From NCBI RefSeq assembly GCF_003664325.1, contig NZ_RCDA01000004.1, positions 1-64,000 of the forward strand: a DNA stretch of 64,000 bases. The letters run 5' to 3'. The notes under the pieces were generated by a model that searched no databases, had not been told where the DNA came from, and saw only the letters and a program-made list of their open reading frames with translations. This stretch comes from Alkalispirillum mobile (GTDB lineage Bacteria; Pseudomonadota; Gammaproteobacteria; Nitrococcales; Halorhodospiraceae). Below, piece by piece: positions 1 to 64,000 of the stretch (position 1 is its first letter; every line of letters starts with the position of its first letter). Position numbers and translations under genes: made by a program.

Positions 1-95
1 CCCATGGGCGCGCCCGGGTGACCGGACTTCGCGCGCTGCACCGCGTCCATGGACAGGGCTCGGATGGCATTGGCCAGCTCTCGGCGTGTGGGCAT
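1..95 (-). CDS. tkt: Transketolase, N-terminal fragment cut by the window edge
   Basis: Reading leftward from an ATG at 93-95 gives 31 codons (plus two bases) beginning [20 protein letters not shown] and continuing [12 protein letters not shown]. This is the conserved transketolase N-terminus, where the SGHPGxPxG segment carries the thiamine-diphosphate/substrate-site histidine. A GGGAGA ribosome-binding sequence lies just upstream. Transketolase moves C2 units between sugar phosphates in the Calvin and pentose-phosphate cycles. It lies downstream of gap in the same orientation, the usual tkt-gap neighbourhood of autotrophic proteobacteria. The gap of about 460 bases means it may have its own promoter. 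The rest of the gene lies left of the window. The identification is firm despite the short length because the motif is diagnostic. Confidence 0.9.
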
Positions 96-558
96 GGGGA
101 ATCTCCCTGGGCTGGTACCCGGGCGCGGTCCAGTGGATGCGCCCGGGCGATTGTGGGGCGACGCGCGGCCGGCTGGCCGCAGCGTCTGGTGTAAGAAACC
201 GGCGGGCTGTCCCCAGTCCGCCGGAAGGGGCTTCACGAGGGAAAGAAGCCCGTCACCCGACTCGGTGAGCGCCCGGCTGCTGTGACGGTGCCCGGTGTCG
301 GACCCGGCGCGGGCGTTGACTTTGCAGATGGCGCGCGTGGCGGAACAGCCACTGCTGCGCCATGAAAGATTGTGGGCATGCGGTGGTTTTCATGCCGGTT
401 CTCCTCCTGGCTGTTCGTTATGCCCGGCGGCCCTCTTCGGGGCTTTGCCGGTGGTCTTATCGTTGTCTACGAATCCATGCTGGCAAAAGGTGGCCCGGGA
501 TGGAATTCAGGGCTTTTTATGGCTCCCATAAGGCCGCCTTTTGCCGTGCGGGTTCGGG
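96..558. other. Intergenic region between gap and tkt
   Basis: No convincing gene is seen in these 463 bases. Short plus-strand open frames lack a ribosome-binding site and recognisable sequence. The only structure noted is a small perfect hairpin close to the end of gap (517-531, listed separately). The stretch probably holds the gap transcript end and the tkt promoter and leader, but I could not identify a convincing -35/-10 pair. Confidence 0.4.
517..531 (-). terminator. Small hairpin 28 bases after gap
   Basis: TTATGG and CCATAA form a perfect 6-bp stem around a 3-base loop just past the gap stop codon. There is no T-run after it on the minus strand, so it is at best a weak terminator or an mRNA-end-stabilising structure. 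Confidence 0.25.
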
Positions 559-1569
559 TCAGCCGGTGCGCATCATGGCCACGGCGGTATCGAGCATGCG
601 GTTGGAAAAGCCCCACTCGTTGTCGTACCAGGCGGTGACTTTCACCAGGTTGCCGGTCACCTTGGTGAGGCTGGCATCGTAGGTGCTGGAGGCCGGGTCG
701 TGGTTGAAGTCGATGGAGACCAGCGGGGCGTCGTTGTAGGCCAGGATGCCGCGCAGCGGCCCTTCGGCGGCCTCGCGCACCACCTGGTTGATCTCCTCCA
801 CGCTGGTCTCGCGCTGGGCGGTAAAGGTGAGATCGACAATGGAGACGTTCACGGTGGGCACCCGGATGGCGTAGCCGTCCAGTCGGCCGTTCAGTTCCGG
901 CAAGACCAGCCCCACTGCGGCAGCGGCCCCGGTTTTGGTGGGGATCTGGCTCATGGTGGCCGAGCGGGCCCGGCGGATGTCCTTGTGGTGGACGTCGGTG
1001 AGGACCTGGTCGTTGGTGTAGGCGTGAATGGTGGTCATCAGCCCGCGGTCCAGGCCGATGGCCCGGTGCAGCGGCAGCACCAGCGGTGCCAGGCAGTTGG
1101 TGGTGCAGGAGGCATTGGACACCACGGTGTGCTCGGCTTTCAGGGTGTCGTGGTTGACCCCGTAGACCACGGTGTTGTCCACATCGCCGCCGCCGGGGGC
1201 GGAAATGAGCACCTTGCGGGCGCCGGCCTCCAGGTGGGCGGATGCCTTCTCGCGGCTGTTGAACAGGCCGGTGCACTCCATGACCAGGTCCACCCCCAGC
1301 TCGCTCCAGGGCAGTCGTGCCGGGTCGCGCTCCGAGAGCACCCGGACCCGGTCGCCGTTGACCACCATGGCGTCACCCTCGACCTGCACCTTGCCGTTGA
1401 AACGGCCGTGGACGCTGTCGAAGCGGGTCAGGTGGGCGTTGGTTTCGGCATCACCCAGGTCGTTGATGGCCACCACCTGGATTTCATCGGTGCGGCCCGA
1501 TTCGTACAGGGCGCGGAGCACGTTGCGCCCGATGCGGCCGTAGCCATTGATCGCTATTTTGATCGCCAT
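559..1569 (-). CDS. gap: Glyceraldehyde-3-phosphate dehydrogenase, type I
   Basis: The 336-residue protein is the normal length for the family. It begins [20 protein letters not shown], the NAD(P)-binding Rossmann motif, and has the catalytic motif [12 protein letters not shown] with the nucleophilic cysteine near residue 155. It ends with the conserved [12 protein letters not shown] segment. The enzyme interconverts glyceraldehyde-3-phosphate and 1,3-bisphosphoglycerate in glycolysis and, reductively, in the Calvin cycle. An acidic residue after the second strand (AINDLGD, about residue 37) is the feature usually linked with NAD rather than NADP preference. Transketolase follows in the same orientation and the cbb genes lie nearby, so a role in carbon fixation is likely. 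ATG start; the reading frame is intact. Confidence 0.97.
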
Positions 1570-1778
1570 TGTGTACTTCCCCCTGGCTTTCTGTTTCCTT
1601 ATGTCCGTGGCAGCGGGGCTGCCCGGGGTTTATGTCTGGTGAACATGCTGGCAAACAGGACATGGCCCTGGGAATTAAGGGTTCCTGATGAAAGCATAAG
1701 CCCTGGCAGGGGTTCGGGCCGGCACAGGCAGCCCGGTGCTGTTGGCCGCCCGTGAAAGCGATAAAAGGAGGCAGGAAA

Positions 1779-2054
1779 ATGGTGACAGCGATTATTCTGA
1801 TGCAGGTGGACCCGAAGCGGCTAAACGAGCTGGCCGACCAGCTGGCAGGGCTGGAGGGGGTGTCGGAGTGCTATTCGGTGGGCGGCAGCTACGACCTGGT
1901 GGCGATCATCCGGGTGGCGCGCAACGAGGACCTCGCCGGCCTGGTGACGGAACGGATTGCCCCGCTGGAGGGGATCGAGCACACCGAGACCCTGCTCGCC
2001 TTCAAGGCCCATTCGCGCCACGACCTGGAGAGCATGTTCTCCCTGGGCATGTGA
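1779..2054 (+). CDS. Stand-alone Lrp/AsnC ligand-binding (RAM) domain protein
   Basis: This 91-residue protein (MVTAIILMQVDPKRLNELAD...) consists only of the alpha/beta effector-binding domain of Lrp/AsnC regulators: a first strand VTAIILMQV, then GVSECYSVGGSYDLVAIIRV, ending in a second repeat with TETLLAFKAHS. The DNA-binding helix-turn-helix is absent. Proteins of this kind usually bind amino acids or other small ligands as dimers or higher oligomers and may modulate a full-length partner. I chose ATG 1779 over an in-frame GTG at 1752 because a strong AAGGAGG (1764-1771) sits immediately upstream of it. It is divergent from gap and convergent with cbbO. Its ligand and partner cannot be told from sequence. 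Confidence 0.85.
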   Translation: MVTAIILMQVDPKRLNELADQLAGLEGVSECYSVGGSYDLVAIIRVARNEDLAGLVTERIAPLEGIEHTETLLAFKAHSRHDLESMFSLGM

Positions 2055-2058
2055 GCGT

Positions 2059-2076
2059 GGGTCTGGGTCTGGGTCT
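2059..2076. repeat. Three tandem copies of the hexamer GGGTCT
   Basis: Three perfect GGGTCT units sit in the short gap between the convergent Lrp-like gene and cbbO, 4 bases after one stop codon and 15 bases before the other. A simple repeat that could vary in copy number; it does not interrupt either reading frame. Confidence 0.7.
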
Positions 2077-2091
2077 GGACCTGGGCCGGGA

Positions 2092-4422
2092 TCAGCGGGT
2101 CAGGCTGGCGAACAGCGCAGGCAGCTTTTCGGGTAGCCGTTGGGGGTGGTCAAGCACCGTGTAGCCGCGCGGGCCGAACAGGTGCTGCACGTACTGGTCG
2201 GCCGCCGGGTCCAGGGTGAGGCAGTGGGCGTGCACCCCACGGGCGTGCAGCGCCTCCACCGCCTTGCGGGTGTCCTGTCGCAGGTACTGCGGGTCGGGGG
2301 CGTCGATATCGGAGGGCGCGCCGTCGGAGAGCAGCAGCACCAGCCGGTGGCGCTCCGGGCGCCGGGACAGGTAGTGCCCGGCGTGGCGCAGCGCGGCACC
2401 CATGCGGGTGGATAGCCCGGCGCTCAGCCCGGCCACCCGGGCCCGGGCGGCGTCGTCCCAGGGCTGGTCGAAGTCCTTGAAGCGGTGGTAATGGACGTCG
2501 TGCCGGGTCTCGGAGGCGAAACCGTGCACGGCGAAGGGGTCGCCGATGCCTTGCGCGGCCCAGGCCAGCAGGGTGGTGGCCTCGCGGGTCAGCTGGATGA
2601 GGGGGCGGTCGGCGCCGGGCAGCACGTCGTTGGCCGATTCGGACAGGTCGAGTAACAGCAGCACGGCCAGGTCACGCTCCTGGCGGTGGTAGCGGATGCT
2701 GACCCGCTGGTCGGGCGTGTGGCCGGCGCGCAGGTCGATGCGGGCGCGGATGGCGGCATCCAGATCGATCTCGTCACCGTCCTCCTGGCGGCGCTGGCGG
2801 ACCAGCCCCTGCGGGATCAGGCTGTCGATGACCCTCTGCAGCCTGCGCGCCACCGGGCGGTATTCCGCCATGATCGCCGCCAGGTCGTCCGGGTTGCCCG
2901 CGGGCTGGCGCCGCTCCACCAGAGTGACCCAGTCGGGCCGGTGCAGTTGCGCCTGGTAGTCCCACTCCGGGTAGTGGAAGGGCGGGCTGGCGGCCGGGCG
3001 CCCCTCCAGTTCGTTCACGCTGACCCCTTCCGGGTCGCCGTCTCGGAAATACTCCGTGTCCAGGATCCATATCTCCTGGGCGTCGTCCCCCGCCAGTTCG
3101 CAGTCCAGCTCGTTGACCATCTCGATCAGGCCGGGACGGCGCTGTACCGGGGCGTTGGACCGGGCGGCCTGCAGGGCGGTCTCTGCAGGCTCCGGCTCGG
3201 CCCAGAGGAAGCGGTTGTCGTCCCGGTAGACCAGCGGTAGCGCCTCCAGGCGGCTCAGCGGGGGCAGCGGCCCGGCCGACTGCAGGTGGCCGATGAGGTC
3301 CAGCCCCAGCTCGGCGGCGAGGGCCGGGCCCGGGTCGCCGGCGCGCACGCCCTGGTGGAAGCGGTGGGCCAGCTCGCTGACCACCGGGTGCTCGTCGCCG
3401 TGATCCGGATCGAGCAGCGCCAGGGCCAGGCGCTGGAGCATGGCCAGGGTGGGTTCCTCGCTGCGGGGCGCCGCCTGAAGCAGGTTGCGCCAGAGCGGGA
3501 ACAGGCCGGGGAAGGCGGCGGTGGCCAGTGCCTCCACCCGGGCATCTTCCACCAGGCCGACCAGGTAGCGTTGGGCGGGGCTCAGGGCCTCCGCGGGCAT
3601 GGGCGGCCCGTCGCCAAAGGCGATGTGGGCGGCGGCATGCGCGCACTGGGCGCGGTAGACGTTGAGGCCGCTCACGGGGCCGGCGTCATCCAGGGCGTCG
3701 GGCAGGTGCAGGGCGCCCTGGGCGATGAAGGGGCGGGCCTCCGGGCTGCCGGGTTCGGCCGCGTTGGGGCGCAGCAGGAAGGCGCGGCCCCAGAGTGCCC
3801 GCAGGTAGAAGCCGAGCCGCCGTTGCACGTCCACGAACAGCACGCCGCGCCGCTCCTGTTGCAGGATTTGCTGGCTGTCCGGCGATGCCAGCGCGAAGTA
3901 GGCGGTCAGCCGTTCGTAGTCGCGGGCGTAGGCCTGGATGCCCCACTGGGCCCAGCGGCGCAGGCCGCTGAGGGTGAGCACCGAGAGCAGCTCGTCCAGG
4001 TGGGTGAACAGCGGCCGCAGGGCGCGGGGTGCGCGGCCGGAGAGCTGGTGGACGAGGGCGAGGTACTGGCGTAGCAGTTCGGCATCGCCCAGGCGGCGGG
4101 CGGCGGTAGGCAGGCTGTCGAACAGCAGGCCGACCACCTGGCCGCTGACCATGGAGGCGAGCTTGAGTGCGGCGCTGGCGGTGTCGGGGATGATGGCCTC
4201 GCCGGCCTCACGGGCGACGGGGGGCATGGCTTCCAGCCAGGTGACGACCAGTTCGTGGCCGCGGCCCAGGCGGTGCAGCGCGAGCGCCGCCTCCAGGTAC
4301 CGGACCTGGCTGTCGCTGGACATCACCCGGCTGGCATCCGCGAGGCAGGCGTCCAGGACGTCGGCCACCTCGTGGTGCGTGCCGCGCAATTCATCCGCCA
4401 GCGTGTGGATTTCACTCGTCAT
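2092..4422 (-). CDS. cbbO: RuBisCO activase adaptor CbbO (VWA domain protein)
   Basis: The 776-residue protein belongs to the CbbO/NorD family. The C-terminal von Willebrand A domain carries the metal-ion-dependent adhesion motif in LLLLDLSESAND (DxSxS) near residue 590, followed by a conserved LLLSDGAPSD strand near residue 700. The large N-terminal part is the helical CbbO-specific region. In form I RuBisCO systems CbbO is the substrate adaptor that recruits inhibited RuBisCO to the CbbQ AAA+ hexamer, which strips tight-binding sugar phosphates from the active site. The gene lies 39 bases downstream of cbbQ in the same direction, completing a cbbL-cbbS-cbbQ-cbbO operon. The ATG start gives MTSEIHTLADEL; no damage is seen. 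Confidence 0.93.
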   Translation of the reverse strand: MTSEIHTLADELRGTHHEVADVLDACLADASRVMSSDSQVRYLEAALALHRLGRGHELVVTWLEAMPPVAREAGEAIIPDTASAALKLASMVSGQVVGLLFDSLPTAARRLGDAELLRQYLALVHQLSGRAPRALRPLFTHLDELLSVLTLSGLRRWAQWGIQAYARDYERLTAYFALASPDSQQILQQERRGVLFVDVQRRLGFYLRALWGRAFLLRPNAAEPGSPEARPFIAQGALHLPDALDDAGPVSGLNVYRAQCAHAAAHIAFGDGPPMPAEALSPAQRYLVGLVEDARVEALATAAFPGLFPLWRNLLQAAPRSEEPTLAMLQRLALALLDPDHGDEHPVVSELAHRFHQGVRAGDPGPALAAELGLDLIGHLQSAGPLPPLSRLEALPLVYRDDNRFLWAEPEPAETALQAARSNAPVQRRPGLIEMVNELDCELAGDDAQEIWILDTEYFRDGDPEGVSVNELEGRPAASPPFHYPEWDYQAQLHRPDWVTLVERRQPAGNPDDLAAIMAEYRPVARRLQRVIDSLIPQGLVRQRRQEDGDEIDLDAAIRARIDLRAGHTPDQRVSIRYHRQERDLAVLLLLDLSESANDVLPGADRPLIQLTREATTLLAWAAQGIGDPFAVHGFASETRHDVHYHRFKDFDQPWDDAARARVAGLSAGLSTRMGAALRHAGHYLSRRPERHRLVLLLSDGAPSDIDAPDPQYLRQDTRKAVEALHARGVHAHCLTLDPAADQYVQHLFGPRGYTVLDHPQRLPEKLPALFASLTR

Positions 4423-4461
4423 GACTCGCTCCTCGTCGCCGCCTGTGCCCCCGCGCCCGCA

Positions 4462-5268
4462 TCAGTCCGGGAAGTGCGTGTCCACCGCCGCTTCGAGCGT
4501 GTCGCGCAGGTCCGGGTCGTCGGTGATGGGGTGAACCAGGGCCATGCGGCAGGCCGCACCGGGGGCGATGCCGCGGGCGATGAGCTGTCCGGCGTAGACC
4601 AGCAGGCGGGTGGAGATGCCCTCGTCCAGGCCGTGGCCCTTGAGGTTGCGCCCCCGCTGGCCTACCTGCACCAGCCGCTCCGCCGTGGTGGTGTCCACCC
4701 CGGCCTCGTGCATCAGGATCTCTGCCTCTGCCTCCGCCTCGGGAAAGTCGAAGTGCAGCGCCCCGAAGCGCTGTTTGGTGGAGGGTTTCAGATCCTTCAT
4801 CAGGTTCTGGTAACCGGGGTTGTAGGAGATCACCAGGTGGAAGCCGGGATGGGCCTCCACCAGTTCGCCCTTTTTCTCCAGTGGCAGCACCCGCCGATGA
4901 TCGGTGAGCGGGTGGATCACTACCGTGGTGTCCTGGCGCGCCTCCACCACCTCGTCGAGGTAACAGATCGCCCCGATGCGGGCGGCGAGGGTCAACGGGC
5001 CGTCCTGCCAGCGGGTGCCCTCGGCATCCAGCAGGTAGCGGCCGACCAGGTCGGCGGCGGTCATGTCCTCGTTGCAGGCCACCGTGATCAGCGGGCGCTG
5101 CAGTCGCCAGGCCATCCAGGAGACGAAGCGGGATTTGCCGCAGCCGGTGGGGCCCTTGAGCATCACCGGCATGCGTGCGGCGTGCGCGGCCTCAAAGAGT
5201 TCGGTCTCGTTGCCCACCGGACGGTAATAGGGTTCCTGGGCGATGGTGTATTGCTCGGTGTCGATCAT
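4462..5268 (-). CDS. cbbQ: RuBisCO activase CbbQ (MoxR-type AAA+ ATPase)
   Basis: The 268-residue protein has the Walker A motif GPTGCGKS (about residues 39-46), Walker B ICYLDEV (about 112-118) and a C-terminal CbbQ-specific segment. It is the AAA+ motor that, with CbbO, remodels RuBisCO to release inhibitory sugar phosphates. It follows cbbS after 137 bases that contain a strong hairpin, and is followed by cbbO. CbbQ downstream of a form IA RuBisCO without carboxysome shell genes marks the IAq arrangement. ATG start and family-typical length; no anomalies. Confidence 0.96.
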
Positions 5269-5349
5269 GGTGCTTCACCCTGCCGGGTTGTCCGTATGAC
5301 AGCGCCAACCCGGCGGCCGGCCCGCCCTGCAACGCGGGGCAGGGGAGCC

Positions 5350-5374
5350 CACACCGCCCCCGTGGGGCGGCGTG
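5350..5374 (-). terminator. GC-rich hairpin between cbbS and cbbQ
   Basis: CACACCGCCC (5350-5359) and GGGCGGCGTG (5365-5374) form a 10-bp stem with one G-T wobble and a 5-base loop. It stands 32 bases after the cbbS stop and about 80 bases before cbbQ. No T-run follows on the minus strand, so it may be a partial terminator or a 3'-end stabiliser that lets the RuBisCO subunits be made in excess of CbbQ/CbbO. Confidence 0.5.
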
Positions 5375-5405
5375 ACCGGATTGGTTGGTAACGCCCCCGC
5401 GGAGG

Positions 5406-5762
5406 TCAGCGCGGCGTGGCGCGGTAGACGGTCATGGCCGCCCCCTGGCTCTGGGCGTAGTTGTCGTAACCGATCAGCCGGACGTGATGCTCCGGGTGGG
5501 CGCGGTGGCAGGCCTCGGCCTCGGCCAGCACCCGCTCCACGTCGGTCTCGCCGAACATCGGCAGCTTCCACATGTACCAGTAGTACATGTGCGCGTTCTC
5601 CGGCTCGCTATGCTCGATGGCCGGGTTCCAGCCCTTGCTGATGATGTACTCCACCTGCCGCCGGACCTCGTCATCGGTCATTGGTGGCAGGTAACTGAAT
5701 GTCCCCAGCTTGCGGCTGGCCGGATCGGAAAGGCTGGACGGGTAGTCTTGCACCTGGCTCAT
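5406..5762 (-). CDS. cbbS: Ribulose-bisphosphate carboxylase small subunit
   Basis: A 118-residue form I small subunit. It starts [20 protein letters not shown], has the family core [20 protein letters not shown] and [12 protein letters not shown], and ends in [14 protein letters not shown], a segment typical of bacterial small subunits. Eight copies cap the large-subunit octamer to make the L8S8 holoenzyme. It lies 50 bases downstream of cbbL in the same operon. A GGAGGAG ribosome-binding site supports the chosen ATG. Confidence 0.97.
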
Positions 5763-5812
5763 GGGGGTCTCCTCCAGATTCGGTCTTTATGGCTTTGATG
5801 TGCTGTGCTGAC

Positions 5813-7234
5813 TTAGCGGTGGGCCGTGTCCAGCTTGTCCACCGTCTCGAACTCGAACTTGATCTCTTTCCAGGTCTCCATCGCAATCTTCAGCTCCGGG
5901 CTGTGCTGCGCGGCGGCGACCAGGATGTCCTTGCCCTCGCGCTCCAGGCTGCGGCCCTCGTTGCGGGCCTTGACGCAGGCCTCCAGCGCCACCCGGTTGG
6001 CCGCGGCGCCGGCGGCGTTGCCCCAGGGGTGGCCCAGCGTGCCGCCCCCGAACTGCAGGACGGCGTCGTCGCCGAAGATCGAGACCAGGGCCGGCATGTG
6101 CCAGACGTGGATGCCGCCGGAGGCCACCGCGAAGACCCCGGGCATGGCGCCCCAGTCCTGATCGAAGAAGATGCCGCGGGCGCGGTCCTCGGGGATGAAA
6201 CGGTCGCGTAGCAGGTCGATCCAGCCCTCGGTGGCCGCGCGGTCGCCCTCCAGCTTGCCCACCACGGTGCCGGTGTGCAGGTGGTCGCCACCGGACAGGC
6301 GCAGCGCCTTGGCCAGCACGCGGAAGTGGATGCCGTGGCGCGGGTTGCGGTCCATCACCGCGTGCATGGCGCGGTGGATGTGCAGCAGCATCCCGTTCTT
6401 GCGGCACCAGCGGGCCAGGCCGGTGTTGGCGCAGAAGCCGCCGGTCAGGTAGTCGTGCATGATGATCGGCGCGCCGATCTCCTTGGCGAACTCCGCCCGC
6501 TCGTACATCTCCTCGGGGGAGGGGGCGGTGACGTTCAGGTAGTGGCCCTTGCGCTCGCCGGTCTCCTGCTGGGCCTTCTCGGTGGCCTCCTGCACGAAGA
6601 GGAAGCGGTCGCGCCAGCGCATGAAGGGCTGCGAGTTGACGTTCTCGTCGTCCTTGGTGAAGTCCAACCCGCCGCGCAGGCACTCGTAGACGGCGCGGCC
6701 GTAGTTCTTGGCGGACAGCCCCAGCTTGGGCTTGATGGTGCAGCCAAGCAGCGGCCGGCCATACTTGTCCATCTTGTCGCGCTCCACATGGATGCCGTGG
6801 GGCGGGCCGTTGCAGGTCATGACGTAGGCCAGCGGCACGCGCACATCCTCCAGGCGCAGGCTGCGCACGGCCTTGAAGCCGAAGACGTTCCCCACCAGCG
6901 AGGTGAAGACGTTGACTACCGAGCCCTCCTCGAACAGGTCCATGGGGTAGGCGATGAAGGCGTAGAAGGCCTCGTCGTCGCCAGGGACGTCCTCAATGCG
7001 GTAGGCACGGCCCTTGTAGTACTCCAGGTCGGTCAGCAGGTCGGTCCAGACGGTGGTCCAGGTGCCGGTGGAGGATTCGGCAGCCACGGCCGCGGCTGCC
7101 TCCTCGCGGGGGACGCCCGGTTGTGGGACCACCTTGAAGCAGGCCAGGAAATCGCTGTCCTTGATCGCGTAATCGGGCTCCCAGTAAGTCTCGCGATAAT
7201 CCTTCACACCTGCGGAATAGGTTTTGCTCGACAT
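5813..7234 (-). CDS. cbbL: Ribulose-bisphosphate carboxylase large subunit, form IA
   Basis: The 473-residue protein is full length for a form I large subunit. It contains the active-site motif [17 protein letters not shown], whose lysine is carbamylated and whose acidic residues bind Mg2+. It also has [17 protein letters not shown] with the catalytic lysine, and the C-terminal [11 protein letters not shown] phosphate-binding loop. It fixes CO2 onto ribulose-1,5-bisphosphate. Sequence style (green-type form I) and the downstream cbbQO point to form IA of the non-carboxysomal (IAq) kind. The ATG is preceded by GGAGGAG. Transcription is probably controlled by the divergent CbbR through the inverted repeats at 7331-7367. 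Confidence 0.98.
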
Positions 7235-7330
7235 CGCCGGTTCTCCTCCAGTTATTCTCTATTTCGGGGTTGGCCGATTCCGTGGCCGTTGCTTCTTTGG
7301 CAGCTTACCGGCGGTGAACCAAAAGAAAAC

Positions 7331-7367
7331 TCAATCCTTCTGATTGAGGGCATAAGTAAAGTCTTAT
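7331..7367. promoter_or_regulatory. Two adjacent inverted repeats, probable CbbR-binding sites
   Basis: TCAATC-N5-GATTGA (7331-7347) and ATAAG-N6-CTTAT (7352-7367) are perfect dyads lying side by side between divergent cbbL and cbbR. The first contains TNA-N7-TNA and the second TAA-N7-TAA, the spacing described for CbbR half-sites, and two neighbouring sites are the usual LysR recognition/activation pair. The second dyad overlaps TATAAA (7365-7370), only 10 bases before the cbbR ATG, which would allow autoregulation. The dyads are read directly; assigning them to CbbR is inference. Confidence 0.75.
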
Positions 7368-7379
7368 AAATTGATCGCC

Positions 7380-8309
7380 ATGAACGTCACACTTCGACAG
7401 CTGCGCGTCTTTGAATCGGTGGCCCGCCACCTGAGCTTCACCCGGGCCAGCGAGGAGCTTTTCCTGACCCAGCCCGCTGTCTCCATGCAGATCAAACAGC
7501 TGGAGGGGCAGGTGGGGCTGCCGCTGTTCGAGCAGCTGGGCAAGCGCATCTACCTCACCGAGGCCGGGCGGGAGCTGGTGGGCTACGCGCGCCGGATCAT
7601 GCGCGAGCTGCGCGAGGCGCAGCTGGTGATGGAGGAGTTGCAGGGGCTGAACCGGGGACGCCTGGGCGTGGCCGTGGCTACCACCGCCAACTACTTCGCC
7701 ACCCACCTGCTGGCCGCCTTCTCCCGACGCAATCCGGGGGTGAGCTTCAGCCTGGACGTGACCAACCGCGAGGGCCTGCTCCGGCTGCTTATGGAAAACG
7801 AGCGGGACGTGGTGATCATGGGCCAGCCGCCGGAGGGCCAGGAGCTGGTGGCCGACGCCTTCATGGCCAACCCGCTGGTGGTCATTGCCAGCCCCGACCA
7901 CCCGCTGACCCGGGAGCGCGACATCCCCCCGGAGCGGCTGCAAAACGAGCTGTTCGTGGTCCGCGAGCGGGGCTCCGGCACCCGCGTGGCCATGGAGCGC
8001 TTCTTTGCCCGCAAAGGGGTGCAGTTGCAGTCCGAGATGGAGATGAGCAGTAACGAGGCGCTGAAGCAGGCGGTGCAGGCCGGGCTGGGCCTGGGGCTGG
8101 TCTCCCAGCACACCCTGGCCATGGAGCTCAGCCTGGGGTGTCTGGCCATCCTGGACGTGCAGGGCTTTCCCATCCAGCGCCAGTGGTACGTGGTGCACCG
8201 GGCCGGCAAGCGGCTCTCGCCGGTGGCGGCGGAGTTCCGCCGCTTCGTGCTGGAGGAGGCGGAGGCGCACTGGCAGCTGCCCGCACCCCAGGACGCCCCC
8301 GACACCTGA
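7380..8309 (+). CDS. cbbR: LysR-family regulator of the cbb operon
   Basis: The protein of 309 residues (from ATG 7380) begins MNVTLRQLRVFESVARHLSF and has the N-terminal winged helix-turn-helix with the LTQPAVSMQIKQLE recognition helix, then a type 2 periplasmic-binding-like effector domain. It is divergent from cbbL, the classic position of CbbR, which activates Calvin-cycle genes in response to metabolites such as RuBP, PEP or NADPH. An in-frame TTG lies at 7371, but ATG 7380 matches the family start. There is no Shine-Dalgarno sequence, and a TATAAA ends only 9 bases before the ATG, so the mRNA may be leaderless. Identification as CbbR rests on family plus position. Confidence 0.93.
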   Translation: MNVTLRQLRVFESVARHLSFTRASEELFLTQPAVSMQIKQLEGQVGLPLFEQLGKRIYLTEAGRELVGYARRIMRELREAQLVMEELQGLNRGRLGVAVATTANYFATHLLAAFSRRNPGVSFSLDVTNREGLLRLLMENERDVVIMGQPPEGQELVADAFMANPLVVIASPDHPLTRERDIPPERLQNELFVVRERGSGTRVAMERFFARKGVQLQSEMEMSSNEALKQAVQAGLGLGLVSQHTLAMELSLGCLAILDVQGFPIQRQWYVVHRAGKRLSPVAAEFRRFVLEEAEAHWQLPAPQDAPDT

Positions 8310-8615
8310 TAGCCCGCCTGATCCCGCCCCCGGTTGCTGGCGCGCGGTCATCGCGTTGCCCGGACCGGGCGGGTTACCTAGGGCAGATTGTCGCGGCCAG
8401 TGGTCTTGGGGTTTGCCCCTGACGGCTGCGCCGGGGCGCCCGGTGCCGGGGCCTGGCGCCGTTCAACCCCGCGTAGGCCGCGCTTTTCCCGCTCCCCTTT
8501 ATCGTTATGATAACCAATCCTTAATTGAACCCCTGCGCGCTGCCGTCTCCATAATCGGGCTATCGATTCCGGCGGCGCGCCAGCCGATGCGACCCGGAAG
8601 TACGAGGAGAAGACC
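8310..8615. promoter_or_regulatory. cbbR-rpe intergenic region with a perfect dyad
   Basis: There is no gene in these 306 bases. A perfect inverted repeat TTATC-N5-GATAA at 8499-8513 has the T-N11-A core of LysR-type sites. Just after it are TTGAAC (8525-8530) and CATAAT (8550-8555), spaced 19 bases apart, which could be a weak sigma-70 promoter for rpe-prk. This would put rpe and prk under CbbR as well. The dyad is certain; the regulator and promoter are inference. Confidence 0.5.
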
Positions 8616-9308
8616 ATGACCGATTACAAGATTGCACCGTCTATTCTTTCCGCCGATTTCGCCCGTCTGGGCGAGGAGGTGGATGCCGTGCTCGCCGCCG
8701 GTGCGGACATGGTGCACTTCGACGTCATGGATAATCATTACGTCCCCAACCTCACCATCGGCCCCCTGGTCTGCGAGGCCCTGCGCAAGCACGGGGTGAC
8801 CGCGCCCATCGACGTGCACCTGATGGTCAAGCCGGTGGACCGGATCATCCCGGACTTCGCCGAGGCGGGGGCCGACTACATCACCTTCCACCCGGAGGCC
8901 AGTGAGCACATCGACCGTAGCCTGCAGCTGGTGCGTGACTGCGGCTGCAAGGCGGGCCTGGTGTTCAATCCGGCCACGCCGCTGGATGTGCTCCGCTACG
9001 TGATGGACAAGATCGACATGGTGTTGCTGATGTCGGTGAACCCCGGTTTCGGCGGGCAGAAGTTCATCCCCGGCACGCTGGACAAGCTGCGCGAGGCCCG
9101 TGCCCTGATCGACGCCTCGGGCCGGGCTATCCGCCTGGAGGTGGACGGTGGCGTGAAGACGGACAACATCCGGGCGGTGGCCGAGGCCGGGGCCGACACC
9201 TTTGTCGCCGGGTCCGCCATCTTCGGAACAGACGATTACCAGAAAACCATAGAAAACATGCGGGCGGAACTGGCCCGGGCACAGCGTCCCGGGACCACTG
9301 CCTCATGA
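8616..9308 (+). CDS. rpe: Ribulose-phosphate 3-epimerase
   Basis: The 230-residue TIM-barrel enzyme begins [21 protein letters not shown]. It has the metal-binding segments [12 protein letters not shown] and DVHLMVKP, then [12 protein letters not shown] and LEVDGGV near the C-terminus. It interconverts ribulose-5-phosphate and xylulose-5-phosphate, regenerating the Calvin-cycle acceptor. The ATG follows a GAGGAGA ribosome-binding site. It lies 61 bases upstream of prk, so both are probably one transcript downstream of cbbR. Confidence 0.97.
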
Positions 9309-9369
9309 AACCAGACCGCGCGTGATCGACCCGTAGAGGTGGGCGCCGCGGCCGCAGGAGGAGTCAAGC

Positions 9370-10248
9370 ATGTCCAGGAAATACCCCATCATTGCCGTGA
9401 CCGGGTCCTCGGGCGCCGGGACCAGTACCGTCAAGGATGCCTTCGAGCACATCTTTCACCGCGAGCATGTCAGCCCGTGCGTCATCGAGGGTGACAGCCT
9501 GCACCGCTTCAACCGGCAGGAGATGAAGGAGGCCATCGTCCAGGCCAACCGGGAGGGCCGTAACCTCAGTCACTTCGGCCCGGAGGCCAACCTGTTCGAA
9601 AAGCTGGAACAGACCTTCCGCGAGTACTCCGAGACCGGCAGCTGCGAGCGGCGCTACTATGTGCACAACGAGGAGGAGTCGGTGCTGCACGGGGTGCGGC
9701 CCGGGGAGTTCACGCCGTGGGAGCGGGTGGAGCCGGGGACCGACGTGCTTTTCTACGAGGGCCTGCACGGCGGCGTGGTCACGGAGGATGTGGACGTGGC
9801 CCGCTGGGTGGACCTGCTGATCGGCGTGGTGCCCATCGTCAACCTGGAGTGGATCCAGAAGATCCACCGGGATGAGGCCGAGCGGGGTTATACCGCCGAG
9901 AAGACGGTGGACACCATCCTGCGCCGCATGCCGGACTACGTCACCTGCCTGACACCGCAGTTCTCGCGCACGGACATCAACTTCCAGCGGGTGCCGCTGG
10001 TGGACACCTCCAACCCCTTCATTGCGCGCGATATCCCCACGCTGGATGAGAGCTTCGTGGTGATCCGCTTCCGCAAACCGGAGAAGTTCGGCATCGACTT
10101 CCCCTATTTGCTGAACATGATCAACGATTCGTTCATGGCCCGGCGCAACACCATCGTGGTGCCCGGCGGCAAGATGGGTTTCGCCATGGAGCTGATCCTG
10201 ACGCCCATCATCCACGAGCTGGTGGAGCGGCGCACCCGGCTGACCTGA
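9370..10248 (+). CDS. prk: Phosphoribulokinase, class I
   Basis: The 292-residue protein begins MSRKYPIIAVTGSSGAGTST, with the P-loop GSSGAGTST near residue 12. The following GDSLHRFNRQEM segment contains acidic and basic residues that bind ribulose-5-phosphate and ATP. The length is typical of the octameric bacterial (class I) enzyme. It makes ribulose-1,5-bisphosphate, the RuBisCO substrate, so it is the Calvin-cycle committing step. AGGAGGAG ribosome-binding sequence; follows rpe. Confidence 0.97.
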   Translation: MSRKYPIIAVTGSSGAGTSTVKDAFEHIFHREHVSPCVIEGDSLHRFNRQEMKEAIVQANREGRNLSHFGPEANLFEKLEQTFREYSETGSCERRYYVHNEEESVLHGVRPGEFTPWERVEPGTDVLFYEGLHGGVVTEDVDVARWVDLLIGVVPIVNLEWIQKIHRDEAERGYTAEKTVDTILRRMPDYVTCLTPQFSRTDINFQRVPLVDTSNPFIARDIPTLDESFVVIRFRKPEKFGIDFPYLLNMINDSFMARRNTIVVPGGKMGFAMELILTPIIHELVERRTRLT

Positions 10249-10273
10249 GGCCGGGCCCGGGCCGGCGCCCTGC

Positions 10274-10777
10274 TCAGTCGGCCCGGACCTCGCCCAGGAA
10301 GCGGGCGAAGGTCTCGCACAGCCAGGGCAGGGTCTCGTTGAGGTCGTGACCGGCGTCCAGCACGTGGAGTCTGGCCCGGTGCGCCCGCGCCAGGCGGATG
10401 CCGTTGTCCACGGGGACGATGGCGTCGTTCCAGCCGTGCACCACGGTCATCCGCCGCGCCCGGCAGCGGGGCTCGGCCGGGTAGCCGGGCATGTAGAGCG
10501 CCGGGGCCAGCAGGAACAGCCCGTCCACGGCGACCCGCTCCGCGGCGACCGCGGAGACATACCCCCCCATGCTGGAGCCCACCAGCACCAACGGCCGGCG
10601 CCGCTGCTCCGGTGCCAGAGCGAGCAGCTGGCGCACCCGCTCATCCGGGTCGAAGGTGTGGCTGTAGTCCGGGCTTTCCACCTGGAAGCCGGCCTCCCGG
10701 GCCACGTCGGCCAGGGCGCTGATCTTGCGGCCCCAGGGGCCGGACTCCTTGCCGTGGGCGAAGAATACGGTGGACAT
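10274..10777 (-). CDS. Small alpha/beta-hydrolase (YqiA/dienelactone-hydrolase-like)
   Basis: A 167-residue single-domain hydrolase. It has an N-terminal FFAHGKESGPWG oxyanion loop, the nucleophile elbow VGSSMGGYVS (Ser near residue 69), an aspartate in HGWNDAIVP and a terminal histidine in DAGHDLN, so the catalytic triad looks complete. The size and motif order match the YqiA/UPF0227-like esterases. The substrate is unknown. It is convergent with prk and lies 12 bases downstream of the OmpA-like gene, possibly as the third gene of that operon. Confidence 0.75.
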   Translation of the reverse strand: MSTVFFAHGKESGPWGRKISALADVAREAGFQVESPDYSHTFDPDERVRQLLALAPEQRRRPLVLVGSSMGGYVSAVAAERVAVDGLFLLAPALYMPGYPAEPRCRARRMTVVHGWNDAIVPVDNGIRLARAHRARLHVLDAGHDLNETLPWLCETFARFLGEVRAD

Positions 10778-10789
10778 CGGTTGTTAGGC

Positions 10790-14270
<3,481 letters not shown>

Positions 14271-14358
14271 ACTGCCTCAATGGGGCGCCGATTTCATTAA
14301 CAGCGCCGATATCCTGTTGTAACATTCAGGGCCCGGCAGACACCCGGTACCCGGGCTC

Positions 14359-15033
14359 ATGAAAAGCTACTTCTCATCGATCTTCGGGCGCTCGCCCGTC
14401 AGCCCCCTGCAGCAGCACATGGCCAAGGTACTGGCTTGTGCCGAGGCGCTGCTGCCGCTGTTCAAGGCGGTCTCCGAGGGTGACTACAACGCCGTGGCTA
14501 CCGCCCAGCAGCGGGTCTCCGATATCGAACGGGAGGCGGATGCGCTGAAGAAGGAGCTGCGCGACAAGCTGCCCCACAGCATGTTCATGCCCTTCGACCG
14601 GGCCGACTTCCTGGAACTGCTGCGCGCCCAGGATCGCATCGCCAACAAGTCCAAGGACATCGCCGGCCTGGTGCTGGGCCGCAAGATGCAGCTGCCGGAG
14701 CCGCTGGTTGATCCCTTCATGGACTACCTGAACCGTGCCATCGATGCCTCCCGCCAGGCGAAGAACACCGTTGACCAGCTGGACGAGCTGGTGGAGACGG
14801 GCTTCCGGGGCGCCGAGGTGGAGGTGGTGCAGGAGATGCTCGACAAGCTGGATGCCATTGAACACGACACCGACCGCATGCAGGTGCAGCTGCGCAGCCT
14901 GCTGCAGAAGCTGGAGCCGCGCATTCCGCCGGTGGACGTGATGTTCCTCTATCAGCTTATCGAGCGCGTTGGGTCGCTGGCCGACCGGGCCCAGCAGACC
15001 GGCAGCCGCCTGCAGATCCTGATGGCCCGTTAA
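14359..15033 (+). CDS. DUF47/PhoU-like phosphate transport regulator
   Basis: The 224-residue, mostly helical protein starts MKSYFSSIFGRSPVSPLQQH and matches the DUF47 (PhoU-related) family in length and layout, including EREADALKKEL and LLRAQDRIANKSKDIAGLVLGR. Such proteins sit next to PiT transporters and are thought to gate or regulate phosphate uptake. The pit gene starts 14 bases downstream, so they are co-expressed. No clear Shine-Dalgarno precedes the ATG. Confidence 0.92.
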   Translation: MKSYFSSIFGRSPVSPLQQHMAKVLACAEALLPLFKAVSEGDYNAVATAQQRVSDIEREADALKKELRDKLPHSMFMPFDRADFLELLRAQDRIANKSKDIAGLVLGRKMQLPEPLVDPFMDYLNRAIDASRQAKNTVDQLDELVETGFRGAEVEVVQEMLDKLDAIEHDTDRMQVQLRSLLQKLEPRIPPVDVMFLYQLIERVGSLADRAQQTGSRLQILMAR

Positions 15034-15047
15034 GGAGTTACCCCACC

Positions 15048-16304
15048 ATGGAGTACGGTGTCGTCTACCTGGTGCTGGCCGCCGCGTTCGGGCTGTTCAT
15101 GGCGTGGGGCATCGGCGCCAATGACGTGGCCAATGCCATGGCCCCCTCCGTGGGTTCGAAGGTCCTCACCATCCGCCAGGCGGTGGTGGTGGCCGCGATC
15201 TTCGAGTTTGCCGGCGCCGTGCTGGCGGGCGGGGAGGTGACCGCCACCATACGGAGTGGCATCGTCGAGACGGGGGCGCTGGAGGATTCACCGGAGCTGC
15301 TTGTATTCGGCATGCTGGCGGCACTGGCGTCGGCCGGCACCTGGCTGCTCATCGCCTCCAAGCGCGGCTGGCCGGTCTCTACTACCCACTCCATCATCGG
15401 TGCGCTGGTGGGCTTTGCCATAGCGGCGGTGGGCTGGAGTGCCGTGCAATGGGGCGTCGTGGGCACCGTGGTGGCCAGTTGGGTAGTCTCGCCGGTGCTG
15501 GCGGGCATAGCCAGCTTCGTGCTCTTCCGCAGCGTCCAGTACCTGGTGCTGGACAACCCCGACCCGCTGCGTGCCGCCCGGCTCTGGGTACCGATCTATA
15601 TCGGCCTGACCGCCTTCGTCATCGCGTCGGTCACGATGGTCAAGGGGCTGAGCCACCTGGGCCTGGAACTCACCGAGGCGGAGAGCTACGGCTATGCGCT
15701 GGCCTTTGCAGCGGGCATGTGGCTGGTGGGCAAGGGCCTGGTCGCGCGCATCAGTATCGACCCCAGCGCGGACCGGGACTTCCACTTCGCCTCCGTGGAA
15801 CGGGTGTTCGGGGTGTTGATGGTGGTGGTGGCCTGCGCCATGGCCTTCGCCCACGGCTCCAACGACGTGGCCAATGCCATCGGTCCGGTGGCCGCGGTGG
15901 TCAGCGTGGTCACCAGCGGTGGCGATGTGGGCGCGCAGGCGGAGCTGCCCCTGTGGATCCTGTTGCTCGGCGGCGGCGGCATCGTGGCCGGGCTGTTCAT
16001 GCTCGGGCACCACGTGATCGCCACGGTGGGCAGCAACATCACCCAGCTGACCCCCAGCCGCGGCTTTGCCTGCGGGCTCGCCACCGCCGGAACGGTGGTG
16101 TTCGCCTCCGGCTTTGGCCTGCCCATCTCCACCACGCAGACGCTGGTGGGGGCGGTGCTGGGCATCGGCCTGGCCCGCGGTATTGCGGCACTGAACCTGC
16201 GGGTGGTGGGCGGCGTGTTCATGTCCTGGCTGGTGACCCTGCCGGCCGGCGGTATCCTGGCGATCTTCTTCTTCTATCTGCTGTTGCTTGCCTTCGGCGG
16301 TTGA
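15048..16304 (+). CDS. pit: Inorganic phosphate transporter, PiT family
   Basis: The 418-residue membrane protein has the duplicated PiT signature GANDVANAMAPSVGS (about residues 23-37) and GSNDVANAIGPVAAV (about 268-282), each within an inverted membrane repeat, with about ten hydrophobic helices. It imports phosphate (as metal-phosphate) with protons or sodium; a sodium-driven version would suit a haloalkaliphile but cannot be proven here. AAGGAG precedes the ATG. It is paired with the DUF47 gene just upstream. Confidence 0.95.
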   Translation: MEYGVVYLVLAAAFGLFMAWGIGANDVANAMAPSVGSKVLTIRQAVVVAAIFEFAGAVLAGGEVTATIRSGIVETGALEDSPELLVFGMLAALASAGTWLLIASKRGWPVSTTHSIIGALVGFAIAAVGWSAVQWGVVGTVVASWVVSPVLAGIASFVLFRSVQYLVLDNPDPLRAARLWVPIYIGLTAFVIASVTMVKGLSHLGLELTEAESYGYALAFAAGMWLVGKGLVARISIDPSADRDFHFASVERVFGVLMVVVACAMAFAHGSNDVANAIGPVAAVVSVVTSGGDVGAQAELPLWILLLGGGGIVAGLFMLGHHVIATVGSNITQLTPSRGFACGLATAGTVVFASGFGLPISTTQTLVGAVLGIGLARGIAALNLRVVGGVFMSWLVTLPAGGILAIFFFYLLLLAFGG

Positions 16305-16355
16305 CCGGTCCGGGCGCAGATTGGCCCTCCAGCCGGGCTTTGGTCATAATCGGGT

Positions 16356-17483
16356 ATGGCCGATGACCCCATGACACCCGCCGAGGGCTCCGGAGCGGCC
16401 CGCGATGGCGCCGGCGACAGCCTGTCCGCCCTGGGCGCACTGCGTCTGCCGCTGTACGGGCTGTTCATCCTCTCCATTCTCTACACCCTCTACCTTACAA
16501 GGGATATCGCGCTTCCCATTACGCTGGCGGTGCTGGCCAGTCTGCTGCTGGCGCCAGCGGTGCACGGGCTGGCCCGGCGCGGCGTGCCCCGGGCGGTGGG
16601 CGCTTTCGTACTGCTCTCCGGGCTGGTGGGGGCCGTCGGCGGGATCGGCGCGCTGGTGGCCAATCCCATGCTGGACTGGATGGAGGAGGCCCCCCAGGGT
16701 ATTGCCCAGCTGCTGGTCACCGACAGCGGAGTTTACGAGGCCTACGAGCGGATGACTCGCTCCGCCCGCGAGGTGGAGGAGACGGTGGAGGGGCTTCGCC
16801 AGGAGGAGGATGCAGACGAGGCGCCCACCACGGTAGTGCTGGAGTCTGAATCCTGGCGCGGACAGCTGGTGGTCAACGCCCAGCGCAACCTGGTCCGCCT
16901 GGCCCTGGCGCTGGCCCTGTGCTACTTCCTGCTGGTCAGCGGCGACCGACTGGCCACCCAGTTCATCGCCCAGCTGGGCAGCCGTGCCCGCCGTCGCACG
17001 GCGCTAACCGTTATCCGCCAGTCCCAGCGCGAGATCGCCCGCTACCTGATGGTGATCACGGCCAGCAACAGCCTGGTGGGGCTAGTGACCGGGCTGCTGG
17101 CCTGGGGCGTGGGTCTGCCCTCGCCGGCGGTCTGGGGGGTGGTGGCCACGCTCCTGCGCTTCATACCCTACCTGGGGGTGGGGCTGACGGCGGCCCTGCT
17201 GCTGGTGATCTCCGCCATCACCCTGTCCGAGCCCTGGATGATGCTGGTGGTGCCCGGCGGCTATCTGCTGCTGAACACGCTGGTGGGGTTCTTTCTGGAG
17301 CCCTACATCCACGGCTACCGGATGTCCATCAACCCGGTGGTGGTCTTTCTCTCCATCTTCTTCTGGGGCTGGCTCTGGGGGGCGATCGGGGTGCTGCTGG
17401 CGGTGCCGCTGATGACGGTCATCCAGGTGCTGCTTAGCCATATCGATGCCCTGAAACCGGTGCACCGGGTGCTGGCGCGATAG
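16356..17483 (+). CDS. AI-2E/PerM-family permease
   Basis: This 375-residue membrane protein has helices near 30-50, 53-75, 80-105, then an extramembrane segment with a charged [10 protein letters not shown] loop. Further helices cover the C-terminal half, including the family motif [11 protein letters not shown] and [34 protein letters not shown]. Family members export small molecules or act as Na+/H+ antiporters, so a role in salt or alkaline pH tolerance is possible but only inferred. It follows pit by 51 bases. No specific substrate can be assigned. Confidence 0.9.
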
Positions 17484-17593
17484 CGGGCACAGACCGACGC
17501 CCAGCGGCGGGTGCAGTAGGCAGGTCGCTAGGCGGCGCGGTACTATCCCCGGCCGATAATACCGGACCGTCCACCGACTTTTGGGGAGTTGCA

Positions 17594-18406
17594 ATGACCG
17601 ACCGCTACGCTGTGATGGGCAATCCCGTCGACCACAGCAAGTCGCCGGAGATCCACCACATGTTCGCCCGACAGACCGGCGAGGCCATCCAGTACGACCG
17701 CATCCTGGTGCCGCTGGATGGCTTCGAGGCGGCGGTGCGCGATTTTTTCGCCGACGGCGGTCGCGGCCTGAATATCACCGTGCCGTTCAAGGAGCAGGCC
17801 TGGGCACTGGCTGACCGCCGGGCGCCGCGGGCGGAGCGGGCCGGGGCGGTGAACACCCTTTACATGGCGGACGGCGAGCTGGTGGGGGACAACACCGACG
17901 GCACCGGGCTGGTGCGTGACCTCAGGGTCAGCCACGGGGTTGCGCTGGCGGGCCGCCGGGTGCTGCTGCTGGGTGCCGGGGGCGCGGTGCGCGGGCTGCT
18001 GCCCGTCCTGCAGGGCGAGGCACCGGCCGAAGTGGTGATCGCCAACCGCACCGTGGCCCGCGCGGAGGCGCTGGTGGAGCTGTTCGCCGACGGTGGCCGG
18101 CTGAGCGCGGTGGCCTTCGATGCCCTCCGCGGTCCCTTCGACGTGGTGATCAACGGCACCTCCGCCGGCTTGTCAGGCGAGTTGCCGCCCCTGCCGGCGG
18201 ATCTGCTGGCCGAGGGTGCCGCCTGTTATGACATGGTCTACGGGGACGGCCCCACGGTCTTCGAGCGTTGGGCTCAGGCGCACGGCGCCGCGGTGGCGCT
18301 GGATGGACTGGGCATGCTGGTGGAGCAGGCGGCGGAGTCCTTCCTGCTCTGGCGCGGCGTGCGACCGGAGACGGCGCCGGTGATCGCCGCCCTGCGCGGG
18401 GACTAG
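17594..18406 (+). CDS. aroE: Shikimate dehydrogenase
   Basis: The 270-residue enzyme begins [20 protein letters not shown], the shikimate-binding motif. It has [10 protein letters not shown] with the catalytic lysine, the NADP-binding glycine loop LGAGGAVRG, and [14 protein letters not shown] near the C-terminal third. It reduces 3-dehydroshikimate to shikimate in aromatic amino acid synthesis. GGGGAG precedes the ATG. It ends 33 bases from the convergent btuD. Confidence 0.96.
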
Positions 18407-18439
18407 CACCCCGGGTCAGCACTCCGGGGCGGCGCGCAG

Positions 18440-19210
18440 TCAGCGCGGCACGAAGACCGGTTGGCCGGCTACCGAGCCGGTGGCCAGGGGCTGACCGTAC
18501 AGCCGTTCCAGCGCCTCCGGTACCAGCATCTCGGCCGTGGGGCCCCAGCAGGCCTGGCCGTCCGGGTAGAGCAGCAGCAGCCGGTCGCAGTGCCGGGCCG
18601 CCAGGTTGATGTCGTGCAGGGAGAGTACCGCGGCCCGACCGCGCGCCACCTCCGCGTGCACCAGCGCCAGCACCCGGGTCTGGTGGTGCAGGTCCAGGTG
18701 GTTGGTGGGTTCGTCCAGCAGGAACAGCTCCGGGGTCTGGGTGAGCGCGGTGGCGATGGCCAGCCGCTGGCGTTCGCCGCCGGAAAGGGTGGCGATCAGC
18801 CGGTGTTCCAGCCCTGCCAGGTCAACCCGCGCCAGCGCCTCCGCCGCGATGGCCGTATCCTCCGGCGATTCCACGTCCCAGGCCCGGAGGTAGGGGTGGC
18901 GGCCGATCAGGGCGGTCTCCAGCACGGTGGCGGGGAAGCCGTCGTGGTGATCCTGAAAGACCAACGCCAGGCGCCGGGCCACGCCCTGTCGGCCCAGCCG
19001 GGCGAGTGGCTCGCCACCCAAGCGCACTTCTCCCCGGTGCGGGGCGCGCAGCCCGGCCAGGGTGTGCAGCAGGGTGGTCTTGCCCACGCCGTTGGGGCCC
19101 AGGATGCCCCAGCACTCCCCCGGTGCCACCGCCAGGTTCAGCGGCGAGCCGGGGGGGCGTTCCGGTATGTGGATGACCAGGTCGTCCATGGTGAGCAGCG
19201 ATGCGGCCAT
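18440..19210 (-). CDS. btuD: Cobalamin ABC transporter ATP-binding protein
   Basis: The 256-residue ATPase has Walker A GPNGVGKTT (about residues 37-45), the ABC signature LSGGERQRLAIA, Walker B LFLLDEPTNHLD and the switch histidine in LSLHDINLA. It belongs to the FecE/BtuD iron-chelate/cobalamin class. It is the last gene of btuF-btuC-btuD, one base after btuC. Cobalamin specificity is inferred from BtuF and the adjacent riboswitch-controlled btuB. Confidence 0.92.
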   Translation of the reverse strand: MAASLLTMDDLVIHIPERPPGSPLNLAVAPGECWGILGPNGVGKTTLLHTLAGLRAPHRGEVRLGGEPLARLGRQGVARRLALVFQDHHDGFPATVLETALIGRHPYLRAWDVESPEDTAIAAEALARVDLAGLEHRLIATLSGGERQRLAIATALTQTPELFLLDEPTNHLDLHHQTRVLALVHAEVARGRAAVLSLHDINLAARHCDRLLLLYPDGQACWGPTAEMLVPEALERLYGQPLATGSVAGQPVFVPR

Positions 19211-19211
19211 G

Positions 19212-20180
19212 TCAGCGGCTCCGGTGCAGCAGGTAGAGGAACAGTGGCACGCCCAGCAGGGCGGTGATCACCCCCACGGGTAACTGTTCCGGTGCGATGG
19301 CGGTGCGGGCCAGGGTGTCCGCCAGGGTGAGCAGCGCACCGCCGGCCAGGGCCGAGGCCGGCAGGATGACGCGCTGATCATTGCCCAGGACCAGCCGGAG
19401 CATGTGCGGGACCACCAGGCCAATGAAGCCGATGCTGCCGGCCACGGTGACCGCGGTGGCGGTGAGCAGCGAGGCCGCCAGGTAGACGGTCCACTCCAGC
19501 CCACGCACCCGGACCCCCAGCGCCGCCGCCTGCAGGCTGCCCCGCGCCAACACGTTGAGGCTGCGGCCCAGGGGCCAGGCGCAGAGGGTGGCGGTGAACA
19601 GGACCGCCAGGGCCGGCCAGGGCGAGCGGGCGTGGGAGAGATCGCCCATCAGCCAGAAGAGCATGCCGGGTAACTCCTGGCTGGGGCTGATCGCCAGGAT
19701 GAAGTTGATGGTCGCGCCCCAGCCCGCCGCCACCACCACGCCGGTGAGCAGCAGGCGGGTGGGGGTCCAACTGCCGGTGCCGTGGGCCAGGCCGAAGACG
19801 ATGAGTGTGGAGGCCAGCGCGCCGATGAAGGCTGCGCCGGAGACCAGGGCCAGGCCCAGCCCGGCCAGCATGGCGAGCAGGGCGCCCACCGCGGCCCCGC
19901 CGGAGAGGCCCAGCACGTAGGGGTCGGCCAGCGGGTTGCGTAGCAGCACCTGCATGAGCGCCCCGGCCACGGCCAGCAGGCCGCCGGTGGCGAAGGCCGC
20001 CAGGGCACGCGGCAGGCGCAGTTCCTGGACCAGGGTGGTGTGTAGCGGCGGGCCCTCACCCCAGAGGCCGGCCCAGACCTGTGCCGGGGTCAACGGCACA
20101 CTGCCCACCGCCACGGCCAGCAGCAGGCTCGCCAGGGCGGCGAGGCCGAGGACGGCCAGGGTGGCGGGTAGGCGGGTCAC
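19212..20180 (-). CDS. btuC: Cobalamin ABC transporter permease
   Basis: The protein has 322 residues from GTG 20180, which overlaps the btuF stop as GTGA; a longer frame upstream is only an overlap with btuF. It is a FecCD/BtuC permease with about ten helices and the family motifs LRLPRALAAFATGGLLAVAGALMQ near residues 52-75 and GFIGLVVPHMLRL near 250. It forms the membrane channel through which periplasmic B12 passes to the cytoplasm. Translational coupling on both sides indicates a single operon. Confidence 0.93.
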   Translation of the reverse strand: MTRLPATLAVLGLAALASLLLAVAVGSVPLTPAQVWAGLWGEGPPLHTTLVQELRLPRALAAFATGGLLAVAGALMQVLLRNPLADPYVLGLSGGAAVGALLAMLAGLGLALVSGAAFIGALASTLIVFGLAHGTGSWTPTRLLLTGVVVAAGWGATINFILAISPSQELPGMLFWLMGDLSHARSPWPALAVLFTATLCAWPLGRSLNVLARGSLQAAALGVRVRGLEWTVYLAASLLTATAVTVAGSIGFIGLVVPHMLRLVLGNDQRVILPASALAGGALLTLADTLARTAIAPEQLPVGVITALLGVPLFLYLLHRSR

Positions 20181-21118
20181 TCCTGCTCCGGGCGCCCGTC
20201 GCGCGCCTCGTCCAGCGCCTCGCAGAGGTGGCGGGTGCCCTCGAGGATGCGCGGGGTATGGCGCTGGAGCAGCGATGGGGGAATGAAGTAGAGGTTGTCC
20301 CGTTGCACGGCGGTGCTGCCCGACCAGCGGCGCCATTCCTCCACCCAGTCCTCGCGCTCCTCGCCCCTGCCGCTGGCCAGGATGGCCTCCGGGTCGGCCC
20401 CCAGCACCGCCTCCCGGTCCACCCGGGGGGTGAGCCGGCTGCTGTCGCCGAACACGTTGTCACCCCCGCAGAGCCGGATCGCCTGGCCGATCAGGTGCTC
20501 GTCGTTGACGGTCATCAGCGGCTGGTCCCAGATCTGGTAGTAGGTGCTCACCGGGCTGCGCTCGGCGTAGCGGGTCTGCAACGCCTCCCATTCGCCGCGG
20601 AAGGCCCGGGCGGCCTCGCGACCGGCGTCCGACCTGCCGGTGAGTTGGCCGAGCCGTTCCAGCTCATCGGCCACGTCCGCGAATCCCCGCGGTTCGCTGA
20701 CGTACACGGGCAGGCCCAGCGCTTCCAGGCGCTCCACCTGGGCACTGGGGTTGCCGCTGCCCCAGGCGATCACCAGGTCGGGCGATTTGGCCACCACCTG
20801 CTCCACGTCGATGCGGTCGTGGCTTCCGATGCGCGTGATGGATTCTGCCTCGGGCGGATAGTCGCTGAACCCGACCGTGCCGACGATGGTCTCGCCCGCG
20901 CCGACAGCGAAAAGCTGCTCGGTGATGTGGGGGCTGAGACTGATCACCCGTTCGGCGGGTTGGGACAGGCAGACCCGCTCGTTCCGGTCGTCCTCGACGC
21001 AGATCGGGTCGGCGGCCATCACGCCGCTCATGGGCGCCAGGACCAGTCCGGCGGCCAGGAGGCCGGTCCACCAGGGTGTGCGGGCATCGCCTGAATGGTG
21101 CTGCACGTTTGTTGCCAT
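20177..21118 (-). CDS. btuF: Periplasmic cobalamin-binding protein
   Basis: The 313-residue protein has an N-terminal signal peptide (hydrophobic core WWTGLLAAGLVLAPMSG, likely cleavage after VMA). The mature part is a class III binding protein: PAERVISLSPHITEQLFAVGAG, then VGFSDYPPEA and SPDLVIAW, typical of BtuF. It captures B12 delivered by BtuB and hands it to BtuCD. It heads the minus-strand btuFCD operon. A perfect inverted repeat (21205-21238) lies upstream. Confidence 0.92.
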   Translation of the reverse strand: MATNVQHHSGDARTPWWTGLLAAGLVLAPMSGVMAADPICVEDDRNERVCLSQPAERVISLSPHITEQLFAVGAGETIVGTVGFSDYPPEAESITRIGSHDRIDVEQVVAKSPDLVIAWGSGNPSAQVERLEALGLPVYVSEPRGFADVADELERLGQLTGRSDAGREAARAFRGEWEALQTRYAERSPVSTYYQIWDQPLMTVNDEHLIGQAIRLCGGDNVFGDSSRLTPRVDREAVLGADPEAILASGRGEEREDWVEEWRRWSGSTAVQRDNLYFIPPSLLQRHTPRILEGTRHLCEALDEARDGRPEQE

Positions 21119-21204
21119 CCTGTCGGGTTACGAGGGCCATGCCGGCATCCGGTACGCGGGGGGCGCCGGCTGGCGGGGTGGGTAGGAGAACGAAACCTAG
21201 CAAC

Positions 21205-21238
21205 CGGCCACGGGAGCGTCAAACCGGGCCCGTGGCCG
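21205..21238. promoter_or_regulatory. Perfect 10-bp inverted repeat between btuF and the phosphatase gene
   Basis: CGGCCACGGG (21205-21214) and CCCGTGGCCG (21229-21238) are perfectly complementary across a 14-base spacer, in the divergent promoter region. It could be an operator or an RNA hairpin in either leader. No typical terminator T-run follows. Confidence 0.5.
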
Positions 21239-21286
21239 CGCACTGGGTGTATCCTTATCGCGCTGTCTCTGCTGTGGAGTGATGCT

Positions 21287-21901
21287 TTGAACGAGCACCC
21301 CTTGTACGTGGACCTGTTGCGCCATGGTGAGCCCGAGGGCGGCCGGAAGTACCGCGGTCGTCTGGATGACCCCCTGTCCGAGACCGGCTGGGAGCAACTC
21401 CGTGATGCGGTGTCGGGGGGCTGCCGCTGGGATGCAGTGATCAGCTCGCCGTTACGCCGGTGTGCGGCCTTTGCCCGGGAGTACAGTCACCGTCAGGGCC
21501 TGCCCCTGCACCTGGAGTCGTACTTCAAGGAGATCGATTTCGGTCGCTGGGAGGGGTGGCGCCCGGAAGCCTTGATGGAGGCGGAGGGTGACCGCCTGAA
21601 TGCCTTCTGGCGGGACCCCCGCAACAACCCGCCGCCCGAGGGGGAGACGCTGGAGGCGCTGCACGCCCGGCTGGCGAGGGGGTGGCACCGGTGGGTCGCG
21701 GAGCCGCCGGGGCAGCGCCTGCTGGTGGTGTGCCACGGGGGCGTGATCCGTGTGCTGCTGGCCGAGGCGCTGGGAGGGGACCCGGGGCACCTGCTGAGCC
21801 GGCTTCAGGTGCCCTATGCCTGCATGACCCGTCTGCGCGTGGACCGGGTAGGGGGCGAACCGGTGGCAACCCTGCTCGCCCATGGCCGTCCCGGGGTCTG
21901 A
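21287..21901 (+). CDS. cobC: Histidine phosphatase, probably alpha-ribazole phosphatase (CobC-like)
   Basis: The protein has 204 residues from TTG 21287. GGAG lies 7 bases upstream, and the frame upstream of it looks non-coding. Motifs of the phosphoglycerate-mutase-like fold are visible: LLRHGEPEGG with the phospho-accepting histidine near residue 14, SSPLRRC, FKEIDFGRWEG, and VVCHGGVIR with the second histidine. CobC removes phosphate from alpha-ribazole-phosphate in assembly of the lower B12 loop. The family is functionally mixed, but position between btuFCD and a riboswitch-controlled btuB favours a cobalamin role. Confidence 0.75.
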   Translation: MNEHPLYVDLLRHGEPEGGRKYRGRLDDPLSETGWEQLRDAVSGGCRWDAVISSPLRRCAAFAREYSHRQGLPLHLESYFKEIDFGRWEGWRPEALMEAEGDRLNAFWRDPRNNPPPEGETLEALHARLARGWHRWVAEPPGQRLLVVCHGGVIRVLLAEALGGDPGHLLSRLQVPYACMTRLRVDRVGGEPVATLLAHGRPGV

Positions 21902-21929
21902 CCCGGCACGCTGACGTTGGACAAGGAAT

Positions 21930-21961
21930 GACGGCGAGCATTCGGTTGAATGCTCGCCGTC
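21930..21961. terminator. Perfect 14-bp hairpin after the phosphatase gene
   Basis: GACGGCGAGCATTC (21930-21943), the tetraloop GGTT and GAATGCTCGCCGTC (21948-21961) form a perfect stem 28 bases past the stop codon. No T-tract follows, so it would be an atypical terminator. It also insulates the downstream riboswitch region. Confidence 0.6.
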
Positions 21962-22129
21962 AGGCCCGAGTGGGTGGTGACTGTCCCTGTCACGCCCTTC
22001 GGCCAACCCTGGCCAGCTCAGGTATGTTTATCTTGCGCCTGTTGGCGCCGGCTGGCTATCAGATAATTCAGCAATCCTTGTAGGAATTTTCTGAATTTTG
22101 ACTCCCGGGTGGTGTCGCTATAGGCTTTG

Positions 22130-22360
22130 CCGCCTGCGACAGGTGTCCCGGGGCGCGTTCCGCGCCCCGGGATGAAACGGGAAGCCGGTGCGGTGGGCTG
22201 CACAGCCAGCCACCCAGTCCGGCGCTGCCCCCGCAACGGTGATTGAGCGCAAACGGCCACCCTCGCCACTGTGCCCCGGGACTCCAGCCCGGCATGGGAA
22301 GGCGGCCGCTTCGGGCCCTCCTCAGAGGCCCCGGCTCATCAGCCCGGAGACCGGCCTTTC
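22130..22360 (+). ncRNA. Cobalamin (B12) riboswitch
   Basis: The leader of btuB contains the conserved blocks of the AdoCbl/cobalamin aptamer in order: a GGTGTCC-type opening near 22142, GATGAAACGGGAAGCCGGTG (22171-22190), CTGCCCCCGCAACGGTGA starting near 22225, GCCACTG (22265-22271), and the B12 box AGCCCGGAGACCGGCC (22341-22356). A possible weak promoter is TTGACT (22098-22103) 15 bases before TATAGG. Binding of B12 would shut off btuB. Boundaries are approximate. Confidence 0.95.
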
Positions 22361-22498
22361 GCACACGCCGGGTTGCGGTGGGCGACCGACGGCAGACGAG
22401 GCCTGCCTGTTCCGTGTTGCCCCGCCTGCTGTGCACTGTCCCGCCCGAGGTCCCGCGTGTATCCGTGGTCGTGCGGGGGCGCGGCCGAAGGTCTGATT

Positions 22499-22525
22499 CC
22501 GTCGCGGGGCGACGGCTTTGTACTT
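22499..22525 (+). terminator. Hairpin with short T-rich tail before btuB, possible riboswitch output
   Basis: CCGTCGC, a GGG loop and GCGACGG form a perfect 7-bp stem followed by CTTTGTACTT, ending 15 bases before the btuB ATG. It looks like a terminator or a structure that hides the start region. It stands some 140 bases from the B12 box, farther than usual, so its link with the aptamer is inference. Confidence 0.45.
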
Positions 22526-22539
22526 GGGGCATCTGCAAC

Positions 22540-24348
22540 ATGACTAGAATGAAACCGATGGTGGCTACCGCCGCCAGCCTGCTTGTCGTCTCCACCTTTG
22601 CAACGCCGGCTTTTGCCGAAACCGAATCCGCCAGTGGTGTCCTGCCGCCCGTGGTGGTGACCCCGGCGCGCACCGCACAGACGGTCGAGGAGTCGTTGTC
22701 TTCCGTAGCAGTGATTACCCGCGAAGAGATAGAGCAGCAGCAGGCGGTCGACACTCTGAGTGTTCTCAGTAGTGTGCCGGGCGTCGACCGGTCGCGGGCG
22801 GGTGGCCCCGGGCAACAGAGCTCTGTATTCATTCGGGGTGGAAACAGTGATCATACGCTGGTCCTGATGGATGGCGTGCCGATCAACCCGGGAAGCGCGG
22901 GCGCAGCTGCCTTGCAGAACCTGCATCCAGCCTTTCTTGAACGCATTGAGGTGGTCCGTGGGCCGGCAGCAACGTTGCACGGCAGCGACGCCTTGGGTGG
23001 CGCGATCAACTTGATCACGGTGGAGCCGGACCTGGGTACTAGGGGGCGGTTCGGGTTCGGCTTGGGCCGGTATGGCCGCGAGGAGCAGCAAGTGGGCGTC
23101 ACCCACCGGGATGAAGCCGGGGGCTACGCCGCGGTCAAGGCATTGCGTCAGCGCGTCGATGGGTTTCCTGCGGTGGTGGATGGCGATGAGGACAGCGGCT
23201 TCGATAATGATTCCATGCTGTTACGCGCCGGGATGGACGGTGACCAAGTGGCGGTCGATGTGAGTCATTTCCAGGCCCAGGGGGAGGCTGAATACTATGA
23301 CACCTTTTCGCTCATGCCCCTGGCCCAGGACTTCAAGACCCAATTGAGCCGCCTCAGCGTTGCAGCACAGCCGCGTGAATCACTGGAGAGCCGGGTCACG
23401 CTGAGCCGTTACAAGGATGACTTGGACCAGCTCGACAGTGATGACTTTGTGTTTACTGAGCGCTACGGCGTGGATTGGCAGAACGACTTCGTCGTGGGTC
23501 CACTGGAGCTCACAGCCGGTATCCAGGCCCATCAGGAGGATGTTGAGTCGCTGAGCTTCGGCACCGCCTACGAGACCACGGAGCGCCGTCGGTCCGCGTA
23601 TCTGCAGGCAGGCCTTGAACACGCTGCCCACCGGGTCGAGGCCGGTGGGCGTTATGTGAACGATCAGGCTTTTTCCAGCGAGGATGTCTGGAGCCTGGGC
23701 TACGCCTTCCAGCCCAATGAGGTATGGCAGTGGCGGATTCGGGGTGCAACCGCCTACAAGGCGCCGGATGCGACTGAACGATTCGGTTTTGGTGGTAACC
23801 CGGACCTGGATCCGGAGAAAGCAACAAGTCTTGAAGCTGGGGTGCGGGTGCGGCCGGTGGCCAACCAGCGTATTGATATCGCGCTTTTCGAGACCAGGTA
23901 CCGGAACTTGATCACCTATGACGGTACCCAGGATTTGAACGTCAATGTCGGACGAGCTCGAGTGCAGGGCGTGGAGTTGGGTTGGCAACTGCAGCAGGAC
24001 GCCTGGCGCTTGAGGGCGGAGGCCCATTTTCAAGACCCCGAGAACCGAGATGATGGCGAGCGGTTAGCGCGCCGGACCCGCGCCAGTGGACTGATTCGTG
24101 CCGCTTACGATCCGGGCCCGTGGGCAGCTTTCGCTGAGGTGACTGGCGAGGGTTCCCGGCAGGATCTCGGTCAGCGCCTGTCTGGGTTTGGCTTGGTGAA
24201 CGTCGGGGCGCAGTGGCGGATTAGAGATGACATGACATTGCGGGCGACGGTGGAGAACCTTCTGGATAAGGATTACACCATCGCGGAGGGGTATAACACG
24301 GCGGGGCAGGCCGGGTTTATCTCTTTCACCTGGACACCGGAGCTCTGA
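22540..24348 (+). CDS. btuB: TonB-dependent vitamin B12 outer-membrane receptor
   Basis: The protein has 602 residues from ATG 22540. A signal peptide ends near FATPAFA (residues about 20-26), followed by a TonB-box-like stretch VVVTPAR. The plug domain contains SSVFIRGGNSDHTLVLMDGVP and VVRGPAATLHGSDALGGAINLIT. The rest is a beta barrel with a C-terminal TonB-receptor region (NLLDKDYTIAEGYNTAGQAGF). Its length matches BtuB. The cobalamin riboswitch upstream makes the substrate assignment strong. Base composition is somewhat less GC-rich than flanking genes. The ribosome-binding site is weak, in keeping with structural control of the leader. The last residue is leucine rather than the usual aromatic residue. 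Confidence 0.93.
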   Translation: MTRMKPMVATAASLLVVSTFATPAFAETESASGVLPPVVVTPARTAQTVEESLSSVAVITREEIEQQQAVDTLSVLSSVPGVDRSRAGGPGQQSSVFIRGGNSDHTLVLMDGVPINPGSAGAAALQNLHPAFLERIEVVRGPAATLHGSDALGGAINLITVEPDLGTRGRFGFGLGRYGREEQQVGVTHRDEAGGYAAVKALRQRVDGFPAVVDGDEDSGFDNDSMLLRAGMDGDQVAVDVSHFQAQGEAEYYDTFSLMPLAQDFKTQLSRLSVAAQPRESLESRVTLSRYKDDLDQLDSDDFVFTERYGVDWQNDFVVGPLELTAGIQAHQEDVESLSFGTAYETTERRRSAYLQAGLEHAAHRVEAGGRYVNDQAFSSEDVWSLGYAFQPNEVWQWRIRGATAYKAPDATERFGFGGNPDLDPEKATSLEAGVRVRPVANQRIDIALFETRYRNLITYDGTQDLNVNVGRARVQGVELGWQLQQDAWRLRAEAHFQDPENRDDGERLARRTRASGLIRAAYDPGPWAAFAEVTGEGSRQDLGQRLSGFGLVNVGAQWRIRDDMTLRATVENLLDKDYTIAEGYNTAGQAGFISFTWTPEL

Positions 24349-24444
24349 CGCCGGGGATGGGGTCCTACTGCTGAATCGGTGTTACGGTTATTCAGGTGCG
24401 ATAACCAAACCGCTGTATAGCGGTGCATTCAGGAGGAGAACCCC

Positions 24445-25434
24445 ATGAGCGACAGCTTCAAGGCACTGGTACTCGAGCAGGACGATGCCGGCAAGACCCT
24501 GGCCGAAGTCCGGGATTTGACCGTGTCGGACCTGCCCGAGGGCGACGTCACCGTCCGCGTCAGTCATTCCAGCATCAACTACAAGGATGGCCTGGCGGTC
24601 ACCGGCAAGGGCAAGATCGTGCGCAAGTTCCCCATGGTCCCCGGCATCGACTTCGCCGGGACCGTGGTCGAGTCCGATTCACCCGACTACCAGCCTGGCG
24701 ATGCCGTGGTGCTGACCGGCTGGGGCGTGGGTGAGCGGTACTGGGGCGGCCTGGCCGGGATGGCCCGGGTCAAGAGCGAGTGGTTGGTGCCTCTCCCGGA
24801 AGGCCTGGATGTCGTCGGTGCCATGGCTATCGGCACCGCAGGCTTCACCGCCATGCTGTGCGTCATGGCTTTGGAAGAAGCCGGCGTGGTGCCGGACGAT
24901 GGCCCGGTGCTGGTCACCGGTGCCTCGGGTGGTGTCGGCAGCATGGCTGTCGCCCTGCTGGCTAAGGCTGGTTTTGAGGTGGCTGCGGTGACCGGGCGCC
25001 CGGAGAACGAGGCCTGGCTGCGCGAATTGGGCGCCACCCAGATCGTGCCCCGGGAGGAGCTCACCGAGCCGGCCCGCCCGCTGGAGAGCGAGAAGTGGGG
25101 CGGTGCGGTGGACACCGTGGGAGGCCAGATCCTGGCCAACGTGCTGGCATCGGTGCGTTACGGCAAGGCCGTGGCCGCCTGTGGCCTGGCCGGCGGCATT
25201 GACCTGCCCGCCACTGTCTTCCCCTTCATCCTTCGTGGCATCCGCCTGCAGGGCGTGGACTCCGTTATGTGTCCGAAGCCGATGCGGGAGAAGGCCTGGG
25301 CACGATTGGCCCGGGACCTGTCTGCCGATCAGCTGTCTGAGGTGGCCGAGCGGATCAGCCTGGAGCAGGTGCCGCAGGTGGCCGAAGACATCCTGAAGGG
25401 GCAGGTGCGTGGCCGGGTAATCGTCGACTTGTAA
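24445..25434 (+). CDS. acuI: Acryloyl-CoA reductase / YhdH-type NADPH oxidoreductase
   Basis: The 329-residue medium-chain dehydrogenase/reductase lacks the zinc-binding cysteines. It begins MSDSFKALVLEQDDAGKTLA and has SSINYKDGLAVTGKGKIVRKFP, typical of YhdH/AcuI, then the NADPH-binding VTGASGGVGSMAVALLAKAG. AcuI reduces acryloyl-CoA to propionyl-CoA; some homologues are annotated as quinone oxidoreductases. An AGGAGGAG site precedes the ATG. Next gene: MaoC-type hydratase, after a hairpin. A role in short acyl-CoA metabolism or detoxification is likely; the exact substrate is inferred. Confidence 0.85.
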   Translation: MSDSFKALVLEQDDAGKTLAEVRDLTVSDLPEGDVTVRVSHSSINYKDGLAVTGKGKIVRKFPMVPGIDFAGTVVESDSPDYQPGDAVVLTGWGVGERYWGGLAGMARVKSEWLVPLPEGLDVVGAMAIGTAGFTAMLCVMALEEAGVVPDDGPVLVTGASGGVGSMAVALLAKAGFEVAAVTGRPENEAWLRELGATQIVPREELTEPARPLESEKWGGAVDTVGGQILANVLASVRYGKAVAACGLAGGIDLPATVFPFILRGIRLQGVDSVMCPKPMREKAWARLARDLSADQLSEVAERISLEQVPQVAEDILKGQVRGRVIVDL

Positions 25435-25470
25435 TCATTCGGATCGCCTCAGGGCCTTGAAATGGCTGTC

Positions 25471-25500
25471 GGCATGGTGCATTGTGCAGTGCATCATGCC
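25471..25500 (+). terminator. Hairpin between acuI and the MaoC gene
   Basis: GGCATGGTGCA (25471-25481) pairs with TGCATCATGCC (25490-25500), an 11-bp stem with one G-T wobble and an 8-base loop. There is no T-run after it. It probably marks the end of the acuI transcript or attenuates into the next gene. Confidence 0.5.
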
Positions 25501-25535
25501 GATTGGTATTACCGCCTAAACCTGAGGTGCCCGAA

Positions 25536-25994
25536 ATGATGATGGACGAGTATCAGGGTTACTACATCGAGGACTTGGAAGAGGGCATGTCCGGGTCCTA
25601 CGCCAAGACCGTCACCGAGGCGGATGTGGTGCTTTATGCCGGGCTTTCCGGTGACAACAACCCGGTGCATATCAACGAGGAGTTCGCCTCGAACACCTTC
25701 GCCCGGGGCCGTATCGTGCACGGCATGTACCTGGCCGGGTTGATCTCCTGCGTACTGGGCACTCGCCTGCCCGGACCAGGCGCCATTTACCTGGACCAGT
25801 TCATCAAGTTCAAGGCGCCGGTGCGCATCGGTGACACCGTGAAAGCTACGGCCACCGTGCGGGCCATTGATCGCGAGCGCAAGCGCATCACCCTGGAGAC
25901 CGTCTGCACGGTGAAGGGGCGCGTGGTGGTGGTCGGTGAGGCCACGGTACTGGTGGCCTCCCGTGCCGAGCAACAGGAAACCGCCGCCGCCTGA
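25536..25994 (+). CDS. MaoC-type (R)-specific enoyl-CoA hydratase
   Basis: The protein has 152 residues from ATG 25536 (GAGG upstream; an earlier in-frame start runs into the hairpin). It has the single hot-dog fold of MaoC/PhaJ hydratases, with the hydratase-2 motif SGDNNPVHINEEFA carrying the catalytic aspartate and histidine, followed by GRIVHGMYLAGLIS. It hydrates trans-2-enoyl-CoA to (R)-3-hydroxyacyl-CoA, often feeding polyhydroxyalkanoate synthesis. Neither PHA synthase nor other beta-oxidation genes are adjacent. Confidence 0.85.
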   Translation: MMMDEYQGYYIEDLEEGMSGSYAKTVTEADVVLYAGLSGDNNPVHINEEFASNTFARGRIVHGMYLAGLISCVLGTRLPGPGAIYLDQFIKFKAPVRIGDTVKATATVRAIDRERKRITLETVCTVKGRVVVVGEATVLVASRAEQQETAAA

Positions 25995-26125
25995 CCATTG
26001 GGTGCGCAGGGCGGGCCAATGGTCGACCCGCTCCGCCACCACTGCAGTCATTGGGAGCGTTAGCGAAGCAATGACGCAGGGGCGGTATACTACCCGCCCA
26101 CCTGAAGCCAGGCCGTTCGTAATCC

Positions 26126-27559
26126 ATGAAGATCACGCTTCCCCCCTTTGACCAGGCCCGCGTGCTGGTGGCCGGCGACCTGATGCTGGACCGCTACTGG
26201 CACGGGGGCACCGACCGCATTTCCCCCGAAGCCCCGGTGCCGGTGGTGCACGTCCGCGACATCGAGCAGCGCCCGGGTGGTGCCGGTAACGTGGCTCTCA
26301 ACCTGGCGGCACTCGGCGGGCAGCCGGGGTTGGTGGGTGTCACCGGCCAGGACGACGCGGCCGATGACTTGGCCTCGCTGCTGGAGAATGCCGGTGTGGC
26401 CTGCCACTTCCGCCGCCAGCCCGGTGCGGCCACCATCACCAAGCTGCGGGTCATCAGCCGGCATCAGCAACTGATTCGGCTGGATTTTGAGGATGGCTTT
26501 CCGGGTACGCGGGCCCGCGACCTGCTACCCCAGTTTCGACCCCTGCTGGCCGATTGCGGTGCTGTGGTGCTGTCCGATTACGCCAAGGGGGCCCTGCGGG
26601 ACCCGCGGCCGCTGATTGAGGCGGCGCGGGAGGCCGGGGTGCCCGTGCTGGTGGATCCGAAGGGGCGCGATTTCTCCATCTACCGCGGGGCCAGCCTGAT
26701 CACCCCCAACCTGGGTGAGTTCGAGGCGGTGGTCGGGCATTGCCAGGACGATGCGGAACTGGTCCGGCGCGGCGAAGTGCTGGCGCGGGAATGCGGCATC
26801 GAGGCCATCCTGATCACCCGGGGCGAGGACGGGATGAGCCTGGTCCGGCCCGGCGAGGTACCGGTACACCTGCCCGCGCGTGCGCGGGAGGTGTTCGACG
26901 TGACGGGGGCCGGGGATACCGTCATCGCGACCCTGGCGGCCGGGCTGGCCACCGGCCTGGCCCTGCCCCAGGCCACCGCCCTGGCCAACCTGGCCGCCGG
27001 CATCGTCGTGGCCAAACTGGGCACTGCCACCGTGAGCGTTGCCGAACTGCGCCGCGCGCTGCAGGAGCAGGAACAGAGCGGCCGCGGCGTGCTCACCGAA
27101 CCGGAGTTGCTGCACGCCGTGGCTGATGCCCGTGCTCACGGCGAGCGCATAGTGATGACCAACGGTTGCTTCGACCTGCTTCATGCGGGCCACGTGGCCT
27201 ACCTGGAGCAGGCCCGCAGTCGTGGTGACCGGCTCATTGTCGCCGTCAACGATGACGCGTCGGTGCGGCGGCTGAAGGGTGAGGAGCGCCCAATCAACGC
27301 GGTAGAACAACGTATGGCGGTGCTGGCGGGGCTCGCGTCGGTGGACTGGGTAGTGCCTTTCGGTGAGGACACCCCGGCCCGGGTGATCGGCGAGGTCCTG
27401 CCCGACGTGCTGGTAAAAGGGGGCGATTACCGGCCAGAGGAGATCGCCGGCCACGATGCAGTGGTGGCCCACGGCGGCCGGGTGGAGATCCTCGACTTCC
27501 TCGACGGCTGTTCCACCTCGGCGATGATCGAGCGGATGCAGTCCAGCACCAATCGCTGA
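26126..27559 (+). CDS. hldE: Bifunctional heptose-7-phosphate kinase / heptose-1-phosphate adenylyltransferase
   Basis: The 477-residue protein carries two domains. Residues 1 to about 315 are a PfkB/ribokinase-type kinase ([15 protein letters not shown], and the anion hole [16 protein letters not shown]). Residues about 340-477 are a nucleotidyltransferase with [25 protein letters not shown]. Together they make ADP-D-glycero-beta-D-manno-heptose precursors for the LPS inner core. A TATACT (26086-26091) 34 bases before the ATG could be the -10 of its promoter, but no good -35 is visible. hldD follows after 75 bases. Confidence 0.97.
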
Positions 27560-27634
27560 GCCCGGTGGGCCGCTTTCACCGGCCGGGGCGCGCGCTTACA
27601 ATGCCGTGCATACCCCAATGGCAGGAGCAGTACT

Positions 27635-28597
27635 GTGATCATCGTAACCGGCGGCGCCGGCTTTATCGGCAGCAACCTGGTCCACGAACTGAATCGGCGC
27701 GGTCGCACCGATATCATCGTGGTGGACAACCTCACCCGGGGCGAAAAGGCGCTCAACCTCGCTGATTGCATCATCGCCGACTACTTCGACAAGGATGATT
27801 TCATCACCCTGATTGAGGCGGACGAGGGCGTTGGCCCGGTGGAGGCGGTATTCCACCTGGGCGCCTGTTCCGCCACCACGGAGTGGGACGGGCGCTACAT
27901 GATGCGCAATAACTTCGAGTACACCCGGGCGTTGTTCCACTGGTGCCAGGACCGCCGTATCCCGCTCATCTATGCCTCGTCAGCCGCCGTCTACGGCGGA
28001 AACAGCGTCTTCACCGAGCACCCGGAGCATGAGCGGCCGCTGAACGTCTACGGGTACTCCAAGCTCGCCTTCGACCAGTACCTGCGCCGCCATATGGACG
28101 ACCTGTCCGCCCAGGTAGTGGGACTGCGCTACTTCAACGTCTACGGCCCGCGCGAACAGCACAAGGGTGGCATGGCCAGTGTCATCCACCATTTCAGTCG
28201 GCAGTTGCAGGAGACCGGCAAAGTTCGGCTGTTCGAGGGCAGCGATGGTTACGCGGACGGCGAGCAGCGGCGCGACTTCGTGGACGTAACCGACTGCGTC
28301 CGCCTCAAGCTGTGGCTGCTCGACCACCCGGAGGTCAACGGGATCTACAATTGCGGTACCGGTCGGGCACGTACCTTTAATGACATGGCGCGTGCTGTCA
28401 TCGGCTGGTTCGGGCACGGCGAGATCGAGTACATCCCCTTCCCGGAACACCTGAAAGGCCGCTACCAGAGCTACACCCAGGCGGATCTCAGCCAGCTGCG
28501 GTCCGCCGGCTGCGACCTGGCTTTCAACGACATCGAGACCGGCGTGCGCAACTACCTGGACGCGGTGGCGGATTCCCCCGCCGTCATGCCGAGCTGA
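27635..28597 (+). CDS. hldD: ADP-L-glycero-D-manno-heptose 6-epimerase
   Basis: The 320-residue short-chain epimerase starts at GTG 27635 with AGGAG upstream. The N-terminal NADP-binding motif is IVTGGAGFIGSNLVHELN, the active-site segment YGYSKLAFDQYLRRH contains the YxxxK pair, and GLRYFNVYGPREQHKGGMASVIHH is typical of HldD. It converts ADP-D,D-heptose to ADP-L,D-heptose, the donor used by WaaC and WaaF, both probably encoded in this window. Normal length, no anomalies. Confidence 0.97.
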   Translation: MIIVTGGAGFIGSNLVHELNRRGRTDIIVVDNLTRGEKALNLADCIIADYFDKDDFITLIEADEGVGPVEAVFHLGACSATTEWDGRYMMRNNFEYTRALFHWCQDRRIPLIYASSAAVYGGNSVFTEHPEHERPLNVYGYSKLAFDQYLRRHMDDLSAQVVGLRYFNVYGPREQHKGGMASVIHHFSRQLQETGKVRLFEGSDGYADGEQRRDFVDVTDCVRLKLWLLDHPEVNGIYNCGTGRARTFNDMARAVIGWFGHGEIEYIPFPEHLKGRYQSYTQADLSQLRSAGCDLAFNDIETGVRNYLDAVADSPAVMPS

Positions 28598-28612
28598 CCC
28601 GGAGGACGATCC

Positions 28613-29533
28613 ATGAGTGAACAACCCCTGCACCGCGTCACCGCAGAGGAGTACGACAATCCCGGTGACCGCCTGGAGCGGACGCTTGAGCAGGGCAACA
28701 TCCTGCTGTTCGAGCCGGGGCGGTTGCCCCTGCCCAGCGAGGAGGATCTGCACTTCCTGCGCAACGAGGTGGGCAAGCTGATCAAGCTCAAGAACATCAG
28801 CTATCACCCCCACGGTGATTACATCAGCGGGATGAAGAATGAGGGCGACGCCGGCGAGCAGGTCATGCGCATCCTGCGCGAGCATAGTCGCACCGTGAAC
28901 GCCTTCTTGGGGCGGATGCTGCCCGGCTATTCCGCGAGCTGGAGCCCCCGCAAGGTCAACTTCCGGCCGGTGCAGGAAAAGGGGCGGGTCATCAAGCGCC
29001 ACTCCAACAACGAGCTGCTGCACGTGGACGCCTTCCCGGCCGGGGCCACCCACGGCTGGCGCCCGCTGCGCTTCTTCACCAACATCAACCCGGAAGAGGC
29101 GCGTATCTGGCGGATCGCCGAGGAGTTCCGGGAGCTGTACCAGGCGTACGGCGAGGCCGCCGGTATCGCGCCGGCCCCGGCGCTTCGTCAGGGTCTGGGC
29201 GAGCGTGCCTGGAGTGGCGCACTCCGGGGGCTGGCCTCGCTGGGGCTGCCGCAGCTGCAGGTGGTGGGGGACACCTCACCCTACGACCGCGCCATGCGCC
29301 GGATGCACAACTGGATGAAGGACAACGATGACTACCAGAACGACCCTGACCGGGGCGTGAAGCTGTCCTTCGAGCCCTTCCACAGCTGGTGCGTCTTTAC
29401 CGACCTGGTGAGCCACGCCGCGTTGTCCGGGCAACACGCCCTGGTAGCCACCTACTACGTCAAACCGGAGGCCTGCCACCTGCCCGAGCGCTCCCCCTGG
29501 AAGGTACTGGAACAGGCCGGCCAGGCAGCTTGA
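28613..29533 (+). CDS. kdoO: Kdo 3-hydroxylase (Fe(II)/2-oxoglutarate dioxygenase)
   Basis: The 306-residue protein matches the KdoO family. The middle contains VIKRHSNNELLHVDAFPAG, where HxD supplies the iron ligands, followed by GWRPLRFFTNINPEEARIW. Near the C-terminus is FEPFHSWCVFTDLVSHAALSGQ with the likely distal histidine. KdoO hydroxylates Kdo to the 3-hydroxylated form (Ko) in an oxygen-dependent reaction at the inner membrane. The gene starts 15 bases after hldD with GGAGGA and its stop overlaps the kdkA start (TGATG), so both modify Kdo together. Confidence 0.9.
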   Translation: MSEQPLHRVTAEEYDNPGDRLERTLEQGNILLFEPGRLPLPSEEDLHFLRNEVGKLIKLKNISYHPHGDYISGMKNEGDAGEQVMRILREHSRTVNAFLGRMLPGYSASWSPRKVNFRPVQEKGRVIKRHSNNELLHVDAFPAGATHGWRPLRFFTNINPEEARIWRIAEEFRELYQAYGEAAGIAPAPALRQGLGERAWSGALRGLASLGLPQLQVVGDTSPYDRAMRRMHNWMKDNDDYQNDPDRGVKLSFEPFHSWCVFTDLVSHAALSGQHALVATYYVKPEACHLPERSPWKVLEQAGQAA

Positions 29534-30291
29534 TGGAGGCACGCCACTGGCGCGAGGGCCGGGTCCGCGTCCTCTACGACACGGCACTGGCGCAACCGCC
29601 CGCCCACTGGTGGTTCGACCCGGTGGAACTGGAGCGGCAGGGCCTGGTTACCGGCCGTGGCGGCGGCCGCGGCAGCGTGGTCTTCTTCCGTGCGCCTGAA
29701 ACGGCCGAAGAGGAATCGCCCGGTGACCCCAAGCAATGGGTGCTACGCCACTACATGCGAGGCGGGACCATCGCCCGGGCCCTGGGGGATCGTTACCTCT
29801 GGCAGGGGCTGCAGGAGACCCGGCCCTGGCAGGAGTGGCACTACACGGCGCGGCTGTACGATGAGGGCCTACCGGTGCCACGTCCGGTGGCCGGTCGGGT
29901 GGTGCGGCTGGGTCCGACCTATTCCGCAGACCTCATCACCGTGCGGGTGCCCGGCGGGCGCTCGCTGGATGAGAATCTGGGCGAAGATGGGGTCAGCGAT
30001 GCCACCTGGCGTGCGGTTGGTGCCTGCATCCGCCGCTTTCACGACGCCGGCCACTGGCACCCGGACCTGAACAGTCGGAACATCCTCATCGACCCCGAGG
30101 GGAAGATCTGGATCATCGACTGGGACCGGGGTGAGCACCGGCCGGAGTCCACCGCCGACTGGCGACGGGCCAACCTGCAGCGGTTGAAGCGGGACCTGGA
30201 GAAGCGGCTGCGGATTCGCGAGCGCTGGGTTTATTCCGAGGCCTGCTTCTCGGCCCTGATTGCCGGCTACGAGGGCATCTGTTCTCGATAG
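29533..30291 (+). CDS. kdkA: Kdo kinase (3-deoxy-D-manno-octulosonic acid kinase)
   Basis: The protein has 252 residues from ATG 29533, coupled to kdoO by a one-base overlap. It has the small kinase fold: LRHYMRGG ATP-site lysine/arginine region, catalytic loop HWHPDLNSRNILI and the metal-binding IIDWDRGEHR, as in the KdkA/LPS kinase group. It phosphorylates Kdo at O-4 in lipid-A-linked Kdo. In organisms with a single Kdo, this phosphate replaces the second Kdo. An in-frame upstream start at 29389 overlaps kdoO and is less likely. Confidence 0.92.
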   Translation: MEARHWREGRVRVLYDTALAQPPAHWWFDPVELERQGLVTGRGGGRGSVVFFRAPETAEEESPGDPKQWVLRHYMRGGTIARALGDRYLWQGLQETRPWQEWHYTARLYDEGLPVPRPVAGRVVRLGPTYSADLITVRVPGGRSLDENLGEDGVSDATWRAVGACIRRFHDAGHWHPDLNSRNILIDPEGKIWIIDWDRGEHRPESTADWRRANLQRLKRDLEKRLRIRERWVYSEACFSALIAGYEGICSR

Positions 30292-30303
30292 CAGGCGCCG
30301 CCC

Positions 30304-31392
30304 TCAGGACTCTGGCGGGGTAGCGCGCGGGGCACCGGCGGCCATCAGGGCATCCAGTCGTTCGATCGCATCGTCCGGGGTGATCAGTGCCATAACCCCC
30401 GGGCGTTCGATCTTGGTGCCCCAGCGAATCTCGCTGGCCGGCTTGCCCAGTTCCCGTCTAGCGGCCTCGTCGTAGCGATCCACACACCACTGGCCGCTGT
30501 AGTAGGGCCGGGCCCGACCCGGGTTGGTGCAGGCGTAAAGCCCGATTACCGGCGTGCCCATGGCGTTGGCCATGTGTGCCGGGCCGGAATCGGGGCTGAC
30601 CACGGCGGTTGCGCGACCCAACAGGGCCAGCATCTCCTTGATAGAGGTCTGACCCACCAGGTTCTCGGGCGCCGTTTCCGCCTGCGCGGCAATCTCTGCG
30701 CCCATCTTTTGCTCCCCCTCCGAAGGGCCGCCGGTGATCAGCACCCGCAGACCGTGCCGGCGTGCCGCGTAATCCGCCACCCGGGCGCAGCCTTCCACAG
30801 TCCAGTTGCGCAGGGCGTGGCTGGAACAGGGGCTGATTACCAGGGTAGGGCGATCGTCCGGAATCAGGGTCCGGGCGCGCGCCTCGGCCACGTCCGGCAC
30901 CGGGATGTCCCAGACCATGTGGCGCCGCCGGACCCCCAGTGTTTCGATGAAGCTGAAGTAGATGTCGATGACGTGCTGGCCCGGGTGCGGCGGGATGCGG
31001 GCGTTGATGAACAGGCCGTGCAGGTCCTTGGAGCGCGCCCGGTCGTAGCCCAGTCGCAGGTCGGCGCGGATGCCCAGGCTGGCGATGTTCGCCCGCAGCG
31101 CGAATTGGTTGTGCAGTAGCACATCGAACCGCTGCCCGCGCAGTTGCCGCCACAGGTCGCGATAGCCGGCCCAGCCGGCGGCCTTGTCGAAGACCGCGAA
31201 CTCCACGCCGGGGATGTCGCCCACCAGGGTGTGCTCGGCCTTGCCCACAATCCAGGTCAGCCGTGTCTCCGGCCACTCCCGCTGGAGGGTGCGGACCACC
31301 GGGGTCATGTGAGTTACATCCCCCAGCGCGGAAAACCGCAGGATGCAAAGAGAACGTGGGGGCTTGGTCAGGGGCAGGGTTGGTCGGGCCAT
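30304..31392 (-). CDS. Glycosyltransferase family 9, LPS heptosyltransferase (WaaC-like)
   Basis: The 362-residue GT-B protein begins with RSLCILRFSALGDVTHMTPVV, the GT9 acceptor-side motif, and contains ISPCSSHALRNW and VVSPDSGPAHMANAMGTPVIGLYA, the ADP-heptose site. It probably adds the first heptose to Kdo, although GT9 members are hard to tell apart. It lies 7 bases downstream of the acyltransferase gene, so both belong to one operon. It is convergent with kdkA. Confidence 0.85.
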   Translation of the reverse strand: MARPTLPLTKPPRSLCILRFSALGDVTHMTPVVRTLQREWPETRLTWIVGKAEHTLVGDIPGVEFAVFDKAAGWAGYRDLWRQLRGQRFDVLLHNQFALRANIASLGIRADLRLGYDRARSKDLHGLFINARIPPHPGQHVIDIYFSFIETLGVRRRHMVWDIPVPDVAEARARTLIPDDRPTLVISPCSSHALRNWTVEGCARVADYAARRHGLRVLITGGPSEGEQKMGAEIAAQAETAPENLVGQTSIKEMLALLGRATAVVSPDSGPAHMANAMGTPVIGLYACTNPGRARPYYSGQWCVDRYDEAARRELGKPASEIRWGTKIERPGVMALITPDDAIERLDALMAAGAPRATPPES

Positions 31393-31399
31393 GATGAGT

Positions 31400-32377
31400 T
31401 CAGCGGCTCTCCTGTCGGGCCTGGCGCCGGCGGCGGCGCTCCAGGCGGTGGTCCTTCACGCCGGGGTACATGTTCACGTTCGAGTCCGGCTGGCTCTTGA
31501 AGCGCCGATGCGCCCAGAAGTACTGCGCAGGTTGCGCCCGGACGGCCTCCTCAATGATGCGGTTCATCCGCTCCGCGTCGGCCTGCTCGTCCCCCGACGG
31601 GAACCCGTCCAGCGCTGGCTTGAAGACCACCCGGTAGCCGGGGCCATCGGTGCGTGCGTAGTAAAAGATAGGTACCACTCGCGCCTTGCTCAGCCGGGCC
31701 AATCGGCTCAGTCCGGTGACCGTGGCAGCGGGGATGCCGAAAAAGGGTGCGAACACGTTCTGGCGGCTGCGGTAGTTCTGGTCACCGGCGTACCAAACGG
31801 GGAGCCCTTTGCGCAGGGTGCGCACGATGCCGCGCAGGTCATCCTTGGACAGCACCGGACCGATGGCCCGCGCCCTGCCCTCGCGCATGGTGCGGTCGGC
31901 CAGCGGCCGTTTGTCCATCGGCTTGTAGATGACCGCCATCTCGGAATGCTGGCGCAGCAGCCGGCCACAGATCTCCACGGTGGTAAAGTGCCCCGATAGC
32001 AGGATCACCGGCGTGTCGTCCGCCTGCGCTGCCCGGAGATGCTCTAGCCCCTCCACTTCAAGGGGCAGGCGGTCCACGCCTGGGCCACCGAACCAGGACA
32101 GGGCCAGTTCCATCAGGCCGCGCCCCGTGTACCGGAAGTTCTCCCGCACCAGCCGCTCGCGCGCTGCCTTGTCGAGTTCCGGGAAGCAGAGTTCCAGGTT
32201 ACGGCGGATGATCAGGCGCCGTTGCCGTGCCAGTCGGTATCCGATGGCGCCTACGGCGCTGCCCAGCGCCAGCGCCCAGCGGGCAGGCAGGCGGCTCAGT
32301 AACCGGAGGGTGCCTATACCCAGGGCATGGCCCCAGTTAACCGGGTGGACAGGATGATTGCTACGCGCTTTGGCCAT
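31400..32377 (-). CDS. lpxL: Lipid A biosynthesis acyltransferase (LpxL/HtrB-type)
   Basis: The protein has 325 residues from ATG 32377; upstream in-frame codons run into intergenic DNA and lack a ribosome-binding site (the chosen start also has a weak one). An N-terminal hydrophobic helix (about 15-40) anchors it. The catalytic HX4E motif is SGHFTTVE near residue 130, followed by VWYAGDQNYRSRQNVFAPFFGIPAATVTG, as in LpxL/LpxM proteins. It adds a secondary acyl chain to Kdo-lipid A. Whether it is LpxL, LpxM or LpxP cannot be told. A TATACT lies on the minus strand (32411-32416) and may be its -10 element. Confidence 0.88.
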   Translation of the reverse strand: MAKARSNHPVHPVNWGHALGIGTLRLLSRLPARWALALGSAVGAIGYRLARQRRLIIRRNLELCFPELDKAARERLVRENFRYTGRGLMELALSWFGGPGVDRLPLEVEGLEHLRAAQADDTPVILLSGHFTTVEICGRLLRQHSEMAVIYKPMDKRPLADRTMREGRARAIGPVLSKDDLRGIVRTLRKGLPVWYAGDQNYRSRQNVFAPFFGIPAATVTGLSRLARLSKARVVPIFYYARTDGPGYRVVFKPALDGFPSGDEQADAERMNRIIEEAVRAQPAQYFWAHRRFKSQPDSNVNMYPGVKDHRLERRRRRQARQESR

Positions 32378-32456
32378 GGGGCGTTGCTGGTTCACATCTT
32401 GGTTGGGCGCAGTATACCAGCCGCGCCCGGGGACAGGTTGAGAGCCCCCGGCCGCC

Positions 32457-32488
32457 GTGAAACGGGTTAGACTGGGCACCCGTTTCAC
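32457..32488. promoter_or_regulatory. Perfect 11-bp inverted repeat upstream of a kinase-like gene
   Basis: GTGAAACGGGT (32457-32467) and ACCCGTTTCAC (32478-32488) are perfectly complementary across 10 bases, in the divergent region between lpxL and the kinase-like gene whose ATG is 21 bases away. It may be an operator for both directions or a leader hairpin. Confidence 0.5.
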
Positions 32489-32508
32489 GAAAATGTCACT
32501 TATCCGTC

Positions 32509-33324
32509 ATGAGCACTTCCCACGCAGCCGGGCCGGACCTTACCGAACTGGACGCCGCAGCGGAGAAGGCCCGGGGCCGTGCTTTTGCCATTCGCCACGC
32601 CGGGGACCGATGTATTGCCAAGCGTGCCGCGCCCGGGCGTGGGCGGCTGCGCGCGTTCGGCGGCGCGGTGCTCGGCCGGCTGATGCTGGGGTATTGGCCG
32701 GCACAGAAACCGCTGAGGCTGGGGCAGCAGGCGCAGCTGGAGTACGAGGCCCAACGACTGGCCGAGTTGCGCGAGGCCGGCGAGCCGGTCCCCCGGGTGC
32801 TGGGGGTGAAACCCGGTTATTTGCTGATGGAGGACGGCGGTGTCCCGCTTTGGCAGCACCTGCGACACAAACCGTTCGATGAGCTACTGCCCTGGCTGAC
32901 CTACGTGGCGCAGGACCTGGGCCGGTTTCATGAAGAGCACCACTGGCACGGTGGGGCGCAGCTCCGTAACCACCTGATCGGCGATGACGGGCAGACATTG
33001 CTGCGAATCGACTTCGAGGAGCCGCTTGATCACGTGCTGCCCTTGGGGGTGCGTCAGGCCATCGACCTCTACCTGTTGATCTATTCGGCGACGGCCTTCA
33101 AGGGGCTGGAACCGGGCGAGACCGAGCAACTGTGCAAGGCAATGGTGCATGCCTACCTGCATCGCCATCAGCCAGGCAGGGAGATGCGCCGCAGCCTCGC
33201 CCGGGGCCACGCAGTCCTGGCCCGGCTTGAGGCCGTCATGGGCGGGCTGCTGCGGCGGGCGAGCAAGGATGCCCGCCGTCTGCTGATCACCAAGGCAGTG
33301 GTGTCCGAAGCCATTAACAGTTAG
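32509..33324 (+). CDS. LPS-kinase/BUD32-like protein
   Basis: The 271-residue protein has a protein-kinase-like fold of the InaA/WaaP/BUD32 group. The N-lobe has EYEAQRLAELREAGEPVPRVL and LLMEDGG. The catalytic loop reads HHWHGGAQLRNHLI, with HGGAQLRN where a usual kinase has HxDLxxxN. The metal-binding residue is in LLRIDFEEPL. The catalytic aspartate is replaced by glycine, so activity is uncertain. It is likely an LPS-core kinase or a pseudokinase; neighbours are lipid A genes. Confidence 0.7.
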   Translation: MSTSHAAGPDLTELDAAAEKARGRAFAIRHAGDRCIAKRAAPGRGRLRAFGGAVLGRLMLGYWPAQKPLRLGQQAQLEYEAQRLAELREAGEPVPRVLGVKPGYLLMEDGGVPLWQHLRHKPFDELLPWLTYVAQDLGRFHEEHHWHGGAQLRNHLIGDDGQTLLRIDFEEPLDHVLPLGVRQAIDLYLLIYSATAFKGLEPGETEQLCKAMVHAYLHRHQPGREMRRSLARGHAVLARLEAVMGGLLRRASKDARRLLITKAVVSEAINS

Positions 33325-33353
33325 CTGGGCCTGCCCTGGGGCTGCACGGGTAC

Positions 33354-35141
33354 TCAAGCCCCCTGATCGCTGAACTGCACCCGGTGCAGCGAGGCGTAGG
33401 CGCCATTCTTCCGGAGCAGTTCCTCGTGGGTGCCCGTCTCCACGATACGGCCCTGGTCCAGCACCACGATCCGGTCAGCATCCTCGATGGTGGAGAGCCG
33501 GTGGGCGATGACCAGCGTGGTGCGCCCGCGCATCAGCTCCTCCAGGGCATCCTGGATTTTCTGCTCCGACTCCGAGTCCAGTGCGGAAGTTGCCTCGTCC
33601 AGGATGAGGATGGGTGCGTTCTTCAGGAGTGCGCGGGCGATGGCGATGCGCTGGCGCTGACCGCCGGAGAGCATCACGCCGTTCTCGCCGATGACCGTGT
33701 CGAACCCGTCGGGGAGTTGCTCGATGAATTCCAGCGCATTGGCGGCCTGGGCCACTTCCCTCAGCTGGGCCTCGGTGGGCTTTTCCGCCAGACCGTACGC
33801 AATGTTATTGGCCAGCGTGTCGTTGAACAGCACCACCTGCTGATTGACCAGGGAGAGTTGGGCGCGCAGGTCCTGCAGGCGGTATTCCGGCAGCGGGTGG
33901 CCATCCAGCCGGATCTCCCCCTGCTGCGGTTCGTAAAAGCGGGGCAGAAGGCCCGCGAGGGTGGTTTTGCCGCTACCGGAGCGACCCACCAGGGCGACGG
34001 TCTGGCCCGGTTCGATGTTCAGGTTGATGTCTCGCAGCACCCAGTCATCGGACTCCGGGTAGCGGAATGCGACCCCGTCGAATTCGATCCGTCCGTCAGC
34101 CCGGTCAAGTCGGAGCTGCCCTGCATCAGGCTCCGGCGGTGCATCCAACACCTCGAACACACTCTCACCCGCTGCCAGAGCCTTCTGGATCTCGGCGTTT
34201 ACGCCGACCACCCGCTTCAGCGGGGGGAGCATCAGCAACATGGCGGCGATAAAGGAGATCATGCCCCCGGGCGTGATGGTCTCCAGGATCACGTCCATGG
34301 TGGCCAGATACAGGATGATGGCGAGGGCGATCACAGCGCCAAGTTGCGCGAGCGGCTGGCTTGCGGCCTGTACCGCCTTGTAGCGCATCAGCTGGCGGTG
34401 GTGGCGGGTGTTGGTTTTGTCGAAGCGTTCCGCCTCGTAGCCCTGCGCCCCGAAGATCTTCACCTCGGCCTGCCCGCGGATACCATCCTCGGCGATTTGC
34501 GCGTACTCACCCACGGAGGTCTGCATCCGGCGACTGAGCTTCCGGAACCGCTTGTTGGCGGCGGTGACCACCACGGCCACCAAGGGGCCCAACCCGAAAA
34601 CAATCAGCACCAACCACCCACTGAGGTAGGTCATGTAGGCGAGCAGGAAGATCACTGTGAACGTGTCCCGGACCAAGACCACGATGGCCTTGGAGGCCGC
34701 CGCGCTGATTTGGTTGACGTTGTAGGTGAGCTTGGCCAGCAGTGTGCCGGGCGAGTTCTTGTCAAAGAAACTGGTGGGCAGCCGGAGGTACTGCTCGAAC
34801 ACGGCCTGGCGCACGTCCTTGACCACACGGCGCCCCACCCAGGCCACGGTGTAGTCGGAGGCAAAGGTGGTGGCGCCATGGAAGAGAAAGATGCCGACAA
34901 GCGCGGCTGGCACCCAGACCCGAGCGCTAGGGTCCTGCTCAATGAAGGTGCCATCGACCAACGGCTGAATGATCCACGCGAAGGCCGCCTGCCCGGCCGC
35001 AGCCAGGATCATGCAGACGATCGCCAGCACGCCGAGCCGCCAGTACGGCTTGATGAAGCCGAAGATGCGCTTGTAGAGGTGCCACGAGTTCTCGGACTGG
35101 GGATGGGTCGGCTTCTTGATCTGCGGGCTTGCCGTCGTCAT
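33354..35141 (-). CDS. msbA: Lipid A export ABC transporter MsbA
   Basis: The protein has 595 residues from ATG 35141, chosen because it overlaps the preceding stop as ATGA. A six-helix exporter domain (about 30-310) is fused to an ATPase with Walker A LVGRSGSGKTTLAG, signature LSGGQRQRIAIARALLK and Walker B ILILDEATSALD. MsbA flips core-lipid A across the inner membrane. The gene lies among LPS genes and is translationally coupled to a ParB-like protein gene. Normal length. Confidence 0.95.
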   Translation of the reverse strand: MTTASPQIKKPTHPQSENSWHLYKRIFGFIKPYWRLGVLAIVCMILAAAGQAAFAWIIQPLVDGTFIEQDPSARVWVPAALVGIFLFHGATTFASDYTVAWVGRRVVKDVRQAVFEQYLRLPTSFFDKNSPGTLLAKLTYNVNQISAAASKAIVVLVRDTFTVIFLLAYMTYLSGWLVLIVFGLGPLVAVVVTAANKRFRKLSRRMQTSVGEYAQIAEDGIRGQAEVKIFGAQGYEAERFDKTNTRHHRQLMRYKAVQAASQPLAQLGAVIALAIILYLATMDVILETITPGGMISFIAAMLLMLPPLKRVVGVNAEIQKALAAGESVFEVLDAPPEPDAGQLRLDRADGRIEFDGVAFRYPESDDWVLRDINLNIEPGQTVALVGRSGSGKTTLAGLLPRFYEPQQGEIRLDGHPLPEYRLQDLRAQLSLVNQQVVLFNDTLANNIAYGLAEKPTEAQLREVAQAANALEFIEQLPDGFDTVIGENGVMLSGGQRQRIAIARALLKNAPILILDEATSALDSESEQKIQDALEELMRGRTTLVIAHRLSTIEDADRIVVLDQGRIVETGTHEELLRKNGAYASLHRVQFSDQGA

Positions 35142-35770
35142 TCGAGTGCGTCTCGTAGCGCTTCCGGATGTGCCTTGAAAACATCGAAATGGCTCAGAAG
35201 CCACCGTGTGTGTACAGTCATTACAGCGAAGGGCACCGCTTCCAGGCCGAGCAGCTGTGCCGCCGCCAGGCGATGGTGGCCATGCTTTTCCTTGATGAGC
35301 GTACCATCTCGGCCGATTGCCAGATTGAGCGGGCCGGCCCTCTCCAGATCATAGCCCCGGTCTGCCAGACTACGGATCAGCTCGCTGATGCCCTGGAAGT
35401 GACCGATCACGCCCGCCTCGCCGGTGAACGTTCTGCGCCCGCCATGCCCGATATTGGCAGAGCCTTTGCGCTGCAATGCCTGCATCGCCCGTCCAAAACT
35501 GGCGGTGCGTTCGTAGGCCAGGTCGGCATCGTGAACCTCCTTGACCGCCAGGTAGGCCTCGTGGTCCGCGAAGGGCGATATGTATCGGTCCCAGCGTCCC
35601 CGGCGGGCGGGCCAGGCCAGCCCCGCGACTTCCAGCCCGGTCATCCAGCGCCACCATTCAGGCGGCCTGCCCCGTATGAACCGCACCCGCTCTGGCGGCA
35701 GGTGAATCACAGGTGCCCTATCTTTGTATGGCTTGAGTGGCCGGTCTTTCCAGATCGCGTCCGCCTTCAT
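35138..35770 (-). CDS. ParB/sulfiredoxin-fold protein with GxWD motif, coupled to msbA
   Basis: The protein has 210 residues from ATG 35770 (GAGG upstream; longer versions would run into the divergent glycosyltransferase gene). I do not recognise a named family. Two blocks stand out. GRWD at 58-61 is followed after a few residues by P and DH. Around 152-181 there is an IGRDGTLIKEKHGHHR segment continuing LAAAQLLGLEAVPF, which resembles the ParB/sulfiredoxin nucleotide-binding loop (G-x-H-R). Between them is a basic helical stretch. The gene overlaps msbA by 4 bases. It shares both motifs with the protein at 39133-39843. Function unknown; perhaps a nucleotide-dependent factor in glycan assembly. 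Confidence 0.75.
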   Translation of the reverse strand: MKADAIWKDRPLKPYKDRAPVIHLPPERVRFIRGRPPEWWRWMTGLEVAGLAWPARRGRWDRYISPFADHEAYLAVKEVHDADLAYERTASFGRAMQALQRKGSANIGHGGRRTFTGEAGVIGHFQGISELIRSLADRGYDLERAGPLNLAIGRDGTLIKEKHGHHRLAAAQLLGLEAVPFAVMTVHTRWLLSHFDVFKAHPEALRDALE

Positions 35771-35874
35771 GCAGTCATGGCCGCCTCGGGGCCGTTCTCG
35801 TGGTTGCAAGCCCCCCATGCTAACATTGCGACCTTTATACTTTCTCCCCCTTGCATCGTGCCTCGGAGTGTTCC

Positions 35875-36714
35875 ATGTCAGAGCCCGTTTTCGTTCCCGG
35901 CCGCATAAGCATTTCCATCCCCCATTGGCAGGTTCTGCCGCTGTTGCAGCCTTGCCTGCGCTCCATCCGGAAACACACACCGGGAAAAGACATCGAAGTC
36001 ATCGTTATCGATAACGGGTCCAAGGATGAAAGCCTGGACTATCTTCGCTCGCTGGAATGGATCCGGCTGATAGAGCGTCCGGACGAGGGCCTTTTCAACT
36101 TCCCGGATAACGTCTGGACCTCGCACGACATTGCCCTGCACGAGGCCACGGGGGAGTTCCTGGTCACCATGCACACGGACTTGTTCGTGAAGCGTGATGA
36201 CTGGCTCGATGAGTATTTGAAAGCCATGAATGAAGACGATCGCCTCGGCGGTGTCGGCACCTGGAAGCTCGAGCTCAAGAACCCCATTTATGAATTCCAG
36301 AAAAGGGTTATTCATGTCGTCCGCAGCAATATAAAGTATGCGCTGGGGCTGCGCAGCAAGAAGTACGAATGGAAACAGGGACACTACCCCAAAGACTTTT
36401 GCGCCATGTACCGCCGGAAGATCTTGCTCGATGAAGGCCTGACATTCCAGAGCGTCAACGGCCCGAAGGGTTTTTATGACCAAAGTGGGGGCTATTCGAT
36501 ATCGGCCCAACTTTGGGACGCCGGGTATAATACCAAGGTGATCCCCGTGCAGACCATGATGCCCCGGATTGTTCATCTGGGTCATGGGACTGCAGCGGTC
36601 TCCCCGGAGAAGAGTCACCGCCGAAACCAGGAGAAGCTGGAAAACCGCCGGGATTCCCTGTTCGACGAGCCGTGGCTGAAAGAATTGCAGACGAACGAGC
36701 AGCTTGATAAATAA
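35875..36714 (+). CDS. Family 2 glycosyltransferase
   Basis: The protein has 279 residues from ATG 35875 (GGAG 6 bases upstream). The GT-A fold is recognisable: ISISIPHWQVLPLLQPCLRS, VIVIDNGSKDESLDYL, and HTDLFVKRDDW as the nucleotide-sugar/metal site near residue 100. The donor and acceptor sugars are unknown. It is followed after 5 bases by a GT4 gene in the same direction, and composition here is less GC-rich, fitting a variable outer-core or O-antigen locus. Confidence 0.88.
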   Translation: MSEPVFVPGRISISIPHWQVLPLLQPCLRSIRKHTPGKDIEVIVIDNGSKDESLDYLRSLEWIRLIERPDEGLFNFPDNVWTSHDIALHEATGEFLVTMHTDLFVKRDDWLDEYLKAMNEDDRLGGVGTWKLELKNPIYEFQKRVIHVVRSNIKYALGLRSKKYEWKQGHYPKDFCAMYRRKILLDEGLTFQSVNGPKGFYDQSGGYSISAQLWDAGYNTKVIPVQTMMPRIVHLGHGTAAVSPEKSHRRNQEKLENRRDSLFDEPWLKELQTNEQLDK

Positions 36715-36719
36715 CTGCC

Positions 36720-37829
36720 ATGACAAGCCGAGTTATCGTCTCTGTGCTGACGCCCAGGCAGGGGTACGGCCCGCGATCCCACGGGGCGATCGCGCTCGAC
36801 ATTCACGAGTGCCATGGGCGTTCGAAATACGGTAACCACTGGGTTTTCGGAACCGAGCCAGGGCCGTGGTTCGAGCCCGAGTGGTTCGTCCAGATCAAGA
36901 AGCGGTGGCCTTGGCAGAATCACACCGAGGGTCAATACGCAGCCCGTATGATACCCCGGCTCAGGAGCATCAACCCCGACCTCATCGAGGTCCACAATAG
37001 CGGGACGGTCGCGGAGTTTCTGGCGGAAAAGCTGGATGTGCCCGTTGTTCTATTCCTCCACAATGACCTGGCGGCGACGTCCGGGTACGCGCACCCAAGG
37101 GACCGACAGCGGGTTGCGGATAAGGTCGCCGGCCTCTTCTTCGTAAGCGATTACCTCCGCGGGCGCTTCCTGGAAAACGGCGTCCAGGCAAGGGGCCTGG
37201 TCCGCGTCGTATACAACGGTGTTCATTGGCCGGAAACGGTGCCGCCCGAGGAAGGCCGGAAAAAACAGATCGTCTACGTCGGGCGAATTCATGAGGAGAA
37301 GGGGGTGTTCAACCTCATGGATGCACTACCTGACGTGTTCGCGCGCCATCCCGACTGGACGGCGACCGTGATCGGGCCGCCCAGCTACAGAAACATGGGC
37401 AGGAAAAACAAGCGCGTGCGCCGGTTCCAGGGCCTCCTGCAGCGCATGCAGCAGCGCGTGCGACATTTTAATTTCCTTCCACAAGAGCAGGTCAGCATAA
37501 TCCTGCAGACCTCTTCGGTTGCAGTCACGCCGGCTGTTTGGTGCGAGCCCTTCGGGCGAACCTCCGTCGAGGCCATGGCGAACGGCGTTCCGCTGGTCTC
37601 ATCCAGACGAGGCGGGTTGCAGGAGGTCCTCTCGGATGACTGCGCGATTATCATTGACCCTGAGTCCCCGGACTCGATCCGTGATGGAATCGAGCGTTTG
37701 ATTGCATCGTCGTCCCTGAGAAGAGAGTACGGTGACTCAGGAAGGCGCCGTGCCCGGGACTTCTCGATCGAGAACAGCGTCAAATCTCTTGACGCCGCCC
37801 GTGACGACCTATTCGCCAGTATTCTGTAA
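36720..37829 (+). CDS. Family 4 glycosyltransferase
   Basis: The 369-residue GT-B protein has an N-terminal acceptor domain and a C-terminal donor domain with IVYVGRIHEEKGVFNLMDAL and EPFGRTSVEAMANGVPLVSSRRGG, the GT4 nucleotide-sugar motif (E-x7-E). The sugar is unknown. It is probably co-transcribed with the preceding GT2. Its last 21 bases overlap the end of the convergent ligase gene. Confidence 0.88.
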   Translation: MTSRVIVSVLTPRQGYGPRSHGAIALDIHECHGRSKYGNHWVFGTEPGPWFEPEWFVQIKKRWPWQNHTEGQYAARMIPRLRSINPDLIEVHNSGTVAEFLAEKLDVPVVLFLHNDLAATSGYAHPRDRQRVADKVAGLFFVSDYLRGRFLENGVQARGLVRVVYNGVHWPETVPPEEGRKKQIVYVGRIHEEKGVFNLMDALPDVFARHPDWTATVIGPPSYRNMGRKNKRVRRFQGLLQRMQQRVRHFNFLPQEQVSIILQTSSVAVTPAVWCEPFGRTSVEAMANGVPLVSSRRGGLQEVLSDDCAIIIDPESPDSIRDGIERLIASSSLRREYGDSGRRRARDFSIENSVKSLDAARDDLFASIL

Positions 37830-39059
37830 AGCCCCGACGCGGCGGTTGGCGCGAGCCGTCATCGCCCGGTTTATCTGCGCGCCAATAATCAGACCGACGG
37901 GAAGCCAGTAAAGCAGCCAGGTGGTGTTGGGGCTTCTCAGGAAGTCGCGGCTGGTGAAAAGCATTGCGATGAGGCCGAAAACCATCAGCGACAAGAGCAA
38001 CCAATTTCTGCTTCTGGCGCCAATTCTGTATGCGGCAAGCAAAAAGTACGTGGTGCATATGAGCCAAAGAGACAGGCCGACAAAGCCGGTCTGGAGCAAA
38101 AGATAAAGCACCACGTTGTGGGGGTGGCCATATATTCTTGACCCCGTATCGAGCTCAAATTCCGCAGTGCGACCCTGTCCGAACCAGGGAGCCTCCAGAA
38201 CCTGGCGCCAGGCATCGGCCCATATGGCCGGACGCGCGCCGGCACCTCTTTCCAGAAATCCCCTGATGGAGCCCCACAACTCGACGGAGACAGTGACGAG
38301 CACGAGTGCCAGGGCAATGCAGACCAGCGTCTTCCAGCTGCGGTGCAGCGCCAGCAGTGTTGTCAAGGTGACTGCCAAGGCAAGAATCGCCCCCCGCGTC
38401 TGGGCCAGAACCAGGAATGCGAGAAGAATGCTTGCTGAAACCGCTAAAGCTGTCAGGTAGGCCGGGGCGAGGCTGCGCCGGGTGCTCGGTTGTAAAAGCA
38501 AGACTAATGATGCGGTGGCGAAGACGCCGTACATGTTCGCGCCTAGGGTCTGGACTTCTCCATGTCGACTCAGGGCGGGCACCCTAGAATAAGGGAAGGG
38601 ATTGTTCTGATAATGGATCAATAGGGTCGCGAATGCAATGGCGGCCACTAGCAGCACGGAATAAAGCAGTATTCGTTCCACAGTCCAATGGCTATCGCAT
38701 ATCACCGTCACGATAAGAAGCAAAAAAGACATGACGAGCAGGAAGTAACGGATCATGTCATAGGCGTCATCCGCCAAAGAGACCGAAGACCACAAGGCGG
38801 ATGCCGCGGTGAAGCCGAGAAAGCACGCCACGATGACCCAAGGCAGCTTATGGTTGAAGGCCCCGGGAATTCTCTTGGTGATAACAAGATAAGCAATCGG
38901 CAAAAAACTCAATAAATAATATAAGTTTCTGTGGTGTCCCCGATCCTCGAAAACGAAAAAACCAGCGAGGAAAAAGATGAGGACCAAGGCGAAGTAATTG
39001 GCCTTGGTAAACCAGGCGAGTTCGGCTTTCAGGGCTTGAGTGGTTGTGGTCCGATTCAT
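37809..39059 (-). CDS. waaL: O-antigen ligase / Wzy-type polymerase
   Basis: The 416-residue polytopic membrane protein has about ten to twelve helices. A large periplasmic loop before the last helices contains WFGQGRTAEFEL and YGHPHNVVLYLLLQTGFVG, the conserved Wzy_C/WaaL motif with its histidine. It would attach O-antigen from undecaprenyl-PP to lipid A-core, or polymerise repeat units. Distinguishing WaaL from Wzy by sequence is uncertain; location at the end of the waaF-waaG-kinase operon favours WaaL. The gene is relatively AT-rich for this genome. Confidence 0.82.
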   Translation of the reverse strand: MNRTTTTQALKAELAWFTKANYFALVLIFFLAGFFVFEDRGHHRNLYYLLSFLPIAYLVITKRIPGAFNHKLPWVIVACFLGFTAASALWSSVSLADDAYDMIRYFLLVMSFLLLIVTVICDSHWTVERILLYSVLLVAAIAFATLLIHYQNNPFPYSRVPALSRHGEVQTLGANMYGVFATASLVLLLQPSTRRSLAPAYLTALAVSASILLAFLVLAQTRGAILALAVTLTTLLALHRSWKTLVCIALALVLVTVSVELWGSIRGFLERGAGARPAIWADAWRQVLEAPWFGQGRTAEFELDTGSRIYGHPHNVVLYLLLQTGFVGLSLWLICTTYFLLAAYRIGARSRNWLLLSLMVFGLIAMLFTSRDFLRSPNTTWLLYWLPVGLIIGAQINRAMTARANRRVGALQNTGE

Positions 39060-39132
39060 GGGATTCTGGCAATGGTCCTAGGATTCGCAAGTCCGGATCG
39101 ATGAACGGTTTTTTGATCCCGGTCCGGGCAGG

Positions 39133-39843
39133 TTATTCCCGCGTGTCGTGCCGAAGTTTTCTGAGGGCCTTTTTGGATGAGGCGGCCTGCTCGTGCACCA
39201 AGCCGAGTTGCGCGGGGATGACAGGTATATCAAGAATCTTGCAAATGGCGAACCGGTGGCAGCCTTTTCCGCCGAATATCGGTCGCCCAAACCGGTCAAT
39301 ATGTATGTAGACGCCGCTATCTTCCCGGCTCGAGGCCTGATTGAGGAACTCGGCGCTTGTCTTGAGTCTCCTTGTCTCTTTTAGTTCGGAATAGAGCTTA
39401 TCAATCTCTTCCAGTCGCCTGGAAATCTCGGCCCAGCTCCTCCTGCCATCCGCGCTGCCCCTTTTGTCCAGGAGCTTTTTTGCATGTTCTATCGCACCAG
39501 CTTCTTCCCACGACTGACCGCGTACGAACCTGTTGATGCAATAGCGCACCTTTGGATGCTCGTCCAATGGCTTTACCTGCAAATCCCAGTTCCCGGAAAG
39601 GACGCGGCCCGTGTCACTGCGGCTGGGGCTGCGTTGTGCGTAGGTTACCACCGCCGAGGGCGCTATGAAGATCCTCTCCGCGGCCCTCGGTGCGTGCCAT
39701 CCGAAGAGCAGGGCATTTTTTGCGTCTCTTCGCAGGTGCTTCAGCTGTTTCCTTGAAAAAATCACGAGATGTTTTGCTACTGAGATAATGCGGCGGCCAG
39801 TTGCGCCTCCAGCCGTTTCCGCGAGAATTGTTTGTTCGACCAC
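39133..39843 (-). CDS. ParB/sulfiredoxin-like protein with GxWD and GCHR motifs
   Basis: The frame has up to 236 residues from GTG 39843; it overlaps the preceding glycosyltransferase by 67 bases, so the start is uncertain and may be further in (for example GTG 39765). GNWD (84-87) is followed by P-x3-H and then RYCINRFVRGQSWEEAG. A charged helical part follows. Near the C-terminus is IDRFGRPIFGGKGCHRFAIC (continuing KILDIPVIPA), with GCHR at 194-197. GCHR is the sulfiredoxin-type loop, with cysteine in the position of its catalytic residue. This is the same architecture as the protein at 35138-35770. Function unknown. It lies inside the LPS operon between a GT4 gene and waaL. Confidence 0.75.
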   Translation of the reverse strand: MVEQTILAETAGGATGRRIISVAKHLVIFSRKQLKHLRRDAKNALLFGWHAPRAAERIFIAPSAVVTYAQRSPSRSDTGRVLSGNWDLQVKPLDEHPKVRYCINRFVRGQSWEEAGAIEHAKKLLDKRGSADGRRSWAEISRRLEEIDKLYSELKETRRLKTSAEFLNQASSREDSGVYIHIDRFGRPIFGGKGCHRFAICKILDIPVIPAQLGLVHEQAASSKKALRKLRHDTRE

Positions 39844-40916
39844 TCCGCACCACGCGCCCCCAGGCGGGCTCTCTCGGTCGCGGGCTTGCTTAAAATAGTC
39901 GCCATCTTGCGGGCAAGGTCGTCCGGAGATCGCCGACCGGCGATAAGCCCGTATTCGCCGATGACCTCGGGTGTCCCGCCACCGTCGACACCGATAACGG
40001 GTAAATGCGCGGCGCGCGCCTCAAGAAAGACCCGCGCGAAATTGTCACCCTCGGACGGTAGCACGAAGCAATCGAACGCGCGCATGCAGCGGGCCGCATT
40101 CGGGATTTTCCCGGTAAGCAGGACCCAATCCCGCAGCCCCAGTGCCTGGACGCGCGCCTGAATCCTGCACTCTTCGCGTCCGGTGCCAACGATCACCACC
40201 CTGAATTCGTATCCCGCGTCACGGAGAATCGCAGCGGCCTCCACGAGGTCAACCAGGCGTTTGTAGCGGTCGAACCTGCAGACGGTGCCAAAGGTGAACA
40301 GGTCACCTGCGATGTCCAACGTACGTTGGGCCTCTTCCCGGGAAAAGAGGCTGGCCGCCAGTCTCTCCGAGTCCAGGAAATTGTTAACCACCGAGACGTG
40401 CTCTTCGGAGACCCAAGGCATCAGGGTGAGTACCTTGGACCTCTGTGCCTGGGTCAGAGTGATAAAACCCGTGATACGGCTAGCGAACAGCCGGTAGAAG
40501 TGTCGCCGGCTGCGGGAGGAAACGGCCTGGAAGCCACGCAACAGAGCAATCAGCTGAGGTCGTTCCATCATAGGCAACACGGTTGCCAAGGTGCCCGTAG
40601 TGATGGCCTTATACTGGTCACAAACCAAGGTATCAATGGGATGGCCAAGCAACCATCGCCGGAATGCTCGGGCTGCGCCGATACGGCTCCCTGACAAAGC
40701 GGAGGCAGGCAGCCTCAAACCGCTGACATGATCCGCTTCGTCCTCGACCTTGAAGGAGTCCGGATCACCGGACAGGAGGCACGCGGTGACCGTGGCGCCC
40801 AGTCGGCGCAATGCGGCCATCTGCTGGCGGACATTGGGGCCGACCTCACCAGGCGTTTCCAAGAGGTAGGCCACCCGACGTCTGTTCAGCGGGCGTTCTG
40901 CTGGATCGTCGTTCAT
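39777..40916 (-). CDS. Family 4 glycosyltransferase
   Basis: The protein has 379 residues from ATG 40916; a longer frame to 41042 would overlap the neighbouring GT9 gene and looks non-coding. Features: RRVAYLLETPGEVGPNVRQQ at the N-terminus, FTFGTVCRFDRYKRLVDLVEAA and LPSEGDNFARVFLEARAAHLPVIGVDGGGTPEVI (donor-site E-x7-E). It belongs to the GT4 family, sugar unknown. It starts 28 bases after the upstream GT9 gene and overlaps the downstream ParB/sulfiredoxin-like gene. Confidence 0.88.
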   Translation of the reverse strand: MNDDPAERPLNRRRVAYLLETPGEVGPNVRQQMAALRRLGATVTACLLSGDPDSFKVEDEADHVSGLRLPASALSGSRIGAARAFRRWLLGHPIDTLVCDQYKAITTGTLATVLPMMERPQLIALLRGFQAVSSRSRRHFYRLFASRITGFITLTQAQRSKVLTLMPWVSEEHVSVVNNFLDSERLAASLFSREEAQRTLDIAGDLFTFGTVCRFDRYKRLVDLVEAAAILRDAGYEFRVVIVGTGREECRIQARVQALGLRDWVLLTGKIPNAARCMRAFDCFVLPSEGDNFARVFLEARAAHLPVIGVDGGGTPEVIGEYGLIAGRRSPDDLARKMATILSKPATERARLGARGAEWSNKQFSRKRLEAQLAAALSQ

Positions 40917-40944
40917 CGCGTGCGGTTTCGTTTGTTTGCCCAAG

Positions 40945-41946
40945 TCAGAGGGCCTGGGTGATAGCGTCAGTGACGGCTTCCAACGGGATGCTGTCCATCC
41001 GTCGGCCATCTTGAACGTGCTTTTTGCCTTCTTCCGGGGCAATCGGTTCAGTGCCCCGGATGAGGGTGCGCTTTTCCGTCAGTGGACCCCATCGGGCCGG
41101 GTCGGTGGGGCCAAACAGGCCAATGATGGGAGCGCCCGCTGCAGCGGCCAGGTGCATGGGCCCGCTGTCGTTGCCTATGAATAGCCGACACCGTTCCAAT
41201 CGGGCAATGAGCGTACCCAGAGAAAGCTGTTGCACCAAGTCGATGGGCTGCTGCTTGCAAAGGGCCTTCACCGCGTCTGCCGAGGGCCGATCGGGCCCAG
41301 CCCCAACAAGCGTCGGGCGGAGCCCTTGATCGTACAGCCAATCGCAAAGCGAGGCATAACGGTCCAGGGGCCAATGCTTGTACCCCTTACCCCCTGCGAC
41401 GTGCAGGCAAACGATGGTAGCTGGGTCCGGCAATGCCTGGGCCTCGAGTTCCCGACGATCTGAGCTCGTCGCGCTTACCACCGGCCAGCCCCATTTCCCG
41501 TTTAGACCCGCCGCCTGGGCGAGCGTGCCGTAGGTATCAATACGGTGGCTTCCATTAGCTGGATGCTCTGCGTGCCGATTGTACAGGCCGGCGCGGGGTT
41601 TGCCCTTTCTGCAGATCCGTAGGGGCGCGCCCGAAAGCCCGCCGAGTAAAGCGCCGGTGTTGCTGCCGCCAAAATCCGCTATCCATGAGGGCTTGGTGCC
41701 ACGCACCGTGCGCAATGCACGCAGGAATTCGAGGCCCTTCTTTATCCCATTGCCGGTACCCTGAAGCTGCACGCATGGCTCGGGAAAACCCGGAATACGC
41801 TGCGCCAACGCCCAGTGTGAGGCGTTGATCACCGCTTGAGTCCCGGGCTTCTCACGGGCGATGTGGGTGAGCACAGGGCTGGCCACCAGAAAGTTGCCTA
41901 GGTGGCGGTCCAGCATTATGAGAAGGGGAGGATTATCGTCGCTCAC
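40945..41946 (-). CDS. Family 9 glycosyltransferase (heptosyltransferase-like)
   Basis: The 333-residue protein starts at GTG 41946. It has the GT9 N-terminal block LLIMLDRHLGNFLVASPVLTHI and the C-terminal HVAGGKGYKHWPLDRYASL and IGNDSGPMHLAAAAGAPIIGLFGPTDPARW. It transfers ADP-heptose or a related sugar to the LPS core; the ordinary G-D acceptor motif reads R-H-L-G-N here. It overlaps the upstream kinase-like gene by 14 bases. It may be a third heptosyltransferase. Confidence 0.85.
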   Translation of the reverse strand: MSDDNPPLLIMLDRHLGNFLVASPVLTHIAREKPGTQAVINASHWALAQRIPGFPEPCVQLQGTGNGIKKGLEFLRALRTVRGTKPSWIADFGGSNTGALLGGLSGAPLRICRKGKPRAGLYNRHAEHPANGSHRIDTYGTLAQAAGLNGKWGWPVVSATSSDRRELEAQALPDPATIVCLHVAGGKGYKHWPLDRYASLCDWLYDQGLRPTLVGAGPDRPSADAVKALCKQQPIDLVQQLSLGTLIARLERCRLFIGNDSGPMHLAAAAGAPIIGLFGPTDPARWGPLTEKRTLIRGTEPIAPEEGKKHVQDGRRMDSIPLEAVTDAITQAL

Positions 41947-42763
41947 AATGGTTCTTTTGTCGGTCTCGGTCGGGAGTGGGTTGGGCTGCCAAGTATACCG
42001 GGGGCCGGCCGTACCGTTTCTGGTGGGCGGCGCTGATGCGCTCGATTGATCGCTGGACCCGCCCGATCAGCCCCTCGGGGCGCAACGCCCGCCCTGCTGC
42101 ATAATGCTGAATGACCCCATGGGCCCAGTGTTGGTCTAGGCCCAGTTCCAGCCCACTGACCAGGAAGCGTGCCAGGTCCTGTGTGGCTGCGTTGAGTCCC
42201 ACCCGGGGCTTGATGCGGGCGCTGTCCAGATCCGTGATGATGACCCGGGCGTTCTGTACCAGCAAATTTCCCCACTTCAGGTCGCCATGCACCACGCCGG
42301 CATCATGCAGGCGGATTAACTGATCGACGGCGGTCTTGCAAAGCCCGGTGGTCTTGGACGTCGCTGGCCCTGACTGTCGGACAGCTGCCTCCATTGTTGC
42401 CGCCCCCATGATCGCCTCGCTCAGATACCAGGATGTGTCCTGTCCCCAGATTGCGGCATGGGGCGCCGGGATGGCCACGCCGTGGGCCTGCAGTCGTTGA
42501 GCGACTCGCCAGTTCCGGTTCACCCGATCCCGGACGGTCATCCGTTGGAGCGCACCGGCCCACGGATTATTAGGGAATCGCTTGAAGAACAGCGAAGTAG
42601 AGCCGAGGCTAATAAAGCCGCTGCAGACCTTCTTGTTCTTTTTGATGACCTTCAGCGTGGCGCCTGGCGGCGGCCAGCGGCCCCCATCAAGGGCTGCGAG
42701 GGCGGGCGAGTCGGGCGAGCAGGCGTACTGAAAGCCGTGGCCCTTACCCCGAATGGCTCTCAC
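41933..42763 (-). CDS. LPS core kinase-like protein
   Basis: The 276-residue protein (GTG start overlapping the upstream stop as GTGA) has a kinase fold: SLFFKRFPNNPWAGALQR with the ATP-binding lysine, NRNWRVAQRLQAHGVAIPAPHAA, the catalytic loop VVHGDLKWGNLLV and the DFG-like ITDLDSARIK. All key residues are present, so it should be active. It is one of three consecutive kinase-like genes; it probably phosphorylates a core heptose or another sugar. Somewhat less GC-rich than genes to its right. Confidence 0.85.
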   Translation of the reverse strand: MRAIRGKGHGFQYACSPDSPALAALDGGRWPPPGATLKVIKKNKKVCSGFISLGSTSLFFKRFPNNPWAGALQRMTVRDRVNRNWRVAQRLQAHGVAIPAPHAAIWGQDTSWYLSEAIMGAATMEAAVRQSGPATSKTTGLCKTAVDQLIRLHDAGVVHGDLKWGNLLVQNARVIITDLDSARIKPRVGLNAATQDLARFLVSGLELGLDQHWAHGVIQHYAAGRALRPEGLIGRVQRSIERISAAHQKRYGRPPVYLAAQPTPDRDRQKNHCERR

Positions 42764-43605
42764 GGCTTTGCCTCACGGTGGCCAGGCTGGAAACGAGGCT
42801 TGGGGCCGCCACGCGCCATGCGTCGGGCCCAGCGCTGCTGACGACCGCTCTCCACGTTGCGAGCCAGTCGCCGATAACTGGCCCGGTCGAGTTTCATACC
42901 CTCTGCGTAGCCCTGCAGCATGCGCAGCTGGTCCGTGCGGCTCTGGTGGTCCCGTCGAGTCATGGCCAGTTGGACGAGGTTACGGTCTTGATCCTGCGCT
43001 TTTGCGCTGCGGTGGCTGCCCTCATTGTCCAGGTACCAAAACTCCGCTGCCTCAAGTCCCCCTTGCAGATCGCATAACACGTTGCCCAGGCGCAGGTCGC
43101 CGTGAACCCAGCCGGCCTGATGCAAGCGGGCGATTTCGGCACCGAAACGCCGGAGCAAACACCACCGCGACTTCAGCTCCAGGCGTGATGGGCCCGAGGC
43201 GCAGGTGACCAGGTCCACCATGGCGGGATGGGGTACGGCCTGGGTGAGGACGAACTCCAGGCGCGGATTGGCGCGGCCGTAGGCCAGCACGGGCGGGGTT
43301 GGGAAGCCATCCCGGCTCATCTGGATGGAGCGATCCACCGCGCGGGCACCGCGGCTACCGCGGCCCAGGGCCTTCAGTTCCTCCAGGCGATGACGGGGCA
43401 GCAGCACCTTGAGAAAGACAGGTTGCCCCTGCCATTCGCCGCGGGCCACACGGGCCTGTGCGGAACTGCCCAGAAGGGTCCACCCGGCGGGCGGATTGCC
43501 CTGTGCCAAGGCCCGTGCGCAAGCCTGCAGGTTAGGGTGGTCTCCAGCGTTCGGGAGCAACCGGGGTGCCAGTCCCAGCCATTGCAGCAGGCGATAAGAC
43601 TTCAT
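42760..43605 (-). CDS. LPS core kinase-like protein
   Basis: The protein has 281 residues from ATG 43605, which overlaps the upstream waaP stop as ATGA; the longer frame reaching 44202 is the shadow of waaP. Kinase features are FLKVLLPRHRLEELKAL (ATP-site lysine), the catalytic loop WVHGDLRLGNVLCDL and YLDNEGSHR as the metal-binding aspartate block. It probably phosphorylates the LPS core, like its neighbours. The exact position and sugar are unknown. Confidence 0.84.
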   Translation of the reverse strand: MKSYRLLQWLGLAPRLLPNAGDHPNLQACARALAQGNPPAGWTLLGSSAQARVARGEWQGQPVFLKVLLPRHRLEELKALGRGSRGARAVDRSIQMSRDGFPTPPVLAYGRANPRLEFVLTQAVPHPAMVDLVTCASGPSRLELKSRWCLLRRFGAEIARLHQAGWVHGDLRLGNVLCDLQGGLEAAEFWYLDNEGSHRSAKAQDQDRNLVQLAMTRRDHQSRTDQLRMLQGYAEGMKLDRASYRRLARNVESGRQQRWARRMARGGPKPRFQPGHREAKP

Positions 43606-44462
43606 AACGGCGGTGCCTTGGGCGCTTTGCCATGCTCCCGCCGGTACTGCCAGCGTGCTCGTTCTGCTACCTGCTGCCAGAACCTGCCATGCGCCGCCAG
43701 TGTCTGCCGAAGGGTTAGGCCCTGGTAGGCACGCATGAAACGTAAGATATCCCGTCGGGTCAGCCCGATATCCAGCGCCGAGAAGTACAGTCCGCCGATA
43801 TCCTTTACCCGAGCACGTTCCGGTAATTGCTTGTGGCGCTGAACCCGGTGCAGGTCCATCAGGTGCAGTCGCGGCGGGCGTGCCCCCGAAAGCACGGCGG
43901 CCTCGTCCTGGTTCAGGTCCAACCGGAAATGGCAGAGGTAGAAGTCCCGGTGGTTCATCCCGTCCTCGTGCAGGGCACGGGCGATTCGCGCCACCTCCCG
44001 GATCAGCGCCAGTTTGAAGCGGAAGGCGGGCGGATGCTCCGGCCACCGCAGGCACTCCTGCTCCAGGGTGCGGGTGCGGCCAAGGTCTCGGGTGATCACG
44101 AAAGAGCGTTCCCTGGCCGGGTTGAGCCCCCGGCGCAGGCCAAAGGCCACCGGCGGCGTGGTGGGTATGCCCAGCGCCTGCAGCCGGTGTATGGCCCGCC
44201 ACTCCGGTTCGGCCCCCAGCACCGGGACTCGAAACTGCGACAGCTTGCGCAGAATCCGTCCCCAGGGCATGCCGGTGTGCACCTTGGCGAAGTAGGTGAG
44301 GCCGCCCAGCTCGAAGCGGAAGGTGCGGCGGCCATCCACGGCGCGCACCACCTCCCCGTCCAGGGCCATCACCTGCTCGAAGGGATCGCCCGGGCCAAAC
44401 GCGGCCTGCAGCGCGGCCCGGAAGTCCGGGTCCAGCACCATCTCGTCCCTCCTCGGTTTCAT
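43602..44462 (-). CDS. waaP: LPS core heptose kinase WaaP
   Basis: The 286-residue protein follows the WaaP/RfaP pattern. YFAKVHTGMPWGRILRKL carries the ATP-binding lysine, EWRAIHRLQALGIPTTPPVAFG comes next, then the catalytic loop MNHRDFYLCHFRLDL and the metal-binding HLMDLHRVQRHK. It phosphorylates heptose I of the inner core, which strengthens the outer membrane. It overlaps waaG by ATGA, as in the classical waaG-waaP order. Confidence 0.93.
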   Translation of the reverse strand: MKPRRDEMVLDPDFRAALQAAFGPGDPFEQVMALDGEVVRAVDGRRTFRFELGGLTYFAKVHTGMPWGRILRKLSQFRVPVLGAEPEWRAIHRLQALGIPTTPPVAFGLRRGLNPARERSFVITRDLGRTRTLEQECLRWPEHPPAFRFKLALIREVARIARALHEDGMNHRDFYLCHFRLDLNQDEAAVLSGARPPRLHLMDLHRVQRHKQLPERARVKDIGGLYFSALDIGLTRRDILRFMRAYQGLTLRQTLAAHGRFWQQVAERARWQYRREHGKAPKAPPL

Positions 44463-45598
44463 GCCGCGGCCTGCTCCCCGTACCGGGGCCCTTCGATAAC
44501 CCGCAGGGCGTGTTCGGCGCGACTGCCCAGTTCGGTCCGCCGAGCGTAGGCCAGGGCGTTGTCCCGCCAGCGGGGCCGCTCGAGGCTACCGATCATCTCC
44601 GCAAGTGCCCGGTTCATGGCGGGCTGGGAGAAGGATGGCGGTAGGACCTGTCCGCATTCGGCACGCTCGACGTGAAAGGCGTAGCCGCAGTTGCCGGTCA
44701 CCAGGGCAGGCAGACCGGCGGCAATGGCCTCGACGATGGCGGTGCCGGTATTCTCCTGGTAGGCCGGGTGGAGCAGCAGGTCGGCGGCGAAGAGAAAGCG
44801 CGCCACATCGTCCCGCCCCTGCAGGAAGTGGACCTGAGCTGCCACGCCGAGCCGGTGGGCCAGCGCCTCCAGTGTTGCCGCGCGGCCCTTGCCGAGCACG
44901 TACAGATGGCTGCGCTGCCGCTGGGCCTCGGGCAGGGCGGCCAGGGCGCGGATGCTGCGGTCCACGCCCTTGCGACGAAAGTCGGAGCCCACCATCAGCA
45001 GCATCCGGTCGTCCTCGCCCAGGCCCAACTCCTGACGCAGGCCGGCACCGATGTCCGGGGCCTCCGGACCGGCAAAGCGGTCGGCGGAGACGTAGGGCGG
45101 CATCAGGTGAAAGCGCTCATCGGGGGTGCCGTACCATCGCTGGAACAGGGGCTTCTCCGCTTCGGAGAGCAGCAGGATGTGGTTGCGGGCATCGGCGCGA
45201 AACACCGCCTGCTCGAAGGCAGCGTGCTGCCGATAGCGCCCGGACCAGCGATAGAGCGGGTGGCGGGTCTGCGCCCGTTCCATGAAGCAGGGGTCGGCGT
45301 TGTAGTAGACGTCCAGCCCCGGCATCTTGTTGAAGCCCACTACCCGGTCGGGGCGGCTTTCCGCCAACCGTTCTTGCAGCCGGTTGCCGAAGAGGCGGTA
45401 GCGGGTGTGATTGCGCCAGCCGGGCACCTTCATCACCTCCACCTGCAGGTTCGGGTGATCCGGTGTCCAGCCGCTCCAGGCGAGGGTATAGACGTCAACC
45501 CGGTGGCCGCGCTCCAGCGCCAGCTCGGTGATGCGCCGGAAGTTGCGCTGTAGCCCGCCATGGGGGAAGTACTTGAACAGGGCGAAGGCCAGGTGCAT
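44459..45598 (-). CDS. waaG: LPS core glucosyltransferase I (WaaG), GT4
   Basis: The protein has 379 residues from ATG 45598, overlapping the waaF stop by one base; upstream in-frame sequence lies inside waaF. The start MHLAFALFKYFPHGGLQRNF is typical of WaaG. The C-terminal donor domain contains LLMVGSDFRRKGVDRSIRAL, ADLLLHPAYQENTGTAIVEA and GLPALVTGNCGYA. It adds the first glucose (or equivalent hexose) to heptose II. The gene order waaF-waaG-waaP supports the assignment. Confidence 0.92.
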   Translation of the reverse strand: MHLAFALFKYFPHGGLQRNFRRITELALERGHRVDVYTLAWSGWTPDHPNLQVEVMKVPGWRNHTRYRLFGNRLQERLAESRPDRVVGFNKMPGLDVYYNADPCFMERAQTRHPLYRWSGRYRQHAAFEQAVFRADARNHILLLSEAEKPLFQRWYGTPDERFHLMPPYVSADRFAGPEAPDIGAGLRQELGLGEDDRMLLMVGSDFRRKGVDRSIRALAALPEAQRQRSHLYVLGKGRAATLEALAHRLGVAAQVHFLQGRDDVARFLFAADLLLHPAYQENTGTAIVEAIAAGLPALVTGNCGYAFHVERAECGQVLPPSFSQPAMNRALAEMIGSLERPRWRDNALAYARRTELGSRAEHALRVIEGPRYGEQAAA

Positions 45599-46644
45599 CA
45601 GGCGGCCTCCCGGTGCAGCGTGGTGATGGCCTCCAGCACCCGGTCGGGGTGCATCTGCCGCAGGCAGTTCAGGTGGCCCAGAGGGCACTCGCGCTGGAAG
45701 CAGGGGCTGCACTCCAGGCCCAAATACAGGATGCGGGCGCGGCTGCTCAGTGGTGGCGTGTAGCCCGGATCGGAGGAGCCGTAAAGCGCGACCACCGGGC
45801 GCCCGGTGGCGGCGGCCACGTGCATTAGCCCCGAATCATTACTGACCACCACGTCCGCCGAGGCGAGCAGATCGATGGCCTGCGCCAGCGTCGTGTGGCC
45901 GGCCAGGTCAGTGCACCCCGGCGCCGCGTCGGCAATCTCACCCGTGATGGGGCGGTCCTTGTCAGAACCGAACAGCCAGACCTGCCAGCCGGCGGCCAGC
46001 CGGTCTCGGGCCACTTCGGCAAAATAGGCCGCCGGCCAGCGTTTGGCCGGGCCGTACTCGGCGCCGGGGCACAGGGCCAGGGCGGGGGCGTCGTCGCCCG
46101 CCAGGCCCAGCGCCTCGCGGGCGGCCGCGCGCCCGGTCGCGGAGATCTCCAGATGGGGTTCCGGCACGGGTGGGGGCAGTGGGGCGTCAGCTTCCTGGCC
46201 CAGGGCGACGAAGCGGTCCACCGTGCGGTAGAGCTTTTGCCGGTCCAGGGGGCGGATGTCGTTAAGCAGGCCGTAGCGGTGTTCTCCCTTGTAACCGGTC
46301 CGCCGGGGGATGCCGGCGGCCAGCACCGGCAGGGCGGCCTTGGCGGAGCGGGGCAGCACGATGGCCTGCTGGTAGCCCTCGTGGCGCAGGGATCGGCCGA
46401 GGCGCCAGCGTTTACCCAGAGCCAGTTCGCCGTGGGCCACAGGTAGCGGGATGGCGCGGCGCACCTCGGGCATCCGCTCCAGCAGCGGAAGGCTCCACGC
46501 CGGGGCGATGACATCGATCTCCGGAGAAGGGTGGCGCTGGCGGAGGCTGATGAACAGGCTCTGCGCCATCACCATGTCGCCCACCCACGCCGGGCCGACC
46601 ACCAGCACCGGGCGAGCAGCGCTGTTGTCCTGTCCGTTTGTCAC
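45598..46644 (-). CDS. waaF: ADP-heptose:LPS heptosyltransferase II
   Basis: The 348-residue GT9 protein (GTG start) begins with RPVLVVGPAWVGDMVMAQSL, the WaaF motif, and carries LALCPGAEYGPAKRWPAAYF and VSNDSGLMHVAAATGRPVVALYGSSDPGYTPPLS, closely matching WaaF. It adds the second heptose of the inner core. The zf-CHCC gene lies 16 bases upstream in the same operon. Confidence 0.95.
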   Translation of the reverse strand: MTNGQDNSAARPVLVVGPAWVGDMVMAQSLFISLRQRHPSPEIDVIAPAWSLPLLERMPEVRRAIPLPVAHGELALGKRWRLGRSLRHEGYQQAIVLPRSAKAALPVLAAGIPRRTGYKGEHRYGLLNDIRPLDRQKLYRTVDRFVALGQEADAPLPPPVPEPHLEISATGRAAAREALGLAGDDAPALALCPGAEYGPAKRWPAAYFAEVARDRLAAGWQVWLFGSDKDRPITGEIADAAPGCTDLAGHTTLAQAIDLLASADVVVSNDSGLMHVAAATGRPVVALYGSSDPGYTPPLSSRARILYLGLECSPCFQRECPLGHLNCLRQMHPDRVLEAITTLHREAA

Positions 46645-46660
46645 GCCCGTCGGATACCGC

Positions 46661-46921
46661 TCACTTATCCGACTGCCGCCGCCCCTTGCGCAGGGTCACC
46701 ACATCCTCAACGGAATCCTTCAGCACGTACTGGGCACCGCAGTAGGGGCAGATCTCCTCGCCCGTCTCGTGGATGGGCAGGTAGACCTTGGGGTGGGAGT
46801 TCCACAGGTACATGCCGGGCATCGGGCAGGAGAGCGGCAGATCGTCCTGCGAGACCTCGTAGCGGTTGGCGGCGTTCGGCTCGATGAGATCGGTGCGGTC
46901 GTGGGTCTGTGGATCGGGCAC
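46661..46921 (-). CDS. Zinc-finger (CHCC-type) small protein
   Basis: The protein has 86 residues from GTG 46921, supported by GGGAG about 10 bases before it; a longer version from 47029 would start inside the matB terminator. The core SCPMPGMYLWNSHPKVYLPI and ICPYCGAQYVL supplies one Cys, one His and a CxxC, the CHCC zinc finger also found in NADH-dehydrogenase accessory subunits. In gammaproteobacteria such genes often precede waaF. Role unknown. It appears to be the first gene of the long LPS operon running to waaL. Confidence 0.85.
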   Translation of the reverse strand: MPDPQTHDRTDLIEPNAANRYEVSQDDLPLSCPMPGMYLWNSHPKVYLPIHETGEEICPYCGAQYVLKDSVEDVVTLRKGRRQSDK

Positions 46922-47015
46922 GGTGCAATCTCCCTGGTGTGGGCCGGGCCGGAAACAGCACGGTCGCCCGGCGCGTTGGCTTTTGCGCGCCATTGTACAA
47001 CGGGAGAGGGGGGAA

Positions 47016-47045
47016 GGCGCACCCGGCAATCAAACCGGGTGCGCC
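47016..47045 (-). terminator. Strong hairpin after matB
   Basis: GGCGCACCCGG (47016-47026) and CCGGGTGCGCC (47035-47045) form a perfect 11-bp stem with an 8-base loop, 12 bases past the matB stop. Only two T residues follow on the minus strand, then a C-run. It probably ends matB transcription before the zf-CHCC/waaF operon. Confidence 0.7.
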
Positions 47046-47057
47046 CGCGGGCGGGGT

Positions 47058-48596
47058 TCAGCTCGCGTACTGCTCGCGCAGCACGTTCTTCTGCACCTTG
47101 CCCATGGTGTTGCGGGGCAGCTCGTCGACGAAGAAGACGGCCTTCGGGACCTTGTAGCCGGCCAGTTCGCCCTTCAGCTGGCCGATCACCTTGCTCTCGT
47201 CCAGCTTGTCGCCGCTCTGCTCCGGCACCACCACCGCGGCCACCTGCTCGCCGAAGTCCGGGTGGGGCAGGCCGATGACCGCCGATTCGCGCACCCCGTC
47301 CAGGGCGTCGATGAAGCCCTCCACCTCTTTCGGATAGACGTTGTACCCGCCGGTGATGACCAGGTCCTTCGCCCGGCCGACGATAGCGAAGTAACCGTCC
47401 TCGCTCACCATGCCCATGTCGCCGGTGATGAAGTAACCGTCGTCGGTGAACTCCTCCGCGGTCTTCTCCGGCAGGCGCCAGTACCCGGAGAACACGTTCG
47501 GGCCCTTCACCTGCAGGCTGCCCACCTCGCCGGCCGGCAGCTCGCGACCCTGCTCGTCCACCACGCGGGCATGCACCCCGGGCAGCGGGAAGCCGACGGT
47601 GCCGGGGCGGCGCTCGCCCTCCAGCGGGTTGGAGATGTTCATGCCGGTTTCGGTCATGCCGTAGCGTTCCAGGATGTGGTGCCCGGTGCGCTCGTGCCAC
47701 TGCTCGAAGGTCTCCTCCAGCAGCGGCGCGGACCCCGACACGAACAGCCGGATGTTGCTGCAGAGCTCCGGGGTCAGCTCGGGCTGTTGCAGCAGGCGGG
47801 TGTAGAAGGTGGGCACGCCCATCAGCACGGTGGCCTGCGGGATCAGCTTGATCACCTGGTCGGCATCGAACTTGGGCAGGAAGTAGATCTTGGAGGCACC
47901 GAGCATGGCGCAGTGGATGGCCACGAACAGCCCGTGCACGTGGAAGATCGGCAGGGCGTGGATCAGCACATCGTCATCCCGCCAGCCCCAGGCCGACTCC
48001 AGCGCCAGTGCATTGGACCCCAGGTTGCCGTGGGAGAGCATCGCCCCCTTGGGCCGGCCGGTGGTGCCGGACGTGTAGAGGATACAGGCCAGGTCATCGC
48101 GCTTCACCGGGTGCGGCGCCAGCGGCTCCGGGGCCTGTTCGGCCAGCGCTCGGGTCAGGCTGCCGCCGCCCTGGGCGTCCAGCGTCTCGACGCGGATCCC
48201 GCCCTGGGCCTCCGCCAGCCCGCGCATGGTCTCCTCGCCCGCAGGCCGCACCACCACCAGGGCCGGTTCCGCATCGTGGAGGAAGTACTCCAGCTCCGCG
48301 CGCATGTAGGCGGTGTTCAAGGGCAGAAAGACCGCGCCCGCGCGCAGGCAGGCGAGGTAAAGGGAGATGGCCTCCGGGCTCTTTTCCACCTGCACGGCCA
48401 CCCGGTCACCGGGCTGCACGCCCAGCTGGGCCAGCAGGCCGGCCAGGCGGGCCGCGTGTTCGTGGACCTGGCCGTAGGTCCAGCTCTGGCCTCCGGGCAC
48501 TTCCATGCAGACCTGGTCCTCACGGCCCTGACAGCGTTCATGCAGCAGGTTGTAGAGGCTCTCCGGTCCTTGCGCGAGGGGTTTAGGGGCGTTCAT
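47058..48596 (-). CDS. matB: Malonyl-CoA synthetase (acyl-AMP ligase family)
   Basis: The 512-residue adenylate-forming enzyme has the AMP-binding P-loop LYTSGTTGRPKGAMLSHGN, the ERYGMTETGMNISNP motif, the hinge region TGDMGMVSEDGYFAIVGRAKDLVITGGYNVYP and the C-terminal catalytic lysine in LPRNTMGKVQKN. This matches MatB, which makes malonyl-CoA from malonate, ATP and CoA. Malonyl-CoA decarboxylase and a TRAP transporter are encoded divergently, supporting that substrate. Its promoter (TTGTAG-N16-TATAAT, minus strand) overlaps a palindromic operator. Confidence 0.92.
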   Translation of the reverse strand: MNAPKPLAQGPESLYNLLHERCQGREDQVCMEVPGGQSWTYGQVHEHAARLAGLLAQLGVQPGDRVAVQVEKSPEAISLYLACLRAGAVFLPLNTAYMRAELEYFLHDAEPALVVVRPAGEETMRGLAEAQGGIRVETLDAQGGGSLTRALAEQAPEPLAPHPVKRDDLACILYTSGTTGRPKGAMLSHGNLGSNALALESAWGWRDDDVLIHALPIFHVHGLFVAIHCAMLGASKIYFLPKFDADQVIKLIPQATVLMGVPTFYTRLLQQPELTPELCSNIRLFVSGSAPLLEETFEQWHERTGHHILERYGMTETGMNISNPLEGERRPGTVGFPLPGVHARVVDEQGRELPAGEVGSLQVKGPNVFSGYWRLPEKTAEEFTDDGYFITGDMGMVSEDGYFAIVGRAKDLVITGGYNVYPKEVEGFIDALDGVRESAVIGLPHPDFGEQVAAVVVPEQSGDKLDESKVIGQLKGELAGYKVPKAVFFVDELPRNTMGKVQKNVLREQYAS

Positions 48597-48697
48597 AGGC
48601 TTCCTCCATCAAAGTGTTCTGGTTGCGTCCCGGCTTCTTCTGGGTGGGCCCTGCGGAGCCTCTGGGACAGTTCGTCATCTTGCCCTTGACGTCTTGC

Positions 48698-48732
48698 ATT
48701 ATGAATTATACATTCGTAATTACAAGCTACAA
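48698..48732. promoter_or_regulatory. Palindromic operator with overlapping divergent promoters (matB/regulator)
   Basis: A 23-bp near-palindrome at 48698-48720 has arms ATTA-x-GAAT and ATTC-x-TAAT, a form typical for GntR/FCD repressors. Inside it on the minus strand is a perfect TATAAT (48705-48710) with TTGTAG (48727-48732) 16 bases upstream: the likely matB promoter. On the plus strand TTGACG (48686-48691) with TACATT (48709-48714, 17-base spacing) may drive the regulator gene. A repressor bound here would block both. Sequence elements are direct; binding protein is inferred. Confidence 0.75.
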
Positions 48733-48772
48733 GCATCATCCCCGGAGAGGGTCTGCAGGAGGAGCAGAAACG

Positions 48773-49432
48773 ATGGTGGGTTCACTGAAATCGCCAGCGC
48801 TATACAGCCAGGTTGCTGATCTGGTGAGGAAAAGGATCTTTCAGCAGGAGCTGCGTCCGGGCGACCGGATCGACGAGGTTGTGCTGGCCGAAGAACTGGG
48901 CGTCAGCCGTACCCCGGTGCGCGAGGCGCTGAAGATCCTCGACGCCGACGGGCTGGTGACCCTGGAGCCGCGGCGCGGCTGCCGCGTGCGCGTGCTGGAC
49001 CATAAGGACCTGGAGCAGCTCTTCCCGGTGATGGCCGTGCTCGAGGGGCTGATCGCCGGCGAGGCGGTGAAGCGCACCGACGAGCGCGAGCTGCAGAACC
49101 TGGAGCGTATCCACCAGAACCTGGAGGATGCCGCGGCGGACGGGGACATCGACCGTTACTACGAGCACAACTACGAGTTCCACACCCGCCTGCAGGAGGT
49201 CTGTGGCAATCCCTATCTCCAGCGCGTGGCAGCGGACCTGCGCCGCATTCTTATCCTCGCCCGGCACCGGCAGCTGAAGGCACCCGGACGGCTGCAGGAC
49301 TCCCTGCAGGAGCATCGCGACCTGATGGAAGCCTTCCGCAAGGGCGATGCAGAGGCCGCCGATGCGCAGATGAAGCACCACCTGCTCGAACAGGGCAAGA
49401 CCCTGATGGATAAGGAGGCCGTGCGGCACTGA
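48773..49432 (+). CDS. matR: GntR/FCD-family regulator of malonate genes
   Basis: The protein has 219 residues from ATG 48773 (AGGAGGAG upstream). The N-terminal winged helix contains LRPGDRIDEVVLAEELGVSR and TPVREALKILDADGLV. The C-terminal FCD domain has HNYEFHTRLQEVCGNPYLQR and HRDLMEAFRKGDAEAADAQMKHHL with the metal/ligand histidines. Such regulators respond to carboxylates. Divergent from matB and upstream of the TRAP-mcd genes, it is likely the malonate sensor (MatR role). Confidence 0.88.
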   Translation: MVGSLKSPALYSQVADLVRKRIFQQELRPGDRIDEVVLAEELGVSRTPVREALKILDADGLVTLEPRRGCRVRVLDHKDLEQLFPVMAVLEGLIAGEAVKRTDERELQNLERIHQNLEDAAADGDIDRYYEHNYEFHTRLQEVCGNPYLQRVAADLRRILILARHRQLKAPGRLQDSLQEHRDLMEAFRKGDAEAADAQMKHHLLEQGKTLMDKEAVRH

Positions 49433-49631
49433 ACCGCACACCCTTTTGCAAGCGTCACCCGATTTTCAGGCGTGGCTGCGCCGCAACCTGAAAGAAAAAG
49501 GCCCGAAAGAAGGCCGCGTAGTACCTAGGCAGTAAAAAAAGGCAGTACCAAGAAACCGTCGCCGCTGGGCAACCAGATCAAAACTCAGCCCACGGCCGGT
49601 TAATCGAGAGGAAGACCAGGAGGAAGTACCG
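49433..49631 (+). terminator. Regulator-dctP intergenic region with a hairpin
   Basis: TTTCAGG (49464-49470) and CCTGAAA (49487-49493) form a 7-bp stem, followed by GAAAAAGG and a poly-A stretch rather than T residues. A short direct repeat of GGCAGTA flanks an A-run near 49530-49547. These 199 bases probably hold the end of the regulator transcript and the dctP promoter; no convincing promoter hexamers were found. Confidence 0.35.
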
Positions 49632-50660
49632 ATGTCTCAGAAAAAGACCTACCGCCCGCGTTGGGCTTTCGCTGTTGCCGTCACCATGTGTGCCATGGCC
49701 ACTGCCATGATTTACCCCATGAGCGCCCAGGCGCAGATGCGGCTGGATGCCTCGCACCAGTGGCCGGGTGGCCAGGGTGACGTCCGCGACGAAATGGTGC
49801 AGATCATCGCCAACCGGGCGGAAGAGGCCGACGTGGGCCTGCAGGTTCGCGTCTACCCGGGCGCCTCCCTGTACCAGCCGCGTGAGCAGTGGCCGGCCCT
49901 GTCCCGTGGCCGCCTGGCCCTCACCGCGCTGCCGCTGGCCTACGTGGGTGGCCGGGTGCCCGAGGTTAACCTCACTCTGATGCCTGGCCTGGTGCGTAAC
50001 CACGACCACGCCCAGCGCATCAACGAGTCCCCCTTCATGGAGCGGCTGGAAGAGATCATGGCCGAGCACAACGTGAAGGTGCTCGCCCACACCTGGCTGG
50101 CCGGTGGTTTCGGCTCCACCGAGAAGTGCATCGTGCATCCGGATGACGCCGACGGCATCAACATCCGCGCGGCCGGTGCTGCCTTCGAGGAGATGCTCGC
50201 CGAGGCCGGTGCCTCCATTGCCTCCATGCCCAGCTCCGACATCTACACCGGCCTGCAGACCGGCGTGCTGGATTCCGCCAACACCAGCTCCGCCAGCTTT
50301 GTGTCCTTCCGGCTGTACGAGCAGCTTGAGTGCGTGACCCCCCCGGGTGACTACGCCCTCTGGTTCATGTACCAGCCCATCCTGGTCTCCACCCGCATCT
50401 GGGACCGCCTCAGCGAGGAGCAGCAGGCCGTGCTGATCGAGGCGGGCAAGGAGGCCGAGGAGTTCGCCTACGAGGCCGCCATCGAGGCCGACGAGCGCTT
50501 CGCCGAGGTCTACGAGGAGCACGGCCGTGAGGTCGCCTACATGACCGAGGAGGACTTCGAGGCCTGGCGCGAGATCGCCGAGCGCAGCGCCTACGCCAAC
50601 TTCGTCAATGAAGTCGAAGGCGGTCAGGAACTGCTCGACATGGCCCTCGAGGTCGAGTAA
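49632..50660 (+). CDS. dctP: TRAP transporter substrate-binding protein (DctP family)
   Basis: The 342-residue protein has a signal peptide (hydrophobic AFAVAVTMCAMATAMIYPMS, cleavage likely after AQA near residue 35). The mature domain shows ASHQWPGGQGDVRDEMVQII and the conserved arginine region GINIRAAGAAFEEMLAEAGA, where the arginine binds a carboxylate. AGGAGGA precedes the ATG. Its context with matB and mcd predicts malonate (or another short dicarboxylate) as ligand. First gene of dctP-dctQ-dctM-mcd. Confidence 0.9.
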   Translation: MSQKKTYRPRWAFAVAVTMCAMATAMIYPMSAQAQMRLDASHQWPGGQGDVRDEMVQIIANRAEEADVGLQVRVYPGASLYQPREQWPALSRGRLALTALPLAYVGGRVPEVNLTLMPGLVRNHDHAQRINESPFMERLEEIMAEHNVKVLAHTWLAGGFGSTEKCIVHPDDADGINIRAAGAAFEEMLAEAGASIASMPSSDIYTGLQTGVLDSANTSSASFVSFRLYEQLECVTPPGDYALWFMYQPILVSTRIWDRLSEEQQAVLIEAGKEAEEFAYEAAIEADERFAEVYEEHGREVAYMTEEDFEAWREIAERSAYANFVNEVEGGQELLDMALEVE

Positions 50661-50778
50661 CGCCGCTCTCTCCCTGATGTCCCTGCCGGGCCCGTGCGGC
50701 CCGGCAGGGTCCACCGCACGAGAAGCATAATCCACGGGGTCGTTGCGACGACGGCACCCGCTATCGGGAGTGAGAAAC

Positions 50779-51405
50779 ATGCTTTGGTTTATTCGCGGGG
50801 TTACTGCGCTCTCCCGGGCCGCGGCCACGGTAGCCTCAATCATGATCGTCGTCGCGGCCCTGGTTGTGTGTCAGATGGTGTTCATGCGCTACGTGATGGG
50901 CACCTCGACCATCTGGCAGACCGAGTTCGTTACCTTCATGCTGCTCGGTGCCACCCTGCTGGCAAGCCCCTACGTGCTGCACGAGCGCGGCCACGTCAAC
51001 GTGGACCTGCTGCCGATGCTGCTCGGTCCCAGGGGCAAGCTCGCGCTGGCGCTGATCGGCAACTTCATCGCGTTCGCCTTTATCGTCATCGTGGCCTACA
51101 CCGGCTTCATGCTCTGGCTCGAGTACTTCGAGACCGGCTGGCGCTCGGAATCGGTCTGGCGCCCGCGGCTGTGGATCCCGATGACCTTCCTGCCCCTGGG
51201 CATGATCCTGCTCGCCCTGCAATACATCGCGCAGACCGCGGCCATCGTCATGGGCGTGGAGGAGCCCTTCACGCTTGAGGCCGAGCAGATCCTTAAGGAG
51301 GAGTCGGAGTCGCAGGGTGGCGCCGCCCAAAATGCCGACAAAGGTCACCCGGCAGTGGCGCAGGCCCGGCATGTGGTTGACGCCCATGGGGGGAGCGGAA
51401 AATGA
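50779..51405 (+). CDS. dctQ: TRAP transporter small membrane subunit
   Basis: The protein has 208 residues from ATG 50779 (GGGAGTG upstream). Four hydrophobic helices are visible (about 12-35, 45-70, 85-110 and 135-160), with FMRYVMGTSTIWQTEFVTFMLLGATLL typical of DctQ. A charged cytoplasmic tail of about 45 residues is longer than usual. The stop overlaps dctM as ATGA. It forms the permease complex with DctM. Confidence 0.88.
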   Translation: MLWFIRGVTALSRAAATVASIMIVVAALVVCQMVFMRYVMGTSTIWQTEFVTFMLLGATLLASPYVLHERGHVNVDLLPMLLGPRGKLALALIGNFIAFAFIVIVAYTGFMLWLEYFETGWRSESVWRPRLWIPMTFLPLGMILLALQYIAQTAAIVMGVEEPFTLEAEQILKEESESQGGAAQNADKGHPAVAQARHVVDAHGGSGK

Positions 51406-52718
51406 ATGAATTTGTACTTGCATTGGTCATTTTGGCCGTTTTGATGGTCATTCTGCTGCTGGGGACCCCCGTGGCCTTCGCCCTGGGCGCCACTGCAGTC
51501 CTCTTCCTCTTCCTGTTCGAGGGCATCTTCGCCCTGGAGATGGTGGGGGAGATGCTCTACGCATCGATGAACAAGTTCACGCTGCTCTCCATCCCCATGT
51601 TCATACTGATGGGGGCGGCGATCGCCTCGTCGCGGGCCGGTGCCGACCTCTATGAGGCGCTGCATCGCTGGCTGTACAAGGTGCCCGGCGGGCTGCTCGT
51701 CTCCAACATCGGTGCCTGCGGTCTGTTCTCTGCGCTGAACGGCTCGTCTCCGGCCACCTGTGCCGGTATCGGCAAGATGGGCATTCCGGAGCTGCGCCGG
51801 CGCGGCTACCCGGAGGGCCTGACCTGCGGGGCCATCGGTGCCGGGTCCACCCTGGGCATCCTGATTCCGCCCAGCGTGACCATGATCATCTACGGGGTCA
51901 GCACCGAGCTGTCCATCGGCCGGCTCTTTCTGGCCGGCGTGTTCCCGGGCCTGCTGCTCATCTTCATGTTCTCCTGCTGGGCGGTGTTCATGGCCTGGCG
52001 TGATGGCGCGCTGCGGAGCATGGATTCCGGGACGCATTACAGCTGGGCCGAGCGCTTTTCGATGGTGCCCAAGCTGCTGCCCTTCTTCGCGGTCATCGTC
52101 TTCATCATGTGGGCGCTGTACGGCGGGGTGGCGACACCGTCCGAGGCGGCCGGCGTGGGTGCGGTCTTCTGTGTACTGCTGGTGATCGCCATCTACAGGG
52201 TGTGGCAGCCCCAGGCCCTGTGGCGCATCCTGCGCACCACCACCAAAGAGTCGGTGATGATCATGATGATCATCGGCTGCGCGGGGCTGTTCGGCTTCAT
52301 GCTCTCCCAGCTTTACGTCACTCAGGCGATCGCCACGTCGGTGGGGGCCCTGGACGTGAACCCCTGGGTGCTGATGGGTCTGATCAACGTCTTCCTGCTG
52401 ATCGCCGGCCTGTTCCTGCCGCCGGTGGCCGTCATCCCGATGACCGCGCCCATCCTGCTGCCTATCGTGGTGGAGGCGGGCTTCGACCCGATCTGGTTCG
52501 GCGTCATCATGACCATCAACCTGGAGATAGGGCTCATCACACCACCGGTGGGGCTGAATCTCTATGTGCTCAAGGGTATCGCACCGGATGTGAAGCTCTC
52601 CAAGATCCTTTGGGGCTCCCTGCCCTTCATGCTGCTGATGCTGCTGTCCATCGTCATCCTCTGCTTCTTCCCGTGGATCGCCACGGGCCTGCCTGACATG
52701 CTGATGGGGCCGATGTGA
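51402..52718 (+). CDS. dctM: TRAP transporter large membrane subunit
   Basis: The 438-residue protein has about twelve helices and DctM signatures such as LLSIPMFILMGAAIASSRAG, NIGACGLFSALNGSSPATCAGIG and LGILIPPSVTMIIYGV, with GLITPPVGLNLYVLKGI near the C-terminus. It is the sodium-coupled transport channel; sodium coupling suits a saline, alkaline habitat but is family knowledge only. It overlaps dctQ (ATGA) and mcd (TGATG). Confidence 0.94.
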   Translation: MNEFVLALVILAVLMVILLLGTPVAFALGATAVLFLFLFEGIFALEMVGEMLYASMNKFTLLSIPMFILMGAAIASSRAGADLYEALHRWLYKVPGGLLVSNIGACGLFSALNGSSPATCAGIGKMGIPELRRRGYPEGLTCGAIGAGSTLGILIPPSVTMIIYGVSTELSIGRLFLAGVFPGLLLIFMFSCWAVFMAWRDGALRSMDSGTHYSWAERFSMVPKLLPFFAVIVFIMWALYGGVATPSEAAGVGAVFCVLLVIAIYRVWQPQALWRILRTTTKESVMIMMIIGCAGLFGFMLSQLYVTQAIATSVGALDVNPWVLMGLINVFLLIAGLFLPPVAVIPMTAPILLPIVVEAGFDPIWFGVIMTINLEIGLITPPVGLNLYVLKGIAPDVKLSKILWGSLPFMLLMLLSIVILCFFPWIATGLPDMLMGPM

Positions 52719-54145
52719 TGAGAAACCGTTGGTGGAATCGCCTGGTAGACCAGGTGGCGGACCGGGGGTTGGGCCTGTCACGGCCCAACCAGAACCCGGA
52801 TGTCATGAAACGCCTGGAGGAGAACTGCCGCGCGCTGCTGACCAGCCGCGGCGAGGCCTCCGGGGTGGCGCTGGCCCGCGAGGTGGTCCGCGCGGTGGAT
52901 GGACTGGACGAGGCGGGCAAGACCCGCTTCCTCCAGCTCCTGGCCGAGCGCTTCGGCCCGGACCGGGACACCGTGCTGGCCGCGGCCGAGCGCTTTCGCG
53001 AGAGCGATGAGACGGCGGACCTGCAGGAGCTGTTGCGGGTGGTGGAGCCGCCGCGACAGGAGGTGTTCCGGCGCCTGAACGGGGCGCCGGACGGCACCCG
53101 GGTGCTGGTGCGGCTGCGCGAGACCCTGCTGCGCCAGCTCAAGGCCCACCCGGAACTGAAGCCGGTGAACAGCGACCTGCAGCACCTGCTGAAGTCGTGG
53201 TTCAACCCCGGCTTTCTGCAGTTGCAGCGCATCAGCTGGGATCGCAGCCCGGCCCGCCTCATGGAGAAGCTGATCCAGTACGAGTCGGTGCACGCCATCC
53301 AGAGCTGGGACGATCTGCGGCGGCGGCTGGCGTCGGACCGGCGTTGTTTCGGCTTCTTCCACCCGGCCTTGCCGGACGAGCCGCTGATCTTCGTGGAGGT
53401 GGCCCTGGTCCAGGGGCTGGCCACCCACACCGCGCCGTTGCTCGATCCGGAGTCGCCCGTCGGCAACAACGACGAGGCGGATACCGCGATCTTCTTCTCC
53501 ATCAGTAACTGCCAGGTGGGGCTGCGCGGCGTTTCCTTCGGCAACTTCCTGCTCAAGCAGGTGATGGGCGAACTGATCAGCGAGTTCCCCCATGTGGAGC
53601 GCTACGCGACGCTTTCGCCGGTACCCGGGTTCTCGCGCGCCCTGCGGATGGAGGGTGACTACGCGGATGGGTTCACCCGCGACCGCATCGCCGCGTTGAT
53701 CCAGGACGACGCCGAGGCGCTGACCGTGGCGGCGGGTGTGTCGGACCCGGTGGATGCACTCCACCAGTTGCTGGAAGCGCCGCTGAGCCATCAGGAAGTG
53801 CTGGCGGAACCCATGTCCCGTCTGCTGCTCGCCTACCTCACACGGGTGCGCCGCCACGATACCGTGGCCGATGCGGTGGCCCGGTTCCACCTCAGCAACG
53901 GCGCGCGCCTGGAGCAGATCGACCCCTTCGCCGACCATTCACAGACGCGCATGGACGCCTCCTACGGGATGATGGTCAATTACCGGTATATCGCGGAGGC
54001 CGTGGAGGAAAACCACGAGCGGTTCGTGAAGACCGGCGAGGTGGTGCTGTCGCGCAACCTGCAGAAGCAGCAGAAGCGCATCAATGCCGCCTGGGACGGC
54101 AATGCCACCAAGACCGGCGCTTCGCGCTCCAGAACCACCGGTTGA
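52718..54145 (+). CDS. mcd: Malonyl-CoA decarboxylase
   Basis: The protein has 475 residues from ATG 52718, coupled to dctM by a one-base overlap; a GTG directly before it is an alternative start. It has the MCD family layout: a helical N-terminal domain (about 1-190) and a GNAT-like catalytic domain with FFSISNCQVGLRGVSFGNFL and HVERYATLSPVPGFSRAL, followed by ADAVARFHLSNGARLEQIDP. It decarboxylates malonyl-CoA to acetyl-CoA and CO2. With MatB it makes acetyl-CoA from malonate. Confidence 0.94.
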   Translation: MRNRWWNRLVDQVADRGLGLSRPNQNPDVMKRLEENCRALLTSRGEASGVALAREVVRAVDGLDEAGKTRFLQLLAERFGPDRDTVLAAAERFRESDETADLQELLRVVEPPRQEVFRRLNGAPDGTRVLVRLRETLLRQLKAHPELKPVNSDLQHLLKSWFNPGFLQLQRISWDRSPARLMEKLIQYESVHAIQSWDDLRRRLASDRRCFGFFHPALPDEPLIFVEVALVQGLATHTAPLLDPESPVGNNDEADTAIFFSISNCQVGLRGVSFGNFLLKQVMGELISEFPHVERYATLSPVPGFSRALRMEGDYADGFTRDRIAALIQDDAEALTVAAGVSDPVDALHQLLEAPLSHQEVLAEPMSRLLLAYLTRVRRHDTVADAVARFHLSNGARLEQIDPFADHSQTRMDASYGMMVNYRYIAEAVEENHERFVKTGEVVLSRNLQKQQKRINAAWDGNATKTGASRSRTTG

Positions 54146-54251
54146 ACGGGGGCGGGTACGGCTCTATCGTTGCGGGTTCCCGAATAACCCCATAGGCTTT
54201 TCAGTTGGGTGCCGGTAACCTGTCCGGCCCAGCTGAACGCCTGACAACAAC

Positions 54252-56714
54252 ATGGAGTGGCCCGTGTCCCGATCGCTGCTGTTTTGCCGTCTGATCCCGT
54301 GGCCGCTGTTTTCTGGTCTGTTGCTCGCACTCTTGTTCGCATTCACCCCGGCGGTGGCCGGGGAGGGTGATGCGGACCCGGCGGACTCGCCCAGCAGCCG
54401 GCTGGCGGAAATCCTCGAGGACAACCAGGCACGCCAACGGCTCATCGACGAGCTGCGGGGCCTGGAGGCCGCGGAAACCGCGGAGCCGGCAGCGGAGGAG
54501 GCGCCGCCGGCGGGAAGCTCGTTGGTCCGGCACGTGGCGGAGTTGACCCAACAGTTCGCGCAGACGGTGGTGGACGAGACGCGGGCCGCCGCCTCGGCCC
54601 TCACCGGCGCCACCGACGATGGCCTGGGCGCGGTCTGGTTCAACCTGGCCGATGGCCTGGTTGAACTGCTTATCCTGATCGTGGCCACGGTCGCCGTCTT
54701 CTTCGTGTTTCGGCGGTTGGCCAAACCCCTGTTCGACGTGCTCAGCCGGTGGGCGGTGGCTACACCGCCCGCCCAGGCGCCCGAGTCCGGGGAAAAGCGC
54801 CGAGGCCGGTTCTCCGGCCGTCCGGTCGAGAACCTGCTGACCCTGGCCACAATGCTCCGCCGTGCGGTGGGCATCGTGGTGGCCGCCGTCATCGACCTGG
54901 TGGTGATCCTGCTGGCCTGGGTCACCGGCTACGCCCTGTCCCTGTTCGTCTTCGGGGACGCCGGGGCGATGGAGACCCGCCAGTCGCTCTTCCTCAACGC
55001 CTTCCTGATGGTTGAGGTGGCCAAGGCGGTCTTGCGGGTGGTGTTCGCCTCCCGCCACGAGGGCCTGCGGCTGCTGCCCATGGGCGAGGAGGACGCTGCC
55101 TACTGGAATGCCTGGATCGCCCGGCTGGTGGGCTTTGTCGGCTACGGCATGCTGCTGGTCGTCCCGATCCTGTCCGTCGCCGTCAGCGAGGGCTTCGGCC
55201 GCGCCCTGGCGCTGCTGATCATGCTGCTGGCCTTCATCCAGGCCCTGGTGATCATCCTGCAGAACCGCAAGCCGGTGCACGACAAGCTGCAGGCCCAGGC
55301 GCGCCAGGCGGGCCTGGGCTTTACCAAGGTGGTGCTCTCCATGCTGGCTGAGCTCTGGCACCTCATCGCCATCGCCTACGTCGGCGCGCTTGCCGTTGTT
55401 ACCATCACGCACCCGGAGGCGGCCCTGCCCTTCATGGCCCAGGCCACGGTGCAGACCCTGGTGGTGGTGGGTGTCGGTGTGCTGATCTCGCTGCTGCTGA
55501 CCCAGTTCATCAGCCGCGGCATCCGCGTGCCGGCGGAGACCCGCGAGCGTTTCCCGCTGCTGGAGGCGCGGCTGAACGCCTTCGTGCCCACGGCGCTGAA
55601 GATCATCCGGCTGGTGATCGTGCTGGCGGTGCTGGCGATGGTGCTGGACGCCTGGAGTATCTTCAACTTCACCGCCTGGGTGGTCTCCGACGCCGGTGCG
55701 GCCGTGATCCTGAAGGCGGTGACGGTGGCCATCATCCTGTCGGCCGCCGTGCTGATCTGGATCGCCATCGCCAGCTGGATCGAGCACCGGCTCAACCCCG
55801 AGACCGGTGTCGGCGAGCCGACCAGCCGCGAGCGCACCCTGCTGGCCATCTTCCGCAACGCCGTGCTGGTGGTGCTGGTGACGCTGACCCTGATGATCGT
55901 CCTGGCGGAGATCGGCATCAACATCGGCCCGCTCATCGCCGGTGCCGGTGTTATCGGTCTGGCGGTGGGCTTCGGTGCCCAGAAGCTGGTGCAGGACATC
56001 ATTACGGGGGTGTTCATCCAGCTGGAGAACGCCATCAACACCGACGATGTGGTCACCGCGGCCGGGATCACCGGCACGGTGGAGAAGCTGACTATCCGCT
56101 CGGTGGGCATCCGCGATCTGTCCGGCACCTTCCACATCGTGCCCTTCTCCTCGGTGGACAGCGTCTCCAATTACAACCGGGAGTACGCCTACCACGTGGG
56201 CGAGTACGGCATCGCCTACCGCGAGGACATCGACGAAACCATAGTGCGGCTGCGCGAGGCCTTCGCCGAGCTGTTGCAGGACGAGGAGCTGGCCCCCGCG
56301 ATCCTCAGCCCGGAGTTGGAGGTCTTCGGCGTGACCGCGCTGGCGGACAGCTCGGTGAACATCCGGGTGCGGATCAAGACTGTCGGCGGCATGCAGTGGG
56401 CCGTGGGCCGGGCCTACAACCGCCTGGTCAAGCGCCACCTGGATGCGGCCGGTATCGAGATCCCGTTCCCGCACCTCACCCTCTACTTTGGCAGCGACAA
56501 GGAGGGCGGTGCGCCGCCGGTCAACGCCAACGTGAAGGTGCTGGAGGGCGTGGCCGGGGCCGCGGGGCTGCAGGCGGCGAGTGGGTCGGAGCAGGCCGCC
56601 ATGCCCGGCCGGGGCACCGCTGCCCCTGGGCGGCACGAGGCACCGGATGTGGACCGGAAGGACGCCCGGCCCAACCCCAAGAAGTGGGAGGACTACGACG
56701 AGGAGGGGGACTGA
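54252..56714 (+). CDS. Mechanosensitive channel, MscS family (YbiO-like)
   Basis: The 820-residue protein has a signal peptide or first helix (LIPWPLFSGLLLALLFAFTP), a periplasmic N-terminal region with AEP-rich segments, and about ten further helices. The MscS pore and beta domain contains IGPLIAGAGVIGLAVGFGAQKLVQD and FIQLENAINTDDVVTAAGITGTVEKLTIRS. The tail from about 750 is hydrophilic and proline-rich. Large size and motif resemble YbiO of E. coli. It releases solutes on osmotic downshock. Confidence 0.92.
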   Translation: MEWPVSRSLLFCRLIPWPLFSGLLLALLFAFTPAVAGEGDADPADSPSSRLAEILEDNQARQRLIDELRGLEAAETAEPAAEEAPPAGSSLVRHVAELTQQFAQTVVDETRAAASALTGATDDGLGAVWFNLADGLVELLILIVATVAVFFVFRRLAKPLFDVLSRWAVATPPAQAPESGEKRRGRFSGRPVENLLTLATMLRRAVGIVVAAVIDLVVILLAWVTGYALSLFVFGDAGAMETRQSLFLNAFLMVEVAKAVLRVVFASRHEGLRLLPMGEEDAAYWNAWIARLVGFVGYGMLLVVPILSVAVSEGFGRALALLIMLLAFIQALVIILQNRKPVHDKLQAQARQAGLGFTKVVLSMLAELWHLIAIAYVGALAVVTITHPEAALPFMAQATVQTLVVVGVGVLISLLLTQFISRGIRVPAETRERFPLLEARLNAFVPTALKIIRLVIVLAVLAMVLDAWSIFNFTAWVVSDAGAAVILKAVTVAIILSAAVLIWIAIASWIEHRLNPETGVGEPTSRERTLLAIFRNAVLVVLVTLTLMIVLAEIGINIGPLIAGAGVIGLAVGFGAQKLVQDIITGVFIQLENAINTDDVVTAAGITGTVEKLTIRSVGIRDLSGTFHIVPFSSVDSVSNYNREYAYHVGEYGIAYREDIDETIVRLREAFAELLQDEELAPAILSPELEVFGVTALADSSVNIRVRIKTVGGMQWAVGRAYNRLVKRHLDAAGIEIPFPHLTLYFGSDKEGGAPPVNANVKVLEGVAGAAGLQAASGSEQAAMPGRGTAAPGRHEAPDVDRKDARPNPKKWEDYDEEGD

Positions 56715-56762
56715 GGCTGAACCGCGGCCGGCGGCCTGAGCGGGCTCTCCGACCGGTGGGCG

Positions 56763-57512
56763 TCAGCCCTGCCGGCGGCGCCGGTCCTGGCGCTGCTGAG
56801 CGAGGATGATACTGAGCAGACCCAGCAGGGCGGCGAGGACGCCGGCTACCTTCCAGAGCGTGCCGTAATCCGGGCGGCTCGGGCCGTCGGGCAGTTCGGC
56901 CTGGCGCAGCATGCCCGGGCCGGGCTGTTCCAGCCGCTCCAGCTGATTGGCCAGATCGGCGCGTTCCGCCTCCAGGCGTTCCAGCCGTTCCTGGCCGCTG
57001 TCCTCCACCAGCGCTCGGGTGGCCAGGTAGAGGTTGTCCACTTCCTCCGGCCGATCCGCCGAGAGCCGTCGGAGCGTGCCGCGCAGGTCGCTGATGCGGC
57101 TGTCCAGCCCCTCCAGGGCGTCCTCAAGCCGGCTGCGCTGGCCGTGGTGATGGCTGCGGAATTCGCTCAGCAGCCCGCGCGACAGGTCTTCGGCCAGCAG
57201 TTCCGCCGCCTCGGCGCTCTCACCCTGTACCCGCAGATGGACCCGGTCGCTGTCGGTCTCCAGGGCCAGCAGGGCGGATTCATCCTCCAGTCCTTCAGCG
57301 ACCCGGAAGCGCTCGATGATCGCCTCGGTCTCATCGGCGTAATCGCTTACCCCCGGCGGCAGCCCGGTGTTGATCACCGCCTCGCTCTCGTAAACCGGGC
57401 TGCTGAGCAGGTGGTAGGCGCCGGCACCGCCCAGTACCAGGGCAACGGTCCCGAGCAGCCAGTACTTCTGCCACCAGAGGATGACCAGGCCTTTGAGCAG
57501 GGTACGTAGCAT
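56763..57512 (-). CDS. Wzz/PCP-like membrane protein
   Basis: The 249-residue protein has a membrane helix near 18-37 (YWLLGTVALVLGGAGAYHLL), a predicted coiled-coil periplasmic domain (about 85-200) and a second helix near 217-238, then a basic tail. This is the layout of polysaccharide co-polymerases (Wzz), which control glycan chain length, but the conserved Wzz motifs are weak. It lies 6 bases upstream of the xthA stop in the same direction, so it is transcribed with xthA. Function is not certain. Confidence 0.6.
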   Translation of the reverse strand: MLRTLLKGLVILWWQKYWLLGTVALVLGGAGAYHLLSSPVYESEAVINTGLPPGVSDYADETEAIIERFRVAEGLEDESALLALETDSDRVHLRVQGESAEAAELLAEDLSRGLLSEFRSHHHGQRSRLEDALEGLDSRISDLRGTLRRLSADRPEEVDNLYLATRALVEDSGQERLERLEAERADLANQLERLEQPGPGMLRQAELPDGPSRPDYGTLWKVAGVLAALLGLLSIILAQQRQDRRRRQG

Positions 57513-57518
57513 GTGCCC

Positions 57519-58301
57519 TTAACCCAGGTCGAACTCGGCCACCGCCGGCGCGTGGTCCGACGGCCGCTCCCAGGTCCGGGGCTCCCGGTCCACGGTGCTG
57601 GCGGTGCAGGCCTCGCGCAGCGCCGGGCTGCCCAGGATCAGGTCGATGCGCAGGCCCCGGTTGCGCTTGAAGTTGTTCATCCGGTAGTCCCACCAGGACC
57701 AGGTCTTCTCCGGCTGATCGAACAGCCGGAACGTATCGGCCAGTTCCAGGCCACCGGTGAGACGGGCCAGCGCCTCGCGCTCCGGCGTGGAGCAGAGGAT
57801 CTTCTCGTGCCACGCCTCCGGGTCGTGGACGTCGCGGTCGTCCGGGGCGATGTTGAAATCCCCCACCACCACCAGCTTGTCGTGGCGGGCGCGCTCCTCC
57901 GCCAGCCAGTCGGCCAGCCGGGCCAGCCAGTCCAGCTTGTAGGCGTACTTCTCCGATCCCACCTCGGAGCCGTTGGGCACGTAGAGGTTGATGAAACGAA
58001 GATCGCCCACCGTGGCGGCCAGCACCCGGCGCTGCGGGTCCTCCAGCCCGGGGATGTCGCGCACCACGTCCTGCGGCGCCTGGCCGCGGGCGAGCACCGC
58101 GACCCCGTTATAGGTGGGTTGGCCCGCGTAGGCCACCTGGTAACCGGCCTCGTTCAGGGCCTCGACCGGGAACCGGTCGTCGGTCAGCTTGGTCTCCTGC
58201 AGCCCGACGATGTCCGGTTGCCGGCTCGCCAGCCAGTCCAGCACCTGGGGCAGGCGTACCTTGAGTGAATTGACGTTCCAGGAAGCGAGTTTCATCGACA
58301 T
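57519..58301 (-). CDS. xthA: Exonuclease III (AP endonuclease)
   Basis: The protein has 260 residues from ATG 58301 (a second ATG at 58295 is also possible). It has the EEP fold: MKLASWNVNSLKVRL, DIVGLQETKL with the metal-binding glutamate, FINLYVPNGSEVGSEKYAYK, VVGDFNIAPDDRD, LRIDLILGS and the catalytic PSDHAPAVAEF. It cleaves DNA at abasic sites in base-excision repair. Full length. Confidence 0.95.
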   Translation of the reverse strand: MSMKLASWNVNSLKVRLPQVLDWLASRQPDIVGLQETKLTDDRFPVEALNEAGYQVAYAGQPTYNGVAVLARGQAPQDVVRDIPGLEDPQRRVLAATVGDLRFINLYVPNGSEVGSEKYAYKLDWLARLADWLAEERARHDKLVVVGDFNIAPDDRDVHDPEAWHEKILCSTPEREALARLTGGLELADTFRLFDQPEKTWSWWDYRMNNFKRNRGLRIDLILGSPALREACTASTVDREPRTWERPSDHAPAVAEFDLG

Positions 58302-58351
58302 GGTGGTTCCGTTTATCAGGGGGTTCTCGCCCCGGGTAGCGGGGCTCGGTG

Positions 58352-59140
58352 TCAGGTGTGGTGGCTCAGCCAGTCGCCAAGGGCTTCGGCGAAGCGCTCG
58401 GGTTGCTCCACATGCAGCCAATGGCCGGCGCCCGGCACCCCGGTGATCTCCGCCTGCGGGAACAGACGCCGGATGGCGGGTGCTTGTTCCGCCTGCACGT
58501 AGTCGGAGCGCTGGCCGTGGATGAACAAGCTCGGCCCCCGGTACTGGTCGTCATACGCCGGGAAATCCATCAGCAGCGGCAGGGCCTGCTGCAGCGTGGC
58601 CACCGGGAGGCGCCAGCCCCAGCCGTCGCCCTCGCGCTGGAGATTGGTCAGCAGGAACTGCCGGACCATGGGGGTGGTGACCACCCGTGCCAGCGCGGCG
58701 TCCACGTCCTCGCGCCCCGCCACCCGGCCAAAGTCCACCCCGGCCATGGCGTCGAGGATGTCGTCGTGGCCGTGGTCCGCGGTGCCGTAGTTCACCGGGG
58801 CGATGTCGGCCACCACCAGGGCCCGTACCCGTTCCGGGTGCGCCAGGGCCATCGCCATGGCCGCCTTGCCGCCCATGCTGTGGCCCATCACCACCGCCTG
58901 CGGGCAGTCGCAGTCGTCCAGCAGCTGGATCAGGTCGGCGGCCATGGCCGGGTAGTCCATGCGCGGGTGGTGCGGCGAGCGGCCATGGTTGCGCAGGTCG
59001 GGCAGGATGACCCGGTAGCGCTCGGCCAGCCAGCGGGCGTGCCGCGACCAGTTGGCACTGGAGCCGTACAGCCCGTGGAGGATCAGCAACGGCGGCCCGT
59101 CACCGCGTTCCGTCTTGTTCAGTCGGAGTATTTCAGTCAT
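58352..59140 (-). CDS. Alpha/beta-hydrolase (YbfF-like esterase)
   Basis: The 262-residue protein has LLILHGLYGSSANW (oxyanion loop), DLRNHGRSPHHPRMDY, the nucleophile elbow VMGHSMGGKAAMA with the serine near residue 98, and C-terminal GAGHWLHVEQPERF with the histidine, so a complete triad. It resembles the YbfF family of thioester/ester hydrolases. Substrate unknown. It lies 50 bases upstream of xthA on the same strand. Confidence 0.85.
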   Translation of the reverse strand: MTEILRLNKTERGDGPPLLILHGLYGSSANWSRHARWLAERYRVILPDLRNHGRSPHHPRMDYPAMAADLIQLLDDCDCPQAVVMGHSMGGKAAMAMALAHPERVRALVVADIAPVNYGTADHGHDDILDAMAGVDFGRVAGREDVDAALARVVTTPMVRQFLLTNLQREGDGWGWRLPVATLQQALPLLMDFPAYDDQYRGPSLFIHGQRSDYVQAEQAPAIRRLFPQAEITGVPGAGHWLHVEQPERFAEALGDWLSHHT

Positions 59141-59213
59141 AAAGTCGTCAGGTGCTTGTTAAGGTGGCCCATGATGCCATTGTCGGCATCGCCGCTGCAG
59201 GAGTCGCGAACCC

Positions 59214-60374
59214 ATGATCTTGCCCGATTATCGAGGCGGCAGCATCGTCAACCTGATGGCCAGCATCAGCCGGGGGCTGGGCGCACCACGTGTCGGCATC
59301 CCCGAGGCACGGCTGCTGCCGGCCCACCAGATCGGCCGCGCCCGCCACGTGGTGCTGCTGATGCTGGACGGGCTCGGTTATGAGTACCTGGTCAGCTATC
59401 GGGACGCCCTGCTGCGCCGTTACCTGCTGGGCGAGCTGACCTCCGTGTTCCCCTCGGCCACGGCCATTGCCGTCACCACCTTCGCCACCGGCATGACGCC
59501 GCGCCAGCATGGGGTGACCGGGTGGCACATGTACATGGAGGAACTGGACCGGGTCTGCACGGTGCTGCCCTTCCGCGACCGGGTGACCCGCGAGACCATC
59601 GCCGAGGTGGACCCGGACGCGGTGCGCGTGCTGGAGCAGCCGCCGCTGGCCGACCTGCTGGACGCCGAGGCCCACCTGGTGATGCCGGCGGAGATCGCCG
59701 ACTCCACGTACAACCTGGCCACCGGCGGCCAGGCCTGGCGCCACGGGGTGTCCGACCTGGCCGACTACGTGGACACCGTGGCCGGCCTGATCCAGTCGGC
59801 GGAGCAGCGCCAGTACGTCTACGCCTACTGGCCCAGGCTGGACAGCCTGGCCCACCAGTACGGCATGGCCAGCACCGAGGTCCAGTCCCACTTCGCCGCA
59901 CTGGATGCGGCCTTCGATGAATTGCGCCAGGAACTGGCCGGCACTGATACCCTGCTGCTGGTGACCGCCGACCACGGCCTGATCGACACCGCCCCGGACC
60001 GGGTGCTGGAGGTGGCCGAGCACCCGGACCTGCTGGCCACGTTGGCGCGCCCGGTTTGCGGCGAGCCGCGGGCGGCTTACTGCTACCTTCGCCCCGGCGC
60101 CGAGGATGACTTTCTGGCCTATGTGCACGGCCCGCTGGCCGGCTGGTGCGATGTGCACACGCCCAATGAACTGGTGCAGGGCGGCTGGCTGGGACCGGGA
60201 CCGGCGCATCCCCGGCTGCTGAGCCGGTTGGGGGACTATGCGCTGGTCATGCGGGACAACCGCGTGATCCACCAGCAGATGAACGGCGATGACCCCTTCC
60301 GCCTGATCGGGGTGCATGGCGGGACCAGCGGCGCCGAGATGCGGGTGCCGCTGATCGCCGCCGCCTGCGACTGA
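59214..60374 (+). CDS. Alkaline-phosphatase-superfamily phosphodiesterase / nucleotide pyrophosphatase
   Basis: The 386-residue protein has superfamily metal sites: VVLLMLDGLGYEYLV (first aspartate), the nucleophile region TSVFPSATAIAVTTFATGMTP, YWPRLDSLAHQYG (metal-binding D and H), VTADHGLID, and GVHGGTSGAEMRVPL. No signal peptide is evident. It likely hydrolyses phosphodiester or pyrophosphate bonds; the exact substrate is unknown. It is divergent from the YbfF-like gene and convergent with the gdh gene. Confidence 0.85.
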   Translation: MILPDYRGGSIVNLMASISRGLGAPRVGIPEARLLPAHQIGRARHVVLLMLDGLGYEYLVSYRDALLRRYLLGELTSVFPSATAIAVTTFATGMTPRQHGVTGWHMYMEELDRVCTVLPFRDRVTRETIAEVDPDAVRVLEQPPLADLLDAEAHLVMPAEIADSTYNLATGGQAWRHGVSDLADYVDTVAGLIQSAEQRQYVYAYWPRLDSLAHQYGMASTEVQSHFAALDAAFDELRQELAGTDTLLLVTADHGLIDTAPDRVLEVAEHPDLLATLARPVCGEPRAAYCYLRPGAEDDFLAYVHGPLAGWCDVHTPNELVQGGWLGPGPAHPRLLSRLGDYALVMRDNRVIHQQMNGDDPFRLIGVHGGTSGAEMRVPLIAAACD

Positions 60375-60387
60375 CCCGGCGACCGGG

Positions 60388-63300
60388 CTATGGCCCGGTG
60401 GCGCCGGCCTGGGCCAGGTTCTTCAGCTCCTGGGTGGTTACCGCCAGCATGGGCAGTTCCACGTGGCCCACGGAGCGCAGCTCGGAGAGAATCTGTTCCA
60501 CCCGGTCCACGGCGGTGCCGTAGTCACTGAGGAACTGCGACAGGCACTCCTCCGGCGCCTGGTCCGGGTCGCTGTCCCGGACCAGGTCGCGGGTCAGCTC
60601 CCGCAGTTGCTGGTAGTAATCCTCCTCCAGACCCAGTCGGAGCCGCTCCTGCCAGGCATCCGCCGGGCTGAACTCGGTGATCGCGCGCCGCAGCCAGTCC
60701 AGGCCCAGCTGCTGGGCGAGTCCGAAGTAGAGGCGGGCGACCCGGTCCAGGTCGCAGTCGGTCTCCTGGGCCACCTTGACCAGGTCCAGCGCCGGGTACA
60801 GCGCTTCCAGCGTGCCGGCTTGCCGGGCCAGCTCCGCAGGTACGCCCCCGGCCTCCAGCGCGGCCGTCTGGACAGCGAGGTCATCCCGGTCCTGGGCCGG
60901 CAGCAGGTCCACCAGCTGCGGCTGCAGCGGAGCCACCAGGGGCTGGATGCGCTGTACCGTCTCGCCGATATCCAGCCTTGCGCCCAGGTTGCGGAGCAGC
61001 CAGAGGGTGGCCCGCTCGTGCAGCGCCTGGGCGGCGTGCAGCATGGTGGTCTGGTGGCTGGCGGCCACCCGGTTGTCCAGCCCGCAGACCGCGTGCCACA
61101 ACCCGCCCAGGCTGAAGATCTCCATGGCCGCGTAGGCCGCCCGGGCCACCGCATCGGGCGGGGCGCTGGCCTTCTCCCCGAGCCGGAAGAAGAAGGTCGG
61201 GCCCAGGCGGTTGATCAACAGGTTGGCCACCTGGGTGGTGATGATCTCCCGACGCAGGCGGTGATTGCTGATGCGCTCCCCCCAGCGCTCGCGGATGGGG
61301 GCCGGGAAGTAGGCGTGCAGCACGTCCTGCAGCCAGGGGGCTTCCGGCAGGTCGGAGCGCGCCAGGGCCTCCTGGGCAACGATCTTGCCGTAGGCCAGCA
61401 GCACCGCCGTCTCCGGGCGGGTCAGGCCCTGACCTGCCGCGGCCCGCTCCGCCAGTTCCTCCTCGTCGGGCAGGGCCTCCAGGCGACGACTCAGCCGCCC
61501 GTCCCGCTCCAGCCGGCGGATGAAGTGGACCTGCTCGTTGAGCAGTTGCGGCGCGGCCGCCTCGGCCAGCGACAGCGCGCCGGTCTGGGCGTAATTGTCC
61601 GCCAGGACCAGCTCGGCCACCGATTCGGTCATGTCCTCCAGCAGCTGGTTGCGGTGTTTGACGGTGAGGTCCCCGGCGTCCACCACCTCCTTGAGGAGTA
61701 TTTTGATGTTTACCTCGTGGTCGGAGCAGTCCACCCCGCCCGAGTTGTCGATGGCGTCGGTGTTGATCCGTCCGCCGCGGCGGGCGAACTCGATGCGGCC
61801 GCGCTGGGTGATGCCCAGGTTGCCGCCCTCGCCGAAGACCCGCACCCGCAGCTCGCTGGCGTCGATGCGGGTGTCCTCGGTGCTGCGATCCCCCACGTCG
61901 CCGTGGTTCTCGCTGCTGGCCTTGACGTAGGTTCCGATGCCGCCGTTCCAGAGCAGGTCCAGCGGGGCGGCCAGGATCGCGCGGATCAGCTCCGCCGGGG
62001 TCAGCTGCTGGGCGTCGATGGCCAGCACCTCCCGCACCTGCGGGGTGAGGGTGATGGACTTGGCAGTGCGCGGCCAGATGCCGCCGCCTTCGGATATCAG
62101 GGACTTGTCGTAGTCCGCCCAGGAGGAGCGGGGCAGCCGGAACAGCCGCTCGCGCTCAGCGTAGCCCTGCTCGGCATCCGGGTCCGGGTCGATGAAGATA
62201 TGCCGGTGGTCGAAGGCCGCCACCAGGCGGGTATGGCGTGACAGCAACATGCCGTTGCCGAACACGTCACCGGACATGTCGCCGATGCCGGCGGCAGTGA
62301 ATGGCTCGTTCTGGATGTCGCGGCCCAACTCGCGGAAGTGGCGTTTCACCGCCTCCCAGGCGCCGCGGGCGGTGATGCCCATCTTCTTGTGGTCGTAGCC
62401 GTGGGCGCCGCCGGAGGCGAAGGCGTCACCGAGCCAGAAGTTGTAGGCCTCGGCGATGGAGTTGGCCAGATCGGAGAAGGTGGCGGTGCCCTTGTCCGCG
62501 GCCACCACCAGGTAGGGGTCGTCCTCGTCGTGGCGGACCACCTCCGGCGGGGGTTCGGTGCGCCCCTCGACCATGTTGTCGGTGACATCCAGCAGGGCGC
62601 GGATGAAGCCCTGATAGCAGCTGCGCACCTCCTGCGCCATGGCCTCGCGGTCCTCCAGGCTGCGCTTGACCACGAAGCCGCCCTTGGCACCCACCGGGAC
62701 GATCACGGCGTTCTTCACCGTCTGCGCCTTCATCAGGCCCAGGATCTCGGTGCGGAAGTCCTCGCGCCGGTCCGACCAGCGCAGCCCGCCCCGGGCCACA
62801 GGGCCGCCGCGCAGGTGCACGCCCTCCACCCGCGGCGAGTACACGTAGATCTCCGCCCAGGGGTGGGGGCGGGGCACGGCCGGGATATGTTCCGGACTGA
62901 GCTTGAAGGCGATGGCCTCCACCGGTGCCCCGTCCGACTCGCCCAGGTAGTAACTGGTCCGGCGAGTGGCCTGGATGGCCGCCAGATAGCGCCGCAGGAT
63001 GCGGTCTTCGTCCAGGCTGGCGACATCGCGCAGGGCGGTTTCGATCTCCGCGACCACCCGGGCCTCCCGGCGCGGGTCGTTATGCCGGGGGTGGAAGCGG
63101 GCCCGGAACAGGCGGACCAGCAGCCGCGAGATCTCGGCGTTGTTGCTCAGGGTGTCCTCGATGTAACGCTGGCTGAAGGGGGTGCCCGCCTGGCGCAGGT
63201 ACTTGCAGTAGGCGCGCAGGATCACCACCTCCCGGGGTTTGAGCCTTGCGGCGAGGATCAGCCGGTTGAAGCCGTCGTCCTCGATCTCGCCCTGCCAGAT

Positions 63301-64000
63301 GCGGATGAAGGCTTCCTGGAAGGGGTCGCGCACCGCGTCCAGGTTGAGGTCCTCCGCCCCGGGGTAGCGCAGGCCGAAGTCGTGCATCCAGCCGATCGGG
63401 CGCCCGCTGGGGGCGATCTCGTAGGGGCGTTCGTCGAGCACCTCCACGCCCATGTGCTCCAGCACCGGCAGGGCGTCGGAGAGCACGATGGGCTCGCCCA
63501 GCTTGAGCAGCTTGAGGCGCAACTCGTCCGGGGGCGACTCCAGCGACCGGTACAGGCTCATGGCCAGGCCGCCGGCATCCAGCCGCTCCATGCGGCCCAC
63601 GTCCAGCACCGCGGTTCGCGCCGAGACATCCTCCCGGTAGGCGGCGCTGAAGGCGTGGCCGTAGCGGTTGTGCAGGGCGTTCCCCCGCTCCTCGCCGAAG
63701 TGCTCCACCAGGGCGTCGTGCAGGTCGTCCTGCCAGGAGCGCATGGTGGCGGCCAACCGCCGCTCCAGTGCAGCGATGTCGTACTCCGGGATGCCCGGCT
63801 GGTCCAGGCGGATGATGAAGTGGATGCGGGCCAGTACGGACTCCGACAACTGCACCGTGAACTCGCTGCGCGAGCCACCCAGCTCTTCCTGCAGGATGGC
63901 CTGCATCTGCTCGCGGATCTCGGTGTTGTAGCGTTCGCGCGGGGCGTACACCAGGCAGGAGATAAAGCGCTGGTAGTCGTCATGGCGCACGAACAGCCGC
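60388..64000 (-). CDS. gdhB: NAD-dependent glutamate dehydrogenase, large type (partial)
   Basis: 1203 residues are visible, and the frame continues past the right edge (the last codons read RLFVRHDDYQRF), so an N-terminal portion of about 400 residues is missing, judging by the 1600-residue family. The catalytic dehydrogenase part contains GGLRWSDRREDFRTEILGL and KNAVIVPVGAKGGFVVKR with the substrate lysine, then GIGDMSGDVFGNGMLLS in the NAD-binding domain. It converts glutamate to 2-oxoglutarate and ammonia with NAD. Apparent starts within the window are internal. Confidence 0.95.
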   Translation of the reverse strand, partial: RLFVRHDDYQRFISCLVYAPRERYNTEIREQMQAILQEELGGSRSEFTVQLSESVLARIHFIIRLDQPGIPEYDIAALERRLAATMRSWQDDLHDALVEHFGEERGNALHNRYGHAFSAAYREDVSARTAVLDVGRMERLDAGGLAMSLYRSLESPPDELRLKLLKLGEPIVLSDALPVLEHMGVEVLDERPYEIAPSGRPIGWMHDFGLRYPGAEDLNLDAVRDPFQEAFIRIWQGEIEDDGFNRLILAARLKPREVVILRAYCKYLRQAGTPFSQRYIEDTLSNNAEISRLLVRLFRARFHPRHNDPRREARVVAEIETALRDVASLDEDRILRRYLAAIQATRRTSYYLGESDGAPVEAIAFKLSPEHIPAVPRPHPWAEIYVYSPRVEGVHLRGGPVARGGLRWSDRREDFRTEILGLMKAQTVKNAVIVPVGAKGGFVVKRSLEDREAMAQEVRSCYQGFIRALLDVTDNMVEGRTEPPPEVVRHDEDDPYLVVAADKGTATFSDLANSIAEAYNFWLGDAFASGGAHGYDHKKMGITARGAWEAVKRHFRELGRDIQNEPFTAAGIGDMSGDVFGNGMLLSRHTRLVAAFDHRHIFIDPDPDAEQGYAERERLFRLPRSSWADYDKSLISEGGGIWPRTAKSITLTPQVREVLAIDAQQLTPAELIRAILAAPLDLLWNGGIGTYVKASSENHGDVGDRSTEDTRIDASELRVRVFGEGGNLGITQRGRIEFARRGGRINTDAIDNSGGVDCSDHEVNIKILLKEVVDAGDLTVKHRNQLLEDMTESVAELVLADNYAQTGALSLAEAAAPQLLNEQVHFIRRLERDGRLSRRLEALPDEEELAERAAAGQGLTRPETAVLLAYGKIVAQEALARSDLPEAPWLQDVLHAYFPAPIRERWGERISNHRLRREIITTQVANLLINRLGPTFFFRLGEKASAPPDAVARAAYAAMEIFSLGGLWHAVCGLDNRVAASHQTTMLHAAQALHERATLWLLRNLGARLDIGETVQRIQPLVAPLQPQLVDLLPAQDRDDLAVQTAALEAGGVPAELARQAGTLEALYPALDLVKVAQETDCDLDRVARLYFGLAQQLGLDWLRRAITEFSPADAWQERLRLGLEEDYYQQLRELTRDLVRDSDPDQAPEECLSQFLSDYGTAVDRVEQILSELRSVGHVELPMLAVTTQELKNLAQAGATGP

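Follow-up and report, generated by a model that had tools for sequence, protein, structure and literature searches.

An uncatalogued protein family with a predicted ParB/sulfiredoxin fold, largely linked to envelope genes, conserves a GxHR loop but not the cysteine within it

Results

The gene studied here (the target; Table 1) encodes a member of an uncatalogued protein family, which has no name and is predicted to have the ParB/sulfiredoxin, i.e., ParB-CTPase, nucleotide-binding fold. It is located in the window, by which we mean the whole 64,000-nucleotide stretch of Alkalispirillum mobile DNA that was analyzed (contig NZ_RCDA01000004.1, positions 1 to 64,000), and its ORF reads ...YIHIDRFGRPIFGGKGCHRFAICKIL... 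in translation. Our main reading, to which we give a probability of roughly 0.37, is that the protein may serve envelope-glycan synthesis as an NTP-dependent enzyme, perhaps as a phosphotransferase that acts on small molecules or sugars. In such an enzyme, the GxHR loop, placed at the start of a helix, would hold the phosphates of an NTP or NDP. The residues around the loop, i.e., the family-wide His217 together with Arg143 and Asp148 of the target's subfamily, would form the substrate site, to which Asp132 and His181, nearly always present in the subfamily, may also belong. The acceptor of a phosphoryl or similar group would be one of the small building blocks from which the LPS outer core or O-antigen is made, be it a sugar, an alditol or an amino acid. 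The transfer would resemble that carried out by SerK and SbnI, two serine kinases with the ParB fold.

Table 1. Positions of the target, its motifs, its neighbors and its paralogue in the window
Feature	Position	Strand	Basis or remark
Target ORF, ParB/Srx-fold family protein	39133..39843	minus	GTG start, 236 aa as called
Alternative target start	GTG at 39765 (in frame, codon 27)	minus	Would give 210 aa
G194-C195-H196-R197, GxHR phosphate ("P") motif, Cys195 at the variable x	39253..39264	minus	Conservation and alignment with ParB GERR
His217, end of last strand, nearly invariant	39193..39195	minus	Broad family 44/45, subfamily 35/35
GxWD (G84-N-W86-D87), conserved N-terminal family motif	39583..39594	minus	G 39/43, W 40/44, D 34/44 (rows with a residue)
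GT4-type glycosyltransferase, upstream neighbor of target	39777..41042	minus	Glycos_transf_1, 2.8e-28
O-antigen ligase (Wzy_C), downstream neighbor of target	37809..39059	minus	1.8e-19
Paralogue with GHHR (residues 234-237, window 35270-35281)	35138..35980	minus	ORF and 12-row alignment

Gene cluster, start codon and paralogue

The original prediction described the target as surrounded by glycosyltransferases in an outer-core cluster, and a domain scan agrees that it lies within LPS core/O-antigen genes. The ten window proteins scanned comprise one GT2, two GT4/GT1-type and two GT9 proteins, two Kdo/WaaP-type kinases, one Wzy_C ligase, one ABC transporter, which is probably MsbA-like, and one protein without a match. 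The two Kdo/WaaP kinase-family matches fall at 41933-44462, making this a kinase-rich LPS core cluster. The G+C content of the target and the O-antigen ligase (37809-39843) is about 55%, compared with 66.7% for the window; deviating G+C is frequent in exchanged surface-antigen genes.

The in-frame GTG at 39765 is perhaps the true start of the target. This is plausible because it lies only 11 bases past the stop of the upstream gene, the target model has low confidence before about residue 31, and the subfamily rows begin aligning near residue 31. No ribosome-binding site was clear enough to favor either the called GTG or the one at 39765.

Immediately upstream of the MsbA-like transporter gene (33354-35204) is the gene for the paralogue, whose true start may fall downstream of the called GTG. 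The paralogue carries GHHR where the target has GCHR, as had been predicted. The two proteins are distant, with 19% identity in the 12-row alignment, and the tree places the paralogue outside the target's subfamily. When 71 residues of the paralogue were searched against PDB sequences, neither ParB nor sulfiredoxin chains were among the matches.

Neighborhoods of relatives

The genes flanking family members point to glycan synthesis in many hosts. Two genes on each side of 33 loci gave 127 proteins, among which, counting matches from the top 25 Pfam families and with a gene caller that may include spurious ORFs, there were 20 Glycos_transf_1, 7 Wzy_C, 7 Sulfotransfer_2, 5 Glycos_transf_2 and 2 Kdo kinase matches. 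The set left out L065, L068, L081 and L083, as well as L090, L092, L094, L095, L102 and L104, at which the simple gene caller did not call the family gene. As background, eight genomes hand-picked from those with family members, about 25.6 Mb in total, hold 97 Glycos_transf_1 matches, so that about 0.5 would be expected among 127 genes; the enrichment is indicative only, because genes within one cluster are not independent.

The same flanking proteins held three Sulfotransfer_1 matches besides those to Sulfotransfer_2, which suggests sulfated glycans in some hosts, and a motif scan for sulfotransferases gave only three candidates. We did not adopt a sulfotransferase as the common partner of the family; there was none among the ten window proteins scanned.

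A different setting is seen in f215, a further order of the phylum, where the gene adjoins that of a MurD-type ligase at four loci (L140, L141, L145 and L154). An HI0933-like flavoprotein also adjoins it at L140, L145 and L154, the subfamily genes stand in tandem pairs at L140 and L145, and FtsW and MurG-type genes occur further along L145. Over 16 subfamily loci, mostly from this order, 13 Mur ligase and only 2 Glycos_transf_1 matches were found among 95 neighbors (three genes on each side; 16 of 19 loci used, with L146, L147 and L155 dropped because the family gene was not called). The Mur-ligase neighbors therefore indicate an association with envelope genes generally, and not with glycosyltransferases alone.

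Some haloarchaeal relatives are found in surface-polysaccharide clusters. Two from Halobaculum lie beside a Gfo/Idh/MocA oxidoreductase, an epimerase and a flippase, and one from Natronorubrum lies near AglF and O-antigen ligases. The relatives in Natrarchaeobaculum, Natrononativus and DL31 showed no clear glycan cluster.

Conserved residues and the proposed function

The GxHR loop most likely corresponds to GxxR, the phosphate-binding signature of proteins with the ParB-CTPase fold. A survey of that fold names GxxR the P motif and describes published tests in which changing its arginine to alanine abolished nucleotide binding (PMC12704722). The family carries this motif (Box II) almost without exception: among 48 distinct rows of the broad family, R197 is kept in all 48, and G194 and H196 are each kept in 47. 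The tetrapeptide GCHR is not significant alone, since a six-frame translation of the window contains it 4 times; judging from the alignments, the significance lies in the G-x-H-R frame that the family conserves. The loop histidine itself is not universal, as two Halobaculum relatives carry GRNR; one further haloarchaeal protein has GNHR. These three proteins stand outside both column counts, i.e., the 48-row and the 35-row ones.

The nearest subfamily conserves considerably more. G48, W112, R143, D148, G194, H196, R197 and H217 are present in all 35 rows, and D132 (33/34) and H181 (34/35) are near-invariant. In the broad family, R143 (R in 9/47), D148 (D in 17/47), D132 (D in 4/38) and H181 (H in 7/48) are poorly kept. 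Because these four residues vary family-wide, a family-wide active site would rest only on GxHR, His217 and GxWD. Judged from these columns, the substrates may differ between subfamilies, or the predicted site may have been misjudged.

This variability slightly lowers the phosphotransferase reading and slightly raises its main rival, namely that the protein is a non-enzymatic nucleotide switch whose ParB-like fold binds NTP and thereby regulates or scaffolds a neighboring glycosyltransferase or O-antigen ligase. Such a role would suit the position of the target gene between the GT4 and ligase genes and the small number of charged residues conserved across the whole family, and the survey describes the ParB-CTPase fold as a recurrent nucleotide switch (PMC12704722). 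However, the near-invariant R143, D148, D132 and H181 of the subfamily look more like a substrate site, and no partner binding is known. We regard the switch as a serious but doubtful possibility.

The phosphotransferase reading draws on SerK and SbnI as precedents, i.e., ParB-fold kinases that act on small molecules. SerK is a ParB-fold enzyme that transfers phosphate to a small molecule (PMC5120207), SbnI is named as a ParB-fold kinase (PMC12704722), and these free serine kinases represent the stand-alone ParB fold as an enzyme (PMC12704722, PMC5120207). SbnI is among the fold matches of the family, and the likeness is one of fold; the target's family differs in being found in envelope-glycan clusters. 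Points against a phosphotransferase are that single fold matches are weak, that the subfamily profile only ties the best shuffled control (see below), that some relatives are not clearly in glycan clusters, that Glycos_transf_1 matches are few around the mostly f215 loci, and that the loop histidine is missing in the two Halobaculum proteins with GRNR.

Fold evidence and comparison with ParB

Computation supports a ParB/sulfiredoxin fold for the family. AlphaFold models were obtained from a 12-row alignment (pLDDT 73.6, pTM 0.68) and a 42-row alignment (pLDDT 88.4, pTM 0.82), and both retrieved mainly sulfiredoxin, ParB, Noc, KorB and SbnI, every match being weak alone. A Foldseek search against the PDB gave no match at E≤0.001, the best being sulfiredoxins at E 0.15; with the 42-row model, the top 12 rows were all ParB/Srx relatives. 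VIA-align, which only re-aligns Foldseek's own matches, listed ParB/Srx relatives in 20 of 24 entries, including the top 19. Its Z scores, for which about 5 is middling by the tool's scale, were 5.3 for sulfiredoxin 6ky4 (85 aligned residues, rmsd 4.8), 4.8 for ParB 7bnr (82, 4.7), 4.3 for Noc 7ng0 (84, 4.4) and 4.2 for SbnI 5ujd_A (84, 4.0), with sulfiredoxin and ParB in effect tied. The fold alignments span residues ~55-223 with only ~85 matched, and the model helices at 97-157, inside this span, look like an insert of about 60 residues.

A profile comparison with hhalign led to the same superfamily. The 46-row family profile aligned with 30 ParB proteins, taken from related genomes and chosen for a GE[RK]R-type motif, with a score of 36.8 (E 2.1e-5), and G-x-H-R was paired with GERR. 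None of 60 column-shuffled controls reached this score (maximum 22.8), and the reversed control scored 13.1. The subfamily profile alone scored 22.8 (E 0.0093), equal to the best shuffle, with the same loop aligned. Although the fold scores are middling singly, the two models agree and the profile comparison is independent of structure, which together point to the ParB/Srx superfamily. The original guess that the loop resembles the nucleotide-phosphate loop of the ParB/sulfiredoxin fold thus gains support from both the fold searches and the GxHR/GERR pairing.

Searches with sequences and single profiles were less informative. Pfam and NCBIfam gave no confident model for the target or the paralogue, and a single-sequence search of the PDB with the target returned nothing usable. 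A profile search of PDB sequences gave only chance matches, from E 0.31 up, and two further ones were topped by repeat proteins (pentatricopeptide in one, Pizza or NHL in the other) that matched over many short stretches. In the search topped by Pizza/NHL, the rows with a single stretch begin with ParB (7bnk, E 0.24; 7bnr, 0.31; 7o0n, 0.34; Spo0J 6sdk, 0.48) and SbnI (1.4), none of them significant. Pfam ParB_N matched none of the 46 members at E≤0.1 and one of 32 C-terminal pieces (E 0.035). The commonest PHROG match was phrog_6218, a ParB-like partition protein family of phages, found with 8 of the 46 members (best 2.5e-7); unlike these, the target itself had no PHROG match at E≤0.1, and its gene stands in a glycan cluster.

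The family resembles the ParB N-terminal domain (PF02195) in the profile match and in the placing of GxHR on the GERR/GxxR P motif. It differs from ParB in that it lacks the ParB_N match, has H in place of the first R of GERR, and carries the predicted helical insert. The only ParB_N match of the genome at E≤10 lies elsewhere, on contig C6, so the target is not the ParB of this genome.

A DNA-binding ParB-type regulator of the LPS cluster would have the same fold, which the DNA-binding proteins VirB and Noc share according to the survey (PMC12704722), as does KorB judging from PDB titles. However, Pfam gave no HTH domain in the target at E up to 10, a search whose filters drop most weak matches; the model helices lie inside the fold, the model ends soon after it, and family members occur in very different gene clusters. 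We therefore consider such a regulator improbable.

The weak individual fold scores, the missing ParB_N matches and the tied subfamily profile could also mean that the likeness to ParB/Srx is due to chance and that the family has another ancestry, but this is very improbable, given that two models and a sequence-only profile comparison agree on the superfamily and that the comparison yields the same loop.

Cysteine 195

The target does keep G-C-H-R within FGGKGCHRFA, as the original prediction stated and the ORF translation confirms (residues 190-199, window 39247-39276). It was proposed from this that the cysteine could have a special role in redox or phosphoryl chemistry, with conservation among close homologues as a check. 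At the x position of the loop, cysteine is found in only 2 of 48 rows of the broad family, where the column reads R 8, H 7, L 7, Q 6, T 5, S 4, N 4, C 2, F 2, Y 2 and K 1. In the nearest subfamily it is found in 3 of 35 rows (N 9, M 8, H 4, A 4, C 3, Y 2, I 2, V 1, R 1 and F 1), a count that takes in the target itself and some partial sequences; the other two cysteines come from two proteins of a single different genus. When the 33 other subfamily rows were compared with the target, identity reached at most 43%, over 189 aligned residues, and the four closest relatives measured (43%, 42%, 42% and 41% identity) have N, Y, M and R at this position. What is conserved is thus the histidine and arginine of the loop, and not Cys195.

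On the tree, the cysteine label needs two changes, and none of the 200 bootstrap trees could be explained by one; if just the well-supported branches are considered, however, only one is forced. The tree agrees with a non-catalytic cysteine; two origins are not proven. Judging from the alignments, Cys195 is probably a tolerated side chain at a variable loop position, and we rejected it as a catalytic nucleophile because it is conserved neither in the family nor in the subfamily.

A sulfiredoxin-like chemistry confined to the target, with Cys195 as a redox or phosphoryl-accepting nucleophile, would account for the G-C-H-R letters at the loop and for sulfiredoxins such as 6ky4 among the best fold matches; the cysteine also recurs in the two rows of another genus, and 3/35 exceeds the 1.3% cysteine content of these proteins. 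These points are outweighed by the variable column and the two changes on the tree. Furthermore, unlike sulfiredoxin, the target has an envelope-glycan gene context, its FGGKGCHR is two residues longer than the FGGCHR loop that the prediction quoted, and no peroxiredoxin was found among the ten window proteins scanned. Repair chemistry of the sulfiredoxin type is very unlikely, since Cys195 is not conserved, and the same holds for any cysteine-based redox reaction; phosphoryl chemistry at the loop, without the cysteine, may still take place.

Extent of the family

Relatives extend to other orders and into archaea. With the target as query at E≤0.1, matches, some of them weak, were found in 8 of 12 genomes of its own taxonomic family, its own genome included. 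At E≤1e-4, the 12-row alignment matched 10 of the 370 genomes from the class, of which three showed short weak stretches only, and 18 of the 397 from the phylum; at E≤1e-3 it matched 15 of 95 relatives. All three counts include the target's own genome, and the three genome sets overlap. The target-subfamily alignment had matches in two other orders, in 4 of 341 genomes of one and 22 of 341 of the other, seed genomes included. Further distant relatives are carried on haloarchaeal plasmids, and a scan of genome contigs for close orthologues gave one distant relative in Pelagibacteraceae. In one genome of the same taxonomic family (G002, contig C1), five family matches lie within about 130 kb (330-459 kb).

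One scan of viral contigs (1 of 8) gave no close orthologue. In a phage collection, the paralogue as query retrieved 27 records, all from Microbacterium phages at E 0.04-0.1, and those listed are annotated as ParB-like nucleases.

Discussion

The insight into the fold in the original prediction is right, its argument from the cysteine is wrong, and the indication of redox chemistry does not hold. What remains is an uncatalogued, largely envelope-linked ParB-fold family. The survey describes the ParB-CTPase fold as known for DNA segregation, from which side branches lead to the phosphorylation of serine and the repair of peroxiredoxins (PMC12704722). The survey searched with PF02195; because our family has no PF02195 match at E≤0.1, it may lie outside the survey. 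Searches of the open-access literature turned up no report of such a ParB-fold family at polysaccharide loci. In the survey, nucleotide binding in vitro was absent in 17 of the 28 ParB-fold proteins that were purified (PMC12704722), which weighs against the phosphotransferase reading.

It is conceivable, though on balance unlikely, that the family represents a widespread and unannotated class of ParB-fold, NTP-dependent enzymes, marked by a helical insert, whose role would be to modify or prime the glycans of the envelope in several settings. If so, they would act on the LPS core, and perhaps on sulfated polysaccharides, in the phylum of the window and on surface polysaccharides among the haloarchaea; in one further order, their genes lie in a peptidoglycan/division cluster beside the MurD-type ligase, sometimes as tandem pairs. 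A ParB-fold family linked to envelope glycans in bacteria as well as archaea would extend the known uses of this fold to a new area, and the family would offer a tractable set of proteins for nucleotide-binding tests.
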